From the NCBI GenBank assembly GCA_016928095.1, contig JAFGLL010000086.1, positions 1 to 34,160 on the forward strand: 34,160 bases of DNA, read 5' to 3'. Within the stretch, counting starts at the first letter, position 1. Each line of letters starts with the position of its first letter. This stretch comes from Thermoplasmatota archaeon (GTDB lineage Archaea; Thermoplasmatota; Penumbrarchaeia; Penumbrarchaeales; Penumbrarchaeaceae). Both the position numbers and the translations under genes were made by a program. A model generated the notes under the pieces. The model saw nothing but the letters and a program-made list of their open reading frames with translations, was not told the origin of the DNA and ran no database searches. Below are positions 1-34,160 of the stretch, piece by piece.

Positions 1-2619
1 AACGGGGCTATCAATGCCGAAGTCCTTGGGCAAGGCCAGTCAGACAATCCTTATTATCTAACAGCATGGGAAACAAACCCGTTCAACAGCGATAGTGATG
101 AGGATGGTGTTCCTGATGGAATCGATTCCCGGGTGGACCCCGAAGAAACATCCGAACCGGTTTACTGGAAATGGGATACAGATGATGACGGTCTGATCAA
201 TGCGATGGACAGCGATTCCGATAATGACGAAGAAGAAGATGATGAGGATACGACTCCCCTGGGAATAATTGGATTGAACCCAGGTGGCGACCTTGATTCC
301 GATGGTCTCACAAATGGAGAGGAATGGGAGATCGGCTGTCAGGATAATGATACGGATTCCGATGACGATGGACTCACCGACTATCAGGAAGTAATCACCT
401 ATGGATGTAATCCGATGGATAAAACAACTGATTCGGACTCATACGAGGATAAATATGAAGTTGATCACGGATTGTATCCGAACTCATCCGATACTGATAA
501 TGACGGATTACTCGATGACGATCCCTATGAGGGGATCCAGGACACCGACACTGACGGCATAATCAATGCAAAAGACCTAGATTCAGATAACGATGGGATA
601 CGCGATGAGGATGAGGTGAAAATCCACTACTCCGACCCAACAGATTCGGATTGTGATGATGATTATCTCTTAGATGGTGAAGAATTAATTTATAAAACCG
701 ATATCTTCTCAAAATATACGGATTCTGATGGCTGGACGGACTATTACGAAGTCAAAACCTCTTTAACGGATCCGAATTTACCGGATAGTGACTATGACGG
801 TGCAAATGACGATGTGGATTTCTGCCATGTGGAGAATGCCGAAATAATGTTTTCCATCCGCGAATTTATTTCAATAGATAAAGGAGATAGCGACGGAAAA
901 CCCGATCCATATTTAGTTGCATGTGCATATAGTTCGAAAGATGATATTTCATCTCCCAAGCAATATGATGATATTAACTGGAAAGGAGAGAATATTTTAA
1001 AATATTACCATACTTCGGAAGGTACTCTCACAGGTGGAGAACATTATTTGGTATCTGGTATATCCGAATGCAATAGGCATCCTACGGACCCTAAAAAAGC
1101 AGAACATCCGGAGAAGTATGAATTCGATGATGATTTTGGCGAGAAATGGATCCATGATGGAACAAAAACCAGGAACGAAATGAAATACAAATTCAGCTTT
1201 TGTACCAAAAACCTTGAAAATGACGCAAGACTTGTTAGGTTTATTATCATGATATATGATGATGATGCAGACGATGATGATCTTTTTGATATATCACCAG
1301 TTACCAATAAGTATGGTGAAAAACCTAATAATGAAAAATTTTGGGAGAATTTCTTGCTATTCCCTAATGACTGTATAGAGGGAAAAGCACTTGATATCAT
1401 TTATGACACTCATACCTCATTGTGGTATGTTATGGATTCTACTGGTAGAATTGTGGAGGGATGGAACTATTCTATCGATTCTGGAAATTTGAATATTCAC
1501 TATGATCAATGTGGGACTTCTAATGGTGATCCTTCTTGGGGCGGTTATTGCTCTGGTGATGAAGACAATGGGGTCAATAAAGGAGGCAGTATGAATGCCG
1601 CGATATCATTTGATATTTTTCCATTCAACACTTCAACTTATTCTGTATACAATAGTAGTCACTATTTCGAACCAGGTGACTACGATCATGATAAATTGAC
1701 AGAAATGTCAGAATTACTTTATTATCATACAAATATTACGAACGATAATACTGATGAATTTTTTGGTGGGGAAGCTGATTATTTTAATGATTGGTGGGAA
1801 ATTCGCTATGAGATGGACCCATTGGATAATCTTGATCTTGAATCGGGGTCTTATGATTGGAAAGGTGCGAGAGATAGTGAAGAAGATGGTTTAATATATG
1901 CTAATGAGTATAAGTATTTTGAATGGGGAGCCAATCCTTATGTAAAGGACATTTTCGTAGAGGTAGATTGGATGGAAGAATTAAAACTGAATGTTTTAAA
2001 AACAATAACCTACACCCTAATCTATCGATATTATTTCCCCGTTTTTGATTATATTAAATATAATTTTAAGGAAGGAAGTCAAAACATGGTAATTAGAACC
2101 TTCATAAACCATGATATATGTTTGCACATAGATGACGGATGCATGGGTGGGGGAAAAGGAAATATTCCACATCAAAAATATTGTGATGATGAAGAAAAGT
2201 ATCAAGGAGATACAAAGTATTTCGATTCGGATAGAAAAGGCGTTTTCTATTATTGCGTTCTTTGTGATGAATACGGAAAGAGAGGTGATACTGCTGAAGG
2301 ACATGGTTGGGGAGATTCTTTTCTTATTGGCGCCGGTGATAGTGGAAGTCATCTAGATAATAATTTTATGCATGAATTAGGTCATTGTATCATTGAGAGA
2401 ATAGATAATGGATCAGACCCATCACACCCAGATCACACGTCAACTGATTCGGATGATAATTTTCAATGGGCACATTGTGATAATGATTGCAATATGTATT
2501 GGAATTATAATGGAGGTGAAAGATATCGATGGTCCTTCAAAAACAGGCCATTAGATTTTTGTTCACATTGTTGGAATGAATTGAGTAGGGATGGAATTGG
2601 AATGGGGACTGTTTTATAG
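1..2619 (+). CDS. 5'-truncated secreted/surface protein with thrombospondin type 3-like DxDxDG calcium-binding repeats and a C-terminal zincin-like HELGH motif
   Basis: Frame 1 is open from base 1 (NGAINAEVLGQGQSDNPYYLTAWETNPFNSDSDEDGVPDGIDSR...), so the listed GTG at 133 is probably not the start. Repeated D-x-D-x-DG motifs occupy about the first 230 aa. 'NNFMHELGHCIIERID' lies near the C-terminus. Stop at 2617-2619. Confidence 0.8.
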   Translation, partial: NGAINAEVLGQGQSDNPYYLTAWETNPFNSDSDEDGVPDGIDSRVDPEETSEPVYWKWDTDDDGLINAMDSDSDNDEEEDDEDTTPLGIIGLNPGGDLDSDGLTNGEEWEIGCQDNDTDSDDDGLTDYQEVITYGCNPMDKTTDSDSYEDKYEVDHGLYPNSSDTDNDGLLDDDPYEGIQDTDTDGIINAKDLDSDNDGIRDEDEVKIHYSDPTDSDCDDDYLLDGEELIYKTDIFSKYTDSDGWTDYYEVKTSLTDPNLPDSDYDGANDDVDFCHVENAEIMFSIREFISIDKGDSDGKPDPYLVACAYSSKDDISSPKQYDDINWKGENILKYYHTSEGTLTGGEHYLVSGISECNRHPTDPKKAEHPEKYEFDDDFGEKWIHDGTKTRNEMKYKFSFCTKNLENDARLVRFIIMIYDDDADDDDLFDISPVTNKYGEKPNNEKFWENFLLFPNDCIEGKALDIIYDTHTSLWYVMDSTGRIVEGWNYSIDSGNLNIHYDQCGTSNGDPSWGGYCSGDEDNGVNKGGSMNAAISFDIFPFNTSTYSVYNSSHYFEPGDYDHDKLTEMSELLYYHTNITNDNTDEFFGGEADYFNDWWEIRYEMDPLDNLDLESGSYDWKGARDSEEDGLIYANEYKYFEWGANPYVKDIFVEVDWMEELKLNVLKTITYTLIYRYYFPVFDYIKYNFKEGSQNMVIRTFINHDICLHIDDGCMGGGKGNIPHQKYCDDEEKYQGDTKYFDSDRKGVFYYCVLCDEYGKRGDTAEGHGWGDSFLIGAGDSGSHLDNNFMHELGHCIIERIDNGSDPSHPDHTSTDSDDNFQWAHCDNDCNMYWNYNGGERYRWSFKNRPLDFCSHCWNELSRDGIGMGTVL

Positions 2620-2630
2620 GGGGAAAAATT

Positions 2631-3212
2631 ATGGTGAAAAAATTTTCAATTCTAATAATCATCATTTTATTACTCTTAATCCCTGGTTGCATCAACGATG
2701 AAAACAACACAAATTACATGAATAAAAGACTTTCTTATAATTATGAAGTTGAGGTTTCGAACATCAATTCAACTAATGACTTTATTTACGTACCCTTTCC
2801 ATTATATGCAAGCAATGATACGATTGTTGAACCTGTCTTAAGTACTTTTCATCAAATCTCTGGAATATGTGACTATAGTTTTATAAACACAGATTATGGT
2901 ATTGCAATAAACTTTTCCTCATCATCTGAGGCATTTCTACTTAAATCGGAGGGAGAATTACATTGGGAATACCAATTCTCAAAAGAACCAGCACCTATCA
3001 TCTTGAGTATGATAGCAGCATATGAAAAACCAAATTGGATTACTATCTCTGAAAAATATTGGATTTATTCAACTAATCAAAATATTTCTTTAAACATAAA
3101 AATGAAAACATCAAATGATCAGGGAGGATATACTGATTATAGTAGTCAAATTATTCATTTAACCACTGGATGGCAGATAATTGATATTAAGGAATCAATT
3201 AAAGTTCCATGA
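2631..3212 (+). CDS. Putative lipoprotein, function unknown
   Basis: ATG preceded by 'tagggggaaaaatt' (SD-like). N-terminus MVKKFSILIIIILLLLIPGC is a signal peptide with a lipobox (LIPGC). Directly downstream of the metalloprotease-like gene. Confidence 0.7.
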   Translation: MVKKFSILIIIILLLLIPGCINDENNTNYMNKRLSYNYEVEVSNINSTNDFIYVPFPLYASNDTIVEPVLSTFHQISGICDYSFINTDYGIAINFSSSSEAFLLKSEGELHWEYQFSKEPAPIILSMIAAYEKPNWITISEKYWIYSTNQNISLNIKMKTSNDQGGYTDYSSQIIHLTTGWQIIDIKESIKVP

Positions 3213-3765
3213 AAACAAAGACATCCTTCAATGAAAATCAATGGACTCTACATTAATATGGCCAATATGAAACATGAGAAGAGATTGGCTATGAAGAGTG
3301 ATTTCCCTGGTCTCTTCAAGCGCCTTCGAACAGAGCGCAGAAGGGGGAGTGATCAACGTCGGAAGTGGATGAACGAAGTGAAGGAGCAGTTGAATAATGG
3401 GCGAGTGTGAGTCGATGATAAGAGTCTCCGAGGGATCCAATGAATAGGGTAGGTGAGTGGTGCTTTGCAGGATTCGAGGTCAGTGAATTGTCAGCGAGGA
3501 AACAAAGGGAATATATTTCGGTATAAAATGAGGATGTTGATCAAATGGACCGATCCGTTCGAGGTTGTTTCTTCACTTCTTGAACAGCATAACTTTGTTT
3601 CTCTTGCACAGCGCCTGATGACCGTGAAGTTCTACTGCAATATTGGATGGTGGGGTTGGCTTCGGGTTTGTTCAAGGAGATCCGATCGAGCAATACCATA
3701 AATGTTAATACCAAAATCTTTTTTGGATTGTCCAGAGGTTGATGATCTACGGCATCGGAAAGAGA

Positions 3766-6700
3766 ATGGTCCAGACTGGGGATCGACCTTGGATCGACCA
3801 CCGCCAAGTTAGTCGTCCTTGGACCGGATCACGAACCTGTTTACAGGGATTACAGAAGGCATAATGTTCAGATCGCCAGGACCCTGGGATCGATGATAGA
3901 AGCGGCCAAGAAGGAGCTGGGAGACCTAGAGGTCAGCGTCGCCATAACCGGGTCTGCCGGATTAGGGGTGGCCGAGAGGTTCAACATCCCATTTGTCCAG
4001 GAGGTTGTTGCAGCGGCGGAGACCGTAAGGAAGGAATATCCTGACGTTCGGACCCTGATAGATGTCGGAGGAGAGGATTCCAAGATGATCTTCTTCGATG
4101 ACAGGATGAGGGTAGATATCAGGATGAACGGGAACTGTGCGGGAGGAACGGGGGCTTTCATCGACCAGATGGCGACCCTTCTCAATGTCCCTTTGAAAGA
4201 ACTTGATGACATGGTCATAAGAAGCATCAACGTTCATCCGATAGCGTCAAGGTGCGGGGTCTTTGCCAAGACCGACGTCCAGAACCTCATGGCGCGGAAG
4301 ATCAGCAAGGAGGACATAGCGGCCTCCGTCTTTCACGCGGTGGCTCTCCAGACGGTCTCCACCCTTTCCCGGGGTTACGATCCCCGGCCAAAGGTGATGT
4401 TCTGCGGAGGGCCGTTCACCTTCCTACCCGAGCTGAAGAAGAGCTACATGAAGGTACTGGACCTGACCGATGCCGATATTCACGACCCGCAGTACCCTGA
4501 GATGATACCCGCTATCGGAACCGCGATCTACGAGGATATCCAGAGGCTTGAGGTCAGCTTGACGGGGCTTGAGAATATACTGACAGGGAAGGAACTTACC
4601 AGCGAGTTCCTCGGGAACCGCCTCGATCCGCTCTTCGAGAACGAGAAGGAGTATCGGAGATGGAGCATGGGGAGAATGACGCCGATAGGAAGGACGTCCT
4701 CCCTGAAGGATTTGAACGGTAAGGATTGCTTTCTGGGAGTTGATACCGGCTCCACCACCACGAAGGTCGTTCTGACGGACAACGACGGTAATATTGCATA
4801 CAGATATTACAGCAGCAATCATGGTGACCCCATCATGGCCGTCAAGGATGGTCTGGAGGGGTTGAGGAAGAGTGCAGCGGGTGTTGATCTCAGGATAGTC
4901 AGTACAGCCGTCACAGGTTACGGGGAGGACCTGATCAAGGCCGCCTACGGGATGGATATCGGAATGGTCGAGACATTGGCCCATTTCAGGGCGGCAAGGG
5001 AGTTCCAGGATGATGTGACGTTCATACTGGACATCGGCGGGCAGGATATGAAGGCCATTTTCATACATCAAGGTGTGATAAACGACATCGAGATCAACGA
5101 GGCATGCTCCTCCGGGTGCGGCTCCTTCATAGAGACCTTCTCGAACAACCTTGGGGAATCCGTTGAGGAATTCGCTCTCAAGGCATGTCATGCCAGGCAG
5201 CCGTACGACCTCGGTACCAGATGTACCGTCTTCATGAATTCCAAGGTCAAACAGGCCCTCAGGGAAGGCGCATCAGTTGGAGACATCTCCGCCGGGTTGG
5301 CATTCTCAGTGGTCAAGAACTGCCTTTACAAGGTCCTGAAGATAAAGGACACGGAGGTCCTGGGCGACAGGATCGTCGTCCAGGGGGGTACATTCAGGAA
5401 CCCTGCGGTACATCGTGCCCTTGAGCTAATACTGGGGGAAAAAGTGATCTGTTCGGACTCTCCGGAGCTGATGGGGGCATACGGAGCGGCTTTGACCGCA
5501 AGGGACGCCTACCAGAAGGCTCGTTCAAGGTCGACATTCATCGGTCTTGACTCCCTGGAGTTGGCCACGGACCACAAGGCCAGCTACATCAGGTGTCAGG
5601 GATGCCAGAACAACTGCATGGTCACCCGTATGACGTTCAGATCGGGGAAGGTGTTCCACACAGGCAACAAATGCGAGAGGATCTTCACGAACAAAGGGAG
5701 GGATACCCGCAAAGGGGAGAACCTTGCGGATATGAAGCTTCAGCTACTGTTCGATCGGGACCTGGCCAGCAAGGGTGTTCGCAGAGGCAGGATAGGTATC
5801 CCGAGGGTTCTCAACATGTTCGAGAACTTCCCTTTCTGGAGCACCCTCCTGACAGAATGCGGGTTCGATGTTGTCCTATCACCTCCATCCACCTCTGAGG
5901 TCCAGGAGCTTGGATCGAGGACCGTGATGTCCGAGAACATATGCTTCCCCGCCAAACTGGTCAACGGGCATGTCATGAAGCTGGCATCGATGAAAGTGGA
6001 CCGGATATTCCTGCCCATCGTGGTCTACGAGAAAGAGGAGTTCGATGGTGCCCTCAACACCTTCAACTGTCCCGTGGTCTCCGGTTATCCCGACGTTGTG
6101 AGGAGCGCCGTGGACCCGACCGGCAAGTACAGTCTACCTTTCGATTCCCCGACCATAACGTTTCGGAGCGAGACCCTGTTGAAGAAGGCCACCTGGGCCT
6201 ACTTGAAGGGCTTGGGTGTCCCGAGGGCCTCCTTCTCCTCGGCCTTCGCAAAGGCATGTGAATCTCAGAAAGGATACAAGGATGCGGTCCGGGAGAGAGC
6301 TTCCGTGATCCTTGAGGAGGCCCGGAAGGAAGAACGCCTCGTGGTCCTTCTGGTGGGGCGTCCATACCATATAGACCATCTCATCAACCACAAGATAACC
6401 GAGATGATAGCAAACCTCGGAGCTGATGTGATAACCGAGGATTCGATCCCTCTTGAGGACCCCGAGATAAAGGGTGTCGGGGTCCTGACACAGTGGCAGT
6501 ATCCGAACAGGGTATACAAGGCGGTCCAATGGGCGGCAGGGCAGGACAATGTCGAGGTCGTACAGCTGAACTCGTTCGGATGCGGCCCCGATGCCCTGGT
6601 CTGTGATGAGGCAAGGACAATACTGTCAGAGTCGGGGAAGAACCATACTTTGATCCGGATAGACGAGGTTTCCTCACCGGGTTCCATCAACCTCCGTCTT

Positions 6701-8017
6701 CGGTCCATGATGGAATCCCTTGAAAAGAGGGGTTTGGGGAAAAGGTTCGAGCCCATTAAGAGGAAGACGACACCCCCGTACCTGGATGGGGACAGGAAGA
6801 AGAAGATCATCGCTCCGGACATCTCGAGGTTCTACTCACCCATGATAATATCGGCCTTGAGGCAGCAGGGTTATGATGTGGACATACTGCCTGAGGCGGA
6901 TAGGGCATCTGTCGAGGTGGGTCTGAAGTACTGCAACAACGAGATATGCTATCCCGCGATCATCGTCATCGGGGATATATTGAAGGCCCTTCTATCTGGT
7001 AAGTACGATCCGAAGGAAGTCGTGGCCGGTATCACGCAGACCGGTGGGCAGTGCAGGGCGTCCAGCTATCTGTCCCTGTTGAACAAAGCTCTCTCCACTG
7101 CAGGCTTCGATGAAGTGCCGATAATAACATTGACGACATCCAGCCTCCCGTTGAACTACCAGCCCGGAATGAAGATCAACATGGTCAAGCTCCTCAGGAT
7201 GGGGGTCCAGGGAGTGCTTTTTGCAGATTCGATAATGCAAATGTACTATGCGACAGCTGTGAGAGAAAGATCAAAGGGGGAAGCTCACAGGATCTCGGAG
7301 AAATACATCAACCTGGCCTCAAGGGCCATCGACCATGGGAGGGAAATGGAACTCTCGGACCTTCTGGACAGGGCGGTGTTCGAGTTCAACCGGATCGAAA
7401 CGGACGTCAGGGAGCTACCGGTCATTGGCTTCGTCGGCGAGATATTCGTGAAGTACAACCCATTCGCCAACTACTATGTCGTGGATTGGATGGTCCAGCA
7501 TGGAATAGAGGTCATAGTGCCGCCGATGTTCGATTTCTTCGCCCAGGAATACCTGAACCAGAGGTTCCATGTCGAAAGCAGGACCAGGGACCGGGATATG
7601 AAGTACTGGATCAGCTACCCCGAGGAGTGGTATGTCAGGTATCATCTGAGGAGATACGAGAAGGTCAGGAGCAAGTTCAAGCATTACCGTAAGAACCACT
7701 ACATCGGGCACCTCTCGAAGAATGCCAGTGACATCGTGTCGATGGTGGACCAGTTCGGGGAGGGCTGGTTGATACCGGCAGAGATAGGAGCCTTCGCAGA
7801 GGAGAACATACACAACGTCGTCTGTGTACAGCCTTTCGGCTGCATTTCCAACCATATAATCGGAAAGGGAGTGGAAAAGGCGCTCAAGGTAAAATATCCA
7901 GACCTCAACGTTCTCTATCTGGATATGGATGCGGGCTCTTCAGAGGTGAACCTCTACAACAGGTTGAGCTTCATCATCAGGTCTGCCCGGGAGGACCTCA
8001 TGGCAAGGTCGAAATGA
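3766..8017 (+). CDS. Giant acyl-CoA dehydratase activase (two BadF/BadG/BcrA/BcrD-type ATPase domains plus DUF2229 and HgdB-like region); apparent 1-nt frameshift near 3778-3781
   Basis: ORF 3893-8017 contains two activase ATPase domains: GGEDSKMIFF...NGNCAGGTGAFIDQMA and GVDTGSTTTKVVL...GGQDMKAIFI...NEACSSGCGSFIETF. A long C-terminal region is typical of the ~1400-aa activases. The missing N-terminus (GIDLGSTTAKLVVLGPDHEPVYRDYRRHNVQIARTLGS) is encoded in frame just upstream of 3893. It joins the ATG at 3766 (MVQTGIDLGSTT) only if one G of GGGG 3778-3781 is removed. Confidence 0.88.
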
Positions 8018-8056
8018 TCCCACATCTTGCATACTGGAACTCTTCTGGTGCGGGTC

Positions 8057-8296
8057 TTATTTTGGAAAGTCCACGACAGTGAGGGTCTTGGTGTCCAGCA
8101 CTCCGTTTATGGACCTTATCCTGGTGACGACCACCTCACCTATCTGGTTGTAACTCTCCACTTCGATCTTGGCTATGATGTCGAACTCTCCGAAAAGTGG
8201 ATAGATCTCCGCGATCTCGGGCAGTCTCTGCAGTTTCTCAAAAACAGCTTTCTCAACACCCGTACCGGTGCTGATCATCACGTAACCGATCACCAT
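8057..8296 (-). CDS. Stand-alone Lrp/AsnC ligand-binding (RAM) domain protein
   Basis: 79 aa MVIGYVMISTGTGVEKAVFEKLQRLPEIAEIYPLFGEFDIIAKIEVESYNQIGEVVVTRIRSINGVLDTKTLTVV matches the RAM-domain pattern. There is no HTH. Confidence 0.88.
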   Translation of the reverse strand: MVIGYVMISTGTGVEKAVFEKLQRLPEIAEIYPLFGEFDIIAKIEVESYNQIGEVVVTRIRSINGVLDTKTLTVVDFPK

Positions 8297-8532
8297 CTGA
8301 GATCACCTTCTATCGTAGATGCGAATGTTCTGATCATGTATTAAATATTCTGAAGAATACTCTCATAAAGATCCAGGTGCATGTCAGGTGTTCGTTCTCC
8401 GGGATGCTTTCATTAGGATCGCGTGATCCCTTCAGGAAAAGTTCTAATCTCCTCTCCCTCCCGTTGACGTCCTTTATTCCTGTTCCACCTTGATATTGAT
8501 CCCCATCATATCCTCTTCACAAAAAAGACAGA

Positions 8533-8568
8533 TCGGTCCAAGGGTCGGGTCAGGACCTGTTGGACCGA
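8533..8568. promoter_or_regulatory. Perfect 9-bp inverted repeat upstream of pyrD (candidate operator or leader hairpin)
   Basis: TCGGTCCAA (8533-8541) and TTGGACCGA (8560-8568) are exact reverse complements separated by 18 nt. Confidence 0.4.
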
Positions 8569-8601
8569 AGGCTGCCCCGGGGCCTGTAATGTCCCCCATA
8601 T

Positions 8602-9588
8602 ATGACGCAAATCCTAAAATATGCACACCATCATTGGACACGCGATAACATGGAAGGTCCCAAGCTGGATGTGGAGGTAGCTGGTATCAGGTTCCTGAAC
8701 CCCCTGATCCTGGCATCGGGAGTCGCGGACGAGACAGGTGCATCCATGGCGGAGGCCGTTAGGATGGGAGCCGGTGGCGTGGTGACCAAATCCCTCAGCC
8801 TCGAACCGAGGGAGGGGCACCCCAACCCTTGCGTCGTGGAGTTCCCTTACGGTATACTCAATGCCATGGGTCTCCCGAACCCCGGGGTACGAGGTTACAG
8901 TGATGAGGTAGAGGAATACCTTTCTACTACACGAGGATCGGCCCCGATCATAGCTTCCGTATTCGGCTCTTCGATCGAGGAGTACGCCATGGCTGCAGGA
9001 GCGGTCAAGGACCTGGGCGTTCATGCAGTTGAGATAAACGGTTCCTGCCCGAACGCCAGAGGCCTGGGCCTTCAATTCGGCCAGGACCCTCTCGTGATCG
9101 AGGACCTTGTCAAGGAGGTCAAGGCAACGGTCCCGATACCGGTCTTCTTCAAGCTCACACCAGCATGCTCCAGCATAGTGGACCTGGCCCAGGCCGCTCA
9201 AATGGGCGGAGCTGACGGACTGGTAGCCGTCAATACCATGCCAGCAATGAAGATCGATGTGAGGACCAGGATGCCCGTTCTTACCAATGTTACGGGAGGT
9301 CTGTCCGGTCCTGCACTGAGACCCGTTGGGGTCAGATGTGTATATCAGATCGCGAACTCGGGCAAGGTCCATCTCCCGATCATCGGAGCAGGAGGCATCT
9401 CGACCTGGGAGGATGCACTGGAATACATCATGGCCGGGGCCTCCGCTGTTCAGATAGGAACAGCTGTAACATGGGGGAACCTTGATGTCTTTTCCAAGAT
9501 CAAAGAAGGCATGATGACCTATATGATCGAGGAGAGGATCGGCAGGATATCGGATATGGTCGGTTCGGCTAAGGGGGTGAGGTCATGA
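8602..9588 (+). CDS. pyrD: Dihydroorotate dehydrogenase, class 1B-like catalytic subunit (start may be the internal ATG at 8650)
   Basis: MEGPKLDVEVAGIRFLNPLILASGVADETGASMAEAVRMGAGGVVTKSLSLEPREGHPNP..., EINGSCPNARGLGLQFGQDP, VFFKLTPACSSIVDLAQAAQMGGADGLVAVNT, PIIGAGGISTWEDALEYIMAGASAVQIGTA are all typical of PyrD. Confidence 0.92.
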   Translation: MTQILKYAHHHWTRDNMEGPKLDVEVAGIRFLNPLILASGVADETGASMAEAVRMGAGGVVTKSLSLEPREGHPNPCVVEFPYGILNAMGLPNPGVRGYSDEVEEYLSTTRGSAPIIASVFGSSIEEYAMAAGAVKDLGVHAVEINGSCPNARGLGLQFGQDPLVIEDLVKEVKATVPIPVFFKLTPACSSIVDLAQAAQMGGADGLVAVNTMPAMKIDVRTRMPVLTNVTGGLSGPALRPVGVRCVYQIANSGKVHLPIIGAGGISTWEDALEYIMAGASAVQIGTAVTWGNLDVFSKIKEGMMTYMIEERIGRISDMVGSAKGVRS

Positions 9589-10439
9589 GGGCTCCTGGCG
9601 AGATGGAAATGGTCAAGGTGCTCAAGGTGATAAAGGAGTCATCCAGTATCTCCACTGTCCTGTTCTCTCCGGTCCATATCGGACGTTGGTCCGGACTCGT
9701 ACCCGGTCAATTCCTCATGGTCTGGATACCCGGGACCGACGAGGTACCGATGTCCGTCTCGTTCCTGAAAAGAGAACCGTTCCGAATGGGAATGACAGTT
9801 CAGAACATAGGAGAGGCCACCCAGGCGCTGTGCTCCCTTAAGCAAGGTGACTGGATCGGTATAAGAGGTCCGTACGGATACGGTTTCAACCTCCCCTCCA
9901 ATGTGGATAAGGACCTGATAATAGGGGTGTCGGGGGGTGTGGGTGCCGCATCGACCATTTTGGCGATGGAATGGGCCCGGTCGGAAGATTTCAGGACCGT
10001 CAACCTTGTTGGTGCAAGGGACCGATCCCTTCTCGTGTTCAGGGACCGGTGGAGGTCAATATCGGATGAGGTCCGATTCTCAACGGACGACGGAAGCTTC
10101 GGTCATAAAGGCCTTGTCGGGGACCTTCTGAACATGGAACTTTTGGCCATGTCGGACCATGAGAGGCAGAGGACAATGGTCTTCACCTGCGGTCCGGAGA
10201 TCATGATGGTCCAGGTGAAGAGGCTTCTGGACCAGTTCGGTGTTGAAGGTCAGTTCTCTCTTGAGAGGTTCATGAAATGCGGGATCGGGTTGTGCGATTC
10301 CTGTTCTGCATCCGGGAAGCGGGTATGCATGGATGGCCCGGTATTTTCTGGGGATGCCATCTCATTGCTGCGAGATTTCGGGAGGTCCCATCGGGACAGG
10401 AGCGGCCGACCATTGCCCTTGAAGGAGTGTGTGAGATGA
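9585..10439 (+). CDS. pyrK: Dihydroorotate dehydrogenase electron-transfer subunit (FAD / 2Fe-2S)
   Basis: Start overlaps the pyrD stop (ATGA). FNR-like sequence GPYGYGFNLP...IGVSGGVGAASTI; C-terminal cysteine cluster MKCGIGLCDSCSASGKRVCMDGPVF. Confidence 0.88.
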   Translation: MRAPGEMEMVKVLKVIKESSSISTVLFSPVHIGRWSGLVPGQFLMVWIPGTDEVPMSVSFLKREPFRMGMTVQNIGEATQALCSLKQGDWIGIRGPYGYGFNLPSNVDKDLIIGVSGGVGAASTILAMEWARSEDFRTVNLVGARDRSLLVFRDRWRSISDEVRFSTDDGSFGHKGLVGDLLNMELLAMSDHERQRTMVFTCGPEIMMVQVKRLLDQFGVEGQFSLERFMKCGIGLCDSCSASGKRVCMDGPVFSGDAISLLRDFGRSHRDRSGRPLPLKECVR

Positions 10440-11263
10440 GGTCCGATATCTGTCTTCCCCTGCTCTCGGTCCTGATGGTATGCTTGGTATTGATACCCGT
10501 TCCGATCGGAGCCCAGTCCAAGGCTGTACCGGAGGGCGAGCCTCTGCACCTTTACATCCGAAGACAGCCAGTCCAGGATATGACATACCTCTACTTCCAC
10601 CCCCCAGACCAGATCTACGCTGACAGGTCCAGGGACGATCTTGACTATCGGGAGACCCTGATGCAGAAAGGCTCCGGGAACGATACTCTGAGAATGTTCT
10701 ACCCCCAGGACCCTGACCCGAGGAATAATTTCCTACAGTTCATGCCCAACGCCTCGCTTGAGCTCACGTACAATTTCGTCATATCGGCCGTCAGACCTTT
10801 GGACATCTCCAATACGACATACATCCTTGTGGTGCTCATCGATATGGACATGGACCACGATGGAAAATATGACAGGGATATATCTTTCGAGATATCGGGT
10901 GAGGCGGATTCCCAGAGGAGCTACAAGAACGGTACCGTTCCCATCGACATCGGATCGTTGAGGAGCTTCGACGGGGAGAGAGGGGGACGGTTGAGGGTCA
11001 CCTTGAGCAGGAAGGATGATATCGATACCTCGGTGACGATATACTGCGGTTATCGCGGTTTCCATTCCTGGTTCCAGCTCCCCTTTTCCAAGTTCGATCA
11101 CTCTCCGCAGGAGGATGATACCCCCCCATCCTGGCCTTATCTGATCGGGTTCGCAGCCATACTGGTGGTATGCGGTGTTGCCTATTTCTACTTCAGAAGC
11201 AGGCCGGAAAAAGCGTCCACCCACGAGAAGCCCGATGATAGGAGGTCCCGGAGGAAAAAATGA
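10436..11263 (+). CDS. Signal-peptide, single C-terminal TM protein of unknown function
   Basis: The listed ORF (10277) overlaps pyrK. The ATG at 10436 overlaps the pyrK stop (ATGA) and gives the signal peptide MRSDICLPLLSVLMVCLVLIPVPIGAQS. C-terminal TM WPYLIGFAAILVVCGVAYFYF is followed by a basic tail. Confidence 0.75.
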   Translation: MRSDICLPLLSVLMVCLVLIPVPIGAQSKAVPEGEPLHLYIRRQPVQDMTYLYFHPPDQIYADRSRDDLDYRETLMQKGSGNDTLRMFYPQDPDPRNNFLQFMPNASLELTYNFVISAVRPLDISNTTYILVVLIDMDMDHDGKYDRDISFEISGEADSQRSYKNGTVPIDIGSLRSFDGERGGRLRVTLSRKDDIDTSVTIYCGYRGFHSWFQLPFSKFDHSPQEDDTPPSWPYLIGFAAILVVCGVAYFYFRSRPEKASTHEKPDDRRSRRKK

Positions 11264-12039
11264 TGTATCTCACCCTCGATCTTCGATGCGGTGTGTCGGG
11301 AGACATGTTGCTGGGAGCACTTCTGGACTGGTATGAATCCGAGAAAGGTGATATCCAGCCGGTCCTGGATTTGATCATGGATGCCGCATCGGTGCAGAGC
11401 CCCACCAGGGTAAGTACGAGCAGTATCGTACGCGGAGGCATACGCGCAAAACGATTCCAGACCGAATGGGAGAAGTTGAAGGAGGGCACTGTTTCCGGGC
11501 GCGAGATGCTATCGTACATGAGGTCAGGCCTCGAACTCACAGGAATGAACTCCAGGGTCCAGAACCTCGCCCAGAGGATGATGATGAACATACTCGAGGC
11601 CGAGGCAGTCGTCCACAATGAAAGGAGCTTTTTAGACGTCCATCTGCACGAAACTGGTACACCGGATACGCTGGCCGATGTTATCGGTATAGCCTATGTC
11701 TCGGACAGAATGGAGGTGGACGGTTACTGGGTCAAGGCCACGCCATTGTCGCTGGGCCAGGGGACCGTAACCACCGAGCACGGGGTGTATGACATCCCGG
11801 TACCGGCCGTCAGGCACATGATACGGGGGATACCTGCCAACCATGGTCCCGCAGAAGGTGAGCTGGCCACCCCGACAGGGACGGCGGCCGTCAAGGCAAT
11901 TGTGGAACTCTGGATGGACCACGGTGAGTTGGGCGAAGACACCGCCCCTCCGGGAAGACCTGTAGGCCGGGGTGCTGGTGTGAGGGTATATGATAACGGG
12001 TTCACCAACATTCTGACCATGTACGAGGAGGGTAATTGA
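11260..12039 (+). CDS. larC: LarC-like nickel-pincer cofactor protein (DUF111), LarC1 region only
   Basis: LDLRCGVSGDMLLGALLD; DVHLHETGTPDTLADVIG; HGVYDIPVPAVRHMIRGIPANHGPAEGELATPTGTAAVKAI; VGRGAGVRVYDNGFTNIL. SD-like GGAGG upstream. Only 259 aa. Confidence 0.85.
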   Translation: MMYLTLDLRCGVSGDMLLGALLDWYESEKGDIQPVLDLIMDAASVQSPTRVSTSSIVRGGIRAKRFQTEWEKLKEGTVSGREMLSYMRSGLELTGMNSRVQNLAQRMMMNILEAEAVVHNERSFLDVHLHETGTPDTLADVIGIAYVSDRMEVDGYWVKATPLSLGQGTVTTEHGVYDIPVPAVRHMIRGIPANHGPAEGELATPTGTAAVKAIVELWMDHGELGEDTAPPGRPVGRGAGVRVYDNGFTNILTMYEEGN

Positions 12040-13283
12040 TGGAGGGGTATGATCTCACGATGGATGGGAAACATGTCGATCTTGCAGTGACCAGGGAGAG
12101 GGTGCTCCTTGAAGGGAACGAGCTTGATGTGAAGGCCGTATCATTGATGAAGAAGAGGAAACACCCCACTTTCAACATCATCATCTTCATGTTAGGTGTC
12201 ATTCTTGCAGGGGTCTTACTGTATGCTGCCTTGAGTACGGTGTTCGGAAGCGGAGAAGAGGGCAGACCCTATCGGGAACTTGACGATACCAACACGATCT
12301 CGTACCGCAGGACATTGACACAGGACCCGAGCCCTTTATTCATGGTAAGCTCCTCCATACCCGATACGGACCTATCAGGTTCGGTAGAGTGGAGGAGTGA
12401 GGGATGGGACATCATTTCTACCATCGGTGAGGTTTCGGGTGAGACCTCCCTGATGATCATGTGGTCCGGAAATGCCGACGACCTGCTCACAAGGCACATA
12501 TCCTCCCTTCTGATCGAGATCGATTCGGAGTTCCCATACAAACTCGAAACGGTGGATCTGGTGAAACTGGGAGAGGACAGGACTATCCAGGAAAAGGTAT
12601 CATTCATTGACGGATCGGGGGCCTTATCGATCAGGACCGGAAGGAGCACCCAGAATATCGAGCTTGATGACCTGAGGCTCGGTCAAGCAAGGAACATACA
12701 GAGCGGAGAGGTCTCGTCCAGGAAGGGGTGCCTCATAGGGATATCGTTCCCTCAAGGGGTATCCAGCGGCGAGATACGGGTCAGGATCAGCTTCGGACCC
12801 AATTATTATCACGAAACTACCAATATGGGGGTCATTGTTGGAGGGGTTACCGTTGCGATCACGATCATTGCACTGGTCATGGTCTATATCAGGTCGAGCC
12901 GGGAGACCGTTGCCCTGGTACTGGATGCCGGTGACAGGGAGTACGTTCTCAACGGCGAATACAACGATCTGAGCGGAGCTTACATGAAGATATCGAAAAT
13001 AACCATACCGAAAATGAAGGGCGAAAGCCAGGGAGAACATCTGCGACCCGGGATGAACAAAGGGATCGACCTGGTGGATGATGATGAGGCCAAGGCCATT
13101 GGAAAAGAGCTCAAGAGCATACCTGGCGGTTCCGGAAAGATGATCGTTCACCAGTGTCCGGAATGTTTTGGGACGGAGCTGTATTACGAGTCAGGTTTCA
13201 TGACGGGTTACAAGTACCACTGCAAGAACTGCGATTACGTGGGCTCCTTCGTGATCGAGAAACAGGTAGATTTCGACCGTTGA
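12039..13283 (+). CDS. Two-TM membrane protein with C-terminal zinc ribbon, function unknown
   Basis: The ATG at 12039 overlaps the larC stop (TGATG), with SD GGAGGG upstream. TMs: FNIIIFMLGVILAGVLLYAAL and MGVIVGGVTVAITIIALVMVYI. Zinc ribbon: HQCPECFGTELYYESGFMTGYKYHCKNCDYVGSF. Confidence 0.75.
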   Translation: MEGYDLTMDGKHVDLAVTRERVLLEGNELDVKAVSLMKKRKHPTFNIIIFMLGVILAGVLLYAALSTVFGSGEEGRPYRELDDTNTISYRRTLTQDPSPLFMVSSSIPDTDLSGSVEWRSEGWDIISTIGEVSGETSLMIMWSGNADDLLTRHISSLLIEIDSEFPYKLETVDLVKLGEDRTIQEKVSFIDGSGALSIRTGRSTQNIELDDLRLGQARNIQSGEVSSRKGCLIGISFPQGVSSGEIRVRISFGPNYYHETTNMGVIVGGVTVAITIIALVMVYIRSSRETVALVLDAGDREYVLNGEYNDLSGAYMKISKITIPKMKGESQGEHLRPGMNKGIDLVDDDEAKAIGKELKSIPGGSGKMIVHQCPECFGTELYYESGFMTGYKYHCKNCDYVGSFVIEKQVDFDR

Positions 13284-13290
13284 ATCCCAG

Positions 13291-13312
13291 AGGGGGCCTG
13301 ATGGAGCCCCCT
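13291..13312. terminator. GC-rich hairpin between convergent genes (candidate bidirectional terminator or 3'-end structure)
   Basis: AGGGGGC (13291-13297) and GCCCCCT (13306-13312) form a perfect 7-bp stem with an 8-nt loop. It lies exactly between the stops at 13283 (+) and 13327 (-). Confidence 0.45.
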
Positions 13313-13326
13313 TCTATCGTCGGATC

Positions 13327-13599
13327 TCAGTAAAAGTTCTTTCTCGGAGGTCTTTCCTCTCGGGGTCTGGCCTCGTTGACCTTGAGGGTCCTTCCCTGAT
13401 ATTCCTTCTGGTCCAGGGCTTCGATGGCAGCTTTTGCCTCGTTATCGTTCTCCATCTCGATGAACCCGAAGCCCTTGGATCTTCCGGTCATCCTGTCCGT
13501 GATCACCTTTGCCGTAATTACCTGCCCGTATTCCGAGAAGAGCTCGCTGAGTTCGTTCTCGGATGTACCAAAGGGGAGGTTCCCCACGTATATGTTCAT
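13327..13599 (-). CDS. RRM-domain RNA-binding protein
   Basis: MNIYVGNLPFGTSENELSELFSEYGQVITAKVITDRMTGRSKGFGFIEMENDNEAKAAIEALDQKEYQGRTLKVNEARPREERPPRKNFY: RNP2 (IYVGNL) and RNP1 (KGFGFIEM) plus a basic tail. The SD AGGAG is 9 nt upstream of the second ATG, so 13599 is preferred over 13608. Confidence 0.93.
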   Translation of the reverse strand: MNIYVGNLPFGTSENELSELFSEYGQVITAKVITDRMTGRSKGFGFIEMENDNEAKAAIEALDQKEYQGRTLKVNEARPREERPPRKNFY

Positions 13600-13797
13600 T
13601 GTCAACATCTCCTGGAACCATGACCGCAGATCGTCCTTTCAGGTGCATCCGGTAGGATGACCTGTTCGGCGGAAAGCGGTCACGGGGACTGATAGGTCTG
13701 GTCCCTAAAACCCCCAAACATTCATCATATTTAAGATGAACAGTTGAAAAACCCCCATTAACGTATATTATTTCATTTTCCATCATTTGGAATTCAT

Positions 13798-13816
13798 CCG
13801 ATCCATGACGGATCGG
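13798..13816. other. Perfect short hairpin in an apparently non-coding gap
   Basis: CCGATCC (13798-13804), loop ATGAC, GGATCGG (13810-13816). Confidence 0.35.
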
Positions 13817-13972
13817 GATATGGATGGACCCGGAACCCTCCTATTTCGGGAAAAGGTAAAGATGGGAATTATCGTCAAATATGAAAGGGTTCGAAGAACT
13901 GATCCTCCGCATCCGCGCTCCGATCAAGGCATGGTAAAGGCATCATCAAAACGAAAGGTCTTATCCTGCTGT

Positions 13973-14518
13973 TTACAAGGACCCCGACAGCCCGCAGTAG
14001 GGACAGGTTATATGATGCGATCCCTCCGGGAGTTCTATATGACCTTGGCATTGGGGACATTCCACGGTCATCATCCGGGAACCGGTACCTTGACCTGTCG
14101 GTCGTTGATGGGGATCATGATGAGGTGTCACGTTTGGGACCTGGTGGGGCGGGATGTGGATGGAGGGTTCTTCCATGGTGACAGTAGCATATTGGACCCC
14201 TTCCACAGCGGAGTAATTCCCCACCATATTCCTGACCCTGATATAATCTATGAATGCCAGGACAAGGGCTATCAGTAAGATGATGCCTGTGATGATTATT
14301 ATCAGGTTCTTTTCCACAAGGAGAACGGATATGATGATGATGGCAAGTGCCATGATGAACATGATGGCATGAAGGGCGGGGATCCACCCCGGGATCCTTC
14401 CAACCCCGGCCTGAACATCCTCCTTACCCGGGAGAAGGATGTAGGTGACGATGAGCAGGATGAAGGTTATCAGAAGCAGGGCTTCGGATAAAATCCAGTA
14501 AGGCTCCACTCCGAACAT
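13973..14518 (-). CDS. Multi-TM membrane protein with C-terminal zinc ribbon, function unknown
   Basis: Four or so hydrophobic segments (WILSEALLLITFILLIVTYILL, ALHAIMFIMALAIIIISVLLV, LIIIITGIILLIALVLAFIDYI), then MTVECPQCQGHIELPEGSHHITCPYCGLSGSL. Confidence 0.75.
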   Translation of the reverse strand: MFGVEPYWILSEALLLITFILLIVTYILLPGKEDVQAGVGRIPGWIPALHAIMFIMALAIIIISVLLVEKNLIIIITGIILLIALVLAFIDYIRVRNMVGNYSAVEGVQYATVTMEEPSIHIPPHQVPNVTPHHDPHQRPTGQGTGSRMMTVECPQCQGHIELPEGSHHITCPYCGLSGSL

Positions 14519-14582
14519 GGTCCACCCAGAATTCCACTGTTATATATCTGTTGCGAATGAAACGGCGAATGATGACCTGGGG

Positions 14583-15881
14583 TCATCCGATGGTCCTTCC
14601 TTTAGGGGGTTCGTGAACATACCTCAGCACAAGAAGTGCAGCGATCGTTCCCATGATAGCGGAGAAGAAGAACGGGACGGTATAACCCGGTAGGTCCATC
14701 AGGATGATGCTGTAATAGCGGTCGTGAGTGTGGTCCCAGATCAGACCTCCCGCAAGGGAGCCTATCAGGGACCCGGCATTGGAGTAAGACTGGATCGTTG
14801 CGATGAGCCTGCCTCTTATTCGAACCGGGGAGAGGTCCGCCTGGAGCGATCTCGTTGCCGGGCTGGCGATCTGTCTCCCCGCATCCTTCCCTGCGAAGAA
14901 GACCCATGACAACCAGTAGCCCATCGGAATGATGGGCGTCAGTGCCATGATGATGGTGGAAAGCTTCGAGACCAGGCTTCCGTATACCACGAATGGCTTC
15001 TTTCTTGAACGGTCGGAAAGCACTCCGGACGGGAAAACGAAGATGAGCCCGATCGCCTGTGAGAGGCCGAAAAGGATGGAAAAGACCTCATTTGGCATAT
15101 CGAAGGCCTGGTCCATGAACAGGTACATCACCACAGATCCCAGCGACCATGAGAACCCTTCGAAGAAGGAGTTGGAGTAAAGGAAATACAATGACCGTTT
15201 TATGTGGGGTTTGAGCTTTGCAAGGGCTTTTTTTACCTCCAGTTTTCTCTTCAACTGGTCCTTCAACGGGGGGAGCGCATCCATGAGCATTATCGATCCA
15301 ACGACCGCTCCGATAAGTGAGATGGCGCATGTGAAATAGAAGGGCATCCTAACCGATGCGAGCTCGCTGGTATGCAGGCTGTAAATGGCGAAATACTGTA
15401 TCCCCGACCCTATGAAAGGACCCGCGATGAAACCTATATTGGAGATTATCATGTAGATGGAGATGGCCTTGCTCCTCTTCTCAGGCGGGGCTGAATCTAT
15501 AACGAGCGCCTCACCGACCGGCCACACCATTGCAGATGCGGACCCCTGTAGCAGCCTGACGAAAATGAGACCGAACCAGTTGTCAGGAATTGTGAATAGA
15601 TAAGCCAGGACAGCGTAGGTGAACATACCTGCGATGATGACCTTTTTTCGACCGATCCGGTCCGATAATTTCCCGAACGGTCTTGCAAGGAACGCCCTGG
15701 TGAGCATGAAGGACGCTAGAAGGATACCAACCTCCGTACCTCCTCCACCCAGTAATACCACATAGGAGGGAAAGAGAGGCAGGATGAGGCCGAATCCGAG
15801 ATATATGGTAAACGCCAGGGCAGAGGTCACGATCAGGTTCTTGGACAAGCTCCCGGACATCCGTTCCCTGTCCTGTTCCAT
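14583..15881 (-). CDS. MFS transporter
   Basis: 432 aa with ~12 hydrophobic segments. MFS loop motif 'RPFGKLSDRIGRKKVIIAG' and the second-half equivalent 'FPSGVLSDRSRKKPFVVYG'. Confidence 0.88.
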   Translation of the reverse strand: MEQDRERMSGSLSKNLIVTSALAFTIYLGFGLILPLFPSYVVLLGGGGTEVGILLASFMLTRAFLARPFGKLSDRIGRKKVIIAGMFTYAVLAYLFTIPDNWFGLIFVRLLQGSASAMVWPVGEALVIDSAPPEKRSKAISIYMIISNIGFIAGPFIGSGIQYFAIYSLHTSELASVRMPFYFTCAISLIGAVVGSIMLMDALPPLKDQLKRKLEVKKALAKLKPHIKRSLYFLYSNSFFEGFSWSLGSVVMYLFMDQAFDMPNEVFSILFGLSQAIGLIFVFPSGVLSDRSRKKPFVVYGSLVSKLSTIIMALTPIIPMGYWLSWVFFAGKDAGRQIASPATRSLQADLSPVRIRGRLIATIQSYSNAGSLIGSLAGGLIWDHTHDRYYSIILMDLPGYTVPFFFSAIMGTIAALLVLRYVHEPPKGRTIG

Positions 15882-15885
15882 CTCA

Positions 15886-16710
15886 TTATTCTATATATGA
15901 TACCAGGCCAGTCACGGATACGAACGCCGCTCCCTTGGTGCAATGGGCAAGGATATAGTATTCACCGGGTAGGTAAATGTCATCCTCCGTGAACTCCCAG
16001 GTTATGAGCTTCGATCCCAGAACCTCGACGGTTTCATTCGTTATCAGCTTCTCGTAGGGGTTGTAAAGGACGAGCTCCACCAGATTGGAGGAGACCTCTT
16101 GTGCATAGAAACCTGCCACGGAGATGTTGAGCTCCATGTACTTTGCGTTCTTCTTGACGGTCCAGTTCACTTCAGTGGTATTGCCGATGATCCTTATCCC
16201 CGGGATCAGTGGTTCTCCGATGAGTATCGTGGTGCCTGTTGATATCACGGTGTCCTTTGGTACTATGGTTATGTACAGGGAAGCGTTGTCGAACGCATTG
16301 TCCTCGTCATAGACCGTGAGGGTGACCGTATATCTTCCCTGTTCGTTGAAAACATGGAGAACGGTGCCGTTCTCGGTATTCTCCGGTTTTGAACCATCCC
16401 CCCAATTCCAGACATAGTTGAAGATACCTTTGTTGGTGAGGTTCCCCGAGTAATCCTTGTCAAAAGATTGGTTCCCGTCGAAGGGGACGCCCTCTCCCTC
16501 CCTGGCGAATTCATTGCTGGTGGTCAGTATGGCTGTTGGCGGGACGTTGGGTTTGTCGGTTGTCTGGTTCTGGTTACCACCGCCACCATCATCACCTTTT
16601 AAGGAGTCAACGATCCGAGGGATGTAAATTAAACCCACTATCACAAGGATAAGGACAACCACGACAACCCCGATGATCGTCAGAACGCTCTTTGTTTTCA
16701 TGATACCCAC
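15886..16710 (-). CDS. Membrane-anchored PKD-domain protein (start possibly 16701)
   Basis: N-terminal TM SVLTIIGVVVVVLILVIVGLIYI. PKD pattern: PPTAILTTSNEFAREGEGVPFDGNQSFDKDYSGNLTNKGIFNYVWNWGDGSKPENTENGTVLHVFNEQGRYTVTLTVYDEDNAFDN. Confidence 0.85.
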   Translation of the reverse strand: MGIMKTKSVLTIIGVVVVVLILVIVGLIYIPRIVDSLKGDDGGGGNQNQTTDKPNVPPTAILTTSNEFAREGEGVPFDGNQSFDKDYSGNLTNKGIFNYVWNWGDGSKPENTENGTVLHVFNEQGRYTVTLTVYDEDNAFDNASLYITIVPKDTVISTGTTILIGEPLIPGIRIIGNTTEVNWTVKKNAKYMELNISVAGFYAQEVSSNLVELVLYNPYEKLITNETVEVLGSKLITWEFTEDDIYLPGEYYILAHCTKGAAFVSVTGLVSYIE

Positions 16711-16791
16711 CCATTGGCCAGCAATGTCACTCCATTAGGTGATGGGACAAAGGCGTTCATTAATGTTTTGGCAACTTGATAGAAGGTATTC

Positions 16792-17658
16792 CTATGCCGG
16801 TTTGACCTTCAGCCTCTCCTCTTTCTGGATCTTTCGCTGGAGTATGCGGTCCATTATGAGCTTCATGTAGACCGCATCATGTTCCAGGAGGGGTGACTCG
16901 GAGATCACCCTGAAATCCCAATCCTCGTGGTTAAGCATCACTTCCGCCATCGGGTCGAACCTGAGGTCCCCTTTCTTGATAGGAGTTGCCATGATCTTGT
17001 CCCCATCGGCATGTTCCACACCCGAAAAATGTAGGTAGAAATGGTCAGACCTTGTTACTGAGTGGACCTTGGTGAACAGTTCCTCGAAATCATCGATCTC
17101 CCTGAGTGTGCCCCCTTCTCTGGAATGTATATTCGGTATGTTGAGTACCGGAATGGTCCTCTGGACCCTCTTGATAATGGTGAGGACCTCATCAAGAGAA
17201 CCGAAGACCCTCTGCCTGCCGCTGGTCTCTATTCCGATCTGCGCATCGAATCCGAGCTTCTTGAACCGGTCCCTGAGGTTTCGTACCTCCTTGACCGCGA
17301 TCTCGATCGCCTCATCCGGGGAGTGCTCGTGATACATTCCAACCGTGATGGAAAGTATGTCCGCGCCCAGGTCTTTTGCCATCTGGCCTGCCCAGATCAA
17401 GTTGTCGAACGACCTGTCCCGGTAGGTGCTGTCCCCGAGGATGTCCATGTAATAAGGTGCGTGGATGGAGAGCTTCACATCGAGCTCCTCTCCCAGTTCC
17501 TTTATAAGGGCCAGGTCCTCGGGTATCTCCCTCTGCGGTCTGAGAAGCTGGATCTCCATTGCGTCGAGTTGCAGAGCGTGTATGTCCTCAATACCGTCCT
17601 TCAGGGTCCTGCCTTTGCAGGAGAGTGGTATACCTGCCGGACCGAATCTTATGTTCAT
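16792..17658 (-). CDS. TIM-barrel protein, AP endonuclease family 2 / xylose-isomerase-like (endonuclease IV-related)
   Basis: MNIRFGPAGIPLSCKGRTLKDGIEDIHALQLDAMEIQLL..., KLSIHAPYYMDILGD, RDRSFDNLIWAGQMAKDLGADILSITVGMY, IGIETSGRQRVFGSLDEVL, SVTRSDHFYLHFSGVEH. Confidence 0.75.
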   Translation of the reverse strand: MNIRFGPAGIPLSCKGRTLKDGIEDIHALQLDAMEIQLLRPQREIPEDLALIKELGEELDVKLSIHAPYYMDILGDSTYRDRSFDNLIWAGQMAKDLGADILSITVGMYHEHSPDEAIEIAVKEVRNLRDRFKKLGFDAQIGIETSGRQRVFGSLDEVLTIIKRVQRTIPVLNIPNIHSREGGTLREIDDFEELFTKVHSVTRSDHFYLHFSGVEHADGDKIMATPIKKGDLRFDPMAEVMLNHEDWDFRVISESPLLEHDAVYMKLIMDRILQRKIQKEERLKVKPA

Positions 17659-17799
17659 TATTTTTCACACCCTTGAATTCATGGTCATTTCATCTGTTGT
17701 GCATCCCTTGGTACGCATTCGATCCTTGTCCGTATTCTTTGGATGGCGGTGTTATTTATATTTATCGGAAAAAAACGGCTTTTTTTCTCCCAAATTGCA

Positions 17800-18696
17800 T
17801 CAAAGAGTGATCTTCCCTTTCCGAAGGAGCATATCGACCGCCCTGTCTGCAGCATCATCTAGCTTGTCCTTGTCGGAAAGCTCCTTGTTGACCATCTCGT
17901 TCTGGTTGTCTATCAGAGCCCTGGAATCCCTTCTCAGCTGGTCCCGCTCCTGCCTCAGGGAGATCACTTTTTCTCTCAGTTCCATGGCTTTCTGATGATA
18001 GACATCAGCCTGTTTCCTTACCTTGAGATACTCCTCATGCCTCTTGTCCGCTTCCTTACGCAGATGATCGAGCACCGGTGATATCTCATCCATCTTCTTG
18101 TTGAGCTCTTTGAGCTTTTCGAAGATCTCATTCACCCGTGCATGCTCCTCGTCTGCAAGTCGGCGGTACTCCCTGATCTCTTCCTCCTTGCTCTGGGCTT
18201 CCACCTTTGCAGCCTGGAAAACAGGCTCCTTCGCCTTGATCTCCTTCAACTTCTTCCTGTATACTTCGATGGATTTCACGATCTCCCTCTCCTTGGCGAT
18301 CGAGTGGGATTGTGTCTGGTAAAGGTCCTCAAGCTTAATCAGTTCTATCTCGATGGTCCGTATGTCCTCGTATGGGTCCGCCTTTTTGACCTCTCCATCA
18401 CTGCGTCTCTTGATACCAAGGATCGTTCTGGCCTTTTCGTTGAACATCTCCCTTCTGGCCTTGGCAGCCTTCATCTCCTCAAGGAGCTTTGTCCGCTCAT
18501 CCCTTATCTTCTGGATGTTGAGCAGGACCTCCTTCCGTTTCCCGTGAAGGTCATCCCTCATCTCCCTGTAGACCTTTCCTTCCTCGTTGAAATGGTCCCT
18601 TTTCTCATAAAGGGCCTTTAGCCTTTTCTCGGAATCTGTAAGTTCCTTGACAAGTTCCTCTGGAACCTCTTCGGAGGACATAGGATCGCCTGGCAT
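17800..18696 (-). CDS. Archaeal coiled-coil protein (COG1340-like)
   Basis: 298 aa of nearly continuous charged heptad-like sequence. Its length and 'EKRDHFNEEGKVYREMRDDLHGKRKEV...' pattern resemble the archaeal COG1340 coiled-coil family. Confidence 0.75.
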   Translation of the reverse strand: MPGDPMSSEEVPEELVKELTDSEKRLKALYEKRDHFNEEGKVYREMRDDLHGKRKEVLLNIQKIRDERTKLLEEMKAAKARREMFNEKARTILGIKRRSDGEVKKADPYEDIRTIEIELIKLEDLYQTQSHSIAKEREIVKSIEVYRKKLKEIKAKEPVFQAAKVEAQSKEEEIREYRRLADEEHARVNEIFEKLKELNKKMDEISPVLDHLRKEADKRHEEYLKVRKQADVYHQKAMELREKVISLRQERDQLRRDSRALIDNQNEMVNKELSDKDKLDDAADRAVDMLLRKGKITL

Positions 18697-18737
18697 TGTG
18701 GAGTTGATGGTAATCGAGAACTCATATTAAATAACTA

Positions 18738-19571
18738 CTAGTATGATGTCCTGTGCCGGCGGTGGTCCGCTATCCTTGCAGCCACTGCTCCGGCGATAAA
18801 ACCTGCATCGATGTTCACGACCACGAGAGGGGAGCAGCTCTGAAGCATGGCGAAGAGCGCGGTCTCCCCTTTTCCATGGATCCCGTAACCGGTCGAGATC
18901 GGGAGCCCTATGACCGGGATATCGACCAATCCGGAGACCAGCGTTGGAAGGGCCCCCTCCCTACCGGCAGCCACTATCAGCACATCAGCCCCCCACTCCT
19001 TCATGACCTTCAACGGGGTCATGACGCGATGTACCCCTGCGACACCCACATCATGGAAGGCTTTGACCGAACAGCCGAGCTCACCGGCAATGATCTCCGC
19101 CTCCCGTGCGACGGGGATGTCAGAGGTGCCTGCGGTGAGTATCCCCACCCTTCCACCCGAATCCTCTATCTTCCTTTCGCCCTTCCATGCGACCAGCATT
19201 GCAGCATCATCATGCATTTCGTGGTTTACGTCATCCATCGCTTTCTTCAGGGAGTCCATCAAACGATATGAGGTCTCACTGTCGATCCGCGAGACAATGA
19301 CCTTGCCATTCCTTTTCATGAAATCCATTACCGCTCCTTCAAGGTGGATGAAGGACTTGCCCTCGGCGATGATCACCTCCGGAATGCCGGTCCTATGCAT
19401 CCTCCCGGTATCAAGCGTATGGTTCCCGGAGCCGAACAGGCGTTCTTCCAGTTCTTTCTTTGCTTCATCCAGGGTCAATCGACCATCGATCAGGTCCCTC
19501 AGGACATCATCCATGCTGGTAGCATTGGTTATATGATATTTTAGGATTTCAATGGGATCGATGTCCGGCAT
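18738..19571 (-). CDS. larB: LarB, nickel-pincer cofactor biosynthesis (AIR carboxylase/PurE-like)
   Basis: GRVGILTAGTSDIPVAREAEIIAGELGCSVKAFHDVGVAGVHRVMTPLKVMKEWGADVLIVAAGREGALPTLVSGLVDIPVIGLPISTGYGIHGKGETALFAMLQSCSPLVVVNIDAGFIAGAVA is highly characteristic of LarB. Confidence 0.94.
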   Translation of the reverse strand: MPDIDPIEILKYHITNATSMDDVLRDLIDGRLTLDEAKKELEERLFGSGNHTLDTGRMHRTGIPEVIIAEGKSFIHLEGAVMDFMKRNGKVIVSRIDSETSYRLMDSLKKAMDDVNHEMHDDAAMLVAWKGERKIEDSGGRVGILTAGTSDIPVAREAEIIAGELGCSVKAFHDVGVAGVHRVMTPLKVMKEWGADVLIVAAGREGALPTLVSGLVDIPVIGLPISTGYGIHGKGETALFAMLQSCSPLVVVNIDAGFIAGAVAARIADHRRHRTSY

Positions 19572-19737
19572 GTATGTTCACCATGTTCGATCTCCCTCTG
19601 ATCCTAATTCTTTTGATATGCCAAAGGATCGGGAATTTCAAGAGGAGCTGATGACCATCTCCGGGAAATCGATTAATATGCAGGAGGAACAATAAGGGGA
19701 ATCCCCCCACGGGGTAGTAAGAACCAGGAGGACCTAT

Positions 19738-21480
19738 CTGGAAAAGACCACCATCGATCAGGAACTCAGGCTCCGGGAACTGCTTCACAGGCTCCTGCCA
19801 GGGTCACTGCCAGTTCGATCTCCGGATTCCGTCGAGATCATCGACCACGTGAATGATGAGAAGAGGGATACGGTCCATCTGCTGGTTCATGATGGAATTG
19901 ATCACTATCACCTCTGGTCAAGGGACGAGAGGACCCCATTGATGCAGGATATGGACAAGGAAGGGTTGTTGGGGGTCATCAGGTCACAGGCCGAGGCTTT
20001 CCAGAACTCTGAAAGGTTGAATACCTACCAGGGCAGTGAGCTCGTCTACCAGAGGTTCGGTCCCTGGACCTCTTCCACATTGAGACCGTTGAACGAAGCG
20101 GGTGTCAGACCCGAGTTCGTTAGCGAGGATGGAGGGACGAGGATCAGGTGCGAGACCCCGGCAGGCAGTTTCATGATGGATATCAGGAGGTCAGCCCTGA
20201 AGCCTCCCACCGGGGAACTGATGCTCTCAAGGTTGAACAGCATGGGTTTTCGTCATTCCCCTACACTGCTGGGGATATCCCTGTGGTACAAAGGTGGCTC
20301 TCCTCTGTCATGGATGAGACTCATCCTCGGCAGGAAGGGGATCGGTTCCGGGTTCAAACCCTTTCTGTCCGACCTCAGGATGATCATGGAGACCTCCCAC
20401 ACACTGCCCGCTGATAAGCTGCATGAATACCTGGTTAAGCTCTCCAGATCGACAAATGTTCCTTCTATAGATGCGGCCGGTTCCTTCGGTGCTGTCCTTG
20501 GCGAGATGCATGGATCTGTCATGCTTGACAAGGACATCCATACTTCCACAAGGGGTGGCTCGACCTCCGGTATAGTTGAGCTCTTCAACCCTGGCAAGTT
20601 CAACAATAGCGACGCAGGCTCCATCCTGGGACTATCATCCTTTTATATGAGCGAATTGAAGAAGGAGTTCATCAAGCTCCTGGGGGATCGGAACAGGATC
20701 AATCCCCAAAGCGGAAGGAGGATGAGGGTGGTGAAGAACGTCAAGGCCAGGGTGGAAGGTGTTGACCCATTCGATCTGGGTTTGATCAGGGAGGTTTTCC
20801 TGAAGAGGGAACAGGTAATCCGGTCCCGATTGGCGATGCTTCGGAAGTTCTGCGGGTCACCGGTCGTACCCTCATGCGTCGACCCGAGGCTCGATAGGGT
20901 CGTGGTCGATACGGAGGGAAATTTCATGATAGAGGAATTCAACTGGACACCTTACGGGGTCGAACCCGGCGGAATGGTCAAAACACTTCCTCTGAAGGAT
21001 ATCGCCATGGTCCTGAACTCACTCAATAAGGCCAGATATCTAATCTCGATGCAGCTTATCAGGGAGGTCTGCCAGAAGACCGGAATGGACGATAGGCAGA
21101 TGAAGACGCTATTCCTTGAGTACAATATGGCAAAGGGCGACCATAACCAGGTTATGAGGGATTTCAACCTCTTCAGAGCGGTCTCCCGAAGAGAGGTCCC
21201 CTTCCGTTATGTTTTCTCCATGACAGTGGTGGGAGCCCTATGGTTCCAGCTCGTTCAGAACCAGCTGGTGAGCGGATATACCAACAGGCTTCATGAGATA
21301 AGAAAGGAGAACATGCTATCATACCCCAAAGGCGTGGACACAGTGCAAGGGATAGAGACCTTCCGTTCCATGCTCGGTCTGGGAACCTCCCTGGAGCAGC
21401 TCAAACAGGGAAAGGTGGCATCGATGATAGGTCTGGAAGCCGAGCTGATGAACGTTGTATGCATCCAGGATCAAGCGTAG
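19738..21480 (+). CDS. Divergent maltokinase/aminoglycoside-phosphotransferase-fold-like protein; probable CTG start at 19738 (listed ORF starts at GTG 19849)
   Basis: Maltokinase-like landmarks: LNSMGFRHSPTLLGIS; GAVLGEMHGSVML; CVDPRLDRVVVDTEGNFMIEEFNWTPYGVEPGGMVKTLPLKDIAMVLNSLNKARYL (compare HGDLHLGQ...IIDFEGEP...SPLRDVAGMLRSF). AGGAGG (19726-19731) sits 6 nt upstream of the in-frame CTG at 19738. The GTG at 19849 has no SD. Confidence 0.6.
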   Translation: MEKTTIDQELRLRELLHRLLPGSLPVRSPDSVEIIDHVNDEKRDTVHLLVHDGIDHYHLWSRDERTPLMQDMDKEGLLGVIRSQAEAFQNSERLNTYQGSELVYQRFGPWTSSTLRPLNEAGVRPEFVSEDGGTRIRCETPAGSFMMDIRRSALKPPTGELMLSRLNSMGFRHSPTLLGISLWYKGGSPLSWMRLILGRKGIGSGFKPFLSDLRMIMETSHTLPADKLHEYLVKLSRSTNVPSIDAAGSFGAVLGEMHGSVMLDKDIHTSTRGGSTSGIVELFNPGKFNNSDAGSILGLSSFYMSELKKEFIKLLGDRNRINPQSGRRMRVVKNVKARVEGVDPFDLGLIREVFLKREQVIRSRLAMLRKFCGSPVVPSCVDPRLDRVVVDTEGNFMIEEFNWTPYGVEPGGMVKTLPLKDIAMVLNSLNKARYLISMQLIREVCQKTGMDDRQMKTLFLEYNMAKGDHNQVMRDFNLFRAVSRREVPFRYVFSMTVVGALWFQLVQNQLVSGYTNRLHEIRKENMLSYPKGVDTVQGIETFRSMLGLGTSLEQLKQGKVASMIGLEAELMNVVCIQDQA

Positions 21481-23309
21481 TAATACTCCCCTCTCCGTCT
21501 CTGATCCTCGTCCAGACGGGAGCCTTTCTTGTTTATTCTCGGGCGTTTCGTCTCGTTGTCCCTTCTGAAGGTGACCCCGACATCCTTGAGGAACAGGTTC
21601 ATGCCCTCCCTGAGTTCAAGTGGGCCTATGGCCGAACCGCTGACAGATGGCTCTCCCTGAAATACCATCAGCGTGTCGGATACGAGGTCGATGAAGTACA
21701 CATCATGGTCCACGATGAACCCTGAGCGTCCCCTCTTCTCGATGACGCGTCTTATGATCTTGGCCACCTCCATCCTCTGATTGGCATCGAGGTAGGCTGA
21801 AGGTTCGTCGAGAAGGTAGAGGTCCGCTTCGAGGGCGAGTGCTCTTGCGACCGATACCCTCTGCTGCTCTCCTCCCGACAGTCTGCTCATGTCCTTGTCG
21901 TACAGGTGTTTGAGCTTGAGAGGCCCCTCGAGCTCGGCTTTGAAGAACCCTGACATGAAAAGTTCCTTGAGCTCCATGATCAGGTAGTCCCTCACCGAGC
22001 CATCGAAGTCATGCCTGATGTACTGGGGTTTGTAGGAGATCTTGAAGGGTGTCTCGATAGAGCCCCTGTCCGGCTTCAGCTCTCCCGCAAGCATCTTCAC
22101 GAAGGTCGATTTTCCGGTTGCATTGGGACCCACGCAACCAACGCTTTCACCGATGTGGATGGTCCCGCCTTCGGATCGGAATGTGAAGTTGTCGAAACTC
22201 TTCTCGAGTCCGGGGAAGCTAAGCAGGTCCCCCCCCACCCAGTTCGATCTGGGAGGGTGGTCGTAGAACTCGACGGGTTTATCCCTGAACCTGACGTTCT
22301 CGACCCTCATGTATCCGTCGAGGAAGGTATTGATCGCCTGCTTGACGGTCATGGGTTTGGTGACCACACCGAAGGCTCCCATCTCACCGTACATCAGTGA
22401 GATATTATCGGCCAGGAAATCCAGTATGGCAAGGTCGTGCTCCACCACTATTACCTGTTTGGTATCTCCCAACTCCTTGATCCTCTGAGAGATCTTCAGC
22501 CTCTGTTTGATATCGAGATAGGAGGATGGCTCGTCCAGGAAGTAGAAGTCCGCATCCCTCAGAAGGGTCGCCCCGATAGCCACCCTCTGGAGCTCCCCCC
22601 CGGACAGCTTGTCAAGGGTCCTGTCAAGGATGTGTTCTATCTCCAGGGACATTGCCATCTCCCTGACCCTTTCGGGATCGACCTTTGCCAGTAGCTCTCT
22701 GACCTTTCCTTTGAAAGCTTTGGGGATGCTATCGACATACTGGGGTTTCAATGCCGATACCATCTTTTCGTGAGCGATCCTCTCGAAATGTTCGTATAGA
22801 CCCGTCCCGGAAAACCGGTCCATCACGTCGCTCCAGTTCTCGGGCGGCTTATCCTCCTCCTTCCGGTCCAATCTCTTGGATCCGAACGCTTTTGGTTCCT
22901 CATCCTCGTCCTCCTCTCTCTCTATCCCCTTTCCGAAATTGGGGAGCAGACCGCCGGAGAGGATGTTCAGGATGGTTGTCTTACCTATCCCGTTGGACCC
23001 GAGAAGGCCGAGCACCCTACCCTCCTGGGGATAGGGGATCCTGAAAAGCCTGAAGCCATTGGGCCCGAACTGATGCATCATGTCATCCTGGAGCTCTTCG
23101 GGGAGGTTCGTGATCCTGATCGCATCGAAAGGACATTTATGGACACAGATACCGCAGCCCACGCAGAGGTCCTCGTCTATGATGGGTTTGTCCTTGTCGT
23201 CGAAGGAGAATATATCATCTCCTGCCCTGACACGGGGGCAGAAGTTATGGCATTCCTTGCCGCATTTCTTTGGCTGGCATCTGTCGTATAAGAGCGATGC
23301 TATCCTCAT
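21471..23309 (-). CDS. ABCE1/Rli1 ribosome-recycling ATPase (RNase L inhibitor homologue)
   Basis: N-terminal Fe-S domain DRCQPKKCGKECHNFCPRVRAG...DEDLCVGCGICVHKCPFDAIRITNLP. Two ABC cassettes: GSNGIGKTTILNILSG/LSGGELQRVAIG and GPNATGKSTFVKMLAG/LSGGEQQRVSVARAL. Confidence 0.97.
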   Translation of the reverse strand: MRIASLLYDRCQPKKCGKECHNFCPRVRAGDDIFSFDDKDKPIIDEDLCVGCGICVHKCPFDAIRITNLPEELQDDMMHQFGPNGFRLFRIPYPQEGRVLGLLGSNGIGKTTILNILSGGLLPNFGKGIEREEDEDEEPKAFGSKRLDRKEEDKPPENWSDVMDRFSGTGLYEHFERIAHEKMVSALKPQYVDSIPKAFKGKVRELLAKVDPERVREMAMSLEIEHILDRTLDKLSGGELQRVAIGATLLRDADFYFLDEPSSYLDIKQRLKISQRIKELGDTKQVIVVEHDLAILDFLADNISLMYGEMGAFGVVTKPMTVKQAINTFLDGYMRVENVRFRDKPVEFYDHPPRSNWVGGDLLSFPGLEKSFDNFTFRSEGGTIHIGESVGCVGPNATGKSTFVKMLAGELKPDRGSIETPFKISYKPQYIRHDFDGSVRDYLIMELKELFMSGFFKAELEGPLKLKHLYDKDMSRLSGGEQQRVSVARALALEADLYLLDEPSAYLDANQRMEVAKIIRRVIEKRGRSGFIVDHDVYFIDLVSDTLMVFQGEPSVSGSAIGPLELREGMNLFLKDVGVTFRRDNETKRPRINKKGSRLDEDQRRRGEYYYA

Positions 23310-23370
23310 GTTGTTCTAACCATCAATACAAAGTAATTAAACTTATGTCAACATTTCTTCTTCTGGACTG

Positions 23371-24582
23371 GTGAAAAAAAAAGGATGTGGGATGAAAGAT
23401 ATGGGATCTGAGCGGGTAGGCAGGGGGACCACAGACAGCATCGATGATAGATCAGGGAGGACCCTCAGGACCCTAGCTGCTGCCTCCTTCCTTAACGATA
23501 TGGGATCCGACATGATATATCCGGTCTGGCCTCTTTTCATAACCCAGTTCCTGGGAGCCAACATGGCCGTCCTCGGTCTCCTGGATGGTCTGGGAGAAGC
23601 ACTTGTATCGATCTCCAAGGCGTTTTCCGGATATCTCTCGGACAGGTTGGGGAAAAGGAAGGTCTTCATCTGGACCGGTTACATCTTCGGGTCCCTGTCA
23701 AGGTTGGGATACGCATTATCACCATCCTGGGGTTGGGTTGTCCCTTTCAGGGTCCTTGACAGGGCAGGAAAGATCAGGAGCCCTCCCCGGGATGCCATGG
23801 TTGCCGATGTTTCCAGCGACAAGGACAGAGGGCGTAATTTCGGTTTCATCAGGTCCATGGACCATCTGGGGGCAGTCGTGGGGGTCGTGATCGCGGTATC
23901 CTTCTTCTCGTCCCTCGGTTACAGGAACCTTTTTTTACTGGCCGCTGCCCCTTCTATGGTTGCGGTCTTGCTGATATTATGGAAGATCAGGGAGGCAGGA
24001 CCTGGCTCCAGAGTTGCCTACAAAGGGTGCAATTTCAAGGGCATGTCTTCGGACCTCAGGCTCTTCATGGTCATCAGCGGGGTCTTTGCTCTTGGATCGT
24101 TCTCGTACTCGTTCCTGCTCATTTTCAGCAGGGAAGCCGGCATCGGAACAGGTTTCGTCCCCTTTTTCTATCTACTTTTCACGACCGTCGCTTCCGCTGT
24201 CTCGTTCCTGTTCGGGAGATTGTCCGACAGGATAGGTAGAAAGTTTGTCATCGCCATCTCCTTCGTCCTGTGGGCTCTGGTCTGTCTCTCCCTTCTTATA
24301 TCGGACGGCCTGCCATTCCTGATATCGGCCTTCGTCCTCTTCGGTCTTCACAAGGGATCGCTGGAACCGGTCCAGAAGACATTGGTATCCGAACTTGCAC
24401 CACATGAGTTGAAAGCTGGCACCCTGGGAGGGTATCAGATGGTGATAGGCCTGTGTGCATTGCCCTCCTCGCTGGGGGCGGGATTGATGTGGATGTTGTT
24501 GGGTCCTGGTGTTCCCCTCATGGTATCTCTATGTTTGACGGTGATCTCCCTTATCCTTCTTTATTTCATGAAAGCAAGATGA
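23371..24582 (+). CDS. MFS transporter (start possibly ATG 23392)
   Basis: 403 aa with ~12 TM segments; motifs FSGYLSDRLGKRKVFIWTGY and LFGRLSDRIGRKFVIAIS. Confidence 0.88.
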   Translation: MKKKGCGMKDMGSERVGRGTTDSIDDRSGRTLRTLAAASFLNDMGSDMIYPVWPLFITQFLGANMAVLGLLDGLGEALVSISKAFSGYLSDRLGKRKVFIWTGYIFGSLSRLGYALSPSWGWVVPFRVLDRAGKIRSPPRDAMVADVSSDKDRGRNFGFIRSMDHLGAVVGVVIAVSFFSSLGYRNLFLLAAAPSMVAVLLILWKIREAGPGSRVAYKGCNFKGMSSDLRLFMVISGVFALGSFSYSFLLIFSREAGIGTGFVPFFYLLFTTVASAVSFLFGRLSDRIGRKFVIAISFVLWALVCLSLLISDGLPFLISAFVLFGLHKGSLEPVQKTLVSELAPHELKAGTLGGYQMVIGLCALPSSLGAGLMWMLLGPGVPLMVSLCLTVISLILLYFMKAR

Positions 24583-24702
24583 GTGAAGGGGGAACAGATA
24601 TTGCCACGGAACGGACCATTTTTCATCGATACCTCGGACCATGGTAAAGCTGTTATATGATGCGTTACATTGTATCTGGTGACCGAATGAAGGGGGTAAA
24701 AT

Positions 24703-25116
24703 ATGGCCGATACCAAGATGGTACGTATGCTTGATGCAAAGCTCATCGAGGAAGGTATCCTTTCCAAGGATTTCAAGAATGATTATTCGACGGTCCACGA
24801 CATGCTGAACAGCTATATGCGAAGGAGCGGTGGCAAACTTCCTGACGAGATATTCAAGATAGGAGAGAAGAAGCTGAGGGACTGGTTGATGATACTCTAC
24901 AAACAGGGGGCATCCCAGGAAAAGCTGACAAGTTATCTGAGGTGCGGGCTTGCCCACCTGTCCTTCGACTACATAGCTTCGCAGAACCCCCGCATTACAA
25001 CAGGCGATCTGGTGACCCGGTCGCTGCAGTCCTTCAAACTGAGGAAGTACAACAAGTCCTTCTTCAGGGTGTCCAGGCTAAAGGAGAAGACCACGATCTC
25101 CCTGAAGAAGAAGTAG
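24703..25116 (+). CDS. Conserved-looking basic protein of unknown function
   Basis: ATG preceded by 'gaagggggtaaaat' (SD). 137 aa, charged/helical, with strongly basic C-terminus FKLRKYNKSFFRVSRLKEKTTISLKKK. Confidence 0.65.
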   Translation: MADTKMVRMLDAKLIEEGILSKDFKNDYSTVHDMLNSYMRRSGGKLPDEIFKIGEKKLRDWLMILYKQGASQEKLTSYLRCGLAHLSFDYIASQNPRITTGDLVTRSLQSFKLRKYNKSFFRVSRLKEKTTISLKKK

Positions 25117-25118
25117 GT

Positions 25119-25652
25119 TCAATCCTCGTCGAAGCGATCGGCGATCCTTCCGAAGGTATCCTCGTCTATCCGTCCATTCAGAAGATCGATGGTCGCCCTT
25201 CTCAGGACCTGACGGTCAAGTTCCCTTCTGGAAATGTATTGATAATGTACTTCCCTACCCTTTGAGTATCTTCTTAAGAGACCGTATGAGACCAACTTCT
25301 TCAGATTGTACATTAAGGTGAACCTGTTCGTGGAGGTCTCTTCGCACAATGACTTCTGGGTGATACCCCGTCTCTTCCTGACGGTGTTGAGTATCCTTTC
25401 CTGAACGGGTGAAAGCTTCATAGTGGCATTCAATGGTGTTCGATCAGGATCGACGGTGTAATAACACCTCCTGCCTTCGTGCATGTCGGACCGGACCTTT
25501 TTCTTCCTCTCGAGATATCTGATGTGATAACGCAGGGTTCCTTCGGGGATACCGAAGATATCCTTTAGGACCGTGAACTGGACACCAGGATATTTCATTA
25601 TATGTTTGTATATGGACCTCCTGATATCATTCTGAAGGATGCGGTCTTCCAC
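25119..25652 (-). CDS. Transcriptional regulator with two winged-HTH domains
   Basis: First wHTH: IRRSIYKHIMKYPGVQFTVLKDIFGIPEGTLRYHIRYLERKKKVRS. Second: LSPVQERILNTVRKRRGITQKSLCEETSTNRFTLMYNLKKLVSYGLLRRYSKGREVHYQY. GTG start preceded by GAGGGGG. Confidence 0.85.
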   Translation of the reverse strand: MEDRILQNDIRRSIYKHIMKYPGVQFTVLKDIFGIPEGTLRYHIRYLERKKKVRSDMHEGRRCYYTVDPDRTPLNATMKLSPVQERILNTVRKRRGITQKSLCEETSTNRFTLMYNLKKLVSYGLLRRYSKGREVHYQYISRRELDRQVLRRATIDLLNGRIDEDTFGRIADRFDED

Positions 25653-25672
25653 CGTCAGATTCCCCCTCTGGG

Positions 25673-27904
25673 CTACTTGCCGCCAACCACATTTTCGATG
25701 ATGAAGGTGAACGTCTCCTCCGATATCTCACCGCTGTATCTCTTCCTTGATAGGTCTTCGAGTAGCTCCCCTTCGGGTATGTCATACTCGTCATCATCAA
25801 GCCCTTTCAATACCCCATCACGATACTTACTTATCCTGTACTCATCAGGGTCTGTATCCATGTTGGAGGATCTGCGCCATCTTACCATGATCAATGTGGC
25901 CAGTATAGCAATGACGGACAGGATAAATACAATTATTGGTACATATACCCAAGGCGAGGTGAGAGTGTCATTCACTCCATCTCCATCGGGCCTGTTCTTC
26001 GGGTCGAGAGGATATCTGTCGAGTACCAGTCCGGTCGTTGAATCTTCAGCCCTCATACCCGGATTCCATGAATCCGGATAACCGTCCCCGTCCGTGTCGA
26101 CCGATGCAGCGGGATCCGTGGGAAAAGCGTCAGCTTCGTTCCCGACCCCGTCCTCGTCCGTATCGGCCCATTCGTTCGGGTCTTCGGGGAACCTGTCCGA
26201 GTTGTCCCCGTGTCCGTCCCCGTCCGTATCTATCCATTCCAGAGGGTCCGTCGGGAAATCGTCCAACCTGAGTCCAGTTGTAGAATTCCCCTCGTTCATT
26301 CCCGTGTTCCATCTGTCAGGATATCCGTCGCCGTCAAGGTCCTCGGATGCTGCAATATCGTCCGGGAACCTGTCGGTATTGTCCGGTATCCCATCGCCGT
26401 CACTGTCGGCCCATTCGTTCGGGTCTTCGGGGAACTCATCCGAGTTGTCCCCGTGACCGTCCCCGTCCGTATCTATCCATTCCAGAGGGTCCGTCGGGAA
26501 TTCGTCCAACTTGAGCCCAGTAGTGGAATTCTCCTCGTTCATTCCCATGTTCCATCTGTCAGGATATCCGTCGCCATCAAGGTCCTCGGATGCTGCAATA
26601 TCGTCCGGGAACCTGTCGGTATTGTCCGGTATCCCATCGCCGTCACCGTCGGCCCATTCGCTCGGGTCCAGAGGATAGAGATCGAGCTTCAATCCGGTGG
26701 TTGAATCATCTGCGCTCTTCCCGGGGTTCCAGATATCCGGAAAGCCATCCCCATCCGTATCGATGGAAGCTGCGGGGTCCGTTGGAAAGGCGTCATACTC
26801 ATCGGTAACACCATCGCCATCGATGTCGGCCTCAACATCGGGTGGCTCTATCCATGTGATATCGATGAAATATAAGGTATCGAATGCGATGGCCATCAGG
26901 ACGGAATTGTCGCTTGTAAGTGATATCCCGAGGACATAGTCGGAAAGGTCGATGTGCATATCATTCCTCGGTTCGTTTGGGTCAATGAACTCCACCCTGG
27001 AGTTGTTGGCAACGAAGAAACCATCGCCCCCATTGGCCCATCCCCATCCATTTATCCATATCTCTTCGGAGTTGTTGCGGGTGAATACGGGAGTGTCCTT
27101 ATCAACGTCCCATACCTCAAGGGACAGGTTCCCGATACCAAGTCTGGACCCTTGTTGGTCCCAACGAAGAACATCGGGGGAGAAGGAGTACCCGCCCATA
27201 TGAGAATGGACCGAGTAATCATCGCTGGAGTCCAGGATGTCAACCGAACCCTCATAATCTTCACTACCGAATGACATCTGCCCCACAGCGAGGAGGCCCC
27301 CTTCGGGTTGCCACTCCACGGCCATTTTGTAATTGTTACCAGGCAGGACCGCTCCCATTCGGGTCCAATTTCCTGTCCATATGAGATCGACGATGTTTAT
27401 GTTCGGCACCGCTAGAAGAGACCCGTCCGACTTCCAGCTGATGGAGAATATCTGGGAACCGTATGTCCTTTCCTCGACGAGCGCCCAGGATGGACCTGAA
27501 TATATTTTGAACCAGCCCTCGACATTGTCCCAGTTCTTGCCTGTTGCCACGGCGAGGACCGGTGTGGAGCCAACGGGGCACCACTCCACATCCCAGACCC
27601 AATGACCCGGATGCAGCACGGTCACCATGTACTTTGTGGATATGTTATAGATGATGACACTACCATTCGCCAGACCTATCGCGGCATATTCGTCACCCGG
27701 GGAGATATCGATGCAGAGTATCCTTACGGAATCGTGGTCTATCGTCAGGTTGATGGTCGGGTAAGGATAGGTCTCCGAACTCGAGGTGGTCGTATCCGCC
27801 ATGGTGATATCTTGAACGAAGATCGAAAGGAGCGCTCCAAGAAGTAAAAGAGAAAAGAGCGAACATTTCACGATCCGAAGGCATGAGCTTGAGTAATCTG
27901 ACAT
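25673..27904 (-). CDS. Surface protein: signal peptide, WD40-like beta-propeller, TSP3-type calcium-binding repeats, TM, short cytosolic tail
   Basis: N-terminal hydrophobic segment CSLFSLLLLGALLSIFVQDITMA. WD-like blades (LCIDISPGDEYAAIGLANGSVIIYNI; WDVEWCPVGSTPVLAVATG; FSISWKSDGSLLAVPN). DTDGDGxxD/FPxDPxE repeats. TM VYVPIIVFILSVIAILATLIMV. Confidence 0.85.
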   Translation of the reverse strand: MSDYSSSCLRIVKCSLFSLLLLGALLSIFVQDITMADTTTSSSETYPYPTINLTIDHDSVRILCIDISPGDEYAAIGLANGSVIIYNISTKYMVTVLHPGHWVWDVEWCPVGSTPVLAVATGKNWDNVEGWFKIYSGPSWALVEERTYGSQIFSISWKSDGSLLAVPNINIVDLIWTGNWTRMGAVLPGNNYKMAVEWQPEGGLLAVGQMSFGSEDYEGSVDILDSSDDYSVHSHMGGYSFSPDVLRWDQQGSRLGIGNLSLEVWDVDKDTPVFTRNNSEEIWINGWGWANGGDGFFVANNSRVEFIDPNEPRNDMHIDLSDYVLGISLTSDNSVLMAIAFDTLYFIDITWIEPPDVEADIDGDGVTDEYDAFPTDPAASIDTDGDGFPDIWNPGKSADDSTTGLKLDLYPLDPSEWADGDGDGIPDNTDRFPDDIAASEDLDGDGYPDRWNMGMNEENSTTGLKLDEFPTDPLEWIDTDGDGHGDNSDEFPEDPNEWADSDGDGIPDNTDRFPDDIAASEDLDGDGYPDRWNTGMNEGNSTTGLRLDDFPTDPLEWIDTDGDGHGDNSDRFPEDPNEWADTDEDGVGNEADAFPTDPAASVDTDGDGYPDSWNPGMRAEDSTTGLVLDRYPLDPKNRPDGDGVNDTLTSPWVYVPIIVFILSVIAILATLIMVRWRRSSNMDTDPDEYRISKYRDGVLKGLDDDEYDIPEGELLEDLSRKRYSGEISEETFTFIIENVVGGK
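26164..26649. repeat. Tandem near-identical repeat, period 243 bp (81 codons), inside the TSP3 region
   Basis: Copy 1 ~26164-26406 and copy 2 ~26407-26649 share long identical blocks, e.g. 'cgtccgtatctatccattccagagggtccgtcgggaa' at 26221 and 26464, and 'ggcccattcgttcgggtcttcggggaac' offset by exactly 243. A partial third unit starts at ~26650. Confidence 0.9.
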
Positions 27905-28132
27905 AGGCTATCCGATGAGCATGGGTTTTCGGATATAAATCCAGTACAAAGTGTTTTTTCAACATTTCTGGTCAGGACGTGGTATATAATTGTTATGACG
28001 AATTCCCTGCACATGAAGGCATTCCTGTCGATGTGAAAACAAAACGCCATAAAACTTATAAGGTTATGAGAAGCCAGAAATGTAAATGTTCGGCGTGACA
28101 TCCCGGTTATATCCCCAGACCCATGGAGTCAT

Positions 28133-31100
28133 ATGCCTCGGGTAGAGGAAACATCCTGTGAGCGATCCCTATTCGGAGAGTCATTTTCGATATTACTGAT
28201 CATCGTCGTTGTACTCTCCTGTACAGTATGTTTCACTGGACGGATCCAAGACGGCCCAAGAGCTATAGCTATCGATATATCTCCTTCCGAAAAGGATGGC
28301 AGCGATACTAGTGGTCCATCCGAGATAACCGTTTCCTCCCCCGGCGGAAGGACCACTTTCAGACTTATTCTCGGTGGTCCGAACCTCACATACGAGGTAT
28401 GGCTTGGAGGTGAGCGGCTCTTGACCGGTTCGAGATTGGGGCTCTTGCTGGGAGACGGTGACATGATCCCTTCCGGTACGGCTGAACACCTTCGGACCGT
28501 CATGAACACCGTTAAGGAGGAATACACGGTGGCATACGCCGAAGGTTCCCGTTTCGAGGATCACTACAGATATGCCCTGGTAACTCTCAGGGAGAGCCTT
28601 GGCAAGGGGAGGACCTTCGAACTGCATATCAGAGCCTACGACGAGGGTGTCGCTTTCAGGTACGTCGTTCCCGACCAGGAGGGTGTCGGGAGGACGACGA
28701 TCATGGGAGAGGCCACGACCTTCTCCTTCAACGATGACCTTCCATGTTTCGCGGAGTACGGGACGGAAGGGGAATATTCCAGGGTTCAGATCAGCAGGGT
28801 CAGACAGCAATGCGAGGTGCCTCTGGCAGTGGAACTCCCAGATGGACGCTACGTCTCTATCGGTGAAGCCGCTCTTCTGGATCATTCCAGGATGCTGCTG
28901 AAGAACGCTGGCAATGGATCCACCTCCCTTCAGGTGCAGCTCTGCTCGAGGGTTGTTCGGAACCCCGGGTTCGAGACCCCCTGGAGAGTGGTCATCGCCG
29001 GAAATGGTTCCGGGGACCTTATCGAGAACTCCCATATCCTCTATTCCCTTTGCCCGGAGAGCAAACTTAAGGATATTTCATGGATCAGACCCGGGAAGGC
29101 CTTCCGCGATTGTACCCTTACGACCAACGGTTCAAAGGCGGTGATAGATTTCTGCTCCGAGAACGGTCTCCAGTACGTCCATCTTGACGCTGGATGGTAC
29201 GGCAAGGAGTTCGATCCGGGATCTGACGCCAGTTCCGCTTCGGTCCCGGACTTGGATATACCGGAGATAGTCAGATACGGGAAGGATAAAGGGATCGGTG
29301 TCGTACTCTACGTCAACAACCGTTCATTGAGGAAGCAGCTGGACAAGGTCCTTCCGCTCTACCAGGAATGGGGAATAAAAGGTATCAAGTTCGGTTTCAT
29401 GGACGGAAGGACCCAGACCGGGATTAACTTCATTCATTATGCCGTGCAGAAAGCTGCTGAACATGAACTGTTCGTGATAATCCATGATAATTATCGCCCA
29501 ACAGGTCTCACAAGGACCTACCCTAATATCCTATCGGTAGAAGGTGTCAGGGGAAACGAGCACTTTCCGACACCTTATCACAATACTTTACTCCCGTACA
29601 CCAGGTCCGTTTGCGGTCCGATGGATTACACCCCCAGAGCGGTCCCTTACAAAGAACGCACGACATCATGCCATCAGATGGCGCTACCCTTTGTATTTTT
29701 CTCCCCAATGACCTTTTTGTACTGGTATCAGGACCCGATAGCGGTGGCAAGGTCCGGACCGTTCGAGGCCTGGCGGGATCTACCAACGGTCTGGGATGAG
29801 GTGATCTATCCCGATGACATTCCCGGAAGGTATGCTTCTGCATTGAAGAGGAATGGTGACACCTGGTTCTACGGGTTCATCAACGGACCTTCTCCCGCAA
29901 GGGCCGTGGTCGACCTTGCCCCGGTCGGGGAAGGCAGGACATTCGCGGCAACGATCTTCAAGGATGATCACGGGTCCATCGATACGAGAAGGTATCTCGT
30001 GGACAGGAACACGATCATTGACGAGCAGGTGGTTGAGGACGGTGGATCATGCGCCATGATCCGTCCCGCCACGTTGAACGACCTCCGCACCCTTAGCGGG
30101 TATCCTTCCTGGAGCAAGACCTGCACGGAGCTCACGGTGGAAGAAGACAAGGAGATGATGCTGTTCCTGTGCATGCCAGGATCGAACAGATGCAACCTCA
30201 CCTATGATGCTTGGACCGATTCCGACTTCATCTCGTTCGATCCAATGACGGGTACGGTTTCAGGCACTCCGGGAAACGATGACATAGGCAGATATCATTT
30301 CTCGGTCCTGATAAGGTACGACGGGGAACCGATAGGCAGTCTGATGTTCACGATCAATGTTCTCAACACGAACGATCCGCCAATGATAACCGAGCTTCCC
30401 AGATACATAGAGGTCATGCCTGGTGAGGAGCTTCTTGTCGAACCCAGGGCCGAGGACGTGGACCCAACATCCGACAGGTTGATCTGGGATATTGCGGGGG
30501 ATGTATCTTTCGTGAGCATAGACCCATTGACAGGAATATTGCGGGGAACCCCCACCCGCGACGATATCGGGACACATCTTATTGAAGTGAGTGTGGATGA
30601 CGGGAACGGCGGCACATGCACGAGGGAGATGATCTTTCATGTCAACGACACATCGATACAAGAGAAGGTCACGACGTTGGATCGTGTGATCTTTCTGTGC
30701 GAGGATGTCCCCTTCGAGATCGATCTGCGGGAGGAACTGATGCCCGAATGGGAAGCCCATGAAGGACTGATCATCGAGAAGATGCCCGGATTCGTCAGCA
30801 TCTTCGGAGATGGTCCCATATTTCGAGGTATCCCGACCCAGTCGGATATCGGCGTCCACGAGATCTTGATACGCATGAAGACCGAGGGTGAACCCGATGA
30901 GATCGTCCAGTTCAGGATGATCGTCATCGGGACCAACGACCCTCCGGTGTTCGTCAACTCCTCGATCTTCCTCATGACCGCTGTGGGGGAGCATATTGAC
31001 CTCGAGTTCGTTGTTGACGACGAGGACGATGCGAGAGAGGTCCTAACATGGTCCCTGTGGCCCTGCGATGATTTCTTGGCTCTGGACATGAAGGCCGGAA

Positions 31101-31546
31101 CCCTTCAGGGGACCCCGCTCTCTGACGACAAGGGGGTCCACAGGATGGTGCTCAAGGTGACCGATCCCGGGGGAGGAGTGGCAGAGATGGAAGTGACATT
31201 GCTTGTTCTGGCCGAAGGCTCCTTGCTGTCCATTTTCGATGATCGTCCGATCCTGAAACCTAACATAGGTTCTAACGCAACCGGAGTATCTTGCATTCCT
31301 TTGACCATGGTCCGGGTAAGGATAGGTTCCGGCGAGGTGGTGGCGGTCCCAATGACCGATGGGATTGAGCGACTTCTTTCCGGGAACGGGACCTCACCCG
31401 GGGTTATCGATGACAGGCCCGTGATAGAAGAGAAGAGCGATGCGTGGGAGCTTATCCTCCCTCTCTTTGTTATCTCCTTGACAATATGCCTCTTGATGGT
31501 CCTGGTCCTCAACCATTCCGGGAAAGCCCGATCGAAGAAAGGGTAG
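28133..31546 (+). CDS. GH97-family glycoside hydrolase-like enzyme with C-terminal cadherin/Ig-like repeats and a TM anchor
   Basis: N-terminal TM/signal. GH97_N-like EITVSSPGGRTTFRLILGGPNLTYEVWLGGERLLTGSRLGL. Catalytic-region landmarks YVHLDAGWYG, WGIKGIKFGFMDGRTQ, FVIIHDNYRPTGLTRTYPNILSVEGVRGNEH. C-terminal-domain-like PTVWDEVIYPDDIPGRYASALKRNGDTWFYGFING. Three putative-Ig repeats (FISFDPMTGTVSGTPGNDDIGRYHFSV..., FVSIDPLTGILRGTPTRDDIGTHLIEV..., FLALDMKAGTLQGTPLSDDKGVHRMVL...). C-terminal TM LILPLFVISLTICLLMVLVL. Confidence 0.85.
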   Translation: MPRVEETSCERSLFGESFSILLIIVVVLSCTVCFTGRIQDGPRAIAIDISPSEKDGSDTSGPSEITVSSPGGRTTFRLILGGPNLTYEVWLGGERLLTGSRLGLLLGDGDMIPSGTAEHLRTVMNTVKEEYTVAYAEGSRFEDHYRYALVTLRESLGKGRTFELHIRAYDEGVAFRYVVPDQEGVGRTTIMGEATTFSFNDDLPCFAEYGTEGEYSRVQISRVRQQCEVPLAVELPDGRYVSIGEAALLDHSRMLLKNAGNGSTSLQVQLCSRVVRNPGFETPWRVVIAGNGSGDLIENSHILYSLCPESKLKDISWIRPGKAFRDCTLTTNGSKAVIDFCSENGLQYVHLDAGWYGKEFDPGSDASSASVPDLDIPEIVRYGKDKGIGVVLYVNNRSLRKQLDKVLPLYQEWGIKGIKFGFMDGRTQTGINFIHYAVQKAAEHELFVIIHDNYRPTGLTRTYPNILSVEGVRGNEHFPTPYHNTLLPYTRSVCGPMDYTPRAVPYKERTTSCHQMALPFVFFSPMTFLYWYQDPIAVARSGPFEAWRDLPTVWDEVIYPDDIPGRYASALKRNGDTWFYGFINGPSPARAVVDLAPVGEGRTFAATIFKDDHGSIDTRRYLVDRNTIIDEQVVEDGGSCAMIRPATLNDLRTLSGYPSWSKTCTELTVEEDKEMMLFLCMPGSNRCNLTYDAWTDSDFISFDPMTGTVSGTPGNDDIGRYHFSVLIRYDGEPIGSLMFTINVLNTNDPPMITELPRYIEVMPGEELLVEPRAEDVDPTSDRLIWDIAGDVSFVSIDPLTGILRGTPTRDDIGTHLIEVSVDDGNGGTCTREMIFHVNDTSIQEKVTTLDRVIFLCEDVPFEIDLREELMPEWEAHEGLIIEKMPGFVSIFGDGPIFRGIPTQSDIGVHEILIRMKTEGEPDEIVQFRMIVIGTNDPPVFVNSSIFLMTAVGEHIDLEFVVDDEDDAREVLTWSLWPCDDFLALDMKAGTLQGTPLSDDKGVHRMVLKVTDPGGGVAEMEVTLLVLAEGSLLSIFDDRPILKPNIGSNATGVSCIPLTMVRVRIGSGEVVAVPMTDGIERLLSGNGTSPGVIDDRPVIEEKSDAWELILPLFVISLTICLLMVLVLNHSGKARSKKG

Positions 31547-31558
31547 TGGCCCTATCCT

Positions 31559-32779
31559 TTATTCGACACATAGCTCGACGATCATCTCGAGGGGAAGCAG
31601 CCCAGTTTCCACCCCGGACATCCTCGGGATGTAGTGGGCCGCCTTACCGGAATCCGTTCCGACCCTCTCGATCCCTATGCTGCGAAGCGGTGTAACGACC
31701 ATGCAGGTGTCGTTGTAGATCTCGATCCCCGCATCGATGAGCACCCCCCGTTCGTGTTCTTCCATTGCTCCAAGGATCGAACGATTGGTGTAGACGATAA
31801 TTCTCTTACCCATCTTCAGCTTCCTCCCCTTGAGGGCGCCCGACAACCGGTCGAACTCCGATATCCCGAACTGGGGACACCCGAGGACGAATATGTCAAT
31901 ATCCTTTGCAGGGGCAGGATACAATCCATCCTTAAGGTCGTCCAGCTCCTCGGGCGTAAGGGTTATCCTTTCAACGATGTGCTTATCCGTGTAGGCTTTC
32001 TGGACCAGGTCACGTTCGGGTGTCATATCCAGGATATGGAAGATGGCGTGTCCGCCCTTGGCGGCCATTGCCGCACCCAGGTGCTTCAATGATCCACGGC
32101 TCACGTCCTTCTTGATCCCTTTATAAACGGGTATGATCGAGTTGAAGTGCTTTCCGATATAGGCACCCAGCAGATCGAAATGGTGTGCCTTCATGGAGCC
32201 ATCGATCGTTACTTCCATGGAGGGCATCCTGGGTCCGTCGAGGTGCATCCCCCAGACCGGGGTCTTCCCAAGGATCGCGGATGCAAGCGCTGAGACACCG
32301 CTTTCCCGGTTGGTCCTTGCTCCGACCATGGAGTTCGCGTAGATGACAGCGTTGGATTCGCTCCAAGCGAGGTGGTCGCCCATCCTTACAGATTGAACGC
32401 TCTGCGGTGTTTCGTAAGGTATGCATGAGCAGGTGATATCGATGCCAAGCTTGGAGTACAGTTCTATTATCATAAACTGTTTTTTTGCGAAATCAGGCGG
32501 ATAGCCTATACTTTCCCAGAGTTCCAGGTCCATGCCAGCCGGGTTGAGACTGGTCGGGACCGTGACCTTGGCACCCATCCGGTTTAGTTCCTCCAATAAC
32601 CTGATGAGGGCTTCCCCCGCCGTATGATATGATACCCCAGACACATGGGCTGAAACTATTGGATAGAAACCTTCGGAACTCTCGAGGTCCCCGAGGTTTA
32701 CGAGTACCTTCATCGCGAAGGCCTTCGCCTCACCCTCGGACCCGGCCAGGATGGCTTCCTCTTCATTGGTCAGATACAT
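31559..32779 (-). CDS. Aconitase X (DUF521) catalytic domain; candidate phosphomevalonate dehydratase large subunit
   Basis: MYLTNEEEAILAGSEGEAKAFAMKVLVNLGDL; VSGVSYHTAGEALIRLLEEL; ITCSCIPYETPQSVQSVRMGDHLAWSESNAVIYANSMVGARTNRESGVSALASAILGKTPVWGMH; VFVLGCPQFGISEF-like 'DIFVLGCPQFGISEFDRL'. Confidence 0.92.
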   Translation of the reverse strand: MYLTNEEEAILAGSEGEAKAFAMKVLVNLGDLESSEGFYPIVSAHVSGVSYHTAGEALIRLLEELNRMGAKVTVPTSLNPAGMDLELWESIGYPPDFAKKQFMIIELYSKLGIDITCSCIPYETPQSVQSVRMGDHLAWSESNAVIYANSMVGARTNRESGVSALASAILGKTPVWGMHLDGPRMPSMEVTIDGSMKAHHFDLLGAYIGKHFNSIIPVYKGIKKDVSRGSLKHLGAAMAAKGGHAIFHILDMTPERDLVQKAYTDKHIVERITLTPEELDDLKDGLYPAPAKDIDIFVLGCPQFGISEFDRLSGALKGRKLKMGKRIIVYTNRSILGAMEEHERGVLIDAGIEIYNDTCMVVTPLRSIGIERVGTDSGKAAHYIPRMSGVETGLLPLEMIVELCVE

Positions 32780-32853
32780 GATTTTGATGAATGGTCGGTA
32801 TTCCTATTAACCTTATGTTGCAGGAATTTCCGGGGGAGGGGGATGACTGAAAG

Positions 32854-32867
32854 AAATATATTTATAG
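32854..32867 (+). promoter_or_regulatory. TATA-like element upstream of the RHH/FtsZ-like cluster
   Basis: 'aaatatatttatag', about 70 bp upstream of the RHH start. Position fits an archaeal TATA box with a TSS at ~32885-32895. Confidence 0.45.
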
Positions 32868-32881
32868 TTAGTAGATACTCA

Positions 32882-32903
32882 CTGTAATACGATAATATTA
32901 CAG
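32882..32903. promoter_or_regulatory. Perfect palindromic candidate operator for the RHH regulator
   Basis: CTGTAATA (32882-32889), spacer CGATAA, TATTACAG (32896-32903). Arms are exact reverse complements. It overlaps the TSS position expected from the TATA-like element. Confidence 0.6.
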
Positions 32904-32934
32904 CTTTGAACTATCAGGGATCGTGGGTGTTAAA

Positions 32935-33318
32935 ATGAGCGGAAGGATAACCACCGTTTCAGCAAGATTCTCTCCTGACCAGGTGGAGATGCTCGATAGG
33001 ATCCAATCGGAGTTGAACATCTCTAAGACGGATGTATTACATCTGGCGCTCGAGAACCTTGAGAAGATCGGCCTGATGCCGAGGGTGAAGAGAGTGGAGG
33101 TCCTGATATCGGCCGACTCCATGAAAAGGGCAGCAAGGCTGCATGAATATTATCAGTACGGCACTTCTCTTGATGCACTGCTTTCCGAAGCTCTCGAGCT
33201 GGGGATCCGGGAGATAAGGACAAAGCTCATGGCGGACAGGAAAGAGGATACGGAGCTTGCACGTGTCGATATGGATGCAAGGTCCATAGAGATGCAGCAG
33301 GATTCGATGACAAGGTGA
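32935..33318 (+). CDS. Ribbon-helix-helix (CopG/MetJ-Arc type) regulator; CdrS/CdrL-like by context
   Basis: MSGRITTVSARFSPDQVEMLDRIQSELNISKTDVLHLALENLEKIG has an RHH pattern (beta strand, helix, 'N-I-S-K-T-D', helix). The second part 'KRVEVLISADSMKRAARLHEYYQYGTSLDALLSEALELGIREI' resembles a second RHH. ATG 32935 is preferred to the listed GTG 32923. Confidence 0.78.
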   Translation: MSGRITTVSARFSPDQVEMLDRIQSELNISKTDVLHLALENLEKIGLMPRVKRVEVLISADSMKRAARLHEYYQYGTSLDALLSEALELGIREIRTKLMADRKEDTELARVDMDARSIEMQQDSMTR

Positions 33319-33436
33319 TGATCGAAGTTCGAAGGACCACAGGGATGCATGGTCCTCAACCGAAACAACGACCGCTTGCGGGGAACGGACGCGGTCTTCG
33401 AGCCTTTCCGGGCGATCAAAAAGGAGGGATGGAACA

Positions 33437-33631
33437 ATGCTACTGGATGAAGAGGGTCTGACGGAAAAAGCGAAAAGTGATCTGCTATACCTTGAGCAGC
33501 TGAACTCGTATGCGGAGAACACGAAGAACACTCCCGAATACATCCGTGCGATGGCGATGTACACACACGCTCTGCATGTGATAGATGAAAGGTACGGGAA
33601 CATCCAGCATCTGATATACCGGTCGAAGTGA
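33437..33631 (+). CDS. Small helical protein of unknown function (64 aa)
   Basis: ATG preceded by 'aaaaaggagggatggaaca' (SD GGAGG). Followed after 13 bp by the FtsZ-like gene. Confidence 0.55.
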   Translation: MLLDEEGLTEKAKSDLLYLEQLNSYAENTKNTPEYIRAMAMYTHALHVIDERYGNIQHLIYRSK

Positions 33632-33644
33632 GGTGGGTAGTTCC

Positions 33645-34160
33645 ATGATAGGTTCAGCCGATCCTTCCTCAAGGTCAGATAAGGTCCTGGTCATCGGGGT
33701 AGGTAGCGGCACGAGTCGTCTTATAAGGTCCGTCCACGAGACCTCGGGGCCGAACATAGACACCCTTTACATCACTACCGATGAGGAAGATATCAGGCAG
33801 ACAAGGGCCGATACCAAGTTCCTCATCGGCAGGCGTCTTTGCGGGGGTAAGGGTGCCATGGGTCTCATCGAGCTCGGTGAGCGGGCCGCGGAGGATTCAA
33901 GGCGCGACATCGAACCTTTCATGGAAGGATACAATCTCATAGTCCAGATAGGATCGCTCGGCAAGGGAACTGCCAGCGGCGCATCTCATGTGATCGCAGC
34001 GATAGGGGAAGGCCTGGGTGCAACCGTGTTGAACTTCCTCATTCTGCCATCGGCAACGCTCGAATCGATGTCTAGGACAATAGCCAACCACGCAAAGAAC
34101 AGCATGATCAAAAGGGGATTCAAGGTAGTGTCGATAGACCAGGACAGGTTCCAGGAGATC
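33645..34160 (+). CDS. 3'-truncated FtsZ/tubulin-superfamily protein with degenerate GTP-binding signature
   Basis: My translation from ATG 33645 (SD GAGGTGGG): MIGSADPSSRSDKVLVIGVGSGTSRLIRSVHETSGPNIDTLYITTDEEDIRQTRADTKFLIGRRLCGGKGAMGLIELGERAAEDSRRDIEPFMEGYNLIVQIGSLGKGTASGASHVIAAIGEGLGATVLNFLILPSATLESMSRTIANHAKNSMIKRGFKVVSIDQDRFQEI. It follows the FtsZ order: VIGVG..., NTD-like TTDEED, IG...T.G.GA.G...G..AAEES, GGGTGTG-like GKGTASG. It has no stop in the window, so the ORF track omits it. Confidence 0.8.
   Translation, partial: MIGSADPSSRSDKVLVIGVGSGTSRLIRSVHETSGPNIDTLYITTDEEDIRQTRADTKFLIGRRLCGGKGAMGLIELGERAAEDSRRDIEPFMEGYNLIVQIGSLGKGTASGASHVIAAIGEGLGATVLNFLILPSATLESMSRTIANHAKNSMIKRGFKVVSIDQDRFQEI

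Follow-up and report, generated by a model that had tools for sequence, protein, structure and literature searches.

A conserved GTAWTAC box pair and a putative autoregulatory circuit at a ribbon-helix-helix–FtsZ-like locus of Thermoplasmatota

The locus and its conserved genes

The window, which is the whole stretch of 34,160 nucleotides that was analyzed, ends in three genes on the forward strand. They encode a predicted ribbon-helix-helix (RHH) protein, a small helical protein, and a noncanonical member of the FtsZ family, here called FtsZL.

32935..33318, + strand: 127-aa protein with two RHH units and a long C-terminal helix (AlphaFold model, Foldseek); orthologues in 10/10 family genomes
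33437..33631, + strand: 64-aa helical-hairpin protein (two-helix model); in 10/10 family genomes, 56-91% identity
33645..34160, + strand: FtsZL, cut by the contig end; PF00091, no FtsZ_C, T7 loop altered, FtsZ-like C-terminal peptide

The 127-aa protein matches no RHH model of Pfam or NCBIfam, and a sequence search of the PDB returned nothing. Its AlphaFold model is of moderate quality (pLDDT 74, pTM 0.35) and contains the ribbon-helix-helix arrangement twice, with helices at 14-27 and 31-45 and again at 60-73 and 79-126. The clearest Foldseek matches to this model are CopG, Arc, and the RHH antitoxins; their E-values are weak (best 0.41), and the match to CopG superimposes with an rmsd of 1.0 A over 41 residues (probability 0.96, E = 0.67). 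Going by the model, the protein is a member of the RHH (CopG/Arc/MetJ) fold, and its N-terminal strand, T-x-S-A-R, is invariant across the orthologues. Elsewhere in the phylum, the search for RHH homologues gave only matches of 20-26 bits in 7 genomes, with no convincing FtsZ adjoining them.

The 64-aa protein is the most conserved of the three. It was absent from the four other genomes of the class that were compared, its model is a two-helix hairpin (pLDDT 81), and it is a candidate partner of either FtsZL or the RHH protein.

The FtsZL gene of the window is truncated at the contig end (34160), and the portion present matches PF00091 at 1.4e-15. The full-length features were read from relatives, in which the protein is ~350 aa long and scores 54-67 bits against PF00091; a search for the FtsZ_C domain gave no match. 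In 7/7 full-length FtsZL proteins, the T7 loop NLDFAD (canonical NxDFAD) is replaced by a SLTISD-type sequence that retains the last Asp alone. The C-terminus, DRW(E/D)(I/V)PM(I/V), aligns with the canonical DRFGIDFIR, and the peptide DRWEIPMIR resembles the DRFGIDFIR of the canonical FtsZs in the same organisms. Two canonical FtsZs (164 bits) are encoded elsewhere in the genome, on contigs C93 and C66, where an RHH neighbor was not found, and SepF is also encoded elsewhere in the same genome. Judged by these comparisons, FtsZL is a third, accessory FtsZ beside a complete set of FtsZ1, FtsZ2, and SepF. Since the GTPase fold and the C-terminal peptide are kept and the catalytic T7 loop is changed, FtsZL probably modulates filaments rather than replacing FtsZ1 or FtsZ2. 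The genome also encodes a fourth member of the tubulin superfamily (G000:C51:11400-12983, L081), which is 527 aa long, highly divergent, and below the PF00091 cut-off.

The trio of RHH, 64-aa, and FtsZL genes is common to all 10 family genomes, and its neighbors, as identified by sequence inspection, are NUDIX-like, nitroreductase-like, and imidazolonepropionase-like genes. The preliminary description of this DNA had noted a possibly duplicated RHH domain, an additional 64-aa protein, and a noncanonical type of FtsZ, with no obvious haloarchaeal context. All of this agrees with the model and with the relatives, in which both neighbors are conserved; those relatives that bear public names are Thermoplasmatota MAGs. 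The gap of 118 bp between the RHH and 64-aa genes could carry a separate promoter, which would count against reading the trio as a single operon.

The rest of the window contains a gene for a 93-aa protein with a single RRM (PF00076, 2.8e-25; 13327-13608), found here in an archaeon, and one for a large, presumably exported glycosidase of the GH97 family with Ig-like domains (28133-31546). There are also a LarC-like nickel-insertion gene (PF01969; 11260-12039) and a LarB-like gene with an AIR-carboxylase domain (18738-19571), which point to a pathway for the nickel-pincer cofactor whose genes are dispersed along the window.

GTAWTAC boxes at the promoter and in the RHH gene

The features upstream of and within the RHH gene are as follows; those marked unstranded have no assigned strand.

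32854..32866, + strand: TATA-like run AAATATATTTATA of the RHH promoter; A/T run in 11/11 orthologous loci
32882..32903, unstranded: exact 8-6-8 palindrome, unique in the genome at 0-2 mismatches
32884..32890, unstranded: putative operator box 1, GTAATAC (consensus GTAWTAC); pair in 11/11 loci
32895..32901, unstranded: putative operator box 2, ATATTAC, which departs from GTAWTAC at one position and starts 11 bp after box 1; pair in 11/11 loci
33034..33040, unstranded: intragenic box GTATTAC, codons GTA-TTA-C of Val34-Leu35-His36; exact GTAWTAC in 11/11 loci

The palindrome CTGTAATACGATAATATTACAG reads CTGTAATA-CGATAA-TATTACAG and lies 15 bp after the TATA-like run and 31 bp before the RHH ATG (32935). 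The preliminary description had reported it as exact, about 15 bp after a TATA-like element and about 30 bp before the ATG, and these measurements match. The genome scan that it proposed returned the palindrome's own site as the sole match with 0-2 mismatches in 2.8 Mb. At 3 mismatches, nine further matches appeared against 7 for a control pattern, and shuffled sequence gave 0.07 matches per window with up to 3 mismatches allowed. Another of its proposals, a comparison of orthologous promoters, had a divided outcome: the exact 8-6-8 form occurs in the window alone and was rejected as a conserved feature, whereas a pair of GTAWTAC boxes set 11 bp apart recurs at every locus. The palindrome is one species' realization of the better-conserved pair.

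The comparison covered 11 orthologous loci in 10 genomes, a second contig of genome G003 providing the eleventh. These represent five genera only, so the independent evidence amounts to about five events. This additional RHH-FtsZL locus of G003, on contig C58, was considered as a true duplicate and set aside; it is probably a contaminating contig because its gene order is the same. Some of the box pairs are given here.

Window: GTAATAC-GATA-ATATTAC
G006: GTAATAC-AAAA-GTATTAC
G009: GTAATAC-TCTC-GTATTAC
G011: GTTATAC-GAGT-GTAATAC
G008: GTATTAC-ATCC-TTAATAC
G004: GTAATAC-ATCT-ATAATAC

The arrangement GTAWTAC-N4-GTAWTAC, with box starts exactly 11 bp apart, is present in 11/11 loci, and in 10/11 the pair has no more than one mismatch. 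Among the other spacings between 7 and 25, none gave a pair of that quality in the 11 loci, and 0 to 4 of 2000 dinucleotide shuffles per locus equaled it. The pair travels with the RHH gene across differing upstream neighbors, which are AcnX in some genera and an ABC transporter in others. The first box follows the A/T run by 15-18 bp at every locus. In archaea, transcription is expected to start ~25 bp after the TATA element, so with this gap the pair covers the expected start site. Each box is itself palindromic, which would suit one RHH dimer per box. These 11 loci give comparative support to the view that an RHH operator lies where transcription is predicted to start and, with it, to autoregulation.

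The same 7-mer occurs once, without mismatch, in every RHH reading frame, at Val-Leu/Ile-His/Gln after a conserved SKTD. One could consider this a codon or mRNA feature, such as a rare-codon pause or an RNA structure, that matches the promoter box by chance. The Leu codon is TTA in 5/5 loci that have Leu, and TTA is rare in these genomes (0-5% of Leu codons); pairs of rare codons are able to slow translation. However, the other 6 of the 11 loci use the Ile codon ATA (6/6), which is not rare (23-45% of Ile codons), the flanking codons vary freely, and the 7-mer, identical to the promoter box, is nearly missing from the remainder of ~3 kb. This explanation is accordingly rather improbable. The Val codon is GTA in 11/11 loci, GTA being 8-18% of Val codons, and in the whole RHH alignment no codon apart from it and the TTA/ATA codon that follows has an invariant third base. 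Counting one locus per genus, the chance of such constancy is ~1e-9, and the box remains intact even where RHH protein identity drops to ~31%. An auxiliary operator preserved by codon choice is proposed. Its distance from the promoter pair (~135-180 bp) keeps no helical phase, so rigid looping between the boxes is not supported, and a role as a roadblock or in nucleation would be more likely than phased looping.

Boxes of this kind are also found before other genes: in these genomes, the remaining perfect arrays with 11-bp spacing stand immediately ahead of short CopG-type RHH genes. Three perfect GTAWTAC boxes in 11-bp steps lie directly before a gene for a 79-aa CopG-type RHH protein (G000:C108:68408-68436, L078), and near-perfect triple arrays precede a 63-aa gene in G011 (L127) and an RHH-like start, MQTVTAKIT..., in G012 (L128, L129). 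No homologue of the window's RHH protein was found in G012, so the simplest account of the array there is an operator for the short protein itself. These arrays support GTAWTAC as an RHH-type operator box, with cross-regulation possible: other RHH proteins of the same genomes may share the box and could bind at the RHH-FtsZL promoter. The array at L078 adjoins an integrase-like gene. At up to one mismatch, tandem pairs number 1-4 per family genome, overall not above the control pattern; they comprise the promoters of the loci themselves, those of short RHH genes, and a small number of scattered matches, some inside large ORFs. At 2 mismatches there were 17 matches against 19 for the control, and as this is no excess, a genome-wide regulon based on the tandem pair was rejected; targets with a single box may exist. 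A literature search for the strings GTATTAC/GTAATAC yielded nothing relevant.

An RNA leader and a complementary RNA

The gap between the RHH and 64-aa genes contains a conserved RNA leader, parts of which are complementary to an RNA encoded elsewhere in the genome.

33333..33416, + strand: conserved RNA leader; covariance model R1, 10/11 loci; Rfam none
33333..33356, + strand: leader hairpin P1, conserved loop GGGATGC (33342-33348); covariation
33370..33396, + strand: leader hairpin P2, GACCGC/GCGGTC; paired in 5/5 model sequences
33403..33419, + strand: leader tail CCTTTCCGGGCGATCAA; 17-nt complement to the ncRNA
G000:C47:12038-12127 (L163): unannotated ncRNA; homologues L162-L191

Covariance model R1 was built on five loci and recovers the leader in five further loci at 36 to 53 bits, with G009 the sole miss. 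Three pairs of the P1 stem are changed on both sides among the 5 sequences, and alignment by hand brings out more covariation. P2 is invariant across the five and gains no covariation support from them. The MFE z-scores of the leader are unremarkable, so the case for it is one of conservation and covariation, not of stability. For the leader tail, cis pairing with the Shine-Dalgarno sequence of the 64-aa gene is predicted; CCTTTCCGGGC stands directly before this Shine-Dalgarno sequence. The CCUUUCC of the leader is a possible anti-Shine-Dalgarno sequence.

R1 also matched the opposite strand of a conserved intergenic locus, and this is how the ncRNA came to light. It was detected in 153/296 Thermoplasmatota genomes, usually once per genome, and has a C-rich loop, GUGCAUCCCAUCCCC, that is invariant in the family, as well as a 3' T-run. 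Neither the ncRNA nor the leader has a match in Rfam. The strand of the ncRNA was assigned from its G.U pairs and 3' T-runs. The idea that the locus carries a copy of the leader in the same sense was dropped: the G.U pairs of the helix become A.C mismatches on the leader-like strand, the T-runs agree with the opposite strand, and, from one species to the next, base changes in the two RNAs correspond in trans. The C-rich loop could target Shine-Dalgarno regions.

The ncRNA loop complements the GGGATGC of the leader, and the leader tail is complementary to the ncRNA segment GCCCGGAAAGG. Perfect complementarity extends over at most 17 nt in G000 and over at most 14 nt both in G004 and in G005-G007, each exceeding the cross-genus pairings, although shuffles of a single genome occasionally reach 12-15 nt. 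In G008 the complement is only 11 nt, and the G000 ncRNA matches that genome's leader better. The G003 ncRNA is cut by a contig end, and none was found in G010, a genome that is 68% complete. In G009, which is without the leader, the loop region of the ncRNA has an 11-nt complement in the start region of the 64-aa gene, AGGGGATGGGA. Pairing in trans is plausible from these complementarities.

A tentative extension of this would be a circuit of two layers, in which RHH autorepression through the promoter pair and the intragenic box is joined by leader/ncRNA pairing that switches on FtsZL. The leader would expose GGGAUGC and CCUUUCCGGGC for pairing with the ncRNA loop UGCAUCCCAUCCC and its tail-complementary segment; pairing at the CCUUUCC tail would then free the Shine-Dalgarno sequence and turn FtsZL on, uncoupled from its repressor.

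Proposed autorepression, its alternatives, and related systems

The locus is, with fair confidence, an autoregulated operon of the RHH, 64-aa, and FtsZL genes in which the RHH protein would serve as a dedicated autorepressor. Tandem-RHH copies would bind the two adjacent 7-bp boxes one helical turn apart and, by covering the start site, block RNA polymerase, bringing about negative autoregulation of the whole operon, with the intragenic box backing up repression as an auxiliary operator. The output of FtsZL would thereby be kept low and steady and be released when RHH activity falls.

The best-known counterpart is the CdrS-FtsZ2 module of haloarchaea, where, too, an RHH gene immediately precedes a gene of the FtsZ family and the two apparently form an operon. 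RHH-ftsZ synteny outside haloarchaea has already been published, as cdrS-ftsZ2 synteny across archaea (PMC7439475), and the locus might be a plain member of that module, with a CdrS that activates ftsZ2 and other division genes genome-wide. In Haloferax volcanii, CdrS binds at 18 genomic places, and its sites lie for the most part 41-110 nt ahead of the start of transcription (PMC8406309). In contrast, the boxes described here overlap the predicted start site of their own operon, and the tandem operator is essentially a once-per-genome site, the box scan giving little beyond that promoter and those of short RHH genes. CdrS is one short RHH, compared to a tandem RHH of 127 aa with a long helix here. 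Its partner is the canonical ftsZ2, whereas the partner here is a noncanonical third FtsZ with an extra 64-aa gene, and the canonical FtsZs lie elsewhere with no RHH neighbor. The intragenic box and the RNA leader are further differences. Plain membership is thus unlikely, and the CdrS-like character suggested earlier was not borne out in the strict sense, the locus being set apart by its partner, its domain count, and the position of its operator.

Autorepression would bring the locus closer to CopG, Arc, and the RHH antitoxins, which share the RHH fold and act at short palindromic boxes about one helical turn apart in their own promoters; here, there are two RHH units per chain, no toxin partner, a box in the coding sequence as well, and a tubulin homologue as partner. 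A toxin-antitoxin-type module, in which the RHH protein is the antitoxin-like member, FtsZL or the 64-aa protein poisons the division ring, and the boxes serve antitoxin autoregulation, would fit the antitoxin-like fold, the identical box arrays before short CopG-type genes, and an FtsZ whose altered T7 loop could make it dominant-negative, but it is very unlikely for a set of three genes that has no toxin family match, is vertically conserved in every family genome, and shows no sign of mobility.

Two other known systems are related in part. FtsZl1 and FtsZl2 (Makarova and Koonin 2010, PMC2875224) are likewise FtsZ-superfamily proteins additional to conventional FtsZ; FtsZL differs in aligning over its full length with FtsZ, in its C-terminal peptide like DRFGIDFIR, and in its operon, and its locus lacks the vWA/kinase/GTPase neighborhood of the FtsZl1 type. 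The sRNA162 of Methanosarcina mazei (PMC3510493) is likewise an independent ncRNA, for which pairing with a transcription factor-encoding mRNA is predicted. Compared to it, the ncRNA described here is another RNA with another target and has a phylum-wide hairpin with an invariant loop, its pairing being computed only. As far as the literature search found, the trio with FtsZL, the GTAWTAC operator with its 11-bp spacing, the operator embedded in codons, and the complementarity between leader and ncRNA are apparently new.

To our knowledge, the timing of cell division in archaea is largely open, and the principal RHH-FtsZ circuit backed by experiments is CdrS-FtsZ2. The locus would be a second RHH-FtsZ circuit, built around a different tubulin, and its codon-preserved operator would be a rare clear case of its kind. 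The ncRNA family is apparently undescribed and is spread through the phylum; if real, the leader/ncRNA pair would represent trans-acting RNA control of an archaeal cytoskeletal protein.

Follow-up and report, generated by a model that had tools for sequence, protein, structure and literature searches.

A fast-evolved FtsZ-like protein with altered nucleotide loops at an RHH-linked, ftsZ2-type locus in a family of Thermoplasmatota

The window analysed here spans contig C10 from end to end (34,160 bases), one of 124 contigs in a 2.8 Mb genome, and it ends inside a gene for an FtsZ-like protein, here called FtsZL. An ATG-initiated frame on the forward strand (33645-34160) runs uninterrupted to the window end and supplies codons 1-172 of 351; the remainder lies on contig C22 (locus L007), with the stop codon at 611-613. 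The first 73 bases of C22 are an exact copy of the C10 end, and extension to the right across this overlap recovers the full gene. The fused reading frame of 351 codons aligns end to end with intact orthologues on single contigs, the nearest at 80% identity over 351 residues. A preliminary description of this DNA had reported an FtsZ-like open frame from 33645 to the window end that was missing from the list of open reading frames. The ATG frame and its match to a Pfam FtsZ domain (below) bear this out, and its departure from the contig at the contig's end would account for the omission. The final 87 bases of C10 (34074-34160) are identical to a contig end in G003, a second genome of the genus, and for this reason the break between C10 and C22 seems to mark a point where the assembly branched between strains that occur together. 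The FtsZL portion on C22 differs from the G003 copy (80% identity there) and may derive from a third strain. This strain branch is the sole caveat on the join. The G003 contig that carries the shared 87 bases is named k87 (isolate Zod_Metabat.266), which suggests the same metagenome for both genomes.

Two small genes precede FtsZL on the same strand, and the order RHH protein, 64-residue protein, FtsZL is kept in every member of the host family. The first gene (32935-33318, +) encodes a ribbon-helix-helix (RHH) protein, apparently with tandem RHH units, that corresponds to the RHH protein encoded beside ftsZ2 in archaea. Its frame is open from a GTG at 32923; the ATG at 32935 is favoured by the orthologues. 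The protein is divergent, with no RHH match in a Pfam search, and a single HMM of FtsZ2-linked RHH proteins failed to recover it. Profile-profile comparison aligns it, at 93% probability and E=3e-7, with tandem-RHH proteins encoded next to other FtsZ2 genes, and its first unit has a weak likeness to CopG (E=0.03). The second gene (33437-33631, +) lies directly upstream of FtsZL, with 13 bases from stop to start, and encodes a 64-residue protein (LLYLEQLNSYAENTKNTPEYIRAMAMYTHALHVIDERY) about as well conserved as FtsZL. It is confined to the host family: a domain search found no known domain in it, and outside the family there were no relatives apart from one chance-level match. In a class-level relative, G010, a 47-residue frame with a purine-rich stretch ahead of it lies between the RHH gene and FtsZ2; it has no evident homology to the 64-residue protein. 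The downstream neighbours of FtsZL are metabolic, and NUDIX and nitroreductase genes are among the neighbours of the locus. Divergent from the FtsZL operon is a gene for an aconitase X (AcnX) family protein (31559-32779, -), kept in part of the family, and beyond it lies a gene for a 1137-residue glycoside hydrolase family 97 protein with Ig-like domains (28133-31546, +), which is probably exported.

The preliminary description had assigned the protein to FtsZ by eye, an assignment that the absence of a tubulin/FtsZ fold would have contradicted. FtsZL matches the Pfam tubulin/FtsZ GTPase domain PF00091 (E=1.4e-15; 56.6-58.6 bits against a curated cut-off of 33), and the full-length protein matches FtsZ chains among PDB sequences with E values down to 4e-23. 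The nearest full-length orthologue (80% identity) was modelled with AlphaFold from an eight-sequence alignment; confidence is low (mean pLDDT 58, pTM 0.63), but strands and helices follow one another as in FtsZ. The best 50 PDB matches to this low-confidence model in Foldseek are all FtsZ (top E=1.8e-13, TM about 0.6), and the sequence matches and the model together give FtsZL the FtsZ fold. Membership in the FtsZ family proper is another matter. The score of FtsZL against the NCBIfam FtsZ equivalog TIGR00065 is 101.5 bits, under the cut-off of 295.2, and Pfam finds neither the FtsZ_C domain PF12327, which both canonical paralogues of the genome match, nor Tubulin_2 (PF13809). With the T4 and T7 signatures, the equivalog score and FtsZ_C, four marks of canonical FtsZ are missing, and FtsZL is therefore not classed as a bona fide FtsZ.

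The divergence of FtsZL can be placed by residue, in E. coli numbering, through comparison with E. coli FtsZ and 44 canonical FtsZ sequences from the phylum. Loops T1, T2, T3, T4, T6 and T7 are altered, at positions that are otherwise invariant or nearly so. The T1 loop reads GVGSGTSR (residues 18-25; 33696-33719, +), with substitutions at G20, G22 and N24; N43 of T2 is substituted as well. The T3 region GRRLCGGKGAMG (residues 62-73; 33828-33863, +) has changes at T65, L68 and G71, one of them to a new invariant lysine, K69 of FtsZL. In the T4 signature, LGKGTASGA (residues 105-113; 33957-33983, +), G106 and T110 are substituted, and the central glycine of canonical GGGTGTG is a lysine, K107. 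Further substitutions fall at N165 (T6) and at N207 and D209 (T7). Retained are G17, G19, G61, G67, G69, G105, G107, T108, G111, P134 and D212, and, given a one-residue insertion that is also seen in the PDB alignment, E140 and R144 of FtsZL line up with E138 and R142. The motifs quoted in the preliminary description (T1 GVGSGTSR, the T3 region LIGRRLCGGKGAMGLIELGERAAEDS, T4 LGKGTASGA and HVIAAIGEGLGATVLNFLILP) are all present, and its claim of altered phosphate loops is confirmed by this comparison. The T7 catalytic loop, which lies beyond the window on the C22 part, is changed as well.

The two diagnostic signatures of FtsZ are lost: GGGTG[T/S]G is replaced by GKGT[AG]SG in 8/8 orthologues, and NxDxx[D/E] by [SG][LI][TS]ISD, in which the Asn and the first Asp are lost and the second Asp is retained. 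The catalytic Asp of T7 has thus become Thr or Ser and the K+-binding Asn has become Ser or Gly. Work on Staphylococcus aureus FtsZ assigns the positioning of the catalytic water to D210 of T7, K+ binding to N208 and the holding of Mg2+ waters to N44 and D46, with R143 as an arginine-finger-like residue (PMC8936486). FtsZL lacks equivalents of D210, N208 and N44, and retains those of D46 (Asn in one sequence), R143 and D213. K69, K107, E140 and R144 are invariant in all eight sequences and D212 in the seven that reach that far. Conservation is highest in the nucleotide loops and T7, where 35/54 positions are invariant against 64/250 elsewhere (p=1e-7). Because the altered loops are so strongly conserved, the pocket has been remade and maintained, not lost; the loops are indeed changed, as the preliminary description had it, and its term 'degenerate' misleads, given this conservation and the invariant Gly-to-Lys change in T4. 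Such constancy would also suit an active GTPase that has been rewired, in which K69 and K107 provide the charge compensation otherwise due to Mg2+ and its ligands, and the second T7 Asp and R144 suffice for catalysis. The water-positioning Asp and the K+-holding Asn defined in S. aureus (PMC8936486) are both gone, however, and T2 has lost the Asn by which Mg2+ waters are held, and a rewired GTPase of this kind seems quite improbable.

FtsZL orthologues occur in all eight host-family genomes searched, at 47-91% identity. None was found elsewhere among the phylum's 243 genomes, those of the three remaining families of the class included; the best matches outside the host family, where sequences were inspected, are canonical FtsZ. 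A scan of one genome per species across 85,462 species returned seven FtsZL loci, all in MAGs labelled 'Candidatus Thermoplasmatota' or Thermoplasmata. Pairwise dN/dS among the orthologues is 0.05-0.12, which points to purifying selection across the family. The split over two contigs, and a contig end common to a second strain, might raise the thought of a functionless, decaying duplicate or an assembly chimera. That reading has next to no probability: five other genomes carry intact copies on single contigs, dN/dS is about 0.05 and the operon is conserved, and the full-length orthologues refute it. Sequencing error, which the preliminary description had named as an alternative source of the altered signature, and a pseudogene are likewise rejected by the recurrence of the signature in eight genomes and by the same dN/dS.

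Two canonical FtsZ genes, whose presence had been left as a question in the preliminary description, are found in the host genome, on C93 (followed by Spt5) and on C66. Both proteins group with the Spt5-linked FtsZ1 proteins of related genomes in a single clade, whose genes have Spt5 downstream across the phylum. None of the host-family genomes, of which four reach 90% completeness or more, yielded a canonical FtsZ2. The FtsZ1 proteins here have N-terminal extensions of 50-80 residues that open with a helix-like segment; FtsZL has about 10 residues ahead of the first strand, and a C-terminal linker with a conserved tail.

The locus suggests where FtsZL belongs. An RHH gene lies just upstream of 21 of the 23 sampled canonical non-FtsZ1 genes across the phylum, one of the two exceptions being at a contig edge, and at 20/20 loci examined in an independent iterative search. 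Published ftsZ2 loci also have RHH or parD genes, described as RHH_1 (PMC9871819), parD (PMC8178401) and CdrS (PMC7439475). Against an FtsZ2 profile the FtsZL proteins reach 131-162 bits, against an FtsZ1 profile 72-85 bits. The FtsZL branch is extremely long in trees, which were sampled without CetZ or haloarchaeal FtsZ2 sequences. When long branches are removed and E. coli FtsZ is added, FtsZL and FtsZ2 lie on one side of a branch with 100/100 support, and the AU test rejects a grouping of FtsZL with FtsZ1 (p=0.02); when every row is kept, the test does not reject that grouping (p=0.167), so the tree by itself is not decisive between FtsZ2 and FtsZ1. Profile scores and locus argue against a duplicate of FtsZ1, to which the all-row tree adds no formal rejection. 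The FtsZ2 of G010 has intact signatures, an RHH gene upstream and the tail NRWDIQLIR, which is close to the RW[DE][IV]PM of FtsZL. The best reading of these sequence comparisons is that FtsZL is the fast-evolved FtsZ2 of its lineage, at an RHH-linked ftsZ2 locus; the noncanonical FtsZ-like paralogue first proposed is upheld and can be refined to that extent.

Further tubulin-like genes occur in these genomes. A fourth protein in the host genome, on C32 (L005:922-1872, -), has 316 residues and is even more degenerate, with a T4 region of DGATGMAG and no significant Pfam match by itself. Its gene adjoins a pilin-like gene (weak DUF7311 match), and it has relatives in the family's other genera (L123, L124, L125, L127), with PGGGTGTPG. 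A fifth FtsZ-like protein of 510-530 residues, on C51 of the host genome (L121:3401-4984, -) and C110 of G009 (L122:3027-4565, -), has T1 GIGGGGSRIL, T4 ADGGTGGG and only a weak PF00091 match; it is possibly related to FtsZl1. In G011, a class-level relative, a 447-residue FtsZ on C77 (L128:3837-5177, +) keeps GGGTGTG in T4 and has DMTMNFFRGGG in the T7 region, without NxDxxD, and is thus a second, differently altered FtsZ of the class.

It is somewhat probable, judging from these sequences, that FtsZL is a hydrolysis-deficient protein of FtsZ2 descent that serves as a static or slow partner of the FtsZ1 proteins at the division ring. FtsZL would still bind a phosphate ligand, a nucleotide or something similar, since its conservation is highest in the pocket, E140 and R144 are kept and two positive charges have been gained. 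GTP would not be hydrolysed across its own T7 loop, because the residues for catalysis and K+ binding have been replaced there. We infer all steps from ligand binding onward. FtsZL may enter or border FtsZ1 filaments as a non-hydrolysing or very slow subunit and stabilise or regulate them, and the lack of hydrolysis would make it a slow or static ring partner of two dynamic FtsZ1 proteins. Its tail RW[DE][IV]PM might anchor it through SepF or another adaptor, and the RHH and 64-residue proteins of the operon could set its amount or assembly. SepF is found in 7/8 host-family genomes, including the host genome. In Haloferax and Odinarchaeota it is the FtsZ2 paralogue that SepF tethers, and OdinFtsZ1 attaches to the membrane through an N-terminal amphipathic helix (PMC12583498). 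When the FtsZL tail RWDIPMIR is set against the archaeal SepF-binding motif GID, Ile alone matches, and Pro stands at the position of the Asp. Altered GTPase activity and polymerisation, as suggested in the preliminary description, are predictions from sequence. D210N or N208L abolishes assembly of S. aureus FtsZ (PMC8936486), and since single T7 changes at the same positions block polymerisation there, FtsZL may form no filaments at all.

We infer a division role for FtsZL from locus and homology, and it is conceivable, if rather unlikely, that FtsZL works outside division in some other tubulin-superfamily task (cell shape, membrane remodelling or nucleotide sensing), as proposed for CetZ and FtsZl1. 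FtsZ-like proteins that occur beside a normal FtsZ have been argued to be unlikely to act directly in division (PMC2875224). The very long branch, the score under the equivalog cut-off, the two canonical FtsZ proteins already in the genome and the metabolic genes downstream would all agree with such a task. Yet the FtsZL locus is still of the RHH-ftsZ2 kind, the protein keeps an FtsZ-like peptide at its C-terminus, the host family has no canonical FtsZ2 to fill the role, and the vWA, kinase and OmpA-like neighbours of FtsZl1 operons are absent. In alpha/beta-tubulin the intradimer interface is locked. Should FtsZL be the static ring partner, a more speculative and distinctly doubtful extension is a ring with a similar asymmetry, composed of two hydrolysing FtsZ1 proteins and a non-hydrolysing FtsZ2-derived subunit in which two lysines, not the usual Mg2+ site, would hold the phosphate ligand and FtsZL-topped interfaces would stay locked.

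Most FtsZ-dividing archaea have two FtsZ proteins, whose dynamics are generally held to depend on FtsZ GTPase activity as a central element. In the host family a protein at the FtsZ2 locus is under strong selection yet has lost its hydrolysis residues, and there is a second FtsZ1; such a family amounts to a natural experiment that can tell which aspects of FtsZ2 work require GTP hydrolysis. One testable change is the lysine fixed in the T4 glycine loop, which is otherwise invariant, and the operon of FtsZ, RHH and small protein is a compact set of partners. In the literature searched, there was no description of an FtsZ2-lineage protein in which both signatures are substituted and T3 and T4 each carry a fixed lysine, and none of a non-hydrolysing archaeal FtsZ2.

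Among known systems, FtsZL resembles the archaeal FtsZ2 of CdrS/RHH-linked loci (Haloferax, Halobacterium and Odinarchaeota) in its upstream RHH gene, a profile closer to FtsZ2 than to FtsZ1, a short N-terminal extension without the FtsZ1-type helix and a conserved C-terminal peptide past a linker. It differs in that both GGGTG[T/S]G and NxDxx[D/E] are broken, T3 and T4 have invariant lysines, the tail is RW[DE][IV]PM in place of GID, and a 64-residue gene intervenes between the RHH gene and ftsZ. With bacterial FtsZ (E. coli, S. aureus) it shares the fold and, largely, the equivalents of D46, R143 and D213 (S. aureus numbering), and the DIP core of its tail resembles E. coli FtsZ LDIPAFLR, but the equivalents of catalytic D210 and N208 are lost; against archaeal FtsZ profiles E. 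coli FtsZ scores 280-323 bits and the window protein 74-131. Diverged FtsZ-like families have already been described (PMC2875224), and FtsZl1/Tubulin_2 and FtsZl2 (Makarova and Koonin 2010) likewise occur alongside canonical FtsZ. In contrast to these, FtsZL has no PF13809 match and a clearly alignable T6-H7-T7 region, its 351 residues leave no space for the extension of about 300 residues, and its operon is different; the missing PF13809 match and the RHH, 64-residue, NUDIX and nitroreductase neighbours, which do not form a vWA-type operon, led to rejection of an FtsZl1/Tubulin_2 identity. CetZ is also an additional archaeal tubulin-superfamily paralogue beside FtsZ; for FtsZL the locus and profile evidence, from a comparison without CetZ sequences, points to FtsZ2. 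FtsZ2 and RHH-linked loci are known, and what appears new is an FtsZ2-lineage variant with a remade pocket.
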